Positions 1-64,000 of a stretch of 64,000 nucleotides of DNA are shown in pieces. The notes beneath the pieces are model-generated. The model worked only from the letters and a program-made list of their open reading frames with translations. It was not told where the DNA came from and ran no database searches. Made by a program: the position numbers and the translations under genes. The stretch covers positions 1,674,001-1,738,000 of the forward strand of contig NZ_JACBZY010000001.1 of NCBI RefSeq assembly GCF_013408685.1, in the 5' to 3' direction. Positions within the stretch are counted from its first letter, which is position 1. Every line of letters starts with the position of its first letter. This DNA comes from Schumannella luteola. Its GTDB lineage: Bacteria; Actinomycetota; Actinomycetes; Actinomycetales; Microbacteriaceae.

Positions 1-1692
1 GCAGTTCGGCTCGACTTCCGCCCGATCGGCGACGTGTGCGCGATTGGTGCGGCTGAGCGTCAGCTGCAGGGAAGCGAGCTGATGGCGGGCGCCGTGGCGT
101 CGTGGCAGCCGACCCTCTGCACGGCGAAGGGCGGCGACGCCTACACGATCCTCTCCGGCACGGAATCCGATGCCCTCGCGATCGCGAACGGCGCCAACTC
201 CGGCCCGATGGCGCTGTCATCTCGTCCGCTCCAGGGCGACATCGAGGACGACCTCCAGTACGCGCCGGTCGCGCTGACCGGGCTCGCGATCTCGTTCGCC
301 ATCGATCGCCAGCCCAGCCTGAGCGGCTCGACCCCCGACGAGTACCTCGAAAGGGCGAAGCTGCCGTTCACGAGCATGAACCTGACGCCGCGACTCGTCG
401 CGAAGCTGCTCACCAGCTCGTACCGCGATGCGCTGCCCTACTTCTCCGACCGCTCGCACATCGCGAAGAATCCACGGAACATCGCTTTCGACCCCGACTT
501 CCAGGCGATCAACGACCCGGAATGGAAGTACCAGGCGATCGCCACCCCCGCGATCGCCGACGCTCTCGTCCCGCAGGGACGCTCCGACTCCGCGTGGGCC
601 ATCTGGGCATACGTCATGTCCGATCAGGACGCCCGCGACTTCCTCAGCGGCAAGCCCGATCCGTGGGGCATGACCGTGAACAAGTGGGCGTCGGACTCGG
701 TCGACTTCGCACCGCGGGGCGAGGGTGATCAGACGCTCGCCATCACCTATCCCAACGACACGTTCCCGAAGGCGGACCCGGTCGAGACCGCCGAATCCGC
801 GACGGGTGGTCCGATCAATCTGGTCACCTGGCGACCCTTCGTCAACGACCTCGACACCTCCGCGTACAAGACGCTGCGCGGCGACGGCCAGGTGCTCGGA
901 GGATGGAATGCGCAGGCAGCGCCTCCTCAGTACGACAAGACCGGTCGCGACCTCCCCGGCGCTCAGGCGGTCATCGGCGTCACCGACACGTCGGCTGCGT
1001 CGCGCTACCAGACCATCACGGCCTCCCTGCGCAATGCGGCGGGCAAGTTCGTCGCACCGAGCGCGGAATCGATGCTGGCGGCGGCGGCGGCGATGACCGC
1101 GACGCCGACTCAGCGTCAGGTCTACTCGCTCGACAACACCTCAGCGGCCGCAGCCGCCGCCCCGACCGCCTACCCTCTGACGGTCCCCGTCTACGCGGCC
1201 GTGAGCCCGAAGATGTCCGATGCGACCCTGCGAGCGAGCTTCGCCGCCTTCATCCGCTATGCCGTATCGGATGCGGCGCAGACGACCGGACAAGGGGTCG
1301 GACAGCTCCCCGAGGGCTACGCACCACTGCCGCAGGGCTGGCGCGACCAGGCGCTCGCCGCTGCCGCGAAGATCCAGGCCGGCACGACGGCCACGCAGCC
1401 GACCGACGCCTCGGGCGACGGCTCGCTCGCTTCGCCCGGCTCCGACTTCGGGTCAGCGGATGCGGGCTTCGGCTCGGCTGGCGACGGATTCGGCTCGCCC
1501 GACGCGTCCGGCGCGGCCGGCACGAGCGACCCGGCGGCGTCCGGCGATCTCGCGAGCTCCCTCTCCGCCTCCCGCACCCCGGCCGATCCGAAGACCGGCG
1601 GCCTCGACTCGGTCGTGCCGCTCAGTCTCCTGGCCGGCCTCCTCGGCGCCCTCGCGGTGCCCGGCATCTCGCTCTTCCGGAGACGCCTCTGA
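1..1692 (+). CDS. Secreted PBP-like (PstS-fold) surface protein, C-terminal part
   Basis: The reading frame is open to the first base, so the N-terminus and signal peptide lie outside the window; the GTG at 34 is only an internal candidate. The segment reading LTPRLVAKLLTSSY resembles the loop of phosphate-binding PstS proteins in which Lt..lv.kI is conserved, so a periplasmic-binding-protein fold is likely but not certain. The C-terminal third is Ala/Gly/Ser-rich linker. The end (from about 1585) reads DPKTG, then a hydrophobic stretch and an Arg-rich tail, which has the layout of a cell-wall sorting signal with a degenerate motif, or simply a membrane anchor. It is followed 116 bases later by another PBP-like gene. 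Its role in phosphate or other ligand capture is inferred. Confidence 0.7.
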   Translation, partial: AVRLDFRPIGDVCAIGAAERQLQGSELMAGAVASWQPTLCTAKGGDAYTILSGTESDALAIANGANSGPMALSSRPLQGDIEDDLQYAPVALTGLAISFAIDRQPSLSGSTPDEYLERAKLPFTSMNLTPRLVAKLLTSSYRDALPYFSDRSHIAKNPRNIAFDPDFQAINDPEWKYQAIATPAIADALVPQGRSDSAWAIWAYVMSDQDARDFLSGKPDPWGMTVNKWASDSVDFAPRGEGDQTLAITYPNDTFPKADPVETAESATGGPINLVTWRPFVNDLDTSAYKTLRGDGQVLGGWNAQAAPPQYDKTGRDLPGAQAVIGVTDTSAASRYQTITASLRNAAGKFVAPSAESMLAAAAAMTATPTQRQVYSLDNTSAAAAAAPTAYPLTVPVYAAVSPKMSDATLRASFAAFIRYAVSDAAQTTGQGVGQLPEGYAPLPQGWRDQALAAAAKIQAGTTATQPTDASGDGSLASPGSDFGSADAGFGSAGDGFGSPDASGAAGTSDPAASGDLASSLSASRTPADPKTGGLDSVVPLSLLAGLLGALAVPGISLFRRRL

Positions 1693-1696
1693 TCCC

Positions 1697-1735
1697 GATC
1701 TTGGCGGGGCACGCTGCACCGGACTGGGATCCGGC
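1697..1735 (+). other. Possible intercistronic hairpin
   Basis: GC-rich inverted repeat with arms CGGGGC and GCCCCG lies just after the stop of the first gene. There is no T tract, so it is more likely an RNA processing or stabilising hairpin than a factor-independent terminator. Confidence 0.3.
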
Positions 1736-1808
1736 GCCCCGCACCAAGCCGCGAACGACCGACTGGGACGTGCGCGGAACCCACCCTGAGACAAAGGACA
1801 GCACTCCC

Positions 1809-2939
1809 TTGAAGATCAAGAAGATCGCGGCCTTCGCCGCGGTCGCTGCGGTGGCCGTCGCCGGCTCCGCGCTCGTCGCCCCCGCCTTCGCGGAGCCGGT
1901 CTCGAACAGCTATGTGCTGGTCGGTTCCGACACGCTGCAGGATTCCGCCAACGCTCTCATCAACGGCACCGACATCTCCGGCTCGCTCGTGCGCGTCACC
2001 ACCGGAAACGGCGCCACGCTCGGCTCGTTCGACGCGTTCGGATCCCCTGCGGTCCAGACCAAGCCCAACGGCGCCTTCTTCGGCCGTCCCGGTGGCTCCG
2101 GCGCGGGAGTCACCGCTCTGCGCGCCTCGATCACCGGCGTCAACTACTCCGCCACGACCAGCCCGAACGTGAAGGCCGTCGCGATCACCAATCAGGTCGA
2201 CATCGCGCGCTCCTCGAGTGCGCCCGGCTCGAACGCCAATGCTGACGGCAAGCTCCTCTACTACCCGTTCGCGCGTGACGCGGTGGGCTACGCCTACAAG
2301 GGCGGCAATGCGTCGTGGGCCAACCTCAGCGCTGCCCAGCTCCGTCAGATCTATGACGGCACCCTGACCAACGTCGGCGGCGCTGACATCAAGCCTCGCC
2401 TTCCTCAGACGGCTTCGGGCACCCGCAGCTTCTTCCTGGGTGCCCTCGGCTACACCGCGGTCAACAGCGTCTACAGCGCGCCGGCCGTGAACGACAACGG
2501 CAACGTCACGGCCGAGAACGACGCGACCGTGCTCAACGCCGGCGAGATCATCCCCTTCTCGGTGGCGAGCTGGGTCGCTCAGGCCAACGGCGTCTCGGGT
2601 GTCAACAGCACCACCGGCGCGTCGCTGGGCAGCGCGGTCACCGGCGTCGTCCCCGTGACCGGCACCGCTCCGGCGCTCGAGGCGAACCCGACCTACTACG
2701 CCGACGCGAAGTTCGGTCGTGACACCTTCCTGGTCGTCGAGCGCTCGCGCGTCCAGCAGAACTTCACGGGCGGCCGCGGCAACTACGACGCGACGCTCGC
2801 GCGTCTGTTCGACCCGACCAACCCGCGCAGCCTGATCAACTACGGCTCGACTCCGAACAGCGCCGGCGCGGTCAAGACCGCCTACGGCTTCCTCCCGACG
2901 GCGAACACCACGCCGCAGCCCGCGTTCGTCACGCTCTGA
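1809..2939 (+). CDS. Secreted PstS-like substrate-binding protein
   Basis: 376 residues. The TTG start is chosen because AAAGGA sits about ten bases upstream (1793-1798) and the first residues form a clear signal peptide (MKIKK, an Ala/Val-rich core, cleavage near AFA-EP). The mature part begins with VLVGSDTLQDSANAL, similar to the G-SDT opening of PstS-type phosphate-binding proteins, and carries DIARSSSAPG and ARDAVGYAYKGG, typical of the ligand-binding lobes of that family. There is no lipobox, so it is probably released or wall-associated rather than a lipoprotein. It stands 19 bases before the WxL-domain gene, so the two are probably co-transcribed. A PBP-like fold is well supported. The ligand (phosphate or other) is inference. 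Confidence 0.75.
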   Translation: MKIKKIAAFAAVAAVAVAGSALVAPAFAEPVSNSYVLVGSDTLQDSANALINGTDISGSLVRVTTGNGATLGSFDAFGSPAVQTKPNGAFFGRPGGSGAGVTALRASITGVNYSATTSPNVKAVAITNQVDIARSSSAPGSNANADGKLLYYPFARDAVGYAYKGGNASWANLSAAQLRQIYDGTLTNVGGADIKPRLPQTASGTRSFFLGALGYTAVNSVYSAPAVNDNGNVTAENDATVLNAGEIIPFSVASWVAQANGVSGVNSTTGASLGSAVTGVVPVTGTAPALEANPTYYADAKFGRDTFLVVERSRVQQNFTGGRGNYDATLARLFDPTNPRSLINYGSTPNSAGAVKTAYGFLPTANTTPQPAFVTL

Positions 2940-2958
2940 TCCTGAACGGAATCCCGAA

Positions 2959-4002
2959 ATGATCATCACCAAGCGACGCATCGCGATCGCCGGCGTCTTC
3001 GCCGTCGCGCTCGCCGCGATCAGCCCCGTCGCGGCGGCCAACGCCGCAACGGCCACCCCTGCCGGTTCTGCCGCGAAGTGGTACACCCTCAACGGCACCA
3101 CCCTTCAGCCGTACGCGGCTGACACGGTGCTCCACTGGGGCGACAGCCCTGTGGCCAGCCCCACCGCGACGTGGTCGAACTTCAAGGGTTCGACTGACGC
3201 CGAGGAGGTCGTGATGTTCCTCTCCAAGCCGGGCGAGGAGCGCACCATCACCAACTGGATCGCGACCGGAGCCGGCGCCTTCAAGCGCGGAACCAAGGAC
3301 GTCCAGCTGCCGAGCGCCGACCTGGCGAGCCTCACCAACGGCAACGCGGCGTCGATCCAGGCGATCGGTGGCGACTACAGCGTCGGCATCGCGTTCACCA
3401 AGAACACCGGCACGGCCATCGCGGACGGCGGCGTCATCTTCAACACCGTCCACATCGTCAAGGGCACCGACACCTACACCTTCGACTCGCCCGCCGAGTC
3501 GACCACGCCGACCGACCCGCCGGCCGGCACGCAGACCGCTTCGGTCGACGTCTCGGCGACGACCGTCGCGGCGCAGGATGGCGCGCTCGAGCTCTCGGTT
3601 CCTGCCGGCGCGAAGGCGACCCTCGGCACCGCGGCCCTGGTGAACGGTCTCTCGACCTCCACCGGAAAGCTCGGCTCGGTCACCATCAAGGACGGCCGCG
3701 TGTCGTCGACCCCCGGTTGGGACCTCACCAGCGGCGTCGCGAAGTTCAGCCTCACCGGTGGAACCTCGGCTGACGACATCGACGCCAAGCAGCTCGGTGT
3801 GAAGCCCCTCGTCACCTCCGGCCCCGCGGCCGCGGCGGCGGGAAACCAGGCCGGCACCGCCGGTGACAACAAGTTCGCGTCGGCTGCGGCCGGCACGAGC
3901 GGCACCAGCGTCGTCGACGCCGACCTCACCTTCGTCGCCCCGGCGAAGTCGAAGGCCGGCACGTACACCTCCAAGGTGACGCTGACGCTCGTCTCGAAGT
4001 AA
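2959..4002 (+). CDS. WxL-domain surface protein
   Basis: 347 residues with a signal peptide (MIITKRR, hydrophobic core, cleavage near ANA). A short repeat-poor N-terminal domain (to about 170) is followed by a Pro/Thr linker (STTPTDPPAG). The C-terminal domain carries a W-D-L triplet at residues 254-256 and ends in DADLTFVAPAKSKAGTYTSK followed by a beta-strand. That layout matches WxL domains, which in Firmicutes bind peptidoglycan non-covalently, although the second WxL motif (YxxxLTW) is only partly kept. It is followed by a DUF916-type gene, the usual partner of WxL proteins. WxL systems are unusual in Actinobacteria, so the context supports the call more than the motif alone does. Confidence 0.65.
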   Translation: MIITKRRIAIAGVFAVALAAISPVAAANAATATPAGSAAKWYTLNGTTLQPYAADTVLHWGDSPVASPTATWSNFKGSTDAEEVVMFLSKPGEERTITNWIATGAGAFKRGTKDVQLPSADLASLTNGNAASIQAIGGDYSVGIAFTKNTGTAIADGGVIFNTVHIVKGTDTYTFDSPAESTTPTDPPAGTQTASVDVSATTVAAQDGALELSVPAGAKATLGTAALVNGLSTSTGKLGSVTIKDGRVSSTPGWDLTSGVAKFSLTGGTSADDIDAKQLGVKPLVTSGPAAAAAGNQAGTAGDNKFASAAAGTSGTSVVDADLTFVAPAKSKAGTYTSKVTLTLVSK

Positions 4003-4009
4003 CACTCTC

Positions 4010-4052
4010 GAGGCCCTGGGCGGGCTCGTCGTCGCACGCGACGGCGGGCCTC
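4010..4052 (+). other. Strong intercistronic hairpin
   Basis: GAGGCCC (4010-4016) pairs with GGGCCTC (4046-4052), with an inner GTCG/CGAC stem. No T run follows. It may act as a Rho-type pause, partial terminator or mRNA-stabilising element between the WxL gene and the DUF916-type gene. Confidence 0.4.
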
Positions 4053-4136
4053 GTCCGGGGCCTCAGCCCTGCCCGATCCACCCCGGCCGCACTTAAGTCG
4101 GCGTTCACCTGACGGACGCCGCGCGGCCAATGACCG

Positions 4137-5246
4137 ATGGCTTCATACACTGTGCCCACCTGGACCTCCGCCGCGAATCCGGCCGCGCGCCTCGCCGCCG
4201 CCGCTCTCGCGCTCGTCGCCGCCGCCACGCTGCTCAGCGTCGCCCCGGCCGTCTCCGCCCGCGCGGACGACACGATCGGCATCTCGGGCGCGCCCGCGAA
4301 GGCCGGCGCCGCCGATGGCCGCACCCGCTTCACCTACCAGGTCGGCCCGGGTCAGCACCTCGACGACGAGTACCTGGTGAAGAACACCGGCACCACCCGC
4401 CAGACGGTCACCGTCTTCGGCACCGACGCCTTCAACACCGACGACGGCTCCTGGGGCCTGCTGCCCACCGACGACACTGCGAAGGATGTCGGCGGCTGGG
4501 TCACCTTCGGCGGCCAGCCCCGCGCCACCCTCGACCTCGCGCCGGGCGAGTCCCGCGCGGTCGCCTTCGCGGTCGACGTGCCCGCGGATGCCGGCCCCGG
4601 CGACCACGCCGGCGGCGTCGTGCTCTCGGCCGTCAGCCCCGACGGGCAGGTGCTCGTCGACCGCCGCGTCGCGACGCGCCTCTACGTGCGCGTGCCCGGT
4701 GACATCCAGGCGGCCCTCACCGTCAGCTCGATGAAGGCCGACTACGGCTACAGCTGGAACCCGCTCGACGGCACCGTGAAGATCGACATGACGGTGAAGA
4801 ACACCGGCAACGTCGCCCTCGGCGGCCTCGCGGTCGTCACCCTGCGCACCTGGTTCGGCTTCGGCCTCTCCTCGCCCGAGGCCCGCCCCGACTTCCCCGA
4901 GCTGCTGCCCGGCAACGTGCGCGAGCTGAGCGTCACCCTGCACGGCGTTCCCGCGCTGGGCTACCTCGAGCCGACGATCACGCTCGCTCCGCAGATCTCG
5001 CCCGACGCCATCCAGCCTCCGTCGCTCGTCACGACCGAGCGCAGCACCTCGCTCGCGGCCGTGCCCTGGCTGCTGCTGGCGGTGCTGCTCGTGATCGGTC
5101 TCGTCATCCTCGTCACCCGCCTCCGCGCCCGCGCCGATGCGCGCCGCGCCGAGGCGTGGATGGCGCACGTCGCCGAGCAGGCCCGCAGCGAGGCCTCGTC
5201 GCCCCGACAGAGCGGCGCCCCCGAGAAGCTCGGAGCCGACCGATGA
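4137..5246 (+). CDS. DUF916-like WxL partner, membrane-anchored
   Basis: 369 residues: N-terminal signal segment (about 17-43, ending SARA-DD), an extracellular region, one transmembrane helix (about 303-328) and a basic cytoplasmic tail. The region holds FTYQVGPGQHLDDEYLVKNT and a second KNTGNVALGG domain, matching DUF916/DUF3324-type WxL-interacting proteins made of two Ig-like domains. In known WxL loci these proteins bind the WxL partner and peptidoglycan and tether it to the membrane, which fits the gene just upstream. ATG at 4137 is the first start giving a signal segment; no good ribosome-binding site is seen. The stop overlaps the next start by ATGA (5243-5246), so translation is probably coupled. 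Confidence 0.7.
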   Translation: MASYTVPTWTSAANPAARLAAAALALVAAATLLSVAPAVSARADDTIGISGAPAKAGAADGRTRFTYQVGPGQHLDDEYLVKNTGTTRQTVTVFGTDAFNTDDGSWGLLPTDDTAKDVGGWVTFGGQPRATLDLAPGESRAVAFAVDVPADAGPGDHAGGVVLSAVSPDGQVLVDRRVATRLYVRVPGDIQAALTVSSMKADYGYSWNPLDGTVKIDMTVKNTGNVALGGLAVVTLRTWFGFGLSSPEARPDFPELLPGNVRELSVTLHGVPALGYLEPTITLAPQISPDAIQPPSLVTTERSTSLAAVPWLLLAVLLVIGLVILVTRLRARADARRAEAWMAHVAEQARSEASSPRQSGAPEKLGADR

Positions 5247-6019
5247 AGCGGATGCTCACGGCAGCCCTGCTGGTCGGCGCGGCAGCCGTCGCGATCACCG
5301 CGGCTGCTCCCGTCGCGGCCTTCGCGGCCGACGACCTGAACGGCGGCGGCGACTACCCGATCTCGGTCACGGTCACCGACGACGGCTCGACGCCGACGGG
5401 CGGATCCGACTCCGGCGGCTTCGGCGGCAGCGACTCGGGCGGCTTCGGCGGCTCGGGATCGGGCTCGTCGGGCTTCGGCTCGACCTCGGGCTCCGGCTCG
5501 ACGGCAGGTGGCGGCGACGCCGTCGACACGGGCGCGACTCCCGACGGCAAGCCCGCGGCCTCGGCCGCGGCCGACGCGGCCTTCTCGATCGGCGGGATGC
5601 GTCTCGGCTACCAGATCTCGCCGCTGCCGAACCGGGGCGCGCTCAGCACCGCGGTCACGCTGCGCAACGGCACATCCTCGGCCATGTCGGTCAAGCTGCG
5701 CCTCTGGATGACCGGTCCCTTCGGCAACCGCATCGGCGGCCCGGTCGAGCGCACCGTCGTGCTCGCCCCGAAGACCGACCGCACCGTGCGCACGCAGGTC
5801 GAGGGCGTCGGGCAGTGGACCTTCGTCACCTCGCACCTCGAGGCGACCCCGCCGAAGTCGGTCGACGGCATCGACCTGGCCAAGCTGACCCGCGAGCAGT
5901 CGATCGTGATCGCGCCGTGGGCGATCCTGCTCGGCGTGATCGTCGCCGCGGGCGCCGGCTGGGGTATCTCCGCCGCGGTCCGTCGCCCTCGCGTCGCCGT
6001 GCAGGAGGCCTTCGCATGA
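5243..6019 (+). CDS. Secreted Gly/Ser-rich membrane-anchored accessory protein
   Basis: 258 residues. It starts at the ATG that overlaps the previous stop and has a clear signal peptide ending AFA-AD. Residues about 45-95 are a low-complexity Gly/Ser/Phe linker with GGFGGSDSGGFGGSGSG-like repeats. A beta-rich domain of about 110 residues follows (ISPLPNRGALSTAVTLRNGT), resembling the TVTLRN strands of DUF916-type Ig domains, and then a C-terminal helix (IVIAPWAILLGVIV) anchors it. No family is recognised with certainty. The tight overlaps with the genes on both sides suggest a third wall or membrane component of the same surface complex. Confidence 0.6.
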   Translation: MKRMLTAALLVGAAAVAITAAAPVAAFAADDLNGGGDYPISVTVTDDGSTPTGGSDSGGFGGSDSGGFGGSGSGSSGFGSTSGSGSTAGGGDAVDTGATPDGKPAASAAADAAFSIGGMRLGYQISPLPNRGALSTAVTLRNGTSSAMSVKLRLWMTGPFGNRIGGPVERTVVLAPKTDRTVRTQVEGVGQWTFVTSHLEATPPKSVDGIDLAKLTREQSIVIAPWAILLGVIVAAGAGWGISAAVRRPRVAVQEAFA

Positions 6020-7011
6020 GCGTGATCGAGGCCCCCGCTCCCGCGTCACCTGCCGGCGGGGTGCCGGTCGAGGCGCCGCCCGCCCAACCCGGATACACCG
6101 CGTACCCGCCCGTGCCGCGACCCCCGCGCCGCGTGCCGAAGCCGCCCGTGCTGCTCGCCCCGCTGTCGCCCGCGCAGGCCGTGTCGCGCAGCGTGATCAT
6201 CACCGCGGTGCTCCTGCTCTTCGCCTTCCTGCTCCAGGTGGTCGTGCTCTCGCAGCTGCAGCACCTCGAGTCGCAGCAGCGCCTCCGCGACGCCTTCCGC
6301 GCGCAGCTCGCCGCCGGCACCGCGCCGGTCAGCGAAGCCGACTACACCGGCAAGATGCTGCGCTCGACCTCGCCGGTCGGCATCCTCTCGATCCCGCAGA
6401 TCGGGGTGAACGAGGTGCTCGTCGAGGGCACCGACTCCGACACCCTCAAGACCGGCGCCGGCCACCGCCGCGACACCCCGCTGCCGGGCCAGCCCGGTGT
6501 CAGCGTGCTCATCGGGCGCGCGGCGGCGTACGGCGGACCGTTCTCGCACATCCAGGAGCTCGCCCCCGGCGACCGCTTCACGGTGCGCACCGGCCAGGGC
6601 AGCAGCACCTTCGAGGTCATCGGCGTGCGCTATGCCGGCGACCCGACGCCGGCCGCGCTGGCCCGCGGCGGCAGCCGGCTCGTGCTGCAGAGCGCCCGCG
6701 GTCCCGCCTTCGCGCCGAACGGCGTCGTCTACGTGGATGCGCGCCTCGTCAGCCCGGTGATGGATGCGGGCGCCCGCTGGACCACCACGGGAGCGCTGCC
6801 TCCGGAGGAGCGCGCGCTGCAGGCCGACACCCGCGAGGTCTGGAGCCTGGTCTTCGCCCTGCAGTTCCTGCTCGCCGCTCACCTGGGCGCCGTCTGGGCT
6901 CGCCGCCGCGTCGGCAGCCGCAAGACCTGGCTCGTCGGAGCCCCCGTCGTCGCACTCGCCGTGCTGCTCGCCGCCGATCGCATCGTGCCGCTGCTGCCGA
7001 ACGTGCTCTGA
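6016..7011 (+). CDS. Sortase-fold protein with catalytic residues apparently missing
   Basis: 331 residues. A Pro-rich cytoplasmic N-terminus is followed by one helix (about 57-80), an extracellular sortase-like domain (about 118-245) and two C-terminal helices. Sortase landmarks are plain: IPQIGVNEVLVEGT, then GQPGVSVLIGRAAAYGGPF (about 160-177), then a LxxGD turn. In active class D/E/F sortases the middle motif reads aGHR with the catalytic His, but here it is IGRA. The strand that should carry TC (LTLvTC) reads LVLQSARG (221-228), and the following Arg strand reads VVYVDARL. His, Cys and Arg all appear replaced, so it may be a pseudo-sortase acting as a scaffold. Both C-terminal helices are extra. 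Start overlaps the previous stop by ATGA. Confidence 0.7.
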   Translation: MSVIEAPAPASPAGGVPVEAPPAQPGYTAYPPVPRPPRRVPKPPVLLAPLSPAQAVSRSVIITAVLLLFAFLLQVVVLSQLQHLESQQRLRDAFRAQLAAGTAPVSEADYTGKMLRSTSPVGILSIPQIGVNEVLVEGTDSDTLKTGAGHRRDTPLPGQPGVSVLIGRAAAYGGPFSHIQELAPGDRFTVRTGQGSSTFEVIGVRYAGDPTPAALARGGSRLVLQSARGPAFAPNGVVYVDARLVSPVMDAGARWTTTGALPPEERALQADTREVWSLVFALQFLLAAHLGAVWARRRVGSRKTWLVGAPVVALAVLLAADRIVPLLPNVL

Positions 7012-7033
7012 ATCCATCCCGAGGAGATCTCTC

Positions 7034-8212
7034 ATGACTGATGCGCACCGCGACCCGGTGACCGAGGTCCTGCCGGCGACCCCGGCCCCGGCGGCCGCGA
7101 ACCCGGCGGCCGCGAACCCGGCGACCGGGACCGCCGCCGCTCCGACCGGGTCCGCTCCGACCGCGACCGCCGAGGCCCCGGCGCTGGTCGAGCCCGCGAC
7201 CGGTTTCGTGCCGCCCGTCCCGACCCCGGTGCCCGCCGCGGCCGCGTACCCCGGCTACGCCTCCACCGGCTTCGGCGGCGCGGAGGCCACCTCGCCCGTC
7301 GCCGACGCGCGGCTCGAAGCCGACCCGCACTACGCCTCCGCGGCGCCGTCGGTCATCCCCGGCTACGGCGACGCCGGCTTCAGCGGCGCGTACCAGGCCG
7401 CCGCGGCCGCGGCGTATCCCGAGACCCCGCGCGAGCCTCTCGCGATGCTCGAAGCGCGCGGCATCACCGCCTGGTTCGGCGACCACCAGGTGCTCGATCG
7501 TGTCTCGCTCACCATGCCGGCCGGCCAGATCACCTCGCTGATCGGCCCGTCGGGATGCGGCAAGTCGACGTTCCTGCGCATCCTCAACCGCATGCACGAG
7601 CTGGTGCCCTCGGCGAGCCTCGCCGGTGAGGTGCTGCTCGACGGTGACGACATCTACGAGCCGCAGAAGCGCCTCACCGACGCCCGCAAGGCGATCGGCA
7701 TGGTCTTCCAGAAGCCGAACCCCTTCCCGGCGATGTCGATCTACGACAACGTGATCGCCGGGCTCAAGCTCACCGGCATCCGGGCCGATCGCGCCCGCAA
7801 GGACTTCCTCGTCGAGACCTCGCTGCAGAAGGCGGGCCTCTGGAAGGAGGTGCGCGATCGTCTGCGCGCGCCCGGCGGCGGACTCTCCGGCGGCCAGCAG
7901 CAGCGTCTCTGCATCGCCCGCTCGCTCGCGGTCCAGCCGCGCGTGCTCCTCATGGACGAGCCCTGCTCGGCTCTCGACCCGACCTCGACCCGTGTGATCG
8001 AGGAGACGATGCTCGAGCTCGCCAGCGAGGTCACGATCGTCATCGTCACGCACAACATGCAGCAGGCGCAGCGCGTCTCGAGCCAGTGCGCGTTCTTCCT
8101 CGCCGGCGCCGGCAAGCCCGGCGGCATCGTCGAGCACGGGGCGACGGATGCGATGTTCGGCGACCCGCAGGACGAGCGCACCGCCGATTACGTCAACGGC
8201 CGCTTCGGCTGA
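7034..8212 (+). CDS. pstB: PstB-type phosphate ABC transporter ATPase with long N-terminal extension
   Basis: 392 residues, about 130 more than usual PstB. The ABC domain starts near residue 138 and has Walker A GPSGCGKST, the PstB-like FQKPNPFPAMSIYDNV Q-loop region, signature LSGGQQQR, Walker B LLMDEPCSALDP and the H-loop VTHNMQQA, all intact. In PstSCAB this subunit powers phosphate import. Residues 1-137 are Ala/Pro/Thr-rich with no known domain. The ATG is preceded by GAGGAG, 22 bases after the sortase-like gene. No pstC or pstA permease lies in the window; they may sit upstream, or the ATPase may drive a different membrane partner here. The assignment to PstB-like is secure, its role in classical phosphate uptake is less so. 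Confidence 0.8.
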   Translation: MTDAHRDPVTEVLPATPAPAAANPAAANPATGTAAAPTGSAPTATAEAPALVEPATGFVPPVPTPVPAAAAYPGYASTGFGGAEATSPVADARLEADPHYASAAPSVIPGYGDAGFSGAYQAAAAAAYPETPREPLAMLEARGITAWFGDHQVLDRVSLTMPAGQITSLIGPSGCGKSTFLRILNRMHELVPSASLAGEVLLDGDDIYEPQKRLTDARKAIGMVFQKPNPFPAMSIYDNVIAGLKLTGIRADRARKDFLVETSLQKAGLWKEVRDRLRAPGGGLSGGQQQRLCIARSLAVQPRVLLMDEPCSALDPTSTRVIEETMLELASEVTIVIVTHNMQQAQRVSSQCAFFLAGAGKPGGIVEHGATDAMFGDPQDERTADYVNGRFG

Positions 8213-8409
8213 TCGGCGACGCGGCCGACCCGCACACGACGGGGGATGCGGTCATAGTGGTCACGGGCGATCTCGCCGAGGGTGCGTGCGATGCAGATCG
8301 ACGCTTTCCGTCGCATCCGCCGTCCTGCATTGGCGGAATCCGCACTCATCGCCACCGATCGCGGCACCGCGTTGTCGGAATCGTTCAACGGTTGCCGCAT
8401 CCCCGTCGG
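8213..8409. other. Intergenic region, no gene seen
   Basis: About 200 bases between the PstB-like gene and the FAH gene. No convincing open frame, repeat or terminator with a T tract was found; it presumably carries the promoter of the next gene. Confidence 0.4.
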
Positions 8410-8415
8410 TAGGAT
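8410..8415 (+). promoter_or_regulatory. -10 box TAGGAT for a leaderless FAH gene
   Basis: TAGGAT lies six bases before the GTG at 8422 and no ribosome-binding site is visible, so the transcript probably begins at or very near the start codon. Confidence 0.5.
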
Positions 8416-8421
8416 CGTCGG

Positions 8422-9198
8422 GTGAGAGTCGCGCGCTTCAGCACCGGAGACGACGACCCGCGTTTCGGAGTCATCGATGACGACGACATCGTCGTCCTCA
8501 AGGCCGACCCGATGTTCGCGGGCTACGAGACGACGGGAGAGCGCGTCCCCCTCGCGGATGCTCGCCTTCTGGCGCCGGTCATCCCGCGCTCGAAGGTCGT
8601 CTGCGTCGGCATGAACTACGGCGCCCACGCGAAGTCGATGGACTGGGACACCGACGGCGACCCGCTCATCTTCCTCAAGCCGAACACCGCGGTGGTCGGC
8701 CCTGGCGACCCGATCCGCATCCCGCCGGTGGAGGGGCGCATCGTGCACGAGGGCGAGCTCGCCGTCGTGATCGGCCGCGTCGCCAAGCAGGTCAAGGCCG
8801 CCGACTGGCAGTCGATCGTCTTCGGCTACACGATCGCGAACGACGTCTCGGCCCGCGACCAGATGTTCGCCGACGGCCAGTGGGCGCGCGCGAAGGGCTA
8901 CGACACCTTCTGCCCGCTCGGCCCGTGGATCGACACCGAGATCGACCCGAGCGACCTGCAGATCACGACCTACGTCGATGGCGAGCAGCGCCGCAGCGGC
9001 CGCACGAGCGAGATGCTGCACAAGCTGCCCGAGCTCATCGAATTCATCACCGACGTGTGGACGCTGCTGCCCGGCGACGTCATCGTCACCGGAACCCCCG
9101 ACGGTCTCGGCAGCTTCGAGCACGGCCAGACGGTCGACATCGACATCGAGGGCCTCGGCCGTCTCTCCAACCCGGCGCTGAACCGCGACCCGCGCTGA
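8422..9198 (+). CDS. Fumarylacetoacetate hydrolase-family protein
   Basis: 258 residues, the usual length for the short bacterial FAH-family enzymes that hydrolyse or isomerise acylpyruvate-like and related diketo acids using a bound Mg or Mn ion. Landmarks: VVCVGMNYGAHAKS, FLKPNTAVVGPGDPI, the metal-binding HEGELAVVIG, GYTIANDVSARD, and TGTPDGLG near the end. The GTG start is placed by the -10 box six bases upstream. The true substrate cannot be told from sequence. An FAH-family gene near gltX is, to my knowledge, a common actinobacterial arrangement; here an MFS gene and a lipoprotein gene lie between them. Confidence 0.85.
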   Translation: MRVARFSTGDDDPRFGVIDDDDIVVLKADPMFAGYETTGERVPLADARLLAPVIPRSKVVCVGMNYGAHAKSMDWDTDGDPLIFLKPNTAVVGPGDPIRIPPVEGRIVHEGELAVVIGRVAKQVKAADWQSIVFGYTIANDVSARDQMFADGQWARAKGYDTFCPLGPWIDTEIDPSDLQITTYVDGEQRRSGRTSEMLHKLPELIEFITDVWTLLPGDVIVTGTPDGLGSFEHGQTVDIDIEGLGRLSNPALNRDPR

Positions 9199-9237
9199 TG
9201 CCGACGCCGCCCGTGATCGCGGCGACCCGGTAGCGCC

Positions 9238-10635
9238 GTGAGCTCGAGCCCGTCCGAGCTGCCGATGGCGGTGGATGCGGTGCGCGTGCACCGGCGCACC
9301 CGCTCGGTCCTGGTGGCCGGTCAGGTGCTCTCCGGGCTCGGCATGGGGTCGACGCTGTCGGCGGGGGCGCTGCTGGCGACGCTCGTCTCCGGCAGCGAGG
9401 CCTGGTCGGGCTCGGCGACGACCGGATCGACCGTCGGATCGGCGCTGGCGGCGATCCCGCTCGCGGCGCTCGCCCAGCGCGCCGGGCGCTCGTCGGCGCT
9501 CGCCTCGGGTGCGCTGACGGCGGCGCTCGGGGGAGTGCTCGGCATCCTCGCCGCGCTCTGGTCGCTGTTTCCGCTGCTGCTGATCGCCTTCGTGCTGATC
9601 GGCGTCGGAACGGCGGTGAACCTGCAGTCCCGCTTCGCCGCGACCGATCTCTCGGCGCCGTCGACGCGCGGACGCGACCTGTCGATCGTGGTGTGGGCGA
9701 CGACGCTCGGCGCGGTGGTCGGCCCCAATCTCATCTCGGCGGGCAATCGGCTCGGTCTCTCGCTCGGCCTCCCCGAGCTCGCGGGTCCCTTCCTGCTGAC
9801 GATCGCGGCGCAGGCGGTCGCAGCGGTGATCTACGCGCTCGGACTCCGCCCCGACCCGCTGCGGCTGGCCCGCGCTCTCGCGCACGCGACCGCCGCTCGT
9901 GCTGCCGCCGATCCCGCCGCCGATCTCGCGTCGTCGTCCGAGGTGGATGCGGCGGGCTCGCCCGCCGGACCGCCGAAGTCCGCCGAGCCGCCGTCCTCCG
10001 CGCGCGCGTCGACACCGGCATCCCGCCCCGCCCCCGCCATCGATCGCGACGATCCGCGCTCGGCTCGCATCGGCATCGCGATCCTCGCGCTGAGTCACGC
10101 GACGATGGCCTCGGTCATGGCGATGACGCCGGTGCACCTCACGCACAGCGGCGCGACGCTCGAGATCGTCGGACTCACCATCAGCCTGCACGTCGCGGGC
10201 ATGTACGCGCTCTCGCCGCTCTGGGGCGTGCTCGCCGACCGACTCGGACGCACCGCGGTGATCGCGCTCGGCCAGGGGACGCTGCTTCTCGCTCTGGTGC
10301 TGGCGGCGCTCGGCAGCGAGGTCGAGGGCGCGGTCGTCGCCGCGCTCATCCTTATCGGGCTCGGCTGGAGCGCCTCCACCGTCTCGGCCTCGGCGATGGT
10401 CTCCGCCTCCACCAGTGCCGACCGGCGCACCCGCACCCAGGGCCGCGCGGATCTGGTGATGAGCTCCTCGGGCGCGCTCGGCGGCGCCCTTGCCGGCCCC
10501 GTGCTCGCCGGCCTCGGCTACCCGGGTCTCGCGCTCACCGCGATCGCCCTCGTCGCCGCGGCCGTCGCCCTCCTGCTCTGGCGCGCCCGCGCCGCCGGGG
10601 ACGTCGCGGTCATCAGCGGATCCGCCGCTCGCTGA
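9238..10635 (+). CDS. MFS transporter
   Basis: 465 residues with about twelve hydrophobic segments in two bundles. A central Ala/Pro/Ser-rich loop (about 215-265) separates the halves, as in major facilitator carriers. The second half has LWGVLADRLGRTAVI, which matches the conserved cytoplasmic loop motif G...DR.GR. The substrate is unknown; the general shape fits a drug-efflux or metabolite-export carrier. GTG 9238 is the first start that yields the N-terminal basic segment and first helix. It follows the FAH gene by 39 bases and may be co-transcribed with it. Confidence 0.8.
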   Translation: MSSSPSELPMAVDAVRVHRRTRSVLVAGQVLSGLGMGSTLSAGALLATLVSGSEAWSGSATTGSTVGSALAAIPLAALAQRAGRSSALASGALTAALGGVLGILAALWSLFPLLLIAFVLIGVGTAVNLQSRFAATDLSAPSTRGRDLSIVVWATTLGAVVGPNLISAGNRLGLSLGLPELAGPFLLTIAAQAVAAVIYALGLRPDPLRLARALAHATAARAAADPAADLASSSEVDAAGSPAGPPKSAEPPSSARASTPASRPAPAIDRDDPRSARIGIAILALSHATMASVMAMTPVHLTHSGATLEIVGLTISLHVAGMYALSPLWGVLADRLGRTAVIALGQGTLLLALVLAALGSEVEGAVVAALILIGLGWSASTVSASAMVSASTSADRRTRTQGRADLVMSSSGALGGALAGPVLAGLGYPGLALTAIALVAAAVALLLWRARAAGDVAVISGSAAR

Positions 10636-10720
10636 CCCGACCCCGCTCTCGCCCCACCCGACCGCGCCCTGCGCGCTCGGTACCCCGGACGCGGGGGTCC
10701 CCGCCGGCGGTCGTCGCACC

Positions 10721-10726
10721 TAGCCT
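10721..10726 (+). promoter_or_regulatory. -10 box TAGCCT, leaderless start
   Basis: TAGCCT six bases before GTG 10733 with no ribosome-binding site; this supports that start for the lipoprotein gene. Confidence 0.5.
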
Positions 10727-10732
10727 GGCCCC

Positions 10733-11608
10733 GTGCGAACCGGATATCGGCTCATGATCTCGGTGGCGGCCCTCGTCGCCGTCATGGTGGGGATGAGCGG
10801 ATGCTCCTCCGCCGGCTCGGATGACGATTCCGAGAGCTGGGGTGTCTTCGTGCTCGACGGCGCCTCCGCTCAGCCCAGCGTCATGCCGAGCGATGACCCG
10901 GCCGGAGACGATCCCGACCTCACGATGCCGACGCCCAACTCGCGGCCGTCGCGAGTGCCCGCCGCCCCGTTCGCGCCGCACACGGCTTCGTGTCCTCGCG
11001 CGCTGCCGGTGCACCCCTCCCTGCCGCGCCGCGCCGGCTACATCACCTGGCGTGACGGGCGCGTGACGTCGAGCACGACCAGCCGGGGCGGGCAGCCGGT
11101 CTGGCGCGCGGCCCCGCAGTGGCCGTCGAGCCGCCGACTCGGCACGCCGATGACCTTCGTCGCGCAGATCGCGCTGAACGACGATGTGGTGCCGGGCGGC
11201 GCCGGCCACACGGCCTACCTGTTCGTGAGCGCCGCACCCGGGCTGCCGACCTGGGACCCGGAGCAGGGCGAGAGCGCGGTCGTCATCCAGCCCGGCGGCT
11301 CGCCGGTCGTGCCGACGAGGCCGCTGCGGACCGGGCCGACGCGGCACGACGAGGTCGAGGTCGCGAAGCTGGCGACTCAGCTCGATCCGGCTTTCGTGCC
11401 CGAAGCGGATGGCGGGGTCGGCGATGACGTCTGGTCCAGCATCGCGCCCGAGAAGGTGGGCGGCACCCCGGCCTTCCTGCAGTACGACGAGTTCCCCGAG
11501 TGCGGTCGCGTGGACCGCCTCGCTCTGCAGCTCGAGCTCGGCACCGGCGTCGGCTACGTGTTCGTGACGGACGATCTCGCCTACGGCAAGTACGTCGAGC
11601 AGTACTGA
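10733..11608 (+). CDS. Lipoprotein with a DUF1963/YwqG-like domain
   Basis: 291 residues. A short lipoprotein signal ends in MSGC with the acceptor Cys, followed by an acidic Ser/Pro-rich linker. Two stretches recall DUF1963 (YwqG family): [17 protein letters not shown] followed by HTAYLFVS, like the FLaQinl...LlyfF core, and [13 protein letters not shown], like the kvGGyP.wiQ motif, with a later LALQLE strand. Members of this family are of unknown biochemical role and are usually cytoplasmic, so a lipid-anchored, exported form is unusual. It lies between an MFS carrier and gltX. The domain call rests on motif recall only and is moderately sure. Confidence 0.55.
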
Positions 11609-11622
11609 GCCCCCGCCCGCAC

Positions 11623-11628
11623 TACCCT
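11623..11628 (+). promoter_or_regulatory. -10 box TACCCT ahead of gltX
   Basis: TACCCT ends eight bases before ATG 11637, favouring this ATG over the in-frame TTG at 11628, which overlaps the box. Confidence 0.45.
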
Positions 11629-11636
11629 TGACCTCG

Positions 11637-13130
11637 ATGTCAGCCCTGCCTTTCACCACCGCCACCGGACCTGACGTCAAGGTCCGCTTCTGCCCCTCGC
11701 CCACCGGCACCCCGCACGTGGGAATGGTGCGCACGGCGCTCTTCAACTGGGCCTACGCCCGGCACACGGGCGGCAAGCTCGTGTTCCGCGTCGAAGACAC
11801 CGATGCGGCGCGCGACAGTGAGGAGAGCTACGAGCAGCTGGTCGAGGCGCTCACCTGGCTCGGCCTCGACTGGGACGAGGGCGTCGAGAAGGGCGGACCG
11901 AACGGCCCGTACCGCCAGTCGCAGCGCGGCGACATCTACCAGGACGTGATCCAGCGGCTGAAGGATGCGGGCAAGGTCTACGAGAGCTTCGTCACCCCCG
12001 AGGAGATGGAGGCGCGCAACCGTGCCGCCGGTCGCGACCCGCGTCAGGGCTACGACAACCACGAGCGCGATCTGACCGACGAGCAGCGCGCGGCCTTCCG
12101 AGCCGAGGGCCGGCAGCCGAGTCTGCGCCTGCGGGTGCCCGACAGCGACCTGTCGTACGAGGACCTGATCCGCGGCGACGTGACCTTCCCGGCGGGCAGC
12201 TTCACCGACTTCGTGGTGGTGCGGCCCAACGGCGCCCCGCTCTACACGCTCGTCAATCCGGTGGATGACGCGCTCATGGGCGTCACGCACGTCTTCCGCG
12301 GCGAGGACATCATGTCGTCGACGCCCCGGCAGATCGCGCTGTACCTGGCGCTGATCGAGATCGGGGTGGCCGACTTCATCCCGCGCTTCGCGCACATGCC
12401 CCTCGTCTACGGCGAGGGATCGAAGAAGCTCTCGAAGCGCGACCCCGAGTCGAACCTGTTCCACCACCGCGATCGGGGGTTCATCCCCGAGGGGCTGCTG
12501 AACTACCTGGCGCTGCTGGGCTGGTCGATCGCGGCCGATCGTGACGTGTTCACGACGGCCGAGTTCATCGAGGCCTTCGACATCAGGGATGTGAACCCGA
12601 ACCCGGCCCGCTTCGACCAGAAGAAGGCCGACTCGATCAACGGCGACCACATCCGGATGCTGCAGCCCGACGATTTCGAGGCGCGGATCGCGCCGTACCT
12701 GGCCGGCTACGTCGAGAACCCGCCGACCGCCGCGCAGCAGGCGATCCTGCGTGAGGCGGCGCCGCTCATCCAGGAGCGCATCATCGTGCTGGGGGAGTCG
12801 CGCGACATGCTCGCGTTCCTGTTCACGCCCGATGCCGAGATCGAGTTCGCGCCCGACGCGCTGCCCAAGAACGCCGACGAGGCGAAGCTCGTGCTCGAGT
12901 CGTCGACGGCGGCGCTCGAACAGCTGACCTCGTTCGGGCGGGTGGAGATCGAGGAGGCGCTGCGCGTCGCCCTGATCGAAGGCGCCGGACTCAAGCCGCG
13001 CGTCGCCTTCGGCCCGCTGCGCACCGCCGTCAGCGGGCGCCGCATCAGCCCGCCGCTCTTCGAGTCGATGGAGATCCTCGGCAAGGAGTCGACGCTCGCG
13101 CGCCTCGAACGCTTCCGCCAGACGCTGTAG
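11637..13130 (+). CDS. gltX: Glutamyl-tRNA synthetase
   Basis: 497 residues, normal for bacterial GluRS, which charges tRNA-Glu with glutamate in the cytoplasm. The class I signature appears as SPTGTPHVG near the N-terminus (HIGH variant) and [10 protein letters not shown] (KMSKS variant). [17 protein letters not shown] and [22 protein letters not shown] are typical of the catalytic domain, and the C-terminal helical anticodon-binding half is complete. ATG 11637 is chosen because the promoter -10 box lies eight bases upstream; the in-frame TTG at 11628 would sit inside it. The rRNA operon starts about 550 bases downstream. If Gln-tRNA is made through the amidotransferase route in this organism, this enzyme could also be non-discriminating; the sequence alone does not decide it. 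Confidence 0.95.
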
Positions 13131-13153
13131 CCGGCGGGCCGTTGGCTCGGCGC

Positions 13154-13186
13154 CATCCCGGAAAACCGGGCGACACGCCCGGGATG
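13154..13186 (+). terminator. Inverted repeat after gltX
   Basis: CATCCCGG pairs with CCGGGATG around a 17-base loop, 23 bases after the gltX stop. No T tract, so termination is uncertain. A partly related stretch containing GGAAAACCGGGC recurs near 46853-46892. Confidence 0.4.
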
Positions 13187-13219
13187 CGCGGATGATTCGC
13201 GCCGGCCCCGCGACGTACG

Positions 13220-13225
13220 TAAAGT
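13220..13225 (+). promoter_or_regulatory. Candidate rRNA operon promoter (-10 TAAAGT)
   Basis: TAAAGT with a weak TTCGCG-like -35 eighteen bases upstream (13196-13201) sits about 460 bases before the 16S gene. The best-looking -10 in the leader, but the -35 is poor; other promoters such as near TATGAT (13576-13581) are possible. Confidence 0.3.
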
Positions 13226-13231
13226 AATCCC

Positions 13232-13681
13232 TCGTCAGCCCAAAGGAGCGGGACACGGAGAGCGGCTCAGCCGCCCGGATCCTGGCCTCAAGAGCGACAA
13301 GCCCCCATCTGAACTACTGGATGGGGTTCGCCACTCCGACGAGTCGCTGACCTGATCAGCGCGCGGTGCTTCGCAGGGTCTTTACCCCCGCAAGCCGGCT
13401 GCCCACCGGGATGGCTTGGTAGACGATCGCCTTGGATCGAACCCGCGAGGGTGAGATCTTCGAGCATCCGATCCTTGAGAACTCAACAGCGTGCACTATG
13501 TCAAATGCCAAATAACCTCGGCTCCGCGATTTCGGTCGTGGGGTGAGAGATTCCTTTGGATTGACGGATTGTCAGTATGATGATCCTTTCAGTCAGATCA
13601 AACTCGTCTGGTTGTCGCGTTTTCCCGCGATGATCGGGCAAAAGATTTGTCAGTCGATTTCGGTCGGCTGGCTGTCATTCA
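13232..13681 (+). promoter_or_regulatory. rRNA leader with boxA-like antitermination sequence
   Basis: Long transcribed leader of the rRNA operon with no gene. Around 13474-13496 it carries CTTGAGAACTCAACAGCGTG, the recurrent actinobacterial rRNA leader motif thought to serve as the boxA antitermination signal for NusB/S10. A related copy lies in the 16S-23S spacer. The AT-rich part just before the 16S gene probably forms the 16S processing stem. Confidence 0.6.
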
Positions 13682-18735
<5,054 letters not shown>

Positions 18736-18844
18736 ACACACAAAAGTTTTGTTGCTCGCGTCCACTTTGTGGTTCCCGATTTACGGTCGGGATACCGCAC
18801 ACCTGAACATCGTTTCAGGTCTGCAGACACGCTAAATCAATAGT
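18736..18844 (+). other. 23S-5S spacer with processing arm
   Basis: No gene. Positions 18754-18775 pair with the spacer before the 23S gene to enclose the 23S rRNA in a long helix. Confidence 0.7.
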
Positions 18845-18963
18845 GTTTCGGCGGCCATAGCGAAGGGGAAACGCCCGGTTACATTCCGAACCCGGAAGCT
18901 AAGACCTTCTGCGCCGATGGTACTGCGAGGGGGACCTCGTGGGAGAGTAGGACACCGCCGGAC
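18845..18963 (+). rRNA. rrf: 5S ribosomal RNA
   Basis: About 119 bases. The ends GTTTCGGCGG and CCGCCGGAC pair; the interior has the usual CGAACCCGGAAGCTAAG loop and GATGGTACTGC. Last gene of the rRNA operon. Confidence 0.95.
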
Positions 18964-18973
18964 TTCTTTCGAG

Positions 18974-19009
18974 AGAAGCCCACCCGTTTTCACGGGTGGG
19001 CTTCTTTTG
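18974..19009 (+). terminator. Factor-independent terminator of the rRNA operon
   Basis: AGAAGCCCACCCG and CGGGTGGGCTTCT form a 13-bp stem with a short loop, followed by TTTTGTTT. A textbook strong terminator just after the 5S gene. Confidence 0.95.
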
Positions 19010-19034
19010 TTTAACGCGCCGTCGAGGCGGCCCG

Positions 19035-19040
19035 TAGCCT
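19035..19040 (+). promoter_or_regulatory. -10 box TAGCCT, leaderless start
   Basis: TAGCCT ends six bases before ATG 19047, the same layout seen at other genes here, and is the main reason to believe the small gene downstream is real. Confidence 0.45.
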
Positions 19041-19046
19041 GGTTCG

Positions 19047-19334
19047 ATGAGCGTCGTCATGGTCTGGACGCGTCGACTGGTCCGCGCCACCTGGTGGCGA
19101 GCGCACACGCTGTCGGCCGGTGTCTTTCTCGGCGCGGCATCCCTCATCGGTTTCGAAGCGCTCGCGCTGCTCGTGGGGTTCTCGACCGCCTGGCCCGTCG
19201 CCATCCCGTTGGTCGTCGCCGCGCTAGCTCTCATCTACTGGCTTCGGCGGCTGCTGTTCCGGCGCCCGTATCCGAGTGAGCCAGACCTTCCGCCATGCCG
19301 TCAGGGGACGACTGGAGCGCGCCGGCGGCGGTGA
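19047..19334 (+). CDS. Small two-helix membrane protein, unknown
   Basis: 95 residues with two hydrophobic segments (about 22-44 and 49-67) and basic flanks (RRLVRATWWR, WLRRLLFRRP). No family recognised. It sits 38 bases after the rRNA terminator with a -10 box six bases before the ATG, so a short leaderless message is likely. The GC pattern and the lack of a homologue I can name leave some chance that it is spurious. About 100 bases separate it from the convergent cytochrome gene. Confidence 0.5.
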   Translation: MSVVMVWTRRLVRATWWRAHTLSAGVFLGAASLIGFEALALLVGFSTAWPVAIPLVVAALALIYWLRRLLFRRPYPSEPDLPPCRQGTTGARRRR

Positions 19335-19432
19335 CCGACGGGTGTTCTGCGGTCCGGAGCTCGGTCTCGCAGAAGTCGCTATTCGTGTGGCAGCTGCCCT
19401 GAGCGCCGCTGGGGCCGGATCCGCAGAGCGCG

Positions 19433-20383
19433 TTACGGCTTCTTGGGGGCCGGCATCTCGCGCACGTTGCCGGCGCGCTTCGCCAGGGCGATGACGCGTC
19501 CCGGCCCGAAGAGGAACCAGGCGCCGACCGCGAGCAGCAGCGAGACCACGAAGACGATCAGTCCGACCGCATCCGTCGCATCCCGTGCGGCGTACATCGT
19601 GTTGAGGTTGCGCAGGGCGCCCGTCGTGAGCACCAAGCCCACGTGCACGATCGTGAAGACCACGAAGTACCAGAGCACCAGGGCGTGGACGCGACGGGCG
19701 AACAGGTCGCCGAGGAACCCGCTGGGGCGCTTCCAGGAGGCCGGCCAGCCGGGGGAGAGCCGCAGGCCGGTCAGCAGCGCGAGGGGCGCTGCGAGGAACA
19801 CGGTCGCGAAGTAGCTGAGCTGCTGCAGTCCGTTGTAGTTCGTCCAGCCGTGGTGCACGGGCCACTCGAGCGAGAGGTACTGCACGCCGGCCGACACCGC
19901 GTTCGGCAGCACGTCCCAGCTGAGCGGGACGATGCGCATCCACTGGCCCGTCGCGAAGAGCAGCACGACGAAGACGACGCCGTTCAGCACGAACAGCGAG
20001 TCGACGACCAGATGCCACCACGTGTGGATGCTGAGCCGGGTCGGCTTGCCCTTGAGGTTCGGGAAGCGCTCGGGGTCGCGGGTGAAGAACGCGGGCGGGC
20101 GCTGCTTCGAGCGGATGCGCAGTCCCGACGCGACGATGAAGAGGAGGAAGAACGAGTTGAGCGCGTGCGACCAGTTGAGCCAGGCGGGGAAGCCGATCGG
20201 CGTGCCGGCCGCCGGCGGTACCTCGCCGGGGTACGCCGCGAGGAAGTCGGTGCCGACCGCGGTTCCGCGCCACCAGCGCGCCGCGACGATCGCGACGACG
20301 AGCACGACGACGGCGATCGCGGCGGTGATCACCACGGTGCGAACCGGCCAGCCGAGAACACGGCGGGGCTCGGGGTGACTCAC
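19433..20383 (-). CDS. Cytochrome b561-type membrane protein
   Basis: 316 residues with about six hydrophobic segments. His residues placed to bind haem b within helices occur at WSHALN, IHTWWHLVVD, RRVHALVLWYF and FTIVHVGLVL, as in cytochrome b561 or b/b6-domain proteins that pass electrons between quinones and a periplasmic oxidoreductase. Related actinobacterial proteins often sit next to a molybdopterin oxidoreductase, but none is visible here. The second GTG (20383) is taken as start because it lies seven bases after a TAGATT box; an in-frame GTG six bases upstream would leave almost no gap. Transcribed away from deoC, with about 170 bases between them. Confidence 0.75.
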   Translation of the reverse strand: MSHPEPRRVLGWPVRTVVITAAIAVVVLVVAIVAARWWRGTAVGTDFLAAYPGEVPPAAGTPIGFPAWLNWSHALNSFFLLFIVASGLRIRSKQRPPAFFTRDPERFPNLKGKPTRLSIHTWWHLVVDSLFVLNGVVFVVLLFATGQWMRIVPLSWDVLPNAVSAGVQYLSLEWPVHHGWTNYNGLQQLSYFATVFLAAPLALLTGLRLSPGWPASWKRPSGFLGDLFARRVHALVLWYFVVFTIVHVGLVLTTGALRNLNTMYAARDATDAVGLIVFVVSLLLAVGAWFLFGPGRVIALAKRAGNVREMPAPKKP

Positions 20384-20390
20384 CCGCACG

Positions 20391-20396
20391 AATCTA
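20391..20396 (-). promoter_or_regulatory. -10 box TAGATT, leaderless start
   Basis: Reads TAGATT on the minus strand, seven bases before GTG 20383. Confidence 0.45.
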
Positions 20397-20551
20397 CCGG
20401 GTGCCACGCACGGATCCCGCGCCCGACGCCGCGGTGACGCGGCCCTGTGTCGTCGGACGGCGCAGGACGACGCTGACCGGAGGGCCCGGTCGTGACATCC
20501 TGGAACCCCGTGCGTCGCGCTGTCGCGCGCCGGGCAGAGAGGACGACTGGA

Positions 20552-21559
20552 ATGACCATGGAGCGAGCCGTCGCCCCCGCGCAGCGCGCGGTCGACATCC
20601 TCGGCGGCGACGTGAGCGAATCGGCCCTCAAGGGCTACCTCGACGGCCTGCCCGGAGTGGATGCGGTGGGCCTCGAGCAGCGGGCGGCCGGCCTCGGCAC
20701 CCGCTCGATCAAGACCAGCTCGAAGAAGTGGGCGCTCGACCGCATCATCGAGCTCATCGACCTGACGACCCTCGAGGGCGCCGACACCCCCGGCAAGGTG
20801 CGCTCGCTCGTCGCGAAGGCGCTCGTGCCCGACGCGACCGACCTGGCGACGCCGCGCGTCGCGGCGGTCTGCGTGTACGGCGACATGGTGCCGCACGCGG
20901 TCGAGGCGCTCGGCGCTGCCCACGGCGACCCCGACCAGGGGCTCGTGAGCGTGGCCGCGGTTGCGACGGCGTTCCCGAGCGGACGCGCCTCCCGCGCGGT
21001 CAAGCTCGCCGACACCCGGGATGCGGTGGCCGCCGGCGCGGACGAGATCGACATGGTCATCGACCGCGGCGCCTTCCTCTCGGGGCGCTGGGGCCAGGTC
21101 TTCGACGAGATCGTCGCGGTCAAGGACGCCTGCCGCAAGACGGACGGCAGGTACGCCCACCTCAAGGTGATCCTCGAGACCGGCGAGCTGAACACCTACG
21201 ACAACGTGCGCCGCGCCTCGGTGCTGGCGATCCTCGCCGGCGGCGACTTCATCAAGACCTCGACCGGCAAGGTCAGCCCGGCGGCGACGCTGCCGGTCAC
21301 GCTGCTCATGCTCGAGGTCGTGCGCGACTGGCACCGCTGGACGGGCGAGAAGATCGGCGTGAAGCCGGCCGGCGGCATCCGCACCTCCAAGGACGCGATC
21401 AAGTACCTCGTGACGGTCGCCGAGACGCTGGGCGAGGAGTGGCTCGTGCCGCACCTGTTCCGCTACGGCGCCTCGTCGCTGCTCAACGACGTGCTGCTGC
21501 AGCGGCAGAAGCTCGCGTCCGGCCGGTACAGCGGCCCGAACTACGTGACGATCGACTGA
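20552..21559 (+). CDS. deoC: Deoxyribose-phosphate aldolase
   Basis: 335 residues. DeoC splits 2-deoxy-D-ribose 5-phosphate into glyceraldehyde 3-phosphate and acetaldehyde in deoxynucleoside breakdown. The Schiff-base lysine is in DFIKTSTGK, the second active-site lysine in GVKPAGGIRT, and EIDMVIDRGAF matches the first active-site strand. It is longer than the E. coli type (about 260) by an N-terminal segment, as in many Actinobacteria. ATG 20552 is preferred over upstream GTG codons because AGAGG lies about ten bases before it. The two aldehyde dehydrogenase genes that follow could oxidise the acetaldehyde product; this pathway link is inference from order. Confidence 0.93.
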   Translation: MTMERAVAPAQRAVDILGGDVSESALKGYLDGLPGVDAVGLEQRAAGLGTRSIKTSSKKWALDRIIELIDLTTLEGADTPGKVRSLVAKALVPDATDLATPRVAAVCVYGDMVPHAVEALGAAHGDPDQGLVSVAAVATAFPSGRASRAVKLADTRDAVAAGADEIDMVIDRGAFLSGRWGQVFDEIVAVKDACRKTDGRYAHLKVILETGELNTYDNVRRASVLAILAGGDFIKTSTGKVSPAATLPVTLLMLEVVRDWHRWTGEKIGVKPAGGIRTSKDAIKYLVTVAETLGEEWLVPHLFRYGASSLLNDVLLQRQKLASGRYSGPNYVTID

Positions 21560-21579
21560 GAACTGCGGAGATACGGACA

Positions 21580-23223
21580 ATGAGCTTTCTGGAGTACGCA
21601 CCGGCGCCGGAGTCGACGTCGGTTCTCAAGCTGAAAGACGCCTATGGCCTCTTCATCGACGGCGAGTTCGTCGACGGCAACGGCGCTCCCTTCGACACGA
21701 TCGCGCCCTCGACGGGCCAGCGGATCGCGACGGTCTCCACGGCGGATGCGGCCGACATCGACCGTGCGGTCGCGGCCGCCCGCCGCGCCTACGACACCAC
21801 TTGGTCGCGCCTCAGCGGCCGTGACCGCGGCAAGTACCTGTTCCGCATCGCGCGACTCGTTCAGGAGCGCGCCCGCGAGCTCGCCGTGGCCGAGAGCCTC
21901 GACAACGGCAAGCCGATCAAGGAGACGCGCGACTTCGACATCCCGACCGTCGCGGCCTGGTTCTTCTACTACGCCGGATGGGCCGACAAGCTCGACTACG
22001 CCGGCCTCGGCCCGGCGCCGCGCGCGCTGGGTGTGGCGGCGCAGGTCATCCCGTGGAACTTCCCGCTGATGATGCTCGCGTGGAAGATCGCGCCGGCGCT
22101 CGCGGCCGGCAACACGGTCGTGCTGAAGCCGGCCGAGACGACGCCGCTGACGGCGCTCGTGTTCGCCGAGATCCTGCAGCAGGCCGACCTGCCCGCCGGC
22201 GTGGTCAACATCGTGACCGGTGCCGGCGAGACGGGCGCGACGCTCGTGGCGCACCCCGGCGTCGACAAGGTCGCCTTCACCGGCTCGACCGCGGTCGGCA
22301 AGCGCATCGCGCAGACGATCGCTGGGCAGGGCAAGAAGCTCACGCTCGAACTCGGCGGCAAGGGCGCGAACCTCGTGTTCGACGACGCCCCGATCGAGCA
22401 GGCCGTCGAGGGCGTCGTGAAGGGCATCTTCTTCAACCAGGGTCAGGTCTGCTGCGCCGGCAGCCGTCTGCTGGTGCAGGAGAGCATCCACGACGAGTTC
22501 ATCGACCGGCTCAAACAGCGCATGCGCACCCTGCGCGTGGGCGACCCGCTCGACAAGAACACCGACATCGGCGCGATCAACTCGGCCGAGCAGCTGCAGC
22601 GCATCACCGCGCTGACCGAGGCGGGCATCGCCGAGGGCGCCGAGGCGTGGAGCCCCGAGTGCGAGCTGCCGAGCGAGGGTTTCTGGTTCCGCCCGACGAT
22701 CCTCACGAACGTCGCGACCTCGAACACGGTCGCGCGCGACGAGATCTTCGGACCGGTGCTGTCGGTGCTGACCTTCCGCACCCCCGCCGAGGCGGTCGCG
22801 AAGGCGAACAACTCGCCCTACGGCCTCTCGGCCGGCATCTGGAGCGAGAAGGGATCGCGCACGCTCGCCCTCGCCGACAAGCTCAAGGCCGGCGTCATCT
22901 GGTCGAACACCTTCAACACCTTCGATCCCGCGTCGCCGTTCGGCGGCTACAAGGAGTCGGGCTACGGCCGCGAGGGCGGACGCCAGGGCATCGGCGCCTA
23001 CCTGCAGGCGGCGGACGCGCCGGCTCCGGCGCGTGCGCAGGGGGCGCTCGGCGCATCGGCCTCGGGCGGTGCGGGCGCTGCTGCGGGTGCGGCCGGTGCC
23101 GCCGCGTCGGTCGCCCAGCGTGTCGCGAAGGCCGTGACCAAGCCCGCCGCATCCAAGTCGCCGGCTGCCAAAGCCGCCGCTGCCAAGCCCGCGAAGACCT
23201 CGACCCGGAAGGCCGCCAAGTGA
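21580..23223 (+). CDS. Aldehyde dehydrogenase with Lys/Ala-rich C-terminal tail
   Basis: 547 residues. The first ~480 are a full NAD-dependent aldehyde dehydrogenase: cofactor region VIPWNFPLMMLAWK and AFTGSTAVGKRIAQ, catalytic Glu in LELGGKGANLVF and catalytic Cys in NQGQVCCAGSRL. The likely substrate is the acetaldehyde released by DeoC, as the gene begins 20 bases after deoC. The last ~60 residues are an Ala/Gly then Lys/Ala/Pro/Thr/Ser-rich tail (KAVTKPAASKSPAAKAAAAK) resembling histone H1-like or DNA-binding tails of Actinobacteria, an odd addition to a metabolic enzyme. The stop overlaps the next GTG (23220-23223). Confidence 0.9.
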   Translation: MSFLEYAPAPESTSVLKLKDAYGLFIDGEFVDGNGAPFDTIAPSTGQRIATVSTADAADIDRAVAAARRAYDTTWSRLSGRDRGKYLFRIARLVQERARELAVAESLDNGKPIKETRDFDIPTVAAWFFYYAGWADKLDYAGLGPAPRALGVAAQVIPWNFPLMMLAWKIAPALAAGNTVVLKPAETTPLTALVFAEILQQADLPAGVVNIVTGAGETGATLVAHPGVDKVAFTGSTAVGKRIAQTIAGQGKKLTLELGGKGANLVFDDAPIEQAVEGVVKGIFFNQGQVCCAGSRLLVQESIHDEFIDRLKQRMRTLRVGDPLDKNTDIGAINSAEQLQRITALTEAGIAEGAEAWSPECELPSEGFWFRPTILTNVATSNTVARDEIFGPVLSVLTFRTPAEAVAKANNSPYGLSAGIWSEKGSRTLALADKLKAGVIWSNTFNTFDPASPFGGYKESGYGREGGRQGIGAYLQAADAPAPARAQGALGASASGGAGAAAGAAGAAASVAQRVAKAVTKPAASKSPAAKAAAAKPAKTSTRKAAK

Positions 23224-24080
23224 CCCGCCTCGCCGTGCCCAAGACGTACAAGCTCTACCTGGGCGGCAAGTTCCCGCGCAGCGAGTCGGGACGCACCGTC
23301 GAGGTGCGCACGCCCGCGGGGGAGTTCCTCGCGAACGCCGCGCTCGCCTCGCGCAAGGACGCCCGGGATGCGGTCATCGCCGCCCGCGGCGCCGTCAGCG
23401 GCTGGGCGGGCGCGACCGCCTACAACCGCGGCCAGGTGCTCTACCGGGTGGCCGAGGTGCTCGAGGGCCGTCACGCGCAGTTCGTCGACGAGATAGTGCA
23501 GCAGGAGGGCGTCTCGCGCGCCGCCGCGACCGCGCAGGTCGACGAGGCCATCGATCGCTGGGTCTGGTACGCGGGCTGGACGGACAAGTTCGCCCAGGTC
23601 GCCGGCAACGCCAACCCGGTCGCCGGCCCCTACTTCAACATCTCGGTGCCGGAGCCGACGGGCGTCGTCGCGATCGTCGCGCCGCAGGACAGCTCGCTGC
23701 TCGGCCTGGTCAGTGCGATCGCCCCAGCTCTCGTGACCGGCAACGCGGTCGTCGTGGTGGCGAGCGAGCGGTTCCCGCTGTCGTCGATCAGCCTCGCTGA
23801 GGTGCTCGCGACGAGCGACCTGCCCGGCGGTGTCGTCAACGTGCTCACCGGCTCGCCGGCCGAGATCGCGCCCTGGCTCGCATCCCACCAGGACGTGGAC
23901 GCACTGGACCTCGTCGGCGCGGGCGACCTCGACTGGGTCGCGCTCGAGCAGGCGGCCGCCGAGAGCGTGACGCGCGTCTCCTGGCCCGAGCAGGGCCCGG
24001 ATGCGGCGGCGCCGTCGCTGGAGCGCATCCGCCAGTTCACCGAGACCAAGACGGTCTGGCACACGAAGAGCCTGCTCTAG
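23220..24080 (+). CDS. Truncated aldehyde dehydrogenase-family protein
   Basis: 286 residues, about 60% of a normal member. The N-terminal oligomerisation and cofactor parts are recognisable (KLYLGGKFPRSESGRTVEV, VAIVAPQDSSLLGLVSAIAP, LPGGVVNVLTG), but the LELGGK glutamate and the NxGQxC cysteine segments are absent. The frame is clean and ends with its own stop, so it is not an obvious frameshift. It begins by overlapping the stop of the active paralogue, which suggests co-translation and perhaps a role as a non-catalytic partner subunit. I recall the same pairing with deoC in other Actinobacteria, so I do not call it a pseudogene. Function is unproven. Confidence 0.8.
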   Translation: MTRLAVPKTYKLYLGGKFPRSESGRTVEVRTPAGEFLANAALASRKDARDAVIAARGAVSGWAGATAYNRGQVLYRVAEVLEGRHAQFVDEIVQQEGVSRAAATAQVDEAIDRWVWYAGWTDKFAQVAGNANPVAGPYFNISVPEPTGVVAIVAPQDSSLLGLVSAIAPALVTGNAVVVVASERFPLSSISLAEVLATSDLPGGVVNVLTGSPAEIAPWLASHQDVDALDLVGAGDLDWVALEQAAAESVTRVSWPEQGPDAAAPSLERIRQFTETKTVWHTKSLL

Positions 24081-24091
24081 CGGCTGTTCTT

Positions 24092-24161
24092 CTCCGCGAG
24101 AGTACGTGCTTTGCTCGCGCCGGCCTGCGTGTCGGCCCGCAAAGTGCGTACTCTCGCGGAG
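24092..24161. repeat. Large near-perfect inverted repeat
   Basis: Left arm 24092-24114 and right arm 24139-24161 are reverse complements at 21 of 23 positions around a 24-base spacer. The arms read CTCCGCGAGAGTACG and GTACTCTCGCGGAG at their outer parts. No T tract follows. It could act as a hairpin terminator for the deoC operon or belong to a family of dispersed intergenic palindromes; no second copy was noticed in this window. Confidence 0.75.
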
Positions 24162-24261
24162 CCCGGTCGGCCGGGTGGGGTTGACGGGGTGGGCGGATGC
24201 TAGACGCGCCCGGGCCGACGCCGTCGGTGGGCGAGTGGTCAGAGCGAGCTCGCGCGTAGGG

Positions 24262-24267
24262 TAGAGT
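24262..24267 (+). promoter_or_regulatory. -10 box TAGAGT for tRNA-Gln
   Basis: TAGAGT lies 32 bases upstream of the tRNA; the -35 is weak. Confidence 0.35.
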
Positions 24268-24299
24268 GATTCCTCGGTCCGGTCCTTCGGGAACGGCCT

Positions 24300-24371
24300 T
24301 GGGGTATGGTGTAATTGGCAACACGGCGGTTTCTGGTACCGTTGTTCTTGGTTCGAGTCCAGGTACCCCAG
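24300..24371 (+). tRNA. tRNA-Gln (anticodon CTG)
   Basis: 72 bases. Acceptor arms TGGGGTA and TACCCCA, D stem GTGT/ACAC, anticodon stem GCGGT/ACCGT with loop TTCTGGT (anticodon CTG, codon CAG), T arm CTTGG-TTCGAGT-CCAGG and discriminator G. CCA is not encoded. Followed by its own terminator. Confidence 0.97.
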
Positions 24372-24398
24372 CTTTTCGAAGCCCCGCTCTTTTTTCAC

Positions 24399-24423
24399 AG
24401 CCCCGACAGCGTCGGGGCTTTTT
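24399..24423 (+). terminator. Terminator after tRNA-Gln
   Basis: AGCCCCGAC and GTCGGGGCT form a 9-bp stem with a 3-base loop and run into TTTTT. Confidence 0.9.
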
Positions 24424-24471
24424 GCTTGTCCGGAGCGATTCCGCCGGTCCTGCCGCGCTCCTCGCCCGCTC

Positions 24472-24477
24472 TACACT
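24472..24477 (+). promoter_or_regulatory. -10 box TACACT, leaderless start
   Basis: TACACT ends seven bases before ATG 24485, setting the start of the AraC-type regulator. Confidence 0.5.
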
Positions 24478-24484
24478 CAGGCGC

Positions 24485-25444
24485 ATGACCCGGGCGCGCA
24501 CTCGAGCCGAGCGACGTGCTCCCGCATCCTCCACGACGGACGGCGCCCGGGGATCGTGGGCGCGGGAGCCGGGCACCGAGGTGCGGGCGTTCACGGCGGC
24601 GACGGCCGATCCACCGGGCGGCGACGCGACGCCACGGGTGATCCGCACCGGATCCGAGGTGGCCGACGTTCCGCTTGAGTGGGTGCCGCACGCGCATTCG
24701 ATGCATGAGCTCGTGTGGGTGCGCGGCGGCACGATGACCTCGCGCGTCGGCGATCGGGTGTTCACGATCGCGGAAGGCCGCGGGCTGTGGATGCCGGCGG
24801 GCGTCGAGCACGCCGGGCGGCTGACCGCGGGCGGCGAGCTGTTCGACGCGTTCTTCGAGGTGGACGCGACGCCGGACGACGTCGCGAGCCGGCTGGGCGA
24901 TGACCGCACGCGCGACGAGATCCAGGGTGACGCAACCCCAGGTGTCGGAAACCCGCGCGAGCGGAGCATCGCCAGCGGCGCGACCGAGATCGAGATGACG
25001 CCCGTGCTCGAATCGCTGCTGCTCTATCTGGCGCGACCCGACCTCGATGCGGCGGCGCGAGCGCGCGCCGAGGCGGTGGTGTTCGACGTGATCGAGCCGG
25101 CCGCGCATCCACTCGCTCTGGCGGTACCGCAGGACGCGCGCATCGCGCCGATCGTGACGGCGTTGCTCGACGATCCCGCCGATCCGCGCGGGCTGGAGGA
25201 CTGGGCTGCGCAGCTCGACGCGAGCGAGCGGACGATCACGCGGGCGTTCCGGGGCGCGACGGGGCTCTCGTTCGCGCAGTGGCGGCAGACGCGGCGCGTG
25301 CATCACGCGCTGCTGCTTCTCGCCGAGGGCGGCGACGTGCGCTCGGTCTCCGACGAGCTCGGGTACGCGCAGGCGAGCACCTTCATCGCCGCGTTCCGTC
25401 GCGTGATCGGCGTGACGCCCGGCGCCTTCGCCGCGCGCCAGTGA
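24485..25444 (+). CDS. AraC-family transcriptional regulator
   Basis: 319 residues. A charged N-terminal stretch is followed by a cupin-like sensor (HAHSMHELVWVRGG, LWMPAGVEHAGRL) and a C-terminal pair of helix-turn-helix motifs: LEDWAAQLDASERTITRAF and VRSVSDELGYAQASTFIAAF, then RRVIGVTPGAF. Cupin-AraC proteins bind a small ligand and activate or repress nearby genes. Its position just upstream of the siderophore-uptake genes suggests control of iron acquisition, perhaps sensing a ferric siderophore, but this is inferred from order only. Confidence 0.88.
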   Translation: MTRARTRAERRAPASSTTDGARGSWAREPGTEVRAFTAATADPPGGDATPRVIRTGSEVADVPLEWVPHAHSMHELVWVRGGTMTSRVGDRVFTIAEGRGLWMPAGVEHAGRLTAGGELFDAFFEVDATPDDVASRLGDDRTRDEIQGDATPGVGNPRERSIASGATEIEMTPVLESLLLYLARPDLDAAARARAEAVVFDVIEPAAHPLALAVPQDARIAPIVTALLDDPADPRGLEDWAAQLDASERTITRAFRGATGLSFAQWRQTRRVHHALLLLAEGGDVRSVSDELGYAQASTFIAAFRRVIGVTPGAFAARQ

Positions 25445-25514
25445 GTCGGGGCCCGATCTGGGGCGGAACGAGAGGCCTGGCCGGAAACGTGGATCGGGTG
25501 TCGGATGCGCCGGG

Positions 25515-25544
25515 TTGCCGACACGATGACGCGCGACCTAGGGT
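25515..25544 (+). promoter_or_regulatory. Promoter of iron-uptake genes
   Basis: TTGCCG (25515-25520) and TAGGGT (25539-25544) are 18 bases apart. The DtxR/IdeR-like box begins eight bases after the -10, an ideal place to block transcription. Confidence 0.5.
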
Positions 25545-25552
25545 GTTCGAGG

Positions 25553-25571
25553 CAAGGTAAGGCTTACCTGA
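25553..25571 (+). promoter_or_regulatory. DtxR/IdeR iron box
   Basis: CAAGGTAAGGCTTACCTGA matches the iron-box consensus TWAGGTWAGSCTWACCTWA at 17 of 19 positions. Iron-loaded DtxR/IdeR would bind here and repress siderophore uptake when iron is plentiful. Confidence 0.85.
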
Positions 25572-25767
25572 CCGGCGCTGCGCGAGCGGGGCCGGGAGCA
25601 GAGCGCCGCACCGTCGGCCGAGCGCGTACGACCCTGCACCGCACGACCGGACGCCACCGCGCGAGGCCGCGCGACGCGGCCGGCCGCGAGCCTGCGCGAC
25701 GCGGAACAGCATCCGCCCGTGCGAAGGCCGGGCCGAGCCGCGCATCCACCCCGAGAGGATCCACCCC

Positions 25768-26826
25768 ATGACCCGACTGCGCCTGCTCGCCGCGACCGCC
25801 ACGGCCGCGGCCGTCGCGCTCGCCCTCAGCGCCTGCGGAACCACGACCGTCGCCGACGCGGGCTCCGACGCCCCGGCGAAGCCGACCTCCGCCGACTGCA
25901 AGGCCGACACGACGACGACCTCGACCGACCCGGTGACGATCACCGACGTGGTCGGCCGCACCGTGAAGCTCGACGCCCCCGCGAAGCGCGTCGCCGTGCT
26001 CGAGTGGCAGCAGATCGAGGATGCGCTGACGCTCTGCGTCACGCCCGTCGCCGTCGCCGACCCCGAGGGCTACGGCACCTGGGTCAAGGCCGAGACGCTG
26101 CCGAAGAGCGTGAAGAGCGCCGGCACTCGCGAGGAGCCCGACCTCGACGCGATCTACGCGCAGAAGCCCGACCTGATCATCGTCGAGGCCTTCAGCGCCG
26201 ACGACGAGAAGGTCACCCGCCTGCTCAAGCGCGACGTGCCGGTGCTCGTGACCAAGGGATCCGACACGAGCGACCCGATCGGCAACATGAAGAACGTGTT
26301 CTCGACGATCGCCGAGGCCACCGGTCGCACCGAGCGCGCGGATGCCGTGCTGAAGCAGTTCGACGAGCACCTCGCCGAGGCGAAGACCAAGGTCGCCGAC
26401 GTGGCGCTGCCGACCAAGAAGTTCCTCTTCTTCGACGGCTGGATCGAGGGCGGCAACGTCGTCATCCGCCCCTACGGCCAGGGCGCGCTGTTCACCGCGC
26501 TCGGAGAGCAGCTCGGCCTCGAGGGCGCCTGGACCGACGACATCGACAAGACCTACGGCTCCGGCGGCGTCGACCCGGCCTACGGCCTCGGCCAGACCGA
26601 CATCGAGGGACTGACGGCCGTCGGCGACGCGAACCTCTTCTACTCCAACGACCAGGAGGAGGGCAGCTACGTGCCCGAGCTCGAGAAGAGCCCGATCTGG
26701 ACGGCGCTGCCGTCGGTCAAGGACGGACGCGCCCACGCGTTCCCGGCCGGCGTGTGGGGCGCGGGCGGTCCGAAGTCGAACCAGCTCGCGATCGACGCCT
26801 ACGTCGACACGATCCTCGGTTCCTGA
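25768..26826 (+). CDS. Iron-siderophore ABC transporter binding lipoprotein
   Basis: 352 residues. The signal peptide ends in the lipobox LSAC-G, so the mature protein is lipid-anchored outside the membrane. It has the FecB/FhuD class III binding-protein layout: VTITDVVGRTVKLDAPAKRVAVLEW at the start, then LDAIYAQKPDLIIVEAF and a long connecting helix near AEATGRTERADAVLKQF. It would pass a ferric siderophore to the permease encoded 73 bases downstream. The ATG is preceded by GAGAGGA about ten bases upstream. The iron box in its promoter supports iron regulation. The siderophore type is not known. Confidence 0.92.
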   Translation: MTRLRLLAATATAAAVALALSACGTTTVADAGSDAPAKPTSADCKADTTTTSTDPVTITDVVGRTVKLDAPAKRVAVLEWQQIEDALTLCVTPVAVADPEGYGTWVKAETLPKSVKSAGTREEPDLDAIYAQKPDLIIVEAFSADDEKVTRLLKRDVPVLVTKGSDTSDPIGNMKNVFSTIAEATGRTERADAVLKQFDEHLAEAKTKVADVALPTKKFLFFDGWIEGGNVVIRPYGQGALFTALGEQLGLEGAWTDDIDKTYGSGGVDPAYGLGQTDIEGLTAVGDANLFYSNDQEEGSYVPELEKSPIWTALPSVKDGRAHAFPAGVWGAGGPKSNQLAIDAYVDTILGS

Positions 26827-26899
26827 GCCCTCAGCTCCTGAGCCCGGGGCCGCGGGTGGATGCCGGCGGCCCGCCTGACCACGGAGTGATCACCGCCAC

Positions 26900-29062
26900 G
26901 TGAGTTCGACCTTCGAGCGCGATGCGCCTTCCGACACCGAGTCGGAGGGCGCATCGGCGCGTCCGGATGCGGCGGGCTCCGTGATCGCCGCATCCAGCGT
27001 CGGCCCCCGCCTCGGCCTCCGCGGAGGCTCGATCGGCGCGTTCGTGCTCATCGGGCTCGCGGTCGCGGTCGTCGTGGTCGGCGCCTGGCACCTGACGCAG
27101 GGCACCTCGGGCATCGGGCCGCTCGACCTGCTGCGCCTGACGACCGGCGCGAAGGAGACGGTCGGCGGAGTGCCGGTCGAAGACGTGCTGACCGGATCCC
27201 GCCTGCCTCGACTGCTCGCGGGTGTCGCCGTCGGCGTCGCGCTCGGCGTCGCGGGCGCGCTGCTGCAGTCGGTCACGCGCAACCCGCTCGCCTCGCCCGA
27301 CACTCTCGCGGTCACGGCCGGCTCGTACTTCGCGGTGTCGGCCGTCGCAGCGTTCGGCATCAGCATCCCGCTCTGGGCGTCGGGCGGGGTCGCGTTCATC
27401 GGCGGGCTGCTCGCAGCGGCGCTCGTGCTGTCGATCGCGGGGGCGGGCGCGGCGACGGCGACGACCCGGCTCATCCTCGCCGGCTCGGCGATGGCGATGG
27501 CGCTGGACGCCGCCAGCGCGGTGCTGCTGATCCTGTTCAAGGAGAGCACGACGGGTCTGTTCGCGTGGGGGAGCGGCTCGCTCGCGCAGCTCAACCTCGA
27601 TGCCTCGCTGCGTGCGGTGCCGCTGATCGTCGCGGTCGTCGCGGTCGGCATCCTGCTCGCGCGCCGGCTCGACCTGCTCACGCTCGGCGATGACGCGGCG
27701 GCCTCGCTCGGGGTGCCGGTGCGCTCGACGCGGGTGATCGCGGTCGTCGGCGCGGTGCTGCTGACCAGCACCTCGGTCACGGTCGCGGGCCCGATCGCCT
27801 TCGTCGGGCTCGCGGCGCCGGTCGTGGCCCGCCTGCTCGCGGGGCGCATCCGCTCGCTCAACCGGCACGTGCTGTTCCTGCCGGTGTCGGGTCTGCTCGG
27901 GGCCCTGCTGATCCTGCTGGCGGATGCGGTGGTGCGGGCGATTCTCGGATCCGAGGGCGCGACGGTGGTGCCGACGGGTGTGCCGACGGCACTTCTCGGC
28001 GCGGTCGTGATCGTGCTGCTGGCGCTGCGCATCCGGGCCGCGTCGGCCGCGCGCACCCCGCCCCAAGCGAAGCTGCGGGCGCGCACGCGTCGGCGCTTCG
28101 TCGTGATCCTCGTCGGGGCGATCGTGCTGGCCGTCGCCGCGCTCGTGCTCGGCGTGCTCGCCGGCAGCCTGTGGCTCAAGCTCGGCGATGTCGCGCTCTG
28201 GCTGCAGGGGGTCGCGCCCGACCTGATCGGTCACGCCCTCGACGAGCGGGTGCCGCGGGTGCTCGCGGCGCTGCTCGCCGGCGCCGGACTCGCGCTCGCC
28301 GGAACCGTCGTGCAGAGCACGGTGCGCAACCCGCTGGCCGAACCGGGAGTGCTCGGCATCAGCGCGGGCGCGGGCCTCGGCGCGGTCATCGTGGTGACGG
28401 CGCTCGGCGGAAGCCGCCCGCTGCTCGTGCTCTTCGCCGTCGTGATCGGCCTCGCGACCTTCGCCGCCGTCGCGCTGCTCTCAGCGCGGGGCGGGCTGCA
28501 GCCCGAGCGCTTCGTGCTCGTCGGCATCGGGTTCGGCTACGGCCTGAGCGCGCTGACGACGTTCCTGCTGCTGCGATCCGACCCGTGGAACACGCCGCGC
28601 ATCCTCACCTGGCTGTCGGGCACCACCTACGGGCGCGAGTTCGTCGACGTGCTGCCGATCGCGATCGGGCTGGTGCTCGCGATCCCGCTCGTGTTCGGCC
28701 TGCGCCGCCGACTGGATCTGGTCGCGATCGATGACGACACTCCGCGACTCATGGGCGTGCAGGTCGGGCGCACACGATTGCTGCTGCTCACGGTCGCGGC
28801 ACTGCTGGCGACGCTCAGCGTCGTCGCGGTCGGCGTCGTCGGCTTCGTCGGGCTCGTGGCCCCGCACCTCGCTCGGGCGCTCGTCGGCGCGCGGCACGGG
28901 CGCATCATCCCCGTGTCGCTGCTGTTCGGGGCCCTGCTCGTGTGTCTCGCCGACACGCTCGGGCGCACCGTGATCGCGCCGTCGCAGATCCCCGCGGGGC
29001 TCGTGATCGCGCTGATCGGGGCGCCGTACTTCGTCTGGCTGCTGCGGCGCACGCGCGCTTGA
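26900..29062 (+). CDS. Fused double FecCD-type siderophore permease
   Basis: 720 residues, twice the normal permease length. Two full FecCD domains are joined by a basic linker near residues 375-400 (TPPQAKLRARTRRR). Each half has the conserved RLPR/RVPR entry, the LQ(S)VTRNPLA or VQSTVRNPLAEPGVLG loop and the FVGLAAPVVARLL or FVGLVAPHLARALVG coupling loop. FhuB of E. coli has the same fused design, whereas most actinobacterial systems use two separate genes. GTG 26900 is the start, with GGAG about 13 bases upstream. No ATPase gene follows; the next gene is on the other strand, so the ATPase must be encoded elsewhere. Confidence 0.92.
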   Translation: MSSTFERDAPSDTESEGASARPDAAGSVIAASSVGPRLGLRGGSIGAFVLIGLAVAVVVVGAWHLTQGTSGIGPLDLLRLTTGAKETVGGVPVEDVLTGSRLPRLLAGVAVGVALGVAGALLQSVTRNPLASPDTLAVTAGSYFAVSAVAAFGISIPLWASGGVAFIGGLLAAALVLSIAGAGAATATTRLILAGSAMAMALDAASAVLLILFKESTTGLFAWGSGSLAQLNLDASLRAVPLIVAVVAVGILLARRLDLLTLGDDAAASLGVPVRSTRVIAVVGAVLLTSTSVTVAGPIAFVGLAAPVVARLLAGRIRSLNRHVLFLPVSGLLGALLILLADAVVRAILGSEGATVVPTGVPTALLGAVVIVLLALRIRAASAARTPPQAKLRARTRRRFVVILVGAIVLAVAALVLGVLAGSLWLKLGDVALWLQGVAPDLIGHALDERVPRVLAALLAGAGLALAGTVVQSTVRNPLAEPGVLGISAGAGLGAVIVVTALGGSRPLLVLFAVVIGLATFAAVALLSARGGLQPERFVLVGIGFGYGLSALTTFLLLRSDPWNTPRILTWLSGTTYGREFVDVLPIAIGLVLAIPLVFGLRRRLDLVAIDDDTPRLMGVQVGRTRLLLLTVAALLATLSVVAVGVVGFVGLVAPHLARALVGARHGRIIPVSLLFGALLVCLADTLGRTVIAPSQIPAGLVIALIGAPYFVWLLRRTRA

Positions 29063-29089
29063 GGTCGCGGTCGCGACGCGTGCGCGGCG

Positions 29090-29893
29090 TCAGCTGCCGG
29101 CCAGGAACTCCCGGATGAGCGTCTCGACCAGCGCGGGCCGGTCGGCGACGAGGTCATGACTCGACCCGGGCACGATCGCGAGCTGCGCATCTGGGATCGA
29201 CGCCGCGATGAGCAGACTGTGATCGACCCGCACCGAGTCGCGGTCGGCCGAGAGGATGAGCGTGCGCGCCGTGATCGCGGCGAGCGAGGCCGTGTCGATG
29301 CGCGGCTGCTCGGTCCAGAGCTCGACGAGCTTCGCCATGACGGCGTCGCCGTGCGCGGGGCCGTCGGGGGAGAGCCGGTCGTAGTGCATCCGCTCGAGGT
29401 CGGGCTTCGGCGCGGCGGATGCGGCGGTATCGGCGGCATCGGCCGCATCGGCGGCTCGGAGCTCCGTCAGCACCCGCGCCCCCGCCGGGGCGTCCGGCGC
29501 ATCCACCGCGAAGCTGAAACCGGAGTAGTCGAGGTTCGCACTCATCGCGACGAGCGAGCGCACCCGGTCGGGCTGCTCGCGCGCGAGCAGCAGACCGAGG
29601 ATGGCGCCGTCGCTGAAGCCGACGACATCCATCCGCTCGAGGCCGTGCGCGTCGAGGTAGCCGATCAGCGAGGCCAGTGCGACGTCGTAGGAGTAGCGGC
29701 CCTCGACATCCGCCGTGCGACCGTGGCCCGGGCGCTCGTAGGCGTGCACGCGATATCCGTCGGCGACGAGCGCCTCGCCCTGCGCGCGCAGGTGCTCGAG
29801 CGAGCAGAAACCGCCGTGCAGCAGGAGCAGCGGGTCGCCGGATCCCGCGACCTCCTCGTAGAGGTCGTCGTCGCCGATCCGCAGGTAGCCCAC
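29090..29893 (-). CDS. Alpha/beta-hydrolase
   Basis: 267 residues with LLLLHGGFCSLEHLR (oxyanion-hole HGG), the nucleophile elbow VVGFSDGAILG (Ser), the acid strand LILSADRDSV (Asp) and PGSSHDLV (His): a complete catalytic triad. The long Ala/Asp insert near 145-160 is low complexity. Substrate unknown. The GTG start at 29893 lies eight bases after a TAGCCT box, and its promoter overlaps that of the divergent TauE-type gene, only 20 bases away. It is convergent with the siderophore permease, which ends 27 bases before it. Confidence 0.85.
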   Translation of the reverse strand: MGYLRIGDDDLYEEVAGSGDPLLLLHGGFCSLEHLRAQGEALVADGYRVHAYERPGHGRTADVEGRYSYDVALASLIGYLDAHGLERMDVVGFSDGAILGLLLAREQPDRVRSLVAMSANLDYSGFSFAVDAPDAPAGARVLTELRAADAADAADTAASAAPKPDLERMHYDRLSPDGPAHGDAVMAKLVELWTEQPRIDTASLAAITARTLILSADRDSVRVDHSLLIAASIPDAQLAIVPGSSHDLVADRPALVETLIREFLAGS

Positions 29894-29901
29894 GGTCTGA
29901 C

Positions 29902-29907
29902 AGGCTA
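29902..29907 (-). promoter_or_regulatory. -10 box TAGCCT in an overlapping divergent promoter
   Basis: Reads TAGCCT on the minus strand, eight bases before GTG 29893. Only 20 bases separate the two divergent start codons, so the two promoters must overlap and are likely to compete. Confidence 0.45.
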
Positions 29908-29913
29908 GCGAGG

Positions 29914-30723
29914 ATGCCCGACACGCCAGCCTCCCTCGCCCCCGCCGTCTCGCCCGTGCGCCACTGGATCGGCCTGCTCGTCGTCGGGCTGATCGGCGGC
30001 TTCCTCTCGGGACTGTTCGGCGTCGGCGGCGGCATCATCATGGTGCCGCTGCTCACCACGATCGTCGGCTTCGACCACCGCCGCGCCGCCGCGACCTCGC
30101 TCGCCGCGATCGTGCCGACCGCGATCGCCGGAACCGCGAGCTACGCCGCGGGTGGCCAGGTGCAGCTGCTCGCCGCGGCGATCATCGGCGTCGGCGGCAT
30201 CGTCGGCGCGCAGATCGGATCGCGGCTGCTGCGCCGCCTGCCGCTCGGCTGGCTGCGCTGGCTCTTCGTCGCCCTGCTCGTGGTCGTCGCCGTGCGCACT
30301 CTGATCGAGGTGCCGTCGCGCGGCGGCGAGTTCGCGATCACGCCGCCGAGCGTCATCGGGCTGGTCGCGCTGGGACTCGTGATGGGGATCGCGTCGGGGC
30401 TGTTCGGCATCGGCGGCGGCATCCTCGTCGTACCCGTGCTGATCGCCGTGTTCGGGGCGAACGACCTGCTCGCGAAGGGCACCTCGCTCGCCGCGATGAT
30501 CCTCACCGCGCTCTCGGGCACGATCGCGAACGTGCGGGCCCACCTCGTCCGCCCGGCCGAGGGGCTGGTGCTCGGCGTCGCGGCGGTCGCCTCGTCGTTC
30601 GGCGGCGTCGCTCTCGCGTTCGGACTGTCGCCGTTGGTGGCCAACATCCTCTTCGCGCTGCTCATCGCCTTCTCGGCGGTGCAGATCGTGATCGCGGCGC
30701 TGCGCGATCGGCGCTCGCGCTAG
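29914..30723 (+). CDS. TauE/SafE-family anion exporter
   Basis: 269 residues with about eight hydrophobic helices. Each half carries the hallmark repeat: FLSGLFGVGGGIIMVPLL near the N-terminus and IASGLFGIGGGILVVPVLI in the middle. The family exports sulfite, sulfoacetate or related organic anions across the membrane; the substrate here cannot be assigned. ATG 29914 is the only start that includes the first repeat and leaves room for the divergent promoter. Confidence 0.88.
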   Translation: MPDTPASLAPAVSPVRHWIGLLVVGLIGGFLSGLFGVGGGIIMVPLLTTIVGFDHRRAAATSLAAIVPTAIAGTASYAAGGQVQLLAAAIIGVGGIVGAQIGSRLLRRLPLGWLRWLFVALLVVVAVRTLIEVPSRGGEFAITPPSVIGLVALGLVMGIASGLFGIGGGILVVPVLIAVFGANDLLAKGTSLAAMILTALSGTIANVRAHLVRPAEGLVLGVAAVASSFGGVALAFGLSPLVANILFALLIAFSAVQIVIAALRDRRSR

Positions 30724-30724
30724 C

Positions 30725-31603
30725 TCAGCCGATCGTCGCCGACGAGAAGCCGGAGGCGACGTGCACCTTCAGCTGGTCGGGTGCGTCGGTCGAGTAGGCG
30801 AGCAGGAAGGTCGCGCTGTCGCCGGCCTCGAGCTCGCCGGTGTGGCCGGCGTCGATCCCGGCGCGGCGGTCGAGGATCGGGGTCGCGGCGACGCCGTTCG
30901 CCGAGGCGGAGAAGAGCAGATCGAGGTCGGCCGTCTTCGAGCCGGTGTTGGTGACGGTGACGGTCATGACGCGCTGGGCATCCTGGTCGTCGCCGGTCGC
31001 GCGCCGCGTGGGCTCGAAGTCGCCGGGCGTCGAGACCGTCACGTCGAAGCCGCCGACGTGCACGGTGTGGCCGAAAGCGGGGGAGGCGACGGGCTGCGCC
31101 GCCGCGGCGTCGTCGGTGACCGACGCGGCCGCTGCGGTGCCGGCCAGTGCCGAGTCGGACGCGATCGGGGCCGAGGTGTAGCCGAAGATCAGCGCTAGTG
31201 AGACCGCCGAGAAGGAGAGCGTGGCCCCGAAGAGCGCGACCGCCTCGCCGCGACCGCGTCGGCGGGAGAGCACGATGAGCCCGGCGATGATGCCGACGAG
31301 TCCGGCTCCGGCGGCGATGACCATCGTCCCCTGCATCGCCGAGAGCACGGCGGCGATCGAGCCGAGACCGAGCGAGAGGGTCGCGAAGACGACCGGCGGC
31401 AGTCCGCCGCGGGCGGAAGCCCGGTCGGCGACGGGCTCGTCGGCGTCGTCCGCGAGGATCACGCCGGCGGCGCCGCCGTTCGCGTGACGCAGAGCCGACA
31501 CCGGCGCCGGCTCGGAGTCCGGAGCCGAGGGCTCGAGCACGGACGCGACGACGGCATCCACGAGGGATACGGCCGAGGTGTCGAGTGTGCTCACGGTGCC
31601 CAC
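30725..31603 (-). CDS. Membrane protein with a C-terminal DUF4352-like domain
   Basis: 292 residues. A hydrophilic N-terminal region of about 65 residues is followed by three hydrophobic segments (to about 140, DUF4190-like pattern with GLGSIAAVLSAMQGTM) and an extracellular part. The latter has FGHTVHVGGFDVTVSTP and MTVTVTNTGSKTADLDLLF, which match the telokin-like Ig fold of DUF4352. Such proteins occur widely in Actinobacteria with unknown function. The stop lies one base from the stop of the convergent TauE-type gene. GTG 31603 and GTG 31594 are both possible starts. Confidence 0.7.
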   Translation of the reverse strand: MGTVSTLDTSAVSLVDAVVASVLEPSAPDSEPAPVSALRHANGGAAGVILADDADEPVADRASARGGLPPVVFATLSLGLGSIAAVLSAMQGTMVIAAGAGLVGIIAGLIVLSRRRGRGEAVALFGATLSFSAVSLALIFGYTSAPIASDSALAGTAAAASVTDDAAAAQPVASPAFGHTVHVGGFDVTVSTPGDFEPTRRATGDDQDAQRVMTVTVTNTGSKTADLDLLFSASANGVAATPILDRRAGIDAGHTGELEAGDSATFLLAYSTDAPDQLKVHVASGFSSATIG

Positions 31604-31707
31604 CCTGCGCCTCGCGCGCGGGAAATCTCAGTCCCAGTTCGAGCGCGCCCCTTTCGAGGGGCGGCCCTGCAGGCAGCCTCGCCGGCGGCCCCGGCGCCGG
31701 CTCCGGA

Positions 31708-32343
31708 TCAGAGCTCGATCGACTCACCGGGCTGCAACACGAAGCCCTCGCCGCCGACCTGCGCGACCATGTCGGCGATGCGGGTCTCGGCCATCGCCTT
31801 GCCGGCCTGCGAGTTGATCATCTCGTGGATGGGGAAGGTGCGCTTCGGCTTGACCGCGAGCACGTAGTCCATGAACTCGGCCGCCTTCAGCCAGGGCGCG
31901 CTCGACGGCACCGCGAGAACCTCCACCGGCTCCTCGGGGATCGTGAACGAGTCGCCCGGGTGGAACAGGGTGCCGTCGACGAGCACCGCGACGTTGTCGA
32001 TCTGCGGGATCGAGGAGTGGATGATCGCGTGGCGCCCGCCCTCGAACTTCAGCGTGAACGGACCCACCTCGACGGTCTCGCCCGGCACGGCGACGGTGAC
32101 GTCGAACCCGGTCGCGGCGGCGGCGACGGCAGCGGTCGAGTAGACGGGGATGCCCTCGTTGAGCTCGAGGACGCGCTCGACCTGCTGCTGCGTCCAGTGG
32201 TCGGCGTGCTCGTGGGTGATGACGATGCCGGCGACCTTCGTGAGGTCGAACAGCGGAGTGGTGAACGAACCCGGATCGATGACGAGCTTCTCGTCGCTCT
32301 TCTCCAGCACCAGGCAGGCGTGCTCGTACTTCGTCAGCTTCAT
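31708..32343 (-). CDS. MBL-fold metal-dependent hydrolase
   Basis: 211 residues. The metallo-beta-lactamase signature THEHADHW (HxHxDH) supplies the zinc ligands, with further candidates in GRHAIIHSS, FHPGDSF and FPIHEM. The size and the opening MKLTKYEHACLVLE fit the small cytoplasmic UlaG/YtkL-like branch; the substrate is unknown. ATG 32343 lies seven bases after a TAGCGT box, so the upstream in-frame extension is left out. Confidence 0.87.
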   Translation of the reverse strand: MKLTKYEHACLVLEKSDEKLVIDPGSFTTPLFDLTKVAGIVITHEHADHWTQQQVERVLELNEGIPVYSTAAVAAAATGFDVTVAVPGETVEVGPFTLKFEGGRHAIIHSSIPQIDNVAVLVDGTLFHPGDSFTIPEEPVEVLAVPSSAPWLKAAEFMDYVLAVKPKRTFPIHEMINSQAGKAMAETRIADMVAQVGGEGFVLQPGESIEL

Positions 32344-32350
32344 GCCGCCG

Positions 32351-32356
32351 ACGCTA
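32351..32356 (-). promoter_or_regulatory. -10 box TAGCGT, leaderless start
   Basis: Reads TAGCGT on the minus strand, seven bases before ATG 32343. Confidence 0.5.
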
Positions 32357-32423
32357 GCGCGCACCGGCGACGCGGATGCGGTGCGCCGGGTGCGTGCTCA
32401 GGATGGCGCGGCCCGCCGCGGGC

Positions 32424-33689
32424 TCAGGACCGGGTCCAGCGCCGCAGGTCGAGCGCGACGACGCGGCGGCGGCCGGGCCACTCGCTATGGGTCCAGAGGC
32501 GGCGGCGGTCGGGGTCGACGGCGATGTCCTCGGGGCCGGAGGGCAGCACCTCGCGGTGGCGGACGAAGCCGCCGACGATCTCGAGCTCGGCGGCGCGGTC
32601 GTCGTGGGCGACGCTGGGGGCGGCCGCAGCCGACGCGGGCGGTGCGCCGGTGCCGATCGCGCTGTCGCCGACCCCGCCGACCCAGAGGTCGCCGTCGCGG
32701 CGGTCGCCGTTCGTCGAGGTGAGGAACCAGGTGCCGTCGACGACGACCGCGCCCTGCAGTCCGCGGAGTCCCGGCTGGTGCACGTCGTCGATCGGGATGC
32801 GGTCCGGCTCGTCGTCGGCGCCGCAGCCGTCGAGCAGGGCGTCGGCGTCGAGCGGGATGCGCAGCAGCCGACCGCCCGCGGGGGTCGAGCTGAACTCGCC
32901 GGCGACGAGGTAGGCGCCGGCGGTGCCGGTGCCGGTGCCGGTGCCCACGTCCGCGGTGCCGCCCGCCTTCCCGCTCTCGAGCGAGATGAAGGAGAAGCGC
33001 AGGCGGCCGCGCGCCCCGAGCGAGGAGTAGGCGCGGTGCTGCGGCAGCACGATCCGGTGGCCGAACGGCAGCCGGCCGGCGGCCCAGGGGATGCCGGCTC
33101 GGGCACGACCCGATCCGCCGAGCAGAAGCAGATCGCCGAGCCGGAACTCGCGCAGCCCGCCGCTCGCGGCCGCGACCAGCAGTCGATCGCCCGTCACGGC
33201 GATGCCGCCCGCGTGCACCTCGACGGGCTCGAAGCGCACGCCACCCGACGCCGCGTCGTCGGTGACCGCGTTCACGAGCAGCACATTCCAGTAGCGGGGG
33301 CGCCGCACATCCAGGTCGACGATGCTGAGCCGCGATCCCTGGCTCGCGCCGCGCCGCTTCTGCGCGTACCAGCTGACGAGCAGCACGCGGCGCCCGTCTC
33401 GGCGGATGACCTCGATGCCCTGCGGCCACCAGCGCTGACTCCAGTCGTCGAGCCGGTGCCAGCGGAGGGTGTGCGTCGCGGCCGGCGCGGTCGAGCGGAT
33501 GCGCGTCATGCGGCGCGTTCGTGGTACGGCCGGGTCACGGCGCAGGCCCAGACGTGCGGCCCATCCGGTCGCGCGGCGGGCGGCCCCGAGCAGCCCGTCG
33601 AGACCGAGCCGGGTGTGCGCAGCGAGGAGGCGGTCGCGCGCATCCTCGTCGACGATCTCCCGCCGCAGTCCGTGCCGCACCTCAGCCAC
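32424..33689 (-). CDS. Hypothetical protein, possible beta-propeller
   Basis: 421 residues, not recognised. There is no signal peptide. After a basic N-terminal region (to about 75) come repeated short beta-strands with patterns such as WWPQGIEVIRRDGRRVLLVS, HAGGIAVTGDRLLVAA and GLQGAVVVDGTWFLTS, then EDIAVDPDRRRLWTHSEW near the end. The spacing of G.dIAVd..r.lw strands suggests a propeller-like fold, by inference only. GTG 33689 is six bases after a TAGGCT box; an internal in-frame ATG (MTRIRST) is an alternative start. It is divergent from the lipid kinase gene, 87 bases apart. Confidence 0.65.
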   Translation of the reverse strand: MAEVRHGLRREIVDEDARDRLLAAHTRLGLDGLLGAARRATGWAARLGLRRDPAVPRTRRMTRIRSTAPAATHTLRWHRLDDWSQRWWPQGIEVIRRDGRRVLLVSWYAQKRRGASQGSRLSIVDLDVRRPRYWNVLLVNAVTDDAASGGVRFEPVEVHAGGIAVTGDRLLVAAASGGLREFRLGDLLLLGGSGRARAGIPWAAGRLPFGHRIVLPQHRAYSSLGARGRLRFSFISLESGKAGGTADVGTGTGTGTAGAYLVAGEFSSTPAGGRLLRIPLDADALLDGCGADDEPDRIPIDDVHQPGLRGLQGAVVVDGTWFLTSTNGDRRDGDLWVGGVGDSAIGTGAPPASAAAAPSVAHDDRAAELEIVGGFVRHREVLPSGPEDIAVDPDRRRLWTHSEWPGRRRVVALDLRRWTRS

Positions 33690-33695
33690 GCGTCG

Positions 33696-33701
33696 AGCCT
33701 A
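33696..33701 (-). promoter_or_regulatory. -10 box TAGGCT, leaderless start
   Basis: Reads TAGGCT on the minus strand, six bases before GTG 33689. Confidence 0.5.
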
Positions 33702-33763
33702 AGTGCGCCCGCGCGCCCCGCACTGGGGGAGCGCGCCGACTCGGAGCGGACGCGGCGTTCTGC

Positions 33764-33769
33764 CATGAT
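33764..33769 (+). promoter_or_regulatory. -10-like CATGAT before the lipid kinase
   Basis: CATGAT ends seven bases before ATG 33777. It overlaps two earlier in-frame ATG codons (33765, 33768), which argues for the later start. Confidence 0.35.
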
Positions 33770-33776
33770 GCGAGGC

Positions 33777-34703
33777 ATGCCGCGCGACGACGACCGTCCG
33801 CGACGCGTCGTCGTCGCCATCAACCCCAGTGCCTCGTTCGGCGCCAAATCGACCGTGGGCCCCGCCCTCGTGGGGACGCTCCGCGCCTCCGGCCACGAGG
33901 TCACCTCGCTCACCGAGCCCGACTTCGAGCAGCTGATCGCCTCGGCCCAGCGCGCGATCCGCTCGAAGCCCGATGCCTTCGTGGTGGTCGGCGGCGACGG
34001 CATGGTCAATCTCGCCGCGAACCTGCTCGCCCGCACGAAGGTGCCGATGGGCCTCGTGCCGTCGGGCACCGGCAACGACATGGCGCGCGGGCTCGGCATC
34101 CCGCACGACGACACCGAGGCCGCCATCCGCCACCTGGATGCCGCGCTGAAGCGCCCGCCGCGCACGATCGACGCCGCCCTGATGCGCTTCACCGACCCGA
34201 CGACCGGCGCCGCGACCGAGAAGTGGTTCGCCTGCATGCTCAGCGCCGGCTTCGATGCGATCGTCAACGAGCGCGCCAACCACATGCGTCACCCGAAGGG
34301 CGCGAGCCGATACATCCTGGCGATGCTGATCGAGCTGCTCAAGCTGAAGCCGATCCGCTACCGCCTCGAGATCGACGGACGCCCGCTCGAGACCGCCGCG
34401 AGCCTCGTCGCCGTCGGCAACGCGATCTCGCTCGGCGGCGGCATGAAGCTGACCCCCGACGCACAGGTCGACGACGGCGTGCTGGATGTCGCGGTCGTGC
34501 AGCCGCTGACCCGCATCGGCTTCCTCAAGCTCTTCCCCTCGGTCTTCAAGGGCACCCACGTGCGCGACAAGCGCGTCGCGATCTACCCGGCGAATCGCGT
34601 GCGCATCGAGGCGGATGTCGTGGCCTACGCCGACGGCGAGCGCGTCGCCCCGCTCCCCATCGACGTCGAGGTGGTGCCGGGCGCGCTGCGCGTGCTGGCG
34701 TGA
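33777..34703 (+). CDS. Diacylglycerol kinase-family lipid kinase
   Basis: 308 residues, the usual length for soluble bacterial DgkB/YegS-type enzymes that phosphorylate diacylglycerol or a related lipid with ATP at the membrane. It has VVVAINPSASFGAKS at the start, the nucleotide loop VVGGDGMVNLAANLL and PSGTGNDMARGLGI, and later DDGVLDVAVVQPLTR. ATG 33777 is preferred because the best -10-like sequence covers the upstream in-frame ATGs. It may recycle diacylglycerol from lipid turnover; the exact lipid is not shown. Confidence 0.9.
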   Translation: MPRDDDRPRRVVVAINPSASFGAKSTVGPALVGTLRASGHEVTSLTEPDFEQLIASAQRAIRSKPDAFVVVGGDGMVNLAANLLARTKVPMGLVPSGTGNDMARGLGIPHDDTEAAIRHLDAALKRPPRTIDAALMRFTDPTTGAATEKWFACMLSAGFDAIVNERANHMRHPKGASRYILAMLIELLKLKPIRYRLEIDGRPLETAASLVAVGNAISLGGGMKLTPDAQVDDGVLDVAVVQPLTRIGFLKLFPSVFKGTHVRDKRVAIYPANRVRIEADVVAYADGERVAPLPIDVEVVPGALRVLA

Positions 34704-34747
34704 GCGCGCATCTCCGCACGACGGGGGCGAACCGCGGGCGCGTGTAT

Positions 34748-34768
34748 CGTACGGAAGATTGCCGTACG
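34748..34768 (+). promoter_or_regulatory. Perfect inverted repeat, likely toxin-antitoxin operator
   Basis: CGTACGG (34748-34754) and CCGTACG (34762-34768) are exact 7-bp reverse complements around seven bases, ending ten bases before the antitoxin ATG. Ribbon-helix-helix antitoxins bind such palindromes to repress their own operon. Confidence 0.65.
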
Positions 34769-34778
34769 CTCGACAGCT

Positions 34779-35051
34779 ATGGCAGCGACGAAATCCGAAC
34801 GGCTCGAACTCCGGCTCACGGGGGAGCAGAAGTCGGAGATCGAGCAGGCCGCGGCGCTGTCCGGCCGATCGGTCACGGACTTCTCCGTGACGGTCCTGGT
34901 GCGTGAGGCGGAAGAGGTCATTCGCGTCGAGCGCGAGCTTCATGTCTCGCAGGAGTCGTGGGATGCGTTCAACGCGATCCTCGACAGTCCGGCGAAGCCC
35001 GTGAGTGGACTCGCTGACCTGCTTCGCCGCCCGAGCGTCTTCGCCGAGTGA
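34779..35051 (+). CDS. DUF1778-family antitoxin (TacA-like)
   Basis: 90 residues. The N-terminus KSERLELRLTGEQKSEIEQA is a ribbon-helix-helix DNA-binding fold as in TacA/DUF1778, with SGRSVTDFSVTVLVREAEEV completing the helices; the C-terminal part (VSQESWDAFNAILDSP) is the toxin-neutralising tail. It shares four bases with the acetyltransferase toxin gene, as in most such pairs. The palindrome just upstream is its probable operator. The antitoxin would bind both the operator and the toxin. Confidence 0.88.
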   Translation: MAATKSERLELRLTGEQKSEIEQAAALSGRSVTDFSVTVLVREAEEVIRVERELHVSQESWDAFNAILDSPAKPVSGLADLLRRPSVFAE

Positions 35052-35560
35052 GCTCATTCAGTGCGCCGCGCGCGATCGCCGCGGATGATCACTTCGTCGC
35101 GTTCGACTGCGGCCAGCTGTCGCTCGACGAATGGCTCTGCAGCAGGGCGATCACGAACGAGGCTACGGGCGCGTCGCGCACCTTCGTCACGGTCGATCAG
35201 GAGTCTGGCGACGTCGCCGGGTACTACTGTCTGTCGGCCGGATCGCTCGCCCTCGAGGACGCGGCCGGTCGAGTCAAGCGGAACATGCCGTCGCCGATGC
35301 CGATCATCCTCATCGGTCGGCTCGCGGTCGATCGGCGATTCGCTGGTCGAGGGCTCGGCGCCTCCCTGCTGCAGGACGCGGTGCTCAAGGGGCTCGAGGC
35401 GTCGCGCATCATCGGCGCCTGCGCGTTTCTGGTCGATGCCCTCGACGATTCCGCCGAGAGCTTCTATCGCAAGTTCGGTTTCGAGCTGATGCCGCCGGCG
35501 TCGAAGCGCGCCATGTACCTGCTCGTCGCGGACGCCGAGGCGACGGTCGCCGCGCTCTGA
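35048..35560 (+). CDS. GNAT acetyltransferase toxin (TacT-like)
   Basis: 170 residues. The GNAT fold shows in FDCGQLSLDEWLCSRA at the start, the acetyl-CoA loop LAVDRRFAGRGLGASLLQDA (pattern RGxGxxLL) and YRKFGFELM near the end, typical of TacT/AtaT-type toxins. These acetylate the amino acid on charged tRNAs and stop translation. All visible motifs are intact, so it should be active. The GTG start overlaps the antitoxin stop (GTGA), giving coupled expression. Confidence 0.88.
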   Translation: MSSFSAPRAIAADDHFVAFDCGQLSLDEWLCSRAITNEATGASRTFVTVDQESGDVAGYYCLSAGSLALEDAAGRVKRNMPSPMPIILIGRLAVDRRFAGRGLGASLLQDAVLKGLEASRIIGACAFLVDALDDSAESFYRKFGFELMPPASKRAMYLLVADAEATVAAL

Positions 35561-35624
35561 CCGGAGCTTCGGACTTCTCGCTCGACGTCCGACGCTCCGG
35601 CGAGCCGACCGAGTGGCCCGAGCC

Positions 35625-37472
35625 TCAGGCGTCGACCCAGCCGAGGTCGACGTCGGCGACGAAGCGCAGCTGCGCGGCGGGGGCCGCGTCGAGCTCGAGC
35701 ACGAGGATGTCGTTGCGGCCGGAGCGGAGCAGCGGGCCGGGCACGACCAGGGTGCGCTGCGGCCCGCGCGACCAGTAGCGGCCGAGGCAGAATCCGTTGA
35801 CCCAGATGATGCCCTTGCCGAGGGTGCTCGTGTCGAGGAAGTGATCGGAACGAGAGGCATCTGCCGGGGCTGCTTCGAGCTCGACGGTGCCGTGCGCGAA
35901 GGACGGGCCTGCCAGCGGGCGGAGGGCGGCGCTCGCCGCGTCCGGGTCAGCGGATCCGTCTGACTCGCCTGATCTGCCTGGCGCGTCTGACCCGCCTGCC
36001 CGGCCCACTCCATCCGCGCCCCCGAGCTCGCGCAGCGCCCGCTCATCGAGCACACGCGTCGTCCAGCCGAGCAGCTCCTCGCCGCCGAGGGCGGCGCCGC
36101 CGATCACGCCCTTGTCTTCGCCGATGCGCGGGCCGTAGTTCACGCGGCCCTGGTTCTCGACCAGCAGCTGCAGGCGGGTGCGGATGGGCGGCACGGTCAG
36201 GGCGCGCTGGTGGTGGTCGCGCGCGAGCACCCCGACGACGACGTCGTCGACGATCACGTGCACGCGGTCGCGCACCTCGCCGACCGTGAGCACCGACGCG
36301 GCGGCGGTGCGGATGCTCGTCTCGTGCAGCAGGAAGGCCGCATCCACCGTCACCTGCGACATCGTCGGCAGCGAGCCGGTCGCGGCGACGGCCGGAACCG
36401 ACGCGGCGGCGTCGAGCAGCGAGCGCGACGGCGTGAGCGGGATGACCGCGGTGGCCGGCTCGGCCGCGACCGGCGGCACCTCGTCGGGCAACGTCGTGTA
36501 GCGCCCCAGCACCTCGCGGAACGCCCAGTACTTCGCGGTCGGCCGCCCCGCCTCGTCGAGCGGCGCGTCGTAGTCGTAGCTCGTCGCGATCGGCTGGAAG
36601 AGACCCTTGTCGTTCGCCCCGCTCGTGAGCCCGAAGTTCGTGCCGCCGTGCAGCATGTACAGGTTCACCGAGGCGCCCGTCGCGAGCAGCGCATCCAGGT
36701 CGCGGGCGGCCTCCTCGGCGGAGGTCGTGTGGTGCGGCTGACCCCAGGAGTCGAACCAGCCGTCCCAGTACTCCATGCACATCAGCGGCCCGGTCGGCTG
36801 GTGCTCGCGCAGCGTCGCGAGCCGCTCGGGCGAACGCGATCCGAAGGAGGCGGTGCGGTGCAGCCCGGGGCGGGAGCCGTGCTCGAGCATGTGCGGCTGC
36901 GGCTGGTCGACCGTGGTGAGCGGCACGGTGATGCCGGCCGCGCGGGTCAGCCGGGTCAGCTCATCCAGGTAGTCGGCGTCGTCGCCGTAGGCGCCGTACT
37001 CGTTCTCGACCTGCACGAGCACGACCGGACCGCCGGTGTCGACCTGCCGCGGCGCGACGATCGCGAGCGACCGGGCGAGGTAGTCGCCGACGGCGGCGAG
37101 GAACCTCGGCTCGTGGCGCCGCACCCCGACCTCGGGGTCGGTGAAGAGCCAGGCGGGGAGTCCGCCGCCGTCGAGCTCGGCGCAGATGTAGGGCCCCGGG
37201 CGCACGATCGCCTGCATCCCCTCGGCCGCGATCTCGTCGAGGAACCGCGCCAGATCGAGCGCGCCCCCGTCGAGCCAGACGCCCGGCTCGGGCGAGTGCT
37301 GATTCCAGGCGATGTACGTCTCGATGGTGTTGAGCCCGAGCAGCCGGGCGGCGCGGATGCGGTCGCGCCAGCGGTCGGGGTGGATGCGCCAGTAGTGCAG
37401 CGCCCCCGACAGGATGCGGTGGGGGCGCCCGTCGAGCAGGAAGTCGCGCTCGCCGATCTCGACGCGGCTCAT
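35625..37472 (-). CDS. GH35 beta-galactosidase
   Basis: 615 residues, no signal peptide, so cytoplasmic. GH35 landmarks: the opening DFLLDGRPHRILSGALHYWR, LNTIETYIAWNQHSPEPG, RPGPYICAELDGGGLPAWL, the acid/base Glu in VQVENEYGAYG, and the nucleophile Glu in MCMEYWDGWFD; HGGTNFG follows. The enzyme would release terminal beta-galactose from an imported oligosaccharide. A low-complexity Gly/Ser/Asp stretch near residues 510-545 lies between C-terminal domains. The ATG overlaps the stop of the upstream glycosidase gene (ATGA), so the three hydrolases form one operon. Its stop is 64 bases from that of the convergent toxin gene. Confidence 0.92.
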   Translation of the reverse strand: MSRVEIGERDFLLDGRPHRILSGALHYWRIHPDRWRDRIRAARLLGLNTIETYIAWNQHSPEPGVWLDGGALDLARFLDEIAAEGMQAIVRPGPYICAELDGGGLPAWLFTDPEVGVRRHEPRFLAAVGDYLARSLAIVAPRQVDTGGPVVLVQVENEYGAYGDDADYLDELTRLTRAAGITVPLTTVDQPQPHMLEHGSRPGLHRTASFGSRSPERLATLREHQPTGPLMCMEYWDGWFDSWGQPHHTTSAEEAARDLDALLATGASVNLYMLHGGTNFGLTSGANDKGLFQPIATSYDYDAPLDEAGRPTAKYWAFREVLGRYTTLPDEVPPVAAEPATAVIPLTPSRSLLDAAASVPAVAATGSLPTMSQVTVDAAFLLHETSIRTAAASVLTVGEVRDRVHVIVDDVVVGVLARDHHQRALTVPPIRTRLQLLVENQGRVNYGPRIGEDKGVIGGAALGGEELLGWTTRVLDERALRELGGADGVGRAGGSDAPGRSGESDGSADPDAASAALRPLAGPSFAHGTVELEAAPADASRSDHFLDTSTLGKGIIWVNGFCLGRYWSRGPQRTLVVPGPLLRSGRNDILVLELDAAPAAQLRFVADVDLGWVDA

Positions 37473-39409
37473 GCGCGGGCTCCCGCGCCCGCGGCGGCGG
37501 TGTCGGCACCGGGCGCCGCTGTGACGGTCGAGCTCGCGGCGGCAGCATCCCCGGTCACGCCCTCCGGCGCTCCGAGCGTGTCGAGCAGCACGAGCAGCAC
37601 CGAGGCAGTCCACGTCATCGATCGATCCCGCAGCCCGGCTCCGCTCAGCGCGTCGAAGTTCTCGGCCATGCCCTCGGCGGCGCACGCGGCCGCGAAGTCG
37701 CGCGCGATGCGCTCGGCGAGGTCCGTGCGTCCGCCGCGGCGCAGTCCGTCGACGAGCAGCAGCGTCGTCGGCGCCCAGACTGGCCCGCGCCAGTAGCCGT
37801 CGGGGTCGTAGTCGGGGCTCGACGGCGGCTCGGTCGCCGGGCCGACCGCGGTCAGGTAGCCGCCCTCGACGAGAGTCGCGACCGCCGCCGCGAACACGTC
37901 CGGAGGCAGCAGCTCGCCGAGGGCGAGCGGCATGAGCGTGAGCAGACTCTGCGAGGGGATGCGATCGCCGCTCAGCGTGTGCCGCGCGGCGAACCGCTCG
38001 CCCGTCCAGAAGCCGTCCACGAGCTGCGCGACGGTCGACGCCGCGCGACCTCGCCAGTGCGCCGCGTCATCCGGTCGGCCGAGCCGCTCGGCGATCCGCC
38101 CGAGCGCCGACTCCTGCAGCGCCAGGAAGGCGAGCAGATCGGGGCTCTGCACCGGCACGCCCTCGCCGAAGACGGTCGAGTTGTCCCAGCCGGAGTCGTT
38201 GCCGTGGTTGTAGGAGGGGATGCCGTCGCCGCGGTAGTCGCGCTGCTCGCGCCACCACGTCGTCCAGCGCCGCAGCGGCGCCTCGATCGCGGCCAGCTGG
38301 CCGTCGCTGACGGCGTCGTGATCCATGAGCCAGGTGACGGTCCAGCCGTGGATGGGCGGCTTCGCGAAGTTGAACTGCACGCCGGCGTCGTCGATGTGGT
38401 CGGGCAGGCCGCCGTGCTCGTCCTGGTGGTCGAAGATCGTCAGCAGCTGGTCGAGCGCGGCTGTCGGGTCGCGGCGCAGGGCCATCGCGTTGAAGCAGTG
38501 GTCCCAGCTCCAGATGTGCGCCATCCGGTTCTTCGACATGAGCATCGACTCGCGGCGCAGCGCGCCACCCGCCGGCACGAGTGCCGACCAGGTGACGTAG
38601 GCGGCGAGCCGCGCGGTCGGCTCGAAGCGCGGGTCGTGGGCCGCGGGAGCGCCGTGCCGCTTCCACCAGCGGTCGAAGTCGGCCTCGGCGGAGGCGACGG
38701 CGTCGTCGAAGGAGAGGAGGGCCGAGTGGCCCCCCGCGTTCGCGACCCCGGGCGAGACCGACGCGCTCGCCGCGGGCGCGCTGCCGAACTCGTCGATCGC
38801 GAGCAGGGCGGGGCCGTCGACAGCTGAGACCTCGAGTCGTCCGTCGGTGCTGTGCTCGACATCCCAGCCGCTCGCGAAGCGGGCCGCCCCCGACAGCAGT
38901 TCGAGGCGGTAGTTGCGCACGGCGCCGCTGTCGACGAAGCGCCAGGCGCGCTCGCTCTCGGCCAGCACGACGTCGTAGCGGTCGCGCACGGCGAAGTCGA
39001 TCGTGAGGGTTCCGCTGAGCACGCGGATCAGGGTGCGTCCGCGACCGGAGAAGGTCAGCTCGACCTCGGCGCGAACGCCGGATGCGGGCGTCGGCGACGC
39101 CGGGCAGGCAGCCGGTGCGGCGGGTCTGCCCGGCCCCTCCGCGCCGCGCTCGCGCAGCATCAGCCGACCGGCGCTGACCTCGACACTCGGCAGCAGATCA
39201 TCCCCGACCCGCAGCCGCAGGATCTCGCGGTTGCGCACGCCGCCGCGCACGGTACGCAGGTAGACGCCCGGCGTCATGTCGTCGTCGAAGGCCGACACGG
39301 CGAAGAAGGAACCGCGGATGCTGAACGGCGTGCCCGTGATGTCGACGGGCAGCGCGGCGCTCGACAGCGCGGACGTCGGCGACGAGGGCGCCGGCTGTGC
39401 GGCGCTCAC
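37469..39409 (-). CDS. GH63-like (alpha/alpha)6 glycosidase
   Basis: 646 residues, no signal peptide. The C-terminal two-thirds is a six-hairpin barrel like GH63/GH37 enzymes: IWSWDHCFNAMALRRD, PSYNHGNDSGWDNST (the Asp of GWDNS is the usual acid in GH63), YWRGPVWAPTTLLLVDGL, and MAENFDALSGAG with the probable base Glu. The N-terminal ~230 residues are a beta-rich domain. GH63 members act on alpha-glucosides, mannosylglycerate or glucosylglycerate; the substrate here is not fixed. GTG 39409 overlaps the stop of the gene upstream (GTGA), and the stop overlaps the GH35 start. Confidence 0.8.
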   Translation of the reverse strand: MSAAQPAPSSPTSALSSAALPVDITGTPFSIRGSFFAVSAFDDDMTPGVYLRTVRGGVRNREILRLRVGDDLLPSVEVSAGRLMLRERGAEGPGRPAAPAACPASPTPASGVRAEVELTFSGRGRTLIRVLSGTLTIDFAVRDRYDVVLAESERAWRFVDSGAVRNYRLELLSGAARFASGWDVEHSTDGRLEVSAVDGPALLAIDEFGSAPAASASVSPGVANAGGHSALLSFDDAVASAEADFDRWWKRHGAPAAHDPRFEPTARLAAYVTWSALVPAGGALRRESMLMSKNRMAHIWSWDHCFNAMALRRDPTAALDQLLTIFDHQDEHGGLPDHIDDAGVQFNFAKPPIHGWTVTWLMDHDAVSDGQLAAIEAPLRRWTTWWREQRDYRGDGIPSYNHGNDSGWDNSTVFGEGVPVQSPDLLAFLALQESALGRIAERLGRPDDAAHWRGRAASTVAQLVDGFWTGERFAARHTLSGDRIPSQSLLTLMPLALGELLPPDVFAAAVATLVEGGYLTAVGPATEPPSSPDYDPDGYWRGPVWAPTTLLLVDGLRRGGRTDLAERIARDFAAACAAEGMAENFDALSGAGLRDRSMTWTASVLLVLLDTLGAPEGVTGDAAAASSTVTAAPGADTAAAGAGARA

Positions 39410-41349
39410 GCGGCGGCGCCCGGCAGCGGCAGCAGCACGGAGGCCCCGGCGGCGAGCTCGACGCGCGTCTCGGCCGTGGCGAGCGCGCCGACGCTCTGAA
39501 CGCCGCCGCCAACGCCAGCGCCCGCACTCGCGCTCGCGCCCGCGATCGCCGACAGATCGACCCGGAAGCTCCGCGTCGCATCCGCCAGATTGCGCAGCTC
39601 GAAGCCGGCGTCGCTCAGCGTCCAGCTCAGCCGGTAGGCGTCCTGCTCGAGGGTGATCGTGCCGTGGTCGCTCACGCGCGGCGCGACGATCAGGTCGGCG
39701 TCGAGCGCCGGTCGGACACCGAGGTACTCGTTGACGAGCACCCACGCGAAGACGCAGGGGTACTCGTAGTAGTGCGCGGCACCGTGCCAGGGCGTGCCGT
39801 CGACGTAGTAGACGTGGTTCATGTCGTAGCGCTCGCCCATGATCCAGGCGTCGTCGCGTCCCTGCCGGGCGACCGTGTCGAGCTGCTTCCGCAGGGTCGC
39901 GCCGTCGCCGCGCCATGACCAGTAGGCCGCATCCCAGCTCCAGTACCGCCCCGCGGCGCAGAGGTCGTAGGGGCCGCCGTCGCCGATCTCGCTCGCGGTG
40001 TAGTCCTGCACCCGCGCCGACAGGAACGTCGGGAAGCGCTGGAACTCGGGCCGCTCGCGCTCGACCAGCTCGGCGACGGCGCGGGTCTGCGCCGCATCCG
40101 CCTGGCCGAAGAGGGCGGGCAGCACGTTGGCGAGCAGGTGGATGTGGTCGTGCACGACGCCCGAGCGATCGACCCAGTCGGTGAAGCGCCCGGCATCCTC
40201 GTCCCAGTAGCCGACCGGCAGCGGCGCGACGAGCGCGCTCGTCAGCTCGGCCGCCCGCGCGCGGTAGTGGTCGCTGCGCTCGCCGCGGCCGAGCAGCTGC
40301 TCGAGCTCGGCGAGCAGCTCGAAGGAGCGGATCGCGAGCGACGCCGACATGGTCTCGCGGCCGTCTTTGATGACCTGGTCTTCGTAGTAGACGTCGCTCC
40401 AGAGTCGGCCGAGCGGGTCGAGGCAGCTCTCGACGAGCGAGGTCGCGCCCTCGAGCTCGTGGATGTGCGCGGCCAGCCAGTCGAGGTCGCGGGTGCGGGC
40501 GATGTACATCCACACCGACTCGATCACGGCGATGTTGCCGGTGGCGAGGAACATCTCCGCGTTCTCGCGCCCGTCGGCACTGTTGCGGCGCACGTGGTAC
40601 TCGCGGTCTCCGTCGGGCTGCACGGCGCAGGGGTCGCGCCAGAGGCCGGTCGGGTCTTCGCGCATCATGCGCAGCTGCAGCTCGATCATGCGGCGCACGA
40701 CGTGCAGGTCGGCGCGGTCGCCCCAGGCGAGGCGGCCCTTGATCTGGAACTCGTGGTCGACGTCGGGGTAGGTGCCGAGGTACTTGTCGGCGAGCGTGCT
40801 GATCACGTAGCCGGCGGCGTCGGGGTAGTCGGCGGCGACCGTGCGCTCGACGATGCAGGGCACCATCGTGTCCCAGTAGAAGCCGGCAGCGGCATCCGCG
40901 AGCAGCTCGCCGCCGGGGATGTCGAGGGCGAAGCGCGCTCCGGTCACATCGGCGTGCGGGCGGGCGCGATGGCGGATGAGGTGGGCCTCGCGGGCGGCGA
41001 TGCGCATGACCCAGCCGTCGGCGTCGGGAGTCGCCTCGATCGCGGCACCGGCACCGGCGCTGTCGCTGTCGCCGCCCGTCGCCTGCAGCAGCCAGGCGGG
41101 CTCCTCGCCGAGGGCGTCGCCGGGCAGCAGCCAGGCCGTGCCGCGGCCGCTCAGAGTGCGACCGGAGTCGTCGCCGGGCAGCACGAAGAGCTCGTCGCGG
41201 CCGTCGAGCAGCACGACCGACCCGCCGCTCGAACGCAGCTCGATGCCGGGCTCGCCCTCGGGGGCGGTGGCGGTCCAGGTGCGCTCATCCCGGGGGGTGA
41301 GGATCGCGCTGGTCGCGGGGAGCCGGGTCGGCTTGGCGGTCTGCTGCAT
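39406..41349 (-). CDS. Six-hairpin glycosidase-like protein, family unassigned
   Basis: 647 residues, no signal peptide, first gene of the glycosidase operon. An N-terminal beta-sandwich-like part is followed by a helical barrel with Trp- and Tyr-rich loops (FYWDTMVPCIVE, GRYWSWDAAYWSWRG, HYYEYPCVFAWVLVNEYLG) and a beta-rich C-terminal cap (RLSWTLSDAGFELRN). It resembles (alpha/alpha)6 glycosidases such as GH78, GH95 or related hydrolases, but I cannot name the family. ATG 41349 is preceded by AAGGAG about ten bases away. It probably acts on the same imported glycan as its two neighbours. Confidence 0.65.
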   Translation of the reverse strand: MQQTAKPTRLPATSAILTPRDERTWTATAPEGEPGIELRSSGGSVVLLDGRDELFVLPGDDSGRTLSGRGTAWLLPGDALGEEPAWLLQATGGDSDSAGAGAAIEATPDADGWVMRIAAREAHLIRHRARPHADVTGARFALDIPGGELLADAAAGFYWDTMVPCIVERTVAADYPDAAGYVISTLADKYLGTYPDVDHEFQIKGRLAWGDRADLHVVRRMIELQLRMMREDPTGLWRDPCAVQPDGDREYHVRRNSADGRENAEMFLATGNIAVIESVWMYIARTRDLDWLAAHIHELEGATSLVESCLDPLGRLWSDVYYEDQVIKDGRETMSASLAIRSFELLAELEQLLGRGERSDHYRARAAELTSALVAPLPVGYWDEDAGRFTDWVDRSGVVHDHIHLLANVLPALFGQADAAQTRAVAELVERERPEFQRFPTFLSARVQDYTASEIGDGGPYDLCAAGRYWSWDAAYWSWRGDGATLRKQLDTVARQGRDDAWIMGERYDMNHVYYVDGTPWHGAAHYYEYPCVFAWVLVNEYLGVRPALDADLIVAPRVSDHGTITLEQDAYRLSWTLSDAGFELRNLADATRSFRVDLSAIAGASASAGAGVGGGVQSVGALATAETRVELAAGASVLLPLPGAAA

Positions 41350-41437
41350 CGGTGGGGCACTCCTTCGTGTGATGCGTGCGGTCGTGACGCCGGCTCGAAC
41401 TGTCGTCGCTTGCCAGGTCGCGAATCGCTCGGTTACA

Positions 41438-41466
41438 GTTTGCAAACTTCGGTTGCAAGATTGCAA
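41438..41466. promoter_or_regulatory. Triple TTGCAA palindrome, probable LacI operator cluster
   Basis: The region between the divergent glycosidase and transporter operons has the perfect palindrome GTTTGCAAAC (41438-41447) and two further TTGCAA cores (41453-41458, 41461-41466). The LacI-family protein encoded at the end of the transporter operon is the natural candidate to bind here and control both directions. Confidence 0.55.
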
Positions 41467-41540
41467 GCCGAACGGCGATACTCGCCGAAGACCGACTCCC
41501 CACCGGTGCTGCAATCCGATCAGAGAGGATCTCGATAGCA

Positions 41541-42881
41541 ATGACCTCCCACTTCTCCCGACCGAGGCGCTGGGCCGCCCGTGCGGGCGCGCTGGCCCTC
41601 GGCGCGGCGCTCGCCGCCGGCACCCTCGCCGGCTGCTCGACCTCCTCCGGCGACGACGCCGGCTCGAAGACCATCACCGTCTGGGGCTGGGGCGACCCGG
41701 TCAAGGGCATGAAGGCGGCCGTGCCCGCCTTCGAGAAGAAGCACGCCGGCGTCACCGTCAAGGTGCAGGACGTCGGCAACCCCGCCATCTGGGACAAGGT
41801 CACCACCGGCATGGCCGCCGGCGGCAGCGGCCTCCCCGACGTGATCGACGTCGGCGCCGACTACATGAGCAACTACCTCGAGACCTTCCCCGACGGCTTC
41901 GCCGACCTCACCCCGCTCGGCGCCGACAAGCTCGAGAAGAACTTCCCGACCGGACTCTGGGGCGGTGCGCAGAAGGCCGACGGGCACCAGTACGGCATCC
42001 CCTTCGAGGTCAACACCAGCCTGATCTTCTACCGCACCGACCTGTTCCAGCAGGCGGGCGTCGACCCGGCCTCGGTCGAGACCTGGGACCAGATGCTCGA
42101 CGCGGGCAAGAAGATCAAGGCCGCCACGGGCGCCGACCTCTTCGCGGTCGACAAGGCCGCCACCCAGGCCGACGCCGCGAACTTCTGGCAGATGCTCGCC
42201 CGGCAGAGCGAGTCGTTCTTCTTCGACAAGAAGGGCGACATCGACTTCACCAGCAAGGGCAGCGTGGATGCGCTCGAGTTCATGAAGAAGGCCAACGACG
42301 CCGGACTCATCGCCGACGTGCCGCAGAGCCAGGGCACCACCTCGCAGGCGAAGGGCGAGACCCCGGTCGCGCTTCTGCCGCTCGCCTCGTGGGCGGTCAG
42401 CACCTTCGCGAACGACGCCCCCGACATGCAGGGCAAGTGGGCCGTGCGCACGCCCCCGGCGACCGAAGCCGGCGGGCTCACCGCCGCCTCCGCGGGCGGC
42501 ACCTACCTCGCCGTCACGAAGGCCAGCAAGAACCAGCAGCTCGCCTACGACTTCGTCGAGTTCTCGATGGCGACGCTCGAAGGGCAGCAGCTCGTCTACG
42601 ACGGCGGCCACCTGTTCCCGAGCTTCAAGCCGATGTGGGAGACCGACGCCTTCAAGGCCGACAACGACTACTTCGGCATCAACACCAACGACCTGGTGAT
42701 GACCGCGCTGAACCAGAAGACGCCGCCGGACTATTACACGAAGGACTACGCGAAGGCTCTCAAGGCCTATGACGACGCGCAGACCCAGGTGCTGGTCAGC
42801 GGCGCCGACCCGAAGAAGGCGCTCTCCGACGCCGCCGAGCTGCTCGCCGGGCAGACCGGCCGCAAGATCGCGAAGGGCTGA
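41541..42881 (+). CDS. Sugar ABC transporter substrate-binding lipoprotein
   Basis: 446 residues. The signal peptide ends in the lipobox LAGC-S. The mature protein opens with TITVWGWGDPVKGMKAAVPAF, typical of family 1 (MalE-like) binding proteins, and has GLPDVIDVGADYMSNYL, QYGIPFEVNTSLIFYRTDLF and TWDQMLDAGKKIK. It would capture an oligosaccharide outside the cell and hand it to the two permeases downstream. AGAGAGGA lies about 14 bases before the ATG. The neighbouring glycosidases suggest a galactose-containing or mixed glycan as ligand, which is inference. Confidence 0.92.
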   Translation: MTSHFSRPRRWAARAGALALGAALAAGTLAGCSTSSGDDAGSKTITVWGWGDPVKGMKAAVPAFEKKHAGVTVKVQDVGNPAIWDKVTTGMAAGGSGLPDVIDVGADYMSNYLETFPDGFADLTPLGADKLEKNFPTGLWGGAQKADGHQYGIPFEVNTSLIFYRTDLFQQAGVDPASVETWDQMLDAGKKIKAATGADLFAVDKAATQADAANFWQMLARQSESFFFDKKGDIDFTSKGSVDALEFMKKANDAGLIADVPQSQGTTSQAKGETPVALLPLASWAVSTFANDAPDMQGKWAVRTPPATEAGGLTAASAGGTYLAVTKASKNQQLAYDFVEFSMATLEGQQLVYDGGHLFPSFKPMWETDAFKADNDYFGINTNDLVMTALNQKTPPDYYTKDYAKALKAYDDAQTQVLVSGADPKKALSDAAELLAGQTGRKIAKG

Positions 42882-42938
42882 ACCGTCGGTGCGGATGCGG
42901 GCTCCGGCTCGCATCCGCACCCTGGCATCCGAGAAGAC

Positions 42939-43880
42939 ATGACCACACTCACCACCACGTCCGGCAGTGCCGCCGCGACGCGAGCCCCGGCCGCCGCGCC
43001 GGCGCCCCGCCGTCGACGCACCCTGCGCGGGCGGCACATCCCGTACCTGTTCCTGCTGCCGGTGATCCTGCTGTTCCTCGGCTTCAAGGCCTACCCGGTG
43101 CTCTACGCGCTCGTGCTGAGCTTCACGAGCAACAAGGGCGGCGTCGACACCTTCGTCGGCTTCGACAACTTCGCCCGCGTGTTCTCCGACCCGCTGTTCG
43201 GGCGCGCGCTGCTCAACACGGTGCAGATCCTGGTGATCCAGGTGCCGGTGATGCTCGTCATCGCCGTGCTGCTCGCCGTCGCCTTCAACTCGAAGCTGCT
43301 CAAGGCCCGCGCGTTCCTGCGCGTGGCCTACTTCGTGCCGATCGTCATGGGGCTCGTCGCCTACGGCATCCTCTTCTCGGCGCTGCTCAGCTACAACGAC
43401 GGCTTCCTGAACTTCCTGCTCACCTCGGTGGGGCTGCCGCGGGTGCCGTGGCTGGCCGACCCGAACTGGGCGAAGGTGTCGATCATCCTCGCGCTCACCT
43501 GGCACTACACCGGCAACAACGCCGTCATCTACCTGGCGCAGCTGCAGTCGATCCCCGAAGAGCTCTACGAGGCGGCGGCGATGGATGGCGCGAACCGCCG
43601 CCAGCAGTTCTGGAACGTGACGCTGCCCGGGCTGCGCCCCGCGCTCGTGCTCACGGTGATCCTGTCGACCATCGGCACCCTGCAGCTCTTCGACGAGCCC
43701 TACGTGCTCACCGGCGGCGGCCCCGACAACGCGACCCTCACGATCGGCATGTACCTCTACAACAACGCCTTCAAGTACTTCGACTTCGGCTACGCCTCGG
43801 CGATCGGCTACGTGCTCACCGCGATCGTGGCGGTGCTGTCGGTCGTGCAGCTCCTCGTGCTGCGACGGAGGGCGTCATGA
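42939..43880 (+). CDS. Sugar ABC transporter permease, MalF-type
   Basis: 313 residues with six helices after a Pro/Arg-rich start (RRRRTLRGRHIPYLFLLPVI). The EAA loop reads IPEELYEAAAMDGANRRQQFWNVTLP, which contacts the ATPase. It pairs with the next gene to form the membrane channel. The stop overlaps the following ATG (43877-43880). No ATPase gene is in the operon, so a shared MsiK-like ATPase is probably used, as is common for actinobacterial sugar importers. Confidence 0.92.
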   Translation: MTTLTTTSGSAAATRAPAAAPAPRRRRTLRGRHIPYLFLLPVILLFLGFKAYPVLYALVLSFTSNKGGVDTFVGFDNFARVFSDPLFGRALLNTVQILVIQVPVMLVIAVLLAVAFNSKLLKARAFLRVAYFVPIVMGLVAYGILFSALLSYNDGFLNFLLTSVGLPRVPWLADPNWAKVSIILALTWHYTGNNAVIYLAQLQSIPEELYEAAAMDGANRRQQFWNVTLPGLRPALVLTVILSTIGTLQLFDEPYVLTGGGPDNATLTIGMYLYNNAFKYFDFGYASAIGYVLTAIVAVLSVVQLLVLRRRAS

Positions 43881-44788
43881 GCGCCGCAGTCACGAGCACC
43901 GCGACGGCGCAGGCCGCTGCGAAGGAGCGGCTGCGCGCTCTCGCCGCCCGCCGCAAGCCGACCTCGCCCGGAGACCGTGCGCTCAGCATCGTGCTCACCA
44001 CCGTGATCGCGCTCGGCGCCGTCGTGATGATCGCGCCCTTCATCTGGCTGTTCGTCGCGACGACGCACACGACATCCGACATCTTCAGCTCGCCGCCGGC
44101 GCTGCTGCCCGGGCCGGAGTTCTGGAACAACCTGAAGGGCCTGCTCGACTCGGTGAAGTTCGGGGATGCGATCCGCAACTCCGTCGTCGTGTCGCTGCTG
44201 TTCACCTTCTTCGGGCTGATCATCTGCAGCGCCGCCGGCTACGCCTTCGCGAAGTTCACCTTCCGCGGCCGCGACCTGATGTTCGGGCTGCTGATCGCCT
44301 CGCTGGCGCTGCCCGGCCAGGTCACGCTCGTGCCGCTGTTCAAGATCATGGTGCAGCTCGGCTGGCTCGACTCGTACCAGGCGCTGATCCTCCCGGATCT
44401 GGCGATGCCTTTCGGCATCTTCCTCATGCGGCAGGCGATGCAGGCGGTTCCCGACGAGCTGCTGCAGGCGGGCCGCATCGACGGCGCGGGGGAGTTCCGC
44501 ATCTTCTTCCGGCTGGTGCTGCCGATCATGCGGCCCTCGCTCGCGGCGCTGGCGATCTTCCTGTTCCTCGCGCGCTGGAACGACTTCGTCTATCCGCTGA
44601 TCATCCAGCGCAACCCGGAGTCGTACACCCTGCCCGTCGCGCTCGCGACCCTGCGCGGCATCGGCACCACCGACTACGGCCAGCTGCTCACCGGCACGTT
44701 CATCTCGATCCTGCCGGTGCTGGCGATGTTCCTGTTCCTGCAGCGTCACTTCGTGGCCGGCCTGCTCGGCGGATCGGTCAAGCAGTAG
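43877..44788 (+). CDS. Sugar ABC transporter permease, MalG-type
   Basis: 303 residues with six helices. The EAA loop is AVPDELLQAGRIDGAGEFRI followed by FFRLVLPIMRPSL, and the C-terminus ends in LQRHFVAGLLGGSVKQ, typical of MalG-like subunits. It forms a heterodimer with the MalF-type subunit and overlaps its stop by ATGA, ensuring equal production. The LacI regulator follows 38 bases downstream. Confidence 0.93.
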   Translation: MSAAVTSTATAQAAAKERLRALAARRKPTSPGDRALSIVLTTVIALGAVVMIAPFIWLFVATTHTTSDIFSSPPALLPGPEFWNNLKGLLDSVKFGDAIRNSVVVSLLFTFFGLIICSAAGYAFAKFTFRGRDLMFGLLIASLALPGQVTLVPLFKIMVQLGWLDSYQALILPDLAMPFGIFLMRQAMQAVPDELLQAGRIDGAGEFRIFFRLVLPIMRPSLAALAIFLFLARWNDFVYPLIIQRNPESYTLPVALATLRGIGTTDYGQLLTGTFISILPVLAMFLFLQRHFVAGLLGGSVKQ

Positions 44789-44826
44789 CGGATGTGTAGG
44801 TTTCTGCGAGAGAAGACGGGAACGCG

Positions 44827-45885
44827 ATGGTGATGCAGCAGGCGGGCGCCGAGCCGGCCCCGCGACGGAAGGGCTCCCGCACGCCCGTCGGCTCGACGAG
44901 CCTGGCGCACATCGCCCAGCTCGCCGAGGTCAGCGAGGCCACGGTCAGCCGCGTGCTCAACCGCAAGTACGGCGTCTCGGCGGCGACGCGAGCAGCCGTC
45001 GAGGATGCGCTGCGGCAGGTCGGCTACGAGCGGCCGATGGACAACGAGCTCGTGCTCATGATCACGCCCAACCTGCGCAACCCGATCTTCGCGCTGCAGG
45101 CCGATCGCATCGAGAACGAGCTCAGCCCGCACGGCCTGAAGTCGATCATCTGCCAGGTGTATCCGGGCACGCCGCAGGAGCGCGACTACGTCGAGGCGCT
45201 CATCGACTCGGGTGTCGCCGCGATCGTCTTCCTCTCGGCCAGCAACACCCTGACCAAAGCCGACCACCGCGTCGTTCAGCTGATCGAGTCGCGCGGAACC
45301 CCCTACGTGAGCATCAACGGCGGCTTCCCCGACACGGATGCGCCGGTCGTCTCGACCGACGACTGGCGCGCGGCCGAGCTCGCGGTCGGGCACCTGCACG
45401 ACCTCGGGCACCGCCGCATCGGGATGCTGGCCGGGCCGGTCGACAACATCCCGGCCGACCGCCGCGTCGACGGCTTCATCCAGGCGATGGAGCGCCGCGG
45501 CATCGACGACGCCGACGACTTCGTGGTGCGCAAGCACTTCAACGTCGAAGACGGCCAGCAGGCGACCGCCGCGCTCATCGCGCAGGGCGTGACCGGCATC
45601 GTCGCCTCGAGCGACGAGATGGCGCTGGGTGGCTACCGCGCTGCCGAACGCGCAGGACTGCGGGTGCCGCAGGACCTGTCGATCATCGGCTACGACGACT
45701 CGCCCATGCTCGACTTCACGGCCCCGCCGCTCACGACGGTGCGCCAGCAGACCGACCGCATCGCCGAGAACGTGGGCCGCATCGTCACCGCACTCATCTC
45801 GAAGCGCGCCGTCGGCACCGAGGAGATCCTCATCGACCCGGAGCTGCGCCTGCGCGGTTCGACGGCCCCGCCGGCCCGCGCCTGA
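44827..45885 (+). CDS. LacI-family transcriptional regulator
   Basis: 352 residues. The N-terminal helix-turn-helix LAHIAQLAEVSEATVSRVLN and hinge region (to about 75) are followed by the periplasmic-binding-protein-like sugar sensor: SGVAAIVFLSAS, HLHDLGHRRIGMLAGP, GIVASSDEMALGGYRAA, LSIIGYDDSPMLDFTAPPLT. It is likely to repress the transporter and glycosidase operons until the transported sugar binds, acting on the TTGCAA cluster. Two ATGs (44827, 44833) are possible starts; the first is used. Confidence 0.92.
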   Translation: MVMQQAGAEPAPRRKGSRTPVGSTSLAHIAQLAEVSEATVSRVLNRKYGVSAATRAAVEDALRQVGYERPMDNELVLMITPNLRNPIFALQADRIENELSPHGLKSIICQVYPGTPQERDYVEALIDSGVAAIVFLSASNTLTKADHRVVQLIESRGTPYVSINGGFPDTDAPVVSTDDWRAAELAVGHLHDLGHRRIGMLAGPVDNIPADRRVDGFIQAMERRGIDDADDFVVRKHFNVEDGQQATAALIAQGVTGIVASSDEMALGGYRAAERAGLRVPQDLSIIGYDDSPMLDFTAPPLTTVRQQTDRIAENVGRIVTALISKRAVGTEEILIDPELRLRGSTAPPARA

Positions 45886-45945
45886 GACTTCCGGCCCGTT
45901 CGACGAACGGGGACACGTCAGACCCAGAAACAGTGGGTTCCGGGT

Positions 45946-46737
45946 CTAGCTCGCGTGCAGCGCGGCGACGAGGTCGGCGGCAGCCTCGGGGTTGAGCCGG
46001 TGGTGCTGCATGCGCGGCTCGATCACGAGGCGGTGCTCGGGCAGCAGGGTCGCGAGACGATCGGCGGCGGCGATGAGGATCGGGAAGGTCTGCTCGCCGC
46101 GCAGGATCGTGGTCGGGATGCCGACGGCGAGCATCGTCGGCGTCGGGATCGCGAAGTCGCGGGTGATCGTCGCGTCGTAGACGGTCGACTGGGCGAGCGG
46201 AAGCAGCGAGGGCCACAGCGGCGTCTGGCGGAACTGCTCGATCGCCTCGTCGGGCAGGCCGACTCCCTCGCGCTGGAACAGGGCGACCGCCTCGTCGCGC
46301 TCGTCGGCATCCACGTGCGCCTGCAGCCGGTCGGGCAGGTCGGCGGCGAAGGGGTTCTCGAAGAGGAACGGCGGCTCCGAGAGCACGAGCTGGGCGATCG
46401 GAGCGCCGAGCGAGGCGGCGACGAGCGCGAGGATCGCGCCGGACGAGTGGCCGACGACGGACGCCCGGCCGCCGAGGTGATCGATGACCGCGACCAGGTC
46501 TTCGACCTCGCGCTCGGGGGAGTACGGAGAGGTGTCGCCGCTGTCGCCCCGCGACCGGCGATCGAAGGTCGCGACCTGGAAGCCGCGGCGGGCGATCTCG
46601 GCGGCGACCTCCTCGCCGTCAGCGCCCCGCGACAGGGCGCCGTTGACGACGATCACGGGGAGGCCCTCGCCGTGCGTGCGCACCGCGATCGGGGTGCCGT
46701 CAGCCGAGATGACCGTGGTCGTGTCGTCGTCGCTCAT
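45946..46737 (-). CDS. Alpha/beta-hydrolase
   Basis: 263 residues. The nucleophile elbow is VVGHSSGAILALV (Ser), with the oxyanion strand VIVVNGALSR and DRRSRGDSGDTSPYS. A candidate His is in EPRMQHHRLNP near the end; the Asp of the triad is not obvious. This fold with the DRRGRGDS-like stretch is common in actinobacterial hydrolases of unknown substrate. ATG 46737 is the first start with DUF-free homology; an upstream ATG at 46745 is out of frame. It is convergent with the LacI regulator. Confidence 0.8.
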   Translation of the reverse strand: MSDDDTTTVISADGTPIAVRTHGEGLPVIVVNGALSRGADGEEVAAEIARRGFQVATFDRRSRGDSGDTSPYSPEREVEDLVAVIDHLGGRASVVGHSSGAILALVAASLGAPIAQLVLSEPPFLFENPFAADLPDRLQAHVDADERDEAVALFQREGVGLPDEAIEQFRQTPLWPSLLPLAQSTVYDATITRDFAIPTPTMLAVGIPTTILRGEQTFPILIAAADRLATLLPEHRLVIEPRMQHHRLNPEAAADLVAALHAS

Positions 46738-46917
46738 GAGCCCATGACAGCACCGACCGCCGACAGGGGGAAGAGCGGTCGCGAAACCGGGGCGAGGATG
46801 TACCGGCGGCGCACGTCGACGCGGTCGAGCAGACCTCGCGAACGACGCGCGAATCCCTGGAAAACCGGGCCTGAACGCCGCGCGACACGCCGAAGCGCAC
46901 CGACCGGCCCGCTCGAT

Positions 46918-46947
46918 TTGGAAGCCCGTCGGCGGCTGTGTCATACT
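46918..46947 (+). promoter_or_regulatory. Promoter of tRNA-Glu
   Basis: TTGGAA and CATACT are 18 bases apart; the -10 ends 17 bases before the tRNA. Confidence 0.5.
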
Positions 46948-46964
46948 CATCCAGTTGTCGTGAC

Positions 46965-47040
46965 GGCCCCATCGTATAGTGGCCTAGTACGCCGCCCTCT
47001 CACGGCGGTAACGCGGGTTCGAATCCCGCTGGGGTCACCA
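46965..47040 (+). tRNA. tRNA-Glu (anticodon CTC)
   Basis: Acceptor arms GGCCCCA and TGGGGTC, anticodon stem CCGCC/GGCGG with loop CTCTCAC (anticodon CTC, codon GAG), T arm GCGGG-TTCGAAT-CCCGC, discriminator A and an encoded CCA end. Followed by its own terminator. Confidence 0.98.
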
Positions 47041-47048
47041 GCAATAAG

Positions 47049-47085
47049 AAGCTCTCGGTTCATCAGAACCGGGAGCTTTCTTCTT
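47049..47085 (+). terminator. Terminator after tRNA-Glu
   Basis: AAGCTCTCGGTTC and GAACCGGGAGCTT form a 13-bp stem (one G-T pair) with a 4-base loop, followed by a T-rich stretch (TCTTCTTT). Confidence 0.88.
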
Positions 47086-47121
47086 TGTCCGGGCGTCATC
47101 CCTGGTCGTCCAGGATGCGAC

Positions 47122-47158
47122 GAAGGCCCCGCCCGGAACGATCCGGGGCGGGGCCTTC
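47122..47158 (-). terminator. Inverted repeat, probable terminator of the UPF0114 gene
   Basis: GAAGGCCCCGCCCGG and CCGGGGCGGGGCCTTC form a long GC-rich stem just beyond the stop of the minus-strand UPF0114 gene; the T tract is weak. Confidence 0.55.
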
Positions 47159-47180
47159 TGCGTGATGTCGAGCGCCGTGC

Positions 47181-47963
47181 TCAGTGCGTGGGGCGCTCCG
47201 GGCTCGACTCGGCGGCGCCGGCTGCTCCGCCGAGCGCGGCTCCGGCCGGGCCTCCGAGGACGGCGCCGGTGGCGGCCCCCGCGGCGGCGCCGGCGACCGG
47301 CGCCGGTCCGGGCACCGAGATCGTGCCGCCGCCGGCGGCCGGCACCGAGTGCTTCAGCGACCACTTGTCGATGAGCGCCAGCGCGACCGCCGACACGATG
47401 AAGGTCAGGTGGATCATCACCTGCCAGAAGACGCCCTCGCTCGTGTAGGTCTCGCCGGTCACGTCACCGGGCTGGGTCGTCGAGCCCTTCGCGCCCAGGT
47501 CGCCGACCTCGATGAAGGTCTTGAGCAGGTGGATCGACGAGATGCCGATGATCGCCATCGCGAGCTTGACCTTGAGCACGTTCGCGTTGACGTGCGACAG
47601 CCACTCCGGCTGATCGGGGTGCCCGTCGAGGTCGATGCGCGAGACGAAGGTCTCGTAGCCGCCGATGATCACCATGATGAGCAGGTTCGCGATCATCACG
47701 ACGTCGATGAGGCCGAGCACGCCGAGCATGATCTTCGCCTCGGAGATGTGCAGGGGATCGACGATCACCTGCTCGGCGAGATGCCACAGCTCCACCATGA
47801 ACACGACGACGTAGATGAGCTGGGCGATGATCAGGCCGATATAGAGCGGGGCCTGCAGCCAGCGGCTGAAGAAGATGAAGTACCCGATTGCCGTGGCGCC
47901 GCGGCCGCGGGCGGCGGGCGGGACGGAGTACGACGGGTTGTCGGTGGGGCGCGGCGAAGTCAC
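47181..47963 (-). CDS. UPF0114 (YqhA)-family membrane protein
   Basis: 260 residues. The core (about 25-190) has four hydrophobic segments with IGYFIFFSRWLQAPLYIGLI, IGGYETFVSRID and HVNANVLKVKLAMAIIGISSIHLLKTFI, the signature of UPF0114, a broadly conserved membrane family of unknown role. The C-terminal ~55 residues are a Gly/Ala/Pro-rich tail not usual for the family. GTG 47963 is chosen because CAGGAG lies 11 bases upstream; the in-frame GTG at 47999 nearly abuts the promoter box TAGTCT. It is divergent from the TerC-type gene and shares its promoter region. Confidence 0.85.
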   Translation of the reverse strand: MTSPRPTDNPSYSVPPAARGRGATAIGYFIFFSRWLQAPLYIGLIIAQLIYVVVFMVELWHLAEQVIVDPLHISEAKIMLGVLGLIDVVMIANLLIMVIIGGYETFVSRIDLDGHPDQPEWLSHVNANVLKVKLAMAIIGISSIHLLKTFIEVGDLGAKGSTTQPGDVTGETYTSEGVFWQVMIHLTFIVSAVALALIDKWSLKHSVPAAGGGTISVPGPAPVAGAAAGAATGAVLGGPAGAALGGAAGAAESSPERPTH

Positions 47964-47999
47964 GGGGATCTGGTCTCCTGGCTGGGTCGGCGAGGCCAC

Positions 48000-48005
48000 T
48001 AGACT
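48000..48005 (+). promoter_or_regulatory. -10 box TAGACT of the TerC-type gene
   Basis: TAGACT sits 190 bases before the TerC-type ATG, so the transcript should have a leader of about 180 bases, in contrast to the many leaderless genes around it. On the minus strand the overlapping TAGTCT faces the UPF0114 gene. Confidence 0.5.
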
Positions 48006-48010
48006 AGGCG

Positions 48011-48194
48011 GCGCGAGAGGGAGTATCCCGCTAATCCGTTTCCGTCAGGACGGGCGCCGACGACGTCGCCCCGGGACCGGACGCCGCACATCCACCATCG
48101 ACAGCCGCAGGGCCGTCGCGGGCGGGCGCGGCGGGGAGAGACTTTCGGCCCTCTGCCGTACCCCGGCACCGACCGAAACCCCTCCGGAGTCTGA
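48011..48194 (+). promoter_or_regulatory. Structured 5' leader, candidate Mn2+ (yybP-ykoY-like) riboswitch
   Basis: The leader begins with GAGAGGGAGTATCCCG close to the predicted transcript start, resembling the GGGGAGTA strand of yybP-ykoY riboswitches, which often precede TerC-family genes. Near its end CTGCCGTACCCCGGCACC recalls the second conserved loop, GAGACT pairs with AGTCT around it, and the SD region CTCCGGAG is self-complementary. No alignment was possible, so the family is a guess. Confidence 0.4.
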
Positions 48195-49202
48195 ATGACC
48201 CTCGCCCTGCCCTTCGCGTTCGAGATCGGCACCTACGTCGTGCTGCTGCTGATCCTCGCGGCCGACGTGATCATCGCGTTCAAGCGCCCGCACGTGCCGT
48301 CGACCCGCGAGTCGGCGCTGTGGATCGGCTTCTACGTGCTGCTCGCGCTCATCTTCGCCGGGCTCATGCTCGTGCTGGGGGATGCGGAGCACGCGGGCCA
48401 GTTCGTGGCCGGCTGGCTGACCGAGTACAGCCTGTCGATCGACAACCTGTTCGTGTTCCTGCTGATCATGGCCCAGTTCAAGGTGCCGAGGAAGTACCAG
48501 CAGGAGCTGCTGATGGTGGGCATCATCATCGCGCTCGTGCTGCGCGGCATCTTCATCGTGATCGGCGCCGCGGTGATCGAGAACTTCAGCTGGGTGTTCT
48601 ACATCTTCGGCGCGTTCCTGCTCTACACGGCCGCGAACCAGGCGTTCACGAACCACGACGACGAGGCGCAGAACGAGAGCCGTCTCATCCGCTTCCTGCG
48701 TCGACGCATCGCGATCACCGACGAGTTCGAGGGGGCGAAGCTGCGCACGACCGTCGACGGCCGCCGCTTCTTCACGCCGGTGCTGATCGTGCTGATCGCG
48801 CTCGGCACGACCGACCTCGTGTTCGCGCTCGACTCGATCCCCGCGATCTTCGGCATCACGCAGAGCCCGTTCATCGTGTTCACCGCGAACGTCTTCGCGC
48901 TGATGGGTCTGCGTCAGCTCTACTTCCTGCTCGGCGACCTCGTCGAGAAGCTCGTCTACCTGAAGTACGGCATCGCGTTCATCCTCGCCTTCATCGGCGT
49001 GAAGCTCGTCTTCCACGCCATGTACAAGAACGAGCTGCCGTTCATCAACGGCGGGCACGGCATCGAGTGGGCGCCCGAGATCCCGACCTTCGTCTCCCTC
49101 GGCGTGATCGTCGCGTCGATGGCGGTCGCGGTGGTCGCGAGTGTGATCAAGCTGCGGATGGATGCGCGGCGCGCGCCGGTCGAGAAGCAGCTCGACTCCT
49201 GA
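48195..49202 (+). CDS. TerC-family integral membrane protein
   Basis: 335 residues with about nine hydrophobic helices. Conserved acidic membrane motifs appear: TEYSLSIDNLFVFLLIM and DLVFALDSIPAIFGIT, whose Asp residues are thought to bind metal ions. TerC/Alx proteins export Mn2+ or help load metals on exported proteins; older work links them to tellurite resistance. A Mn2+-export role would fit the riboswitch-like leader. CGGAG lies seven bases before the ATG. Confidence 0.9.
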   Translation: MTLALPFAFEIGTYVVLLLILAADVIIAFKRPHVPSTRESALWIGFYVLLALIFAGLMLVLGDAEHAGQFVAGWLTEYSLSIDNLFVFLLIMAQFKVPRKYQQELLMVGIIIALVLRGIFIVIGAAVIENFSWVFYIFGAFLLYTAANQAFTNHDDEAQNESRLIRFLRRRIAITDEFEGAKLRTTVDGRRFFTPVLIVLIALGTTDLVFALDSIPAIFGITQSPFIVFTANVFALMGLRQLYFLLGDLVEKLVYLKYGIAFILAFIGVKLVFHAMYKNELPFINGGHGIEWAPEIPTFVSLGVIVASMAVAVVASVIKLRMDARRAPVEKQLDS

Positions 49203-49252
49203 GCGGGCGGGCGGGCAGGCGACCGGGGAACCGGTCGCAGGATCCCTCGACT

Positions 49253-49258
49253 TAGACT
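49253..49258 (+). promoter_or_regulatory. -10 box TAGACT of the first Ig-repeat gene
   Basis: TAGACT is 41 bases before GTG 49300; GCGGAGG near 49288-49294 would serve as ribosome-binding site. Confidence 0.45.
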
Positions 49259-49299
49259 GACCCCGGCTCCGCGCGCGTCGGGCCGGAGCGGAGGCGGGC

Positions 49300-52200
49300 G
49301 TGGGAGCGCTGAGTCGGCTCGCGGCACGCCCGAAGGCGCTCGCCTCGGGCGCCGCGATCGCCGTCGTCGGCGGTGCCTTGCTCGCTCTCGCGGTCGCGCA
49401 TCCCGGCTACCCGCTCAGCGACGTCGACCTGACGACGAAGGATGTCTGGGTCACCAATTCCGAGAAGGCGCTCGGCGGTCGTCTGAACCGGCAGATCGAC
49501 GAGCTGACCGGCGCGGTGAACGCCGCCTCGGGCGATCTGGACGTGCTCCAGGACGGGGAGACGGCGTTCATCCACGACCGCTCGGGAGGCACGCTCTCGA
49601 AGGTCGACCCCGCCTACCTCGAGTTCGGCGACGAGGTGACGGTGCCGAAGGGTGCGCAGGTCTCGTACGGCACGAACGTGCTCGGCATCCTGCGTCCCGA
49701 TGACGGCGCCCTCTGGACCGTCGGCACGCAGGCGAATCTCTCCTTCGACGCGGCGAAGGACCGTCCGCTGCTGAAGCTCGGTCAGGGCGCCGCCGCGGTC
49801 GTGGCCGAGAACGGGACGGTGTTCGCAGTCAGCCCCGTGAAGGGACTCCTCTATACGGTGACGCCCGGCTCGGCGCCCGTGTCGACGAAGATCCCGAAGC
49901 TCGGCGGCGACGCGGAGGTGCAGATCAGCGCGGTCGGCGACGTGCCGGTCGTGCTGGATGCGGGCGGCAAGCGGGTGATCCGGGCTGACGGCTCGAGCGT
50001 GAAGCTCAGCGGCACGCCGCTGAAGCTGCAGCAGGCGAGCGCCGAAGCGGATGCCGCCCTCGTGGCGACCTCCGACCGGCTGCTCAGCGTGCCGCTCGAC
50101 GGCGACGCGAAGCCGACCACGATCGGCACGCCCCGTTCGACCGCCACGACCGACGCGAATCGGATCGCCGCGCCCGTGCGTCTCGCGGGCTGCGTGCACG
50201 GCGCCTGGGCCAGGGCGGGAAGCTACCTGCTCGCCTGCGACGGTCAGGCGGCGCAGGACTTCGACATCCCCGACGCGTCCCGCTCGGCGCAGCTCGTGTT
50301 CCGCGTCAATCGCGACGTGATCGTGCTCAACGACACGAACTCGGGCGACGTGTGGGTGCCGAAGCAGACCCTGCGCCTGGTCGACAACTGGGATGAGGTC
50401 ACGCCGCCCGACGACACCGACGCCCCCGAGGGCGACGAGAAGAGCGCGACCCAGTCGTTCGAGGACACCCTGGCCGAGCGCACCGACGTCAACCGTCCGC
50501 CGATCGCCCGCGACGACGCCTTCGGGGTGCGACCGGGATCGACGACGATCCTGCCGGTGCTCGACAACGACACCGATCCCGACGGCGACGTGCTGACGAT
50601 CACGAACGTGACCGACGGCTGGGCGGCACTCGGCACGCTCGACGAGATCGACGGATCGCGCGCGCTGCAGTTCACGCCGAACGAGGGCGCGAGCGGCGCC
50701 TTCTCGTTCCGGTACACCGTCGACGACGGCCGGCCCGGCGGCGTCGCGCAGGCGAACGTGCAGGTGCAGATCGTGCCGCCCGAGGTGAACAACCCGCCGG
50801 TCGCGCAGCGCCAGGCCTCGGTCGCGGTCGAGCAGGGGCAGAGCATCGGCTACAACGTGCTCGCCGACTGGATCGACCCCGACGGCGACGGGCTCTTCCT
50901 CGACAACGCGCAGGCGCGCGGCGGGGATGCGGTGCGATTCTCCGCCGACGGCACCGTCACCTTCCGCAACACCTCGCAGCAGGCGGGCGAGAAGCAGGTC
51001 GACTTCACCGTGTCGGATGGCGCGGCCACCGCATCCGGCACCCTGACCATCGACGTGAAGCCGGCCGGGCAGCTCAAGCCGGTCGGCACGCCCGACTTCT
51101 ACCAGACCTTCGTCGGCGAGCGGTCGTCGTTCGCGCCGCTCGAGAACGACTCCTCGCCGAGCGGCGCCCCGCTCAAGCTGGTGTCGATCGAGCCGCTGAC
51201 CGACGGCATCCAGGCGGGCGCGAACACCGACCTGGGCACGATCGACGTCACCTCGCCGGGCCCCGGCGCCTACTACCTGCAGTACACGCTCGCCGCGGGC
51301 CCGGTCACCTCGATCGGACTCATCCGGGTGGATGTGCGCGAGGCGCCCGAGAAGCCGCTGCCGCCGATCGCGGTCAAGGACACCGTCTACCTGCGCGGCG
51401 CGGAGACCGGCACGCTCAAGCCCCTGAACAACGACGTGTCGCCGAGCGGTCGCGTGATCGGCGTGCAGAGCGTCGAGATCCCCGACGACCAGTCGTTCCT
51501 CAGCGTCGAGATCGTGTCGAACACCGAGCTGCGGGTCACCTCGAGTCAGGTGCTGAAGACGCCGGCCGAGTTCCGCTACACGATCTCCGACGGGCTGGGC
51601 AGCTCGACCGCGACGGTCGCGGTGCTGCCGGTGCAGCCGCTCGTGAACCACCAGGCGCCGATCGCCGTCGACGATCAGGCGACGGTGCGCGCCGGCGATG
51701 TCGCGAGCGTGGATGTGCTGGCGAACGACAGCCACCCCGACGGCGTGCCCCTGCGCTTGCGTCCCGACCTCGTCGAGCCGCCGACCGAGGGTCTCGCCTT
51801 CGTCTCGGGCGGGCGCGTACGCTTCCAGGCTCCCGATGCTCCGGGCACCTACTCGGTCGTCTACACGGTCGGCGACGACTACGGACAGGAGGCGACCGCG
51901 CGGGTGACCTTCACGGTCACGGCCGACTCGGCTAAGGGCGACCGCGCCCCGGTGCCGCAGCCGATCGTCGCGCGCGTCTTCGCCGGATCGGACGTCACCA
52001 TCCAGGTTCCGCTCGACGGCATCGACCCCGACGGCGACTCGACGCAGCTCGTCGGCTTCCCGGTCGCGCCGGCCAACGGGCTCATCAAGCACGACGCGAG
52101 CGCATTCACCTACACGGCGTTCCCCGACAAGCCGGGCACCGATTTCTTCACCTACGAGGTCGTCGACAGCTACGGCGTCAGCGCGACCGGCACGATCAAG

Positions 52201-54525
52201 ATCGGCGTGCTGCCCCGGCCGACTCAGGCGATGCAGCCGGTCGCGGTCAACGACGAGACGGCCATGCGCCCCGGGCGCACCGCGACGGTGCCGGTGCTCG
52301 CGAACGACTCCGACCCGAACGGCTACACGCTGACCGTGAGCGACAAGCTCACGGTGCCGGCCGGCGTGGAGGCCGAGGTGGTCTCGGGCCAGGTGCAGGT
52401 GACGGCGCCCGAGAAGGAGCAGGCCTTCGTCGTCGGCTACACGATCATCAACGGGCACGGCGGCGTCGACACCGCCACCCTCGCCGTCACGGTGACGAAG
52501 GACGCCCCGCTGCAGCCGCCCACGGCGGTCGACCACGTGATCGACCAGAAGGATCTCGGCGACGACGGCACGCTCGTCGTCGACGCCCGGGCGGGCGCCA
52601 CGAACCCCGGGGGAGCTCTCAAGGACCTCGCGGTCGCCGCGACCGGCCCCAACCGCGCGGCTGCGACCGTGCTCGACGACGGCACCGTGCGGGTGAAGGC
52701 GGGCGCCAAGCGCACCGCGATCGCCTACACGCTGACGAACGCGATCGACGACCTCACCGCGACCGCCTTCCTCATCGTGCCGCCGGCGCCGAAGGCCGGC
52801 TTCGATCTGCCGTGCAAGATCCGCCCCGATCTGGCGAAGCAGATCGTGCGGGTGGATGAGACGAAGACCTACAAGGTGACGGATCTGGTCGTCTGCCCCT
52901 CCGGTCGCGACCCCGTGCTGACCGGGGCGAAGAACGTCTCGGCGACCCGCAGCAGCGGCGCCTCGCCCTACGTCGACGCCGCGACGCTGCGCTTCACGCC
53001 GGAGAAGGGCTATCGCGGCCCGGCCACGCTGAGCTTCGAGGTGACCGACGGCGCGAGCGCGGCCGACCCGAAGGGGAACACGACGACGCTGAGCCTGTCG
53101 ATCACGGTCGGCGACCCCGGCTTCAAGGACAAGGCGCCGACGTTCAGCTCGCCGAGTCTGAGGGTCGAGGCGGGCACGACGCTCGACTTCGACCTGCACA
53201 CGGCGACCGCGCACGAGAACCCGCAGGTCGTGCAGGACACGACGTTCACCGATCTCGCCGGCGGCACCGCCCAGGTGCAGCCGAGCCTCGGCGGATCGGT
53301 GCTGCAGCTGACCGCACCCCGCAAGGCGAAGATCGGCAGCATCGCGCGCATCACGTTCACCCTCGTCTACGACGACTTCCGGGTGAAGGGGAGCGTGCTC
53401 GCCACGGTCGTGTCGTCGACGCTGCCGTTGCCGCGCACGATCGACGACCACGACTTCGTCGCCCGCGGCAAGTCGGCGACGATCGCCGTCACGTCGAATG
53501 ACACGAATCCCTTCGCCGACGAGCCTCTGACGGTCGTCGACGCGAAGCTCGAGAACCCGAACTCGGGCGCGCGGGTGACGCACACCGCATCCACCGTCAC
53601 GATCACGGCGGGCGCGAGCTTCATCGGCGACGCGGTCGTGGTCTACACGGTGCAGGATGCGACCGACGACAGCACCCGCCAGGTCACCGGGCGCGCGACG
53701 GCGACGATCTGGGATCGGCCCGAGGCGCCGGCGCGCCCGACCGCGACCGCGGATGACGGCAGCGCCACCGTCGTGCACCAGGGCAGTCTGCAGACCAACG
53801 GCACCGCGATCACCGGCTACACGGTGCGCAGCAGCGCCGGTCAGAGCCGAGACTGCGCCGCCGGAGCGCAGTGCGTGTTCACCGGGCTGCAGAACGGCAC
53901 GTCCTACAGCTTCACCGTCGTCGCGCACGCCGTCGTCCCGGGGTCGTCGATCGCGACGGACAGCTCGGCCTCGACTGCCAGCGTCGGAGTGACCCCGTAT
54001 GGCGTGCCCGCCGTTCCGACGGGCGTGACGATGTCGAACAGCGGATACGCACCCTCCACGGTCTCGATCAAGTGGGGAGCGAGCTCGTCGAGCGGCGGCG
54101 GCACGGTGCGCTACGAGTGGCAGATCAACGGATCGGGCGGAACGACGGGTGGCACCAGCGGCAGCCGTGGCGGACAAGGCGCCGGCAGCTACTCGGGTCA
54201 GGTTCGCGCCTGCAACACCGGAGACAAGTGCAGCGACTGGGCCGCGTCGGGCGCCCCGACCGTCGTGCAGAACGAGCCGCCGCCCCCACCGCTGCCGAAC
54301 GCGACGACGCGAACGACCTGCGGCATCCACGTGGCCAACTTCAACGCCTACAACAACGACTGCGTCTCGATCGCCGCGGGAACGCGCATCCAGTTCCAGT
54401 GCCGCGGTCAGCAGAACGGCAAGCAGTACGCGCTGTCGACGATCACCGGCTACGGCGAGCAGCTGATGATCCTGCAGGACGACACCGACTACCCGGCCGC
54501 GTACCGCAGCGGGCACAACTGCTGA
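49300..54525 (+). CDS. Giant multi-domain Ig/cadherin-like surface protein, copy 1
   Basis: 1741 residues. One hydrophobic segment (about 14-34) exports or anchors it. An N-terminal domain (about 38-390) has SDVDLTTKDVWVTN, LGGRLNRQIDEL and repeated beta strands suggesting a propeller. From about 397 come eleven or so tandem modules of ~90-100 residues starting like RPPIARDDAFGVRPGSTTIL and LDNDTDPDGDVL; several retain the acidic DPDGD turn that may bind calcium. Two fibronectin type III-like domains (near 53715-54260) and a short region with four Cys (RTTCGIHV...NNDC...FQC...HNC) close the chain. It is paralogous to the gene at 59502 and is followed 80 bases later by the PP2C gene. It probably forms an extracellular stalk or adhesin; no function is proven. 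Confidence 0.85.
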   Translation: MGALSRLAARPKALASGAAIAVVGGALLALAVAHPGYPLSDVDLTTKDVWVTNSEKALGGRLNRQIDELTGAVNAASGDLDVLQDGETAFIHDRSGGTLSKVDPAYLEFGDEVTVPKGAQVSYGTNVLGILRPDDGALWTVGTQANLSFDAAKDRPLLKLGQGAAAVVAENGTVFAVSPVKGLLYTVTPGSAPVSTKIPKLGGDAEVQISAVGDVPVVLDAGGKRVIRADGSSVKLSGTPLKLQQASAEADAALVATSDRLLSVPLDGDAKPTTIGTPRSTATTDANRIAAPVRLAGCVHGAWARAGSYLLACDGQAAQDFDIPDASRSAQLVFRVNRDVIVLNDTNSGDVWVPKQTLRLVDNWDEVTPPDDTDAPEGDEKSATQSFEDTLAERTDVNRPPIARDDAFGVRPGSTTILPVLDNDTDPDGDVLTITNVTDGWAALGTLDEIDGSRALQFTPNEGASGAFSFRYTVDDGRPGGVAQANVQVQIVPPEVNNPPVAQRQASVAVEQGQSIGYNVLADWIDPDGDGLFLDNAQARGGDAVRFSADGTVTFRNTSQQAGEKQVDFTVSDGAATASGTLTIDVKPAGQLKPVGTPDFYQTFVGERSSFAPLENDSSPSGAPLKLVSIEPLTDGIQAGANTDLGTIDVTSPGPGAYYLQYTLAAGPVTSIGLIRVDVREAPEKPLPPIAVKDTVYLRGAETGTLKPLNNDVSPSGRVIGVQSVEIPDDQSFLSVEIVSNTELRVTSSQVLKTPAEFRYTISDGLGSSTATVAVLPVQPLVNHQAPIAVDDQATVRAGDVASVDVLANDSHPDGVPLRLRPDLVEPPTEGLAFVSGGRVRFQAPDAPGTYSVVYTVGDDYGQEATARVTFTVTADSAKGDRAPVPQPIVARVFAGSDVTIQVPLDGIDPDGDSTQLVGFPVAPANGLIKHDASAFTYTAFPDKPGTDFFTYEVVDSYGVSATGTIKIGVLPRPTQAMQPVAVNDETAMRPGRTATVPVLANDSDPNGYTLTVSDKLTVPAGVEAEVVSGQVQVTAPEKEQAFVVGYTIINGHGGVDTATLAVTVTKDAPLQPPTAVDHVIDQKDLGDDGTLVVDARAGATNPGGALKDLAVAATGPNRAAATVLDDGTVRVKAGAKRTAIAYTLTNAIDDLTATAFLIVPPAPKAGFDLPCKIRPDLAKQIVRVDETKTYKVTDLVVCPSGRDPVLTGAKNVSATRSSGASPYVDAATLRFTPEKGYRGPATLSFEVTDGASAADPKGNTTTLSLSITVGDPGFKDKAPTFSSPSLRVEAGTTLDFDLHTATAHENPQVVQDTTFTDLAGGTAQVQPSLGGSVLQLTAPRKAKIGSIARITFTLVYDDFRVKGSVLATVVSSTLPLPRTIDDHDFVARGKSATIAVTSNDTNPFADEPLTVVDAKLENPNSGARVTHTASTVTITAGASFIGDAVVVYTVQDATDDSTRQVTGRATATIWDRPEAPARPTATADDGSATVVHQGSLQTNGTAITGYTVRSSAGQSRDCAAGAQCVFTGLQNGTSYSFTVVAHAVVPGSSIATDSSASTASVGVTPYGVPAVPTGVTMSNSGYAPSTVSIKWGASSSSGGGTVRYEWQINGSGGTTGGTSGSRGGQGAGSYSGQVRACNTGDKCSDWAASGAPTVVQNEPPPPPLPNATTRTTCGIHVANFNAYNNDCVSIAAGTRIQFQCRGQQNGKQYALSTITGYGEQLMILQDDTDYPAAYRSGHNC

Positions 54526-54557
54526 GCGGCGGCGGGATCCACGGGCGGCCCGACCCC

Positions 54558-54596
54558 GCTCGCGTGGATACCGGAGCCTCGCTCGTGGATACTGGA
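54558..54596 (+). promoter_or_regulatory. Duplicated promoter-like element before PP2C gene
   Basis: GCTCGCGTGGATACCGGA (54558-54575) is repeated as GCTCGTGGATACTGGA (54581-54596). The second copy contains an extended -10 (TGGATACT) ending 12 bases before the ATG. Confidence 0.4.
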
Positions 54597-54605
54597 CCAG
54601 CGATC

Positions 54606-55442
54606 ATGACCGACGACGACTTCGACCCCTCCGCCGCGCGCCCGCTCTCCAGCGCGCGCAGCGACGTGGGCCGGGTGCGCAGCGTGAACGAGGATCTGGC
54701 GCTCGCGCGCTTCCCGCTCTACTTCGTCGCCGACGGGATGGGCGGCCACGAGCGCGGGGATCGCGCCAGCCGTACCGCGATCGACACGCTCGAGGCGCTG
54801 CTGCCCGGATCCGAGCCGGTGTCGCCCGCCGAGCTGCTCGAGGCGGTGCGCTCGGCGAACACCGCCGTCTGCGCCCTGCGCGATCCGATCACCGGCGCCC
54901 TCTCGGGCACGACGCTCACCGGCCTCGCCGTCGTGCGGGCCGAATCGGGCGAGCTGCTCTGGATGGTCATCAACGTCGGCGATTCGCGCGTCTACCGCTG
55001 GAGCGGTCGCACGCTGACGCAGCTCACGATCGACCACTCCGTCGTGCAGGAGCTCGTCGACGCCGGCGAGATCACCCAGCTCGAAGCCGAGCGGCACCCC
55101 GAGCGCAACACGATCACCCGCGCGCTCGGCGCCGCCGACGAGGTCGAGATCGACGCCTGGCTGCTGCCCTACTCGGGCGCGGCGACCTACCTGATCTGCT
55201 CCGACGGGGTCACGAAGGAGCTCGGGCTGTTCGACATCGAGAAGCTGCTGTCGGGCCACGGCGACCCCGACCGCGACCTCGCCGACAGCATCGTGCAGGC
55301 GGCGCTCGACGCCGGCGGCCGCGACAACGTGACCGCGATCGTGGTCGAGTCGGGCGAGCTCGCCGAGGCCTCCGCGCTGAGCACCGAACGGCGCGACCAC
55401 GTCTTCGAGTTCGACGACACGCATCCGCGGGGCTCGCTGTGA
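54606..55442 (+). CDS. PP2C-type Ser/Thr protein phosphatase
   Basis: 278 residues with no membrane segment. All PP2C metal-binding motifs are present: RSVNEDLALARF, FVADGMGGHERGDRAS, LSGTTLTGLAVV, NVGDSRVYRW, LICSDGVTKEL and GGRDNVTAIVV. In Actinobacteria such PstP-like enzymes remove phosphate from Ser/Thr kinases and FHA proteins; the cognate kinase is two genes downstream. It is followed 55 bases later by the FHA gene. Confidence 0.93.
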   Translation: MTDDDFDPSAARPLSSARSDVGRVRSVNEDLALARFPLYFVADGMGGHERGDRASRTAIDTLEALLPGSEPVSPAELLEAVRSANTAVCALRDPITGALSGTTLTGLAVVRAESGELLWMVINVGDSRVYRWSGRTLTQLTIDHSVVQELVDAGEITQLEAERHPERNTITRALGAADEVEIDAWLLPYSGAATYLICSDGVTKELGLFDIEKLLSGHGDPDRDLADSIVQAALDAGGRDNVTAIVVESGELAEASALSTERRDHVFEFDDTHPRGSL

Positions 55443-55497
55443 GCTGCGCCGACCCGACGGCGCCCCCCGCGCCCCACCGCCACCTGAGGAGCCTGCT

Positions 55498-57033
55498 GTG
55501 ACCATCTACTCCGTTACTCCCGGCACCCCCGGCGAGTGGGCCGCGCTCGCCGCCGACCGCCTGCTGCTCGTGGTGCGCGCCGACGCCGCGCTCGAGCCCG
55601 CCGCGCTGCTCGGCGAGCTGGCCGGAACCGAGCCGGCGCGGCGCGTGATCGAGGCGCTCACCTCGCGCGGACTCGCCGCGACGCCGTCGTTCGCGCTGCT
55701 CGAGCACCCGGACGGCGAGGGGCCGGCGCGGGTCATCGTGCGCGGCGAGATCACGGTGTCGGGATCGGCGCAGGGTCAGCCCGTCGAGATCGGCGGATCG
55801 GGCGTCGCGACCTGGGTCGAGCGTCTGGTCGACGGCTTCGAGGAGGCGGTCGTCACGACCTCGGCCGTGTCGTCGGGAACCGCCCTGCCGCTCGGTCACG
55901 GTGCGGTCTGGGCGAGCCGGGTCTCGGTGTCGTCGACGGCGAGCTCGCCGATCGCCGCCGGGACGGCGCCGGTCGCCGAGGGCGGCGCCGGTGCGGTCGA
56001 CGACGACTCCGCCTCCGGTGCGGCGGCGTCCGGCGGTATCGCCGCCGACGTCATCCCGGTCGCGGTCGCCCCGCTCGTCGCCGCGGCGCCGCCGGTCGCC
56101 GAGATCGACCTCGCCGATGCCGCCGGGGTCGTGGATGACGCCGCTGGGTCGGACGCGGAGGCCGACGATGCCGACGCCGCTGACGCGGCCGAGCCCGCTG
56201 ACGCGGCCGAGCCCGCTGACGCTCCCGAGGAGCCGGTCGACGCCGAGGCGACGGGGCTCGAGGCGACGGAGCCCGAGGACGACGCCGAGGCCGCCGCCGA
56301 GCCGGAGCCCGCTGACCTCCCCGCCGAGCCCGACACGCTCGTCGAGCAGACGATCATCCCCTCGAGCGACGACGCTCTCGCCGACGAGTCCGCTGTCGAC
56401 CCGGCCGCTCCCGCCGAGGAGCCCGCGGCGCCCGAGTCCGATGCCGATGCCGAGGGCAGCGACTACGACCACCTCTTCGAGGCCACGATCGTGCGGCCGA
56501 TCGAGGACGCCGCCGTGCGTCCGCCGGAGGAGGGCGAGGAGGAGGCCGCGGCGGCCGCCGCAGCCCCGGCCGCGCCCGTCGCCCCTGCCTTCGATCCGGG
56601 CTTCGAGGGCGAGCACGACGGCCAGACGGTGCTGAGCTTCGGCACTCCCGGCCACGAGCGCCCCGCCGAGAGCGAGATCGCCGCGGCGCCCGCGGGGCCG
56701 CAGTTCTGGCTGGTGCTGCCGAGCGGCATCCGCGAGCAGCTGACCCGCGAGACCCTCGTCGGGCGCGCCCCGGCCGGCCGCGTCACCGGCGGCGAGCTGC
56801 CGCGGCTCGTCACGCTCGCCGGCGATCCCGACATCTCGCGCACGCACGTGCGCTTCCAGATCGAGGGTGACACGGTCGTCGTCACCGACCTCAACTCGCG
56901 CAACGGCACCTCGGTCGTGCTGCCGGGCAAGCCCCCGCAGCTGCTGCGCGGCGACGAGCCCGTCGCGGTCATCGCCGGCACCCTGATCGACCTCGGCGGC
57001 GGCAGCGTGATCACCCTGGAGCAGTCCGCCTAG
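55498..57033 (+). CDS. FHA-domain protein with acidic low-complexity middle
   Basis: 511 residues. The first ~150 residues are an unassigned globular region (EWAALAADRLLLVVRADAAL). Residues ~160-355 are Ala/Asp/Glu/Pro-rich and poorly folded, with short tandem repeats of ADAAEP type. The C-terminal FHA domain (about 402-510) has the phosphothreonine-binding residues in LVGRAPAG, DISRTHVRFQIEG and LNSRNGTSV. It probably docks on the phosphorylated kinase encoded next. GTG 55498 has GAGGAG nine bases upstream; the stop shares one base with the kinase start. Confidence 0.88.
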   Translation: MTIYSVTPGTPGEWAALAADRLLLVVRADAALEPAALLGELAGTEPARRVIEALTSRGLAATPSFALLEHPDGEGPARVIVRGEITVSGSAQGQPVEIGGSGVATWVERLVDGFEEAVVTTSAVSSGTALPLGHGAVWASRVSVSSTASSPIAAGTAPVAEGGAGAVDDDSASGAAASGGIAADVIPVAVAPLVAAAPPVAEIDLADAAGVVDDAAGSDAEADDADAADAAEPADAAEPADAPEEPVDAEATGLEATEPEDDAEAAAEPEPADLPAEPDTLVEQTIIPSSDDALADESAVDPAAPAEEPAAPESDADAEGSDYDHLFEATIVRPIEDAAVRPPEEGEEEAAAAAAAPAAPVAPAFDPGFEGEHDGQTVLSFGTPGHERPAESEIAAAPAGPQFWLVLPSGIREQLTRETLVGRAPAGRVTGGELPRLVTLAGDPDISRTHVRFQIEGDTVVVTDLNSRNGTSVVLPGKPPQLLRGDEPVAVIAGTLIDLGGGSVITLEQSA

Positions 57034-58709
57034 TGCGTCGCCCCGCCTCGACTCCGCCGAACCTCCCGGGGTTCGAGTTCGTGAAGCTGCTCGGTTCGGG
57101 CGGCTTCTCGGACGTGTTCCTCTACCAGCAGCACCTCCCGCGGCGTCAGGTCGCGGTCAAGGTGCTGCTCAGCGAGGAGCTCACGGCGGCGTCGCAGCGC
57201 GCGTTCGTCGACGAGGCGAACGTGATGGCGCAGCTCTCGGCGCATCCCTACATCGTCACCATCTACGGTGCCGCCGTCGCCGAGGGCGACAAGCCGTACT
57301 TCGTCATGGAGTACTGCGCCGGGCCGAGCCTGAGCGATCGCTACAAGGCCGAGCGATTCAGTGTGGTGGATGCGCTGCGCACCGGCGTGCGGCTCTCGAG
57401 CGCGATCGCGACGGCGCACGCGGCGGGCATCCTGCACCGCGACATCAAGCCGGCGAACGTGCTGACCAACGACTACGGCTGGCCCGCGCTCACCGACTTC
57501 GGCATCGCGTCGACGCTCGAGGAGCTGCCGGTGCACACGACGACGACCGGCGCGATGCTCGCCGGCGCGGAGAGCACGGGCACCGGCACGGGCAGCCAGT
57601 CGGTGGGGATGAGCGTGCCGTGGTCGCCGCCGGAGATGTTCCTCGACGACCCGCAGCCGGATGTGCGCAGCGACGTGTTCTCGCTCGCGGCGACGATCTG
57701 GACCCTGCTGTCGGGCCGCACGCCGTTCGAGGTGAGCGGACGCCCGAACGGCACCCTCGACCTGATCGGACGCATCGAGCGCGGCCTGATCACCCCGATG
57801 GGGCGCGACGATCTGCCCGTGTCGCTCGTCGCCGTGCTGCAGAAGGGCATGGCCGTGCGGCGCACCGAGCGCTACCAGACGGCCATCGAGTTCGCGCGGG
57901 CGCTGCAGCGCGTCGAGCTCGAGCTCGGCTACGCGCCGACCACGATCGAGGTGCCGCGCGTCGTCGCCGAGCAGGCGGTCGCCCCGAATCCGGATGCCGA
58001 CGAGACGCGGGTGCGCGGCGTCGCGACGGTCGCGGCCCAGCCGGTCGTGGCGCCGGCCCCGCTCGCGCCGCCGTCGACGCCGATCGGCCAGCCGCCGGCG
58101 GCTCCGGTCTCCGATCCGACGCAGCAGCAGGGCTTCCCGAGCACGGCCGCGCACGGGCCTACGGCGCCACCGGCCGCCGACGTCGAGGGCACGATCGTGC
58201 GCCAACGCGGTCCGGTCGTCGACGCGCAGCCCGCGCACGCGGCGTCGGCTCCGGTCGCCGACCCGGCCACGGGTGCCGCGGGCGCCGCCGCGCCGCGGCG
58301 CCGCATCCCGCTCGCCGCGATCATCGCCATCCCCGCCGCCGTGATCGTCGCCGCGGCGGTCGTCGTCGCGCTGGTGGTCGTCGGCCTGCCGAAGGCCGAA
58401 CCCGACCCCACCGCCTCGCCGAAGCCGAGCGGCGGCAGCGCCCTCGGCGGCAACGTCGTCGCGGCCCCGAAGCTGCTCTCGGCCGAGCCGAGCGCCGACG
58501 GCACGAGCGTCACCTTCACCTTCGCGCCCGTCGACGACGCCTCGGCGTACCAGTGGGCGCCCTCGGAGCAGCCCGACGCACGCACCGGCATCGCCGATCC
58601 GGTCGTGCTGCGCACCGGCGTCACCCCGGGCACGCGCGTCTGCGTGCAGATCATCACCGTCGCGAACGGGCGCACCTCGCAGCCCACGGAGGCCTGCTAC
58701 CCGTCATGA
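57033..58709 (+). CDS. Transmembrane Ser/Thr protein kinase
   Basis: 558 residues. The PknB-like kinase domain (about 12-285) has the P-loop LLGSGGFSDVFLY, lysine in VAVKVLLSEE, catalytic HRDIKPANVL and DFGIAS, all intact. An unusually Pro/Ala-rich juxtamembrane region of about 130 residues leads to one helix (about 427-448) and a ~100-residue outer domain with a fibronectin-like pattern (APKLLSAEPSADGTSVTFTF). Signal sensing would happen outside, perhaps through the surface proteins encoded on either side. The stop overlaps the next ATG (58706-58709). Confidence 0.94.
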   Translation: MRRPASTPPNLPGFEFVKLLGSGGFSDVFLYQQHLPRRQVAVKVLLSEELTAASQRAFVDEANVMAQLSAHPYIVTIYGAAVAEGDKPYFVMEYCAGPSLSDRYKAERFSVVDALRTGVRLSSAIATAHAAGILHRDIKPANVLTNDYGWPALTDFGIASTLEELPVHTTTTGAMLAGAESTGTGTGSQSVGMSVPWSPPEMFLDDPQPDVRSDVFSLAATIWTLLSGRTPFEVSGRPNGTLDLIGRIERGLITPMGRDDLPVSLVAVLQKGMAVRRTERYQTAIEFARALQRVELELGYAPTTIEVPRVVAEQAVAPNPDADETRVRGVATVAAQPVVAPAPLAPPSTPIGQPPAAPVSDPTQQQGFPSTAAHGPTAPPAADVEGTIVRQRGPVVDAQPAHAASAPVADPATGAAGAAAPRRRIPLAAIIAIPAAVIVAAAVVVALVVVGLPKAEPDPTASPKPSGGSALGGNVVAAPKLLSAEPSADGTSVTFTFAPVDDASAYQWAPSEQPDARTGIADPVVLRTGVTPGTRVCVQIITVANGRTSQPTEACYPS

Positions 58710-59422
58710 AACCCGTCACGATCGACTTCATCGGCGAGCAGTACCGCGTCGAGCACCCGAACGACTTCACGGTCGGGCGGGATGCCGACCTCACGATCGA
58801 CGACAACCCCTACCTGCACCGGCACTTCCTGCGCATCTACGAGGACTTCGGGCTGTGGTGGCTCGGCAACGTCGGCTCGCTGCTGTCGGCCACCGTGAGC
58901 GATGGGACCGGCCAGGTGCAGGCGTGGCTCGCGCCGGGCGCCAAGCTGCCGATCGTGTTCCAGACGATGCACATCATGTTCAGCGCCGGATCGACGACCT
59001 ACGACTTCACGATCCACACCGACGAGGACTACTTCAACACCTCCACGGCGGCGGCCTCGCAGGGCACCAGCACCACGATCGCGCCCGTGACCCTGACGAC
59101 CAGCCAGCGGCAGCTCATCCTGTCGCTCGCCGAAGGCCTGCTGCGCCAGACCGTGCCGGGGCGCGGTGACATCCCGACCTCGGCGAATGCCGCCCAGCGG
59201 CTCGGCTGGTCGATGACGACCTTCAACCGCAAGCTCGACAACGTGTGCGACAAGCTCGACAAGATCGGCGTGCAGGGGCTGCGCGGGGGAGCGGGCAAGC
59301 TCGCCACCAACCGCCGTGCGCGTCTGGTCGAATACGCCATCGCGAGCCACCTCGTCTCGGTCGAGGATCTGTACCTGCTCGACCTGCCGAAGGACTCCGT
59401 CAAGGGGGCGGATGGGGACTAG
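58706..59422 (+). CDS. FHA domain fused to a C-terminal HTH-like domain
   Basis: 238 residues. The N-terminal FHA-like domain (about 1-105) has FTVGRDADLTIDDNPYLHRHF and LWWLGNVGSLLSA, although it lacks the clear N-G-T loop of classical FHA. The C-terminal part (about 130-238) reads LTTSQRQLILSLAEGLLRQ and ANAAQRLGWSMTTFNRKLDN, resembling LuxR or sigma-region-4 helix-turn-helix, so it may bind DNA. An FHA-HTH design could link kinase output to transcription. It overlaps the kinase stop by ATGA. Confidence 0.75.
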   Translation: MKPVTIDFIGEQYRVEHPNDFTVGRDADLTIDDNPYLHRHFLRIYEDFGLWWLGNVGSLLSATVSDGTGQVQAWLAPGAKLPIVFQTMHIMFSAGSTTYDFTIHTDEDYFNTSTAAASQGTSTTIAPVTLTTSQRQLILSLAEGLLRQTVPGRGDIPTSANAAQRLGWSMTTFNRKLDNVCDKLDKIGVQGLRGGAGKLATNRRARLVEYAIASHLVSVEDLYLLDLPKDSVKGADGD

Positions 59423-59501
59423 TCCCCATTTCAGGGCGGTGGAACCCCCGTGTTACCGTGGCCGCGATCTGAGGCGACTTTTCGTCGCGTGACGGGGTGA
59501 C
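59423..59501 (+). other. Short intergenic region with hairpin
   Basis: 79 bases. GCGAC and GTCGC (about 59473-59488) form a small stem just before the ATG at 59502 and may affect its translation; TACCGT near 59454 is a possible -10. Confidence 0.3.
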
Positions 59502-62500
59502 ATGCTGCGCTTTCTGACCGGCTGGAGCCGTGGACGGAAGGCGATCGCCTCCGGCACGGTCATCGCGCTGGCGGCGGGGGTGCCGCTGACGGCGGCGATC
59601 CTGCACCAGGGATTCCCGGTCAGCGACGTCGACCTCGACAGCCGCGACGTCTGGGTCACGAACGCGCAGGATCAGCTCGGCGGCCGCCTCAACCGGCAGA
59701 TCGAAGAGCTCGACGCCTCGGTGCAGGGCACCAGCCAGTCGATCGACGTGCTGCAGAACGGCCGTCAGATCTTCATGACCAACGAGTCGGCGCACTCGAT
59801 CGAGCGCATCGACCCCGCCTACGCGAGCCTGCAGCAGAAGGCCGAGCTGCCGAAGAAGGCCGAGGTGGCGCTCGGCGGCACGACCCTCGGCATCCTCGAC
59901 CCGAAAGACGGCGCGCTCTGGGCGGTCTCGGTGCGCAACCAGCTCGCCTTCGACCCGACCACCAAGGATCCCGACATCGTGCTCGGCGCCGGAGCGCACG
60001 TCGCGGTGACGCCGGAGGGCGCGGTCGTTGCGACGTCGCCGAAGAAGAACCAGCTGGTCACCATCCCGACGCCGGGCTCGCTGCCCGAGACCGCCGGACT
60101 CGACGTGCCCGCCGAGCACCAGCTCGCCCTCGTCGGCGACACCGCCGTGCTGCTCGACACGAAGGCGAACACGGTCGTCTTCGCGAACGGCACGCGCACG
60201 AAGCTCCCGGTCGAGGGGATGCGCCTTCAGCAGTCGAGCGCGAAGCACGACTACGCACTCGTCGCCGCCTCCGATCGGCTGCTGAAGGTGCCGCTGTCGG
60301 GCGGCGCCGTCGACGAGGTGAAGGCCGACATCCCTGCCGGGAAGAGCGACGCCGGCGTCGCCGCCCCGGTCTGGCTCGACGGCTGCGCCCACGGCGCCTG
60401 GGCCGAGCAGCAGCGCTACCTGCTGGCCTGCGACGGGCAGAAGCCGCAGCTCGCGACGATCGAGCAGAACACGGCCGGCGACCGGCTCGAGTTCCGCGTG
60501 AACCAGCACGTGATCGCGCTCAACAACCTCGACGACGGCAACGCCTGGCTGCTCAACAAGACGCTGCGCATCGTGAACAACTGGGATGAGGTCACCCCGC
60601 CCCAGCAGGAGGAGAGCGACGAGGAGAGTGACGAGAAGTCGACCGTCCAGTCGTTCGAGGACACCCTCGCCGAGCGCACCGAGGTCAACCGCCCGCCGGT
60701 GCTCAACCCCGACAGCTTCGGCGTGCGGGCCGGGCGCACGACCGTGCTGCCCGTGCTCGACAACGACACCGATCCCGACGGCGACGTGCTCGTCATCACC
60801 GACTTCACGCAGATCCCGCAGGAGATCGGCCGGCTCGACCTCATCGACGGCGGCCGTGCGCTGCAGTACACCCCCTCCGCGAACGCCGTCGGCACGGCCT
60901 CGTTCCGCTACACCGCGAGCGATGGACGCGAGAACGGCACCGCCGAGACCACCGGCGACATCCGGGTCGTGCCGCAGGAGCAGAACACGGCGCCGAACGA
61001 GAACCGCCTCTCGTCGACGACCGTCGAGACGGGCCAGAGCGTCGACTACAACGTGCTGCTCAACTGGATCGACCCCGACGGCGACGAGCTGCAGCTGATC
61101 GCGGCGAGCCCGTCGAGCGCCGACCAGGTGCGCTTCACGCCCGACGGCACCATCACCTTCACGCACACCTCGGGCGAGGTCGGCGAGAAGGAGATCGCCT
61201 TCACGGTCAGCGACGGCCGCGCCACGACCGACGGCACGATGAAGGTCAAGGTCGAGCCGGCCGGATCGCAGAAGCCGGTCGGCACCCCCGACTTCGCCGA
61301 GACCTTCGCGGGCGAGACCGCCGTCATCCACCCGCTCGAGAACGACCTCAGCCCCTCGGGCGCGCCGCTGCGCCTGCTCGGCGTGCAGGACCAGCCCGCC
61401 GGCGCGACCGTCACTCCGAACCTCGACAAGGGCACGATCGACGTCACCTCCAACCAGGTCGGCGCCGTCTACTTCGAGTACGCGCTGGGCGCCGGGGCGC
61501 AGACCTCGGTCGGACTGGTGCGCGTCGACTTCCAGAAGAAGCCGAACGACGCGCCGCCGCCGGTGCCGGTGAAGGATGTCGCCTATCTGCGCGAGGGTCA
61601 GACGACGACCGTCAGCGTGCTCGACAACGACGTCTCGCCGAGCGGCGACGTGCTCGCCGTGCAGACGATCGACACCTCGGCGACCGACCCGGCGGTCAAG
61701 GTCGAGCTGCTCAACAGCACGGTCGTGCGGGTGAGCGCCTCGGCCGCGCTGACCGAGCAGACCCAGTTCACCTACGTCGTCTCCGACGGCCTCAACACCG
61801 CGGTCGCGGGCGTCACCGTCGTGCCGGTCTCGGCCACGGTCACCCGCCAGCCCCCGATCGCCGTCGACGACCAGGTGACGGTGCGCGCCGGCGACATCTC
61901 CACCGTGCACGTGCTGAAGAACGACCGGCACCCCGACGGGGCGGCGATGAAGCTCGACCCGCAGCTGACGGATGTGCGCGGCGCCGGCAAGGGGCTCGCC
62001 TTCGTGCAGGGCGACACGGTGCGCTACCAGGCGCCGAAGGAGGCCGGCTCGTACACGGTCACGTACCGGGTGCGCGACCAGTACGGCGAGAGCGCCACCG
62101 CGAACGTCGTGTTCAACGTGCAGCCGCGCGACGACAAGAACGACCGCGCCCCCGAGCCGAGCCCGCTCACCGCCCGCGTGTTCGCCGGCGCCCAGGTGCG
62201 CATCGACGTTCCGCTCGACGGCATCGACCCCGATGGCGACTCCGTCACACTGCAGGGCTACACGAGCGCGCCCCAGCTCGGCCGCATCACCGCGGATGCG
62301 AGCGACCACTTCGTCTACGAGGCCTACGCCACCGGCGCGGGCACCGACACCTTCCGCTACGCCGTCGCCGACACGCTCGGCAAGACCTCCGTCGGCGAGA
62401 TCCGGATCGCCGTCATCCCGCGCGCCGACACCGCTCTGCAGCCGAACGCGGTCGACGACCAGGTCGAGGTGCGCCCGGGCAAGACCGTGTCGGTGCAGCC

Positions 62501-64000
62501 GCTCGCCAACGACTCCGACCCGAACGGCTACACGCTCACCCTCGATCCGAAGCTCACCGAGGTCGACAAGGGCCTGACCGCCAAGGTCGATGCGAAGGAG
62601 CGCAAGGTCGTCATCAAGGCCCCCGACAAGCCGGGCGCCTTCAACGTGCGCTACCGCGTCTCGAACGGCAACGGCGGCGAGAACCAGGCCTTCATCATCG
62701 TCAAGGTGTCGCGGGACGCGCCCATCCAGCTGCCGACCGCCGCCGACTTCTACGTGCAGCCCGCCGACATGGGCAAGAAGTCGAGCGTGACGGTCGACGT
62801 CGGCAAGCTCATCGACAACCCGAACGGGCTCGACCGCGACCTGGAGGTCGCTCTCAGCGGACCGTCCGCCGGCCTGGGATCGGTGCAGGGCCGCTCGCAG
62901 AAGATCGAGCTGACTCCGCAGGATCGCCGCACCGCCGTCGCGTACACCGTCACCGATCCGGACGACGATCAGCTCACGGCCACCGCCTTCATCGTCGTGC
63001 CGGCCAAGACCGACTCGGGCTACGCCCCGCCGCCGTACCTCGACCCGAAGCTCCCGGTGCCGCAGGTGGTGCCGCAGAACGGCGAGCAGGAGTGGAAGCT
63101 CGACGACATCCTCATCGTCCCCTCGGGTCGTCCGGCGATCCTCACGGATGCGTCGCTCGTCAGCGCCAACCACAGCGACGGCACGGCGCTCGTCGTCGAC
63201 AAGAAGACGATCCGCTTCGGCGCCGAGAAGGACTTCCGCGGCGCGACCGCGCTCGTCTTCCAGGTGACCGACGGCGACTCGAAAGACGACAAGACCGGGC
63301 ACACGGCGCTGATCACCCTGCCGATCGTCGTCGGCAAAGACGACCACAGCGACGAGGCGCCGCGCTTCACCTCCTTCACGCTGCCGATCGAGGCCGGCGA
63401 GGCGGCGACCACCGTCGATCTGCGGGCCTCGACCGCGCATCCCAACCGCAGTGTCATCTCGCAGGTGCAGTACTCGGGGCTGAAGGGGGTCGTGCCGCGC
63501 TTGAACGCCTCGCTGAGCGGCGCGAACCTGCAGGTCAGCGCCGATCAGGGCACCAAGGTCGGCACGACGATGGATCTGACCTTCGACCTGAAATACCTCG
63601 ACTACACGGTCCCGGCGACGATCCATGTCGTGACCGTGCCCTCGACCCGGCCGCGGGCGCAGGCGATCACCGACGAGGTGAAGTCGCAGCGCGGCAAGTC
63701 GGTCAGCGTGGATGTGCTCGCCAACGACTACAACCCCTTCCGCGATCAGGGCAAGCCGCTCACGATCACGGGCGCGACGGTCGACGATCCCTCGACGGGC
63801 GCGTCGGCGACGAGCAGTCCCGGCGGAGCGGTGTCGGTGTCGGCCGGACCGAGCTTCATCGGCATCGTCAGCGTGACCTACACGGTGCGGGATGCGACCG
63901 ATGACGCCAGCCGCGACGTCAGCGGCCGACTGCTCGTCAACGTGCGGGACCGGCCGGATCAGATGGCGGCGCCGCAGATCGTCAGCGAGGGCGACAAGCA
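59502..64000 (+). CDS. Giant multi-domain Ig/cadherin-like surface protein, copy 2 (3' cut)
   Basis: At least 1499 residues; the frame is open to the last base, so the end lies outside. It starts MLRFLTGWSRGRKAIASG with a hydrophobic segment (about 14-35), then SDVDLDSRDVWVTN and LGGRLNRQIEEL as in copy 1, and the same order of modules, beginning with NRPPVLNPDSFGVRAGRTTV near residue 394 (397 in copy 1). The last visible part (DDASRDVSGRLLVNVRDRPD) aligns with the end of the last Ig-like module of copy 1. The two proteins differ at most surface positions, so the duplication is old. Both probably belong to one envelope-spanning system with the kinase and phosphatase between them. Confidence 0.88.
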   Translation, partial: MLRFLTGWSRGRKAIASGTVIALAAGVPLTAAILHQGFPVSDVDLDSRDVWVTNAQDQLGGRLNRQIEELDASVQGTSQSIDVLQNGRQIFMTNESAHSIERIDPAYASLQQKAELPKKAEVALGGTTLGILDPKDGALWAVSVRNQLAFDPTTKDPDIVLGAGAHVAVTPEGAVVATSPKKNQLVTIPTPGSLPETAGLDVPAEHQLALVGDTAVLLDTKANTVVFANGTRTKLPVEGMRLQQSSAKHDYALVAASDRLLKVPLSGGAVDEVKADIPAGKSDAGVAAPVWLDGCAHGAWAEQQRYLLACDGQKPQLATIEQNTAGDRLEFRVNQHVIALNNLDDGNAWLLNKTLRIVNNWDEVTPPQQEESDEESDEKSTVQSFEDTLAERTEVNRPPVLNPDSFGVRAGRTTVLPVLDNDTDPDGDVLVITDFTQIPQEIGRLDLIDGGRALQYTPSANAVGTASFRYTASDGRENGTAETTGDIRVVPQEQNTAPNENRLSSTTVETGQSVDYNVLLNWIDPDGDELQLIAASPSSADQVRFTPDGTITFTHTSGEVGEKEIAFTVSDGRATTDGTMKVKVEPAGSQKPVGTPDFAETFAGETAVIHPLENDLSPSGAPLRLLGVQDQPAGATVTPNLDKGTIDVTSNQVGAVYFEYALGAGAQTSVGLVRVDFQKKPNDAPPPVPVKDVAYLREGQTTTVSVLDNDVSPSGDVLAVQTIDTSATDPAVKVELLNSTVVRVSASAALTEQTQFTYVVSDGLNTAVAGVTVVPVSATVTRQPPIAVDDQVTVRAGDISTVHVLKNDRHPDGAAMKLDPQLTDVRGAGKGLAFVQGDTVRYQAPKEAGSYTVTYRVRDQYGESATANVVFNVQPRDDKNDRAPEPSPLTARVFAGAQVRIDVPLDGIDPDGDSVTLQGYTSAPQLGRITADASDHFVYEAYATGAGTDTFRYAVADTLGKTSVGEIRIAVIPRADTALQPNAVDDQVEVRPGKTVSVQPLANDSDPNGYTLTLDPKLTEVDKGLTAKVDAKERKVVIKAPDKPGAFNVRYRVSNGNGGENQAFIIVKVSRDAPIQLPTAADFYVQPADMGKKSSVTVDVGKLIDNPNGLDRDLEVALSGPSAGLGSVQGRSQKIELTPQDRRTAVAYTVTDPDDDQLTATAFIVVPAKTDSGYAPPPYLDPKLPVPQVVPQNGEQEWKLDDILIVPSGRPAILTDASLVSANHSDGTALVVDKKTIRFGAEKDFRGATALVFQVTDGDSKDDKTGHTALITLPIVVGKDDHSDEAPRFTSFTLPIEAGEAATTVDLRASTAHPNRSVISQVQYSGLKGVVPRLNASLSGANLQVSADQGTKVGTTMDLTFDLKYLDYTVPATIHVVTVPSTRPRAQAITDEVKSQRGKSVSVDVLANDYNPFRDQGKPLTITGATVDDPSTGASATSSPGGAVSVSAGPSFIGIVSVTYTVRDATDDASRDVSGRLLVNVRDRPDQMAAPQIVSEGDK

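Follow-up and report, generated by a model that had tools for sequence, protein, structure and literature searches.

Background

Gram-positive cells have no periplasm bounded by an outer membrane in which soluble binding proteins could be held. The locus considered in the present work combines elements of three types of described system, namely the PstSCAB importer, the WxL/WxLIP clusters of Firmicutes and the class E sortases. A published reading (PMC10599100) sees WxLIP as an Ig-like pair by which WxL is held on peptidoglycan. For the PHO box of Streptomyces, two papers describe 11-nt repeats and the sequence GTTCACC (PMC4415409, PMC6283541).

A preliminary description had reported a tight cluster of genes of Pst type and of wall-attachment type. 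The analysis shows that this cluster is a real and conserved Pst-type importer, equipped with tethering proteins and a dead sortase.

Organization of the locus

The window, i.e. the whole 64-kb stretch of DNA analyzed (G000:C1:1674001-1738000, from a host genome of 3.75 Mb in a single contig), cuts the cluster. Its position 1 falls inside gene B, and pstC, pstA and the gene for a membrane-tethered PstS (A) were found 5' of it. Over its full length the operon has the order pstC-pstA-A-B-C-D-E-F-G-pstB, in which A is a PstS, B a giant protein of PstS fold, C a third binding protein, D a WxL-like protein, E its DUF916/WxLIP partner, F a membrane-anchored protein and G a dead sortase; no kinase or regulator gene lies within it. 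Positions are given below for the window (all features on the plus strand) and for locus L008 (stops excluded), the window coordinate being the L008 coordinate minus 7001.

The genes for PstC, PstA, PstB and PstS are encoded together, as a PstSCAB-type set. PstC (L008 1776-2759), PstA (L008 2770-4275) and the PstS protein A (L008 4275-5906) exceed their NCBIfam cut-offs, and the PstB-type ATPase (window 7034..8212; L008 14035-15210), which carries an N-terminal extension of about 138 aa, scores 332.6 bits against TIGR00972, just below the cut-off of 343.2. The preliminary description had joined a WxL system to a lone PstB-like ATPase; with pstC, pstA and a further PstS upstream, that picture gives way to a whole importer with an inserted WxL-type module.

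Most of the individual assignments were borne out by gene calls and profile matches, which confirm seven adjacent same-strand genes of the two types. The two PstS-fold or binding proteins that had been recognized are B (window 1..1692 for the C-terminal part, with a C-terminal membrane helix; L008 6144-8690, start at about window -857), identified by a weak match to the PstS profile TIGR00975 (E 1.7e-10) and by a model of its orthologue, and C (window 1809..2939, TTG start; L008 8810-9937), a soluble protein with 31.3 bits against PBP_like_2 (cut-off 27). The DUF916-type partner E (window 4137..5246; L008 11138-12244) has a membrane helix and a cytoplasmic tail; it remains under the cut-off of WxLIP_PGBD (24.1 bits against 27.3), and PF06030 is matched at E 0.01 or better by 53 of the 54 aligned members of its family (53 of the 60 listed E proteins and that of this genome). 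The anchored accessory protein F (window 5243..6019; L008 12244-13017) shows a signal-like N-terminus together with a C-terminal helix, and its relatives resemble the C-terminal part of E. The presumed pseudo-sortase G (window 6016..7011; L008 13017-14009) shows the sortase fold of PF04203 (49.7 bits) without the catalytic His, Cys and Arg, and possesses both an N-terminal and a C-terminal membrane helix.

Two further claims were sustained in part. The WxL domain of the secreted protein D (window 2959..4002; L008 9960-11000) finds weak PF13731 matches in relatives, but D of this genome has no Pfam match and its WxL-like C-terminal domain retains the first W-x-L motif only. Three ATGA overlaps had been counted among the middle genes; two are in the window, between E and F (5243-5246) and between F and G (6016-6019), but the third joins pstA to A outside it. 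D and E are separated by 134 bases.

A complete 16S-23S-5S rRNA operon is located at window 13682-18963, about 5.5 kb 3' of pstB. A candidate second copy in the same genome (match at C1:3750733; L039, G000:C1:3735000-3754700) was rejected. It repeats window 3071-19020 in inverted orientation with 99.2% identity, contains indel-rich patches and lies where the contig ends; it is probably an assembly artefact and was excluded from all counts.

Conservation of gene order

Among 59 genomes, relatives of G at E 1e-50 or better occur in eight, this one counted, the remaining matches reaching about 1e-14 at best. All eight loci have pstC-pstA-A-B-C-G-pstB in order, six of them with D and E, and F was detected in five. 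A motif scan of genome contigs yielded 409 relatives, the best 80 of which were kept as named loci; these are mostly from Microbacteriaceae, together with Propionibacteriaceae bins and one Planotetraspora. Counts were restricted to the 55 fully flanked loci, the other 25 being left uncounted. Every part from A through pstB is present in 51 to 55 of these 55, the order B-D-E-G-pstB is kept in 49, and an unbroken A-B-C-D-E-F-G-pstB run is found in 44. Across 296 genomes drawn from the whole phylum, a G match at 1e-20 is found in 12, this one counted; in eight of the other 11 the gene is Pst-linked, five of these eight being outside the class, and D or E accompanies it in two of the eight.

The search made without the motif filter gave 16 loci, of which 14 share the order pstC-pstA-A-B-G, with or without D-E-F. 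The exceptions are L145, where G is on the strand opposite to the pst genes, and L147, which lacks B and has a different order. The preliminary description had proposed a gene-neighbourhood search and had named loss of gene order as grounds against the cluster; the order is instead kept in relatives (49/55, and 14/16 for the core), and the arrangement, being conserved, is not due to chance. Since the order is kept and D-E-F is variable, A, B and G form the core together with the Pst set, and D-E-F counts as an accessory module; it is missing in many distant loci and therefore not essential to the core. Where it is absent, as in L045, L046 and L142-L147, C is often longer; in L045 and L046 Pfam recognizes Ig-like repeats in this protein, and by eye C of L142 and L144 are alike and that of L143 is not. 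That the preliminary description could not match the cluster to a described system agrees with the open-licence titles and abstracts listed (WxL, DUF916, PstS, inactive sortase, PhoP and Microbacterium themes), in which no description of it was found; the one listed paper that joins WxL with PstS concerns Enterococcus faecalis.

A second importer beside the ordinary pst

All eight near-relative genomes which carry the system have two PstC proteins above cut-off, one ordinary and one in the system locus. Two PstC proteins above cut-off also occur in G017, G022 and G043, although these are without the system. In this genome a complete, separate pst locus does exist about 283 kb away, and the preliminary description had considered that such a locus might claim the ATPase; its PstB, however, belongs to another clade, and the pstB of the window closes the composite operon. 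The PstB tree drew on 28 out of 94 system loci that have pstB; these 28 rows separate from 21 others with support of 100/93, several branches being long. Among the others is L169 (G017:C1:424500-430500), a locus labelled ordinary and a second Pst locus of its genome, which is small and belongs to the same family; its PstB is placed as sister to the system clade.

Binding proteins and their anchors

In all 52 aligned sequences of A, the phosphate-site residues Ser38, Arg135, Asp137, Ser139 and Gly140 (E. coli numbering) are kept and Glu replaces Asp56. B is a protein of 849 aa. The predicted model of its Schumannella soli orthologue (pLDDT 84, pTM 0.80) has PstS as its best structural matches, with a TM of 0.77 by target length for M. 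tuberculosis PstS3, and extends several hundred residues beyond the PstS fold; 44 of the 45 listed B proteins were taken for the alignment. Across 66 sequences, C shows invariant motifs peculiar to it. By eye, no acid is present where Asp56 would align, and for this reason the ligand of C may be other than phosphate.

A C-terminal membrane helix is found in 40/40 A and 55/55 B proteins, among which lipobox-like motifs number none and one, respectively. The ordinary PstS proteins have a lipobox in 18 of 19 cases and a C-terminal membrane helix in none of the 19. The ends of A and B, a helix followed by a basic tail, are like those of sorting-signal proteins, and no shared sorting pentapeptide was seen before these helices among the matches listed.

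The proposed wall module and the PstS fusions

Of the dual Trp-x-Leu motif of PF13731, D keeps the first in 35/35 sequences, and the second is replaced; matches to this family are weak, in 8/35 relatives (best E 9e-4) and in 7/26 of the long D proteins, 26 of 29 listed having been aligned. When D was compared with solved structures, the matches were weak throughout, the best being to pilus-tip chains, pilin-like chains and the TasA fibre. The Pfam families of the E set do not include DUF3324 among the matches listed, and the C-terminal part of E resembles F. The assignment of D and E to the wall is drawn by analogy from the published reading of WxLIP (PMC10599100), and their location there would follow that precedent.

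In five of the best 80 of 409 relatives, all from Microbacterium, PstS and a D-type domain are joined in a single reading frame 3' of pstB. Pfam recognizes the PstS part in 5/5 of these fusions and WxL, weakly, in 1/5. Of 296 genomes from the phylum, 28 have DUF916 at E 0.001; the domain is therefore not confined to Firmicutes.

The cytoplasmic tail of E (window ~5130-5220) is conserved in relatives, with the consensus AxAWxxYTEAEARR, and is not accounted for by the known WxLIP design. Two more DUF916 (PF06030) genes, above cut-off, are present in the same genome at a distance from the operon (G000:C1:850174 and G000:C1:1116314).

Loss of catalytic residues in G

The best NCBIfam profile of G is that of class E sortase (65.5 bits against a cut-off of 160). 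The catalytic residues of an active sortase are His, Cys and Arg. Across the 16 Pst-linked loci, His and Cys are absent without exception, His being replaced by Arg in 15 and by Lys in one, and Cys by Ala, Gly, Ser or Thr; 15/16 have also lost the catalytic Arg. The three unlinked relatives of G all keep the three residues. The catalytic Arg is still present in L147, which fits a descent of G from an active sortase. The new Arg, Arg168, is invariant in 81/81 aligned G sequences, as is Asp241, a set selected partly by a motif containing Arg168, and the figures for residue loss rest on the 16 linked and three unlinked loci. A 3.4-kb contig filed as Stenotrophomonas maltophilia (L099) bears G and pstB of the actinobacterial system and is probably a contamination.

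Probable phosphate control

The GTTCACC core lies within 350 bases 5' of pstC in 9/20 loci, with 0/20 on the minus strand and a background of 0.074 per 350 bases; 11/20 of these upstream stretches are without it. Ordinary pstS has it in 17/19. Within 200 bases 5' of E it is present in 30/68 loci (none on the minus strand; background 0.046 per 200), the copy in the window being at 4103..4109, and 5' of B in 16/69 (one on the minus strand), the other tested genes having 0 to 3. When all offsets from -20 to 20 were compared, a second unit fitted best at -11 in the pstC, E and ordinary pstS sets. The two-unit scan 5' of pstC was weak, 2/20 loci beating all 100 shuffles and 8/20 having at most 7/100 shuffles as good; a strict two-unit box precedes pstC in 3/21 system loci, one of them (L118) by way of a faulty, overlong stretch; and exact GTTCA direct repeats precede E in 8/68. 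In this genome the second units are poor, the one 11 bases before the core at E matching at 3/7 positions by eye. Related loci are not independent in these counts. On these sequence motifs the importer probably belongs to the Pho regulon, which would place it under PhoP.

Proposed mechanism and alternatives

The genes themselves thus reveal a full pump, anchored binding proteins, phosphate-site residues in A, catalytic loss in G, a kept order, a separate PstB clade, PHO-box cores and PstS fusions. The reading which we regard as probable is that of a second, Pho-regulated importer of Pst type, with binding proteins anchored in membrane and wall and an inactive sortase serving as scaffold. PstC, PstA and PstB would form the pump, used when phosphate is scarce; A and B would be PstS-type proteins held on the membrane by C-terminal helices and not by lipid anchors, C would be soluble, and D, with its partner E and F, would attach binding proteins to the cell wall or present them there. 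What is caught at the wall, either phosphate or a compound bearing it, could then pass to A or B and on to the pump. G may be a constant component of the importer and would most likely act as a membrane scaffold upon which the binding proteins dock. A more elaborate version, to which we attach rather little weight, is a phosphate relay spanning the wall: under phosphate starvation, D and the PstS/D-type fusions would build arrays attached to the wall and perhaps strand-complemented, with E and F as chaperones; these arrays would capture phosphate outside the membrane and deliver it to A and B in their tethered form and on to the pump, the dead sortase having become a fixed transporter subunit. 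Because the structural matches of D are weak, the fibre idea is confined to this version.

A rather unlikely alternative concerns the substrate, which would be different from inorganic phosphate, for instance phosphate esters or wall-polymer fragments, with C as selector. An ordinary pst is already present in 8/8 genomes, the invariant motifs of C are its own and the PstS acid is missing from it, and B is much bigger than PstS; the phosphate-site residues kept in A, and transporter subunits which are PstC, PstA and PstB by profile, nevertheless speak for phosphate. It is also doubtful that the two gene sets are neighbours only, i.e. that a second Pst operon of ordinary kind encloses a WxL-type module independent of it, each working alone. 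D-E-F lies between C and G, not beside the operon, in 49/55 loci, five loci fuse PstS to a D-type domain, and an identical PHO-box core precedes pstC and E, although this same core gives E one of its own, several loci (L045, L046, L142-L147) have the core without D-E-F, and the genome has other DUF916 loci.

The importer with tethered binding proteins also has to be set against two readings that turn on E and G. A surface sensor, in which the binding proteins and G would signal external phosphate through the pump or the tail of E, could explain the conserved cytoplasmic tail and the fixation of a dead enzyme in the operon; with a complete pump retained, and an operon without kinase or regulator gene, we judge it improbable. 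That G should still be a sortase, or another transferase with a new active site, fixing A and B to the wall, seems to us very improbable indeed: His and Cys are lost in 16/16 linked loci and Arg in 15/16, and the matches listed share no sorting pentapeptide before the helices, even if the ends of A and B resemble those of sorting-signal proteins and Arg168 and Asp241 are invariant in the 81 sequences, a set chosen partly for that Arg.

Comparison with known systems

To the lack of an enclosed periplasm the system suggests one answer, namely binding proteins tethered to membrane and wall and coupled to a pump under phosphate control. It also offers a testable setting, phosphate starvation, for actinobacterial DUF916 and WxL-like proteins, and introduces a conserved family of catalytically dead sortases linked to ABC transport. 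Counts of pstS or pstB in soil actinobacteria should be treated with caution, as they can mix two clades.

With class E sortases G shares its best NCBIfam profile, and an intact relative (L148) has the same C-terminal helix part; G differs in the absence of His and Cys, in an Arg lost in 15/16, and in a gene tied to pst. As in the Firmicutes WxL/WxLIP clusters (PMC10599100), E consists of DUF916, a second domain and a C-terminal helix, and a WxL-like D adjoins it; yet D has one W-x-L motif, E has a conserved cytoplasmic tail, and the cluster is situated inside a Pst operon with binding proteins. The PstSCAB importer has in common with the system PstC, PstA, PstB, a PstS with phosphate-site residues and an upstream PHO-box core, whereas the system has three binding proteins, two of them on C-terminal helices instead of lipid, and seven genes between pstA and pstB, with D, E, F and G added and a PstB clade of its own.
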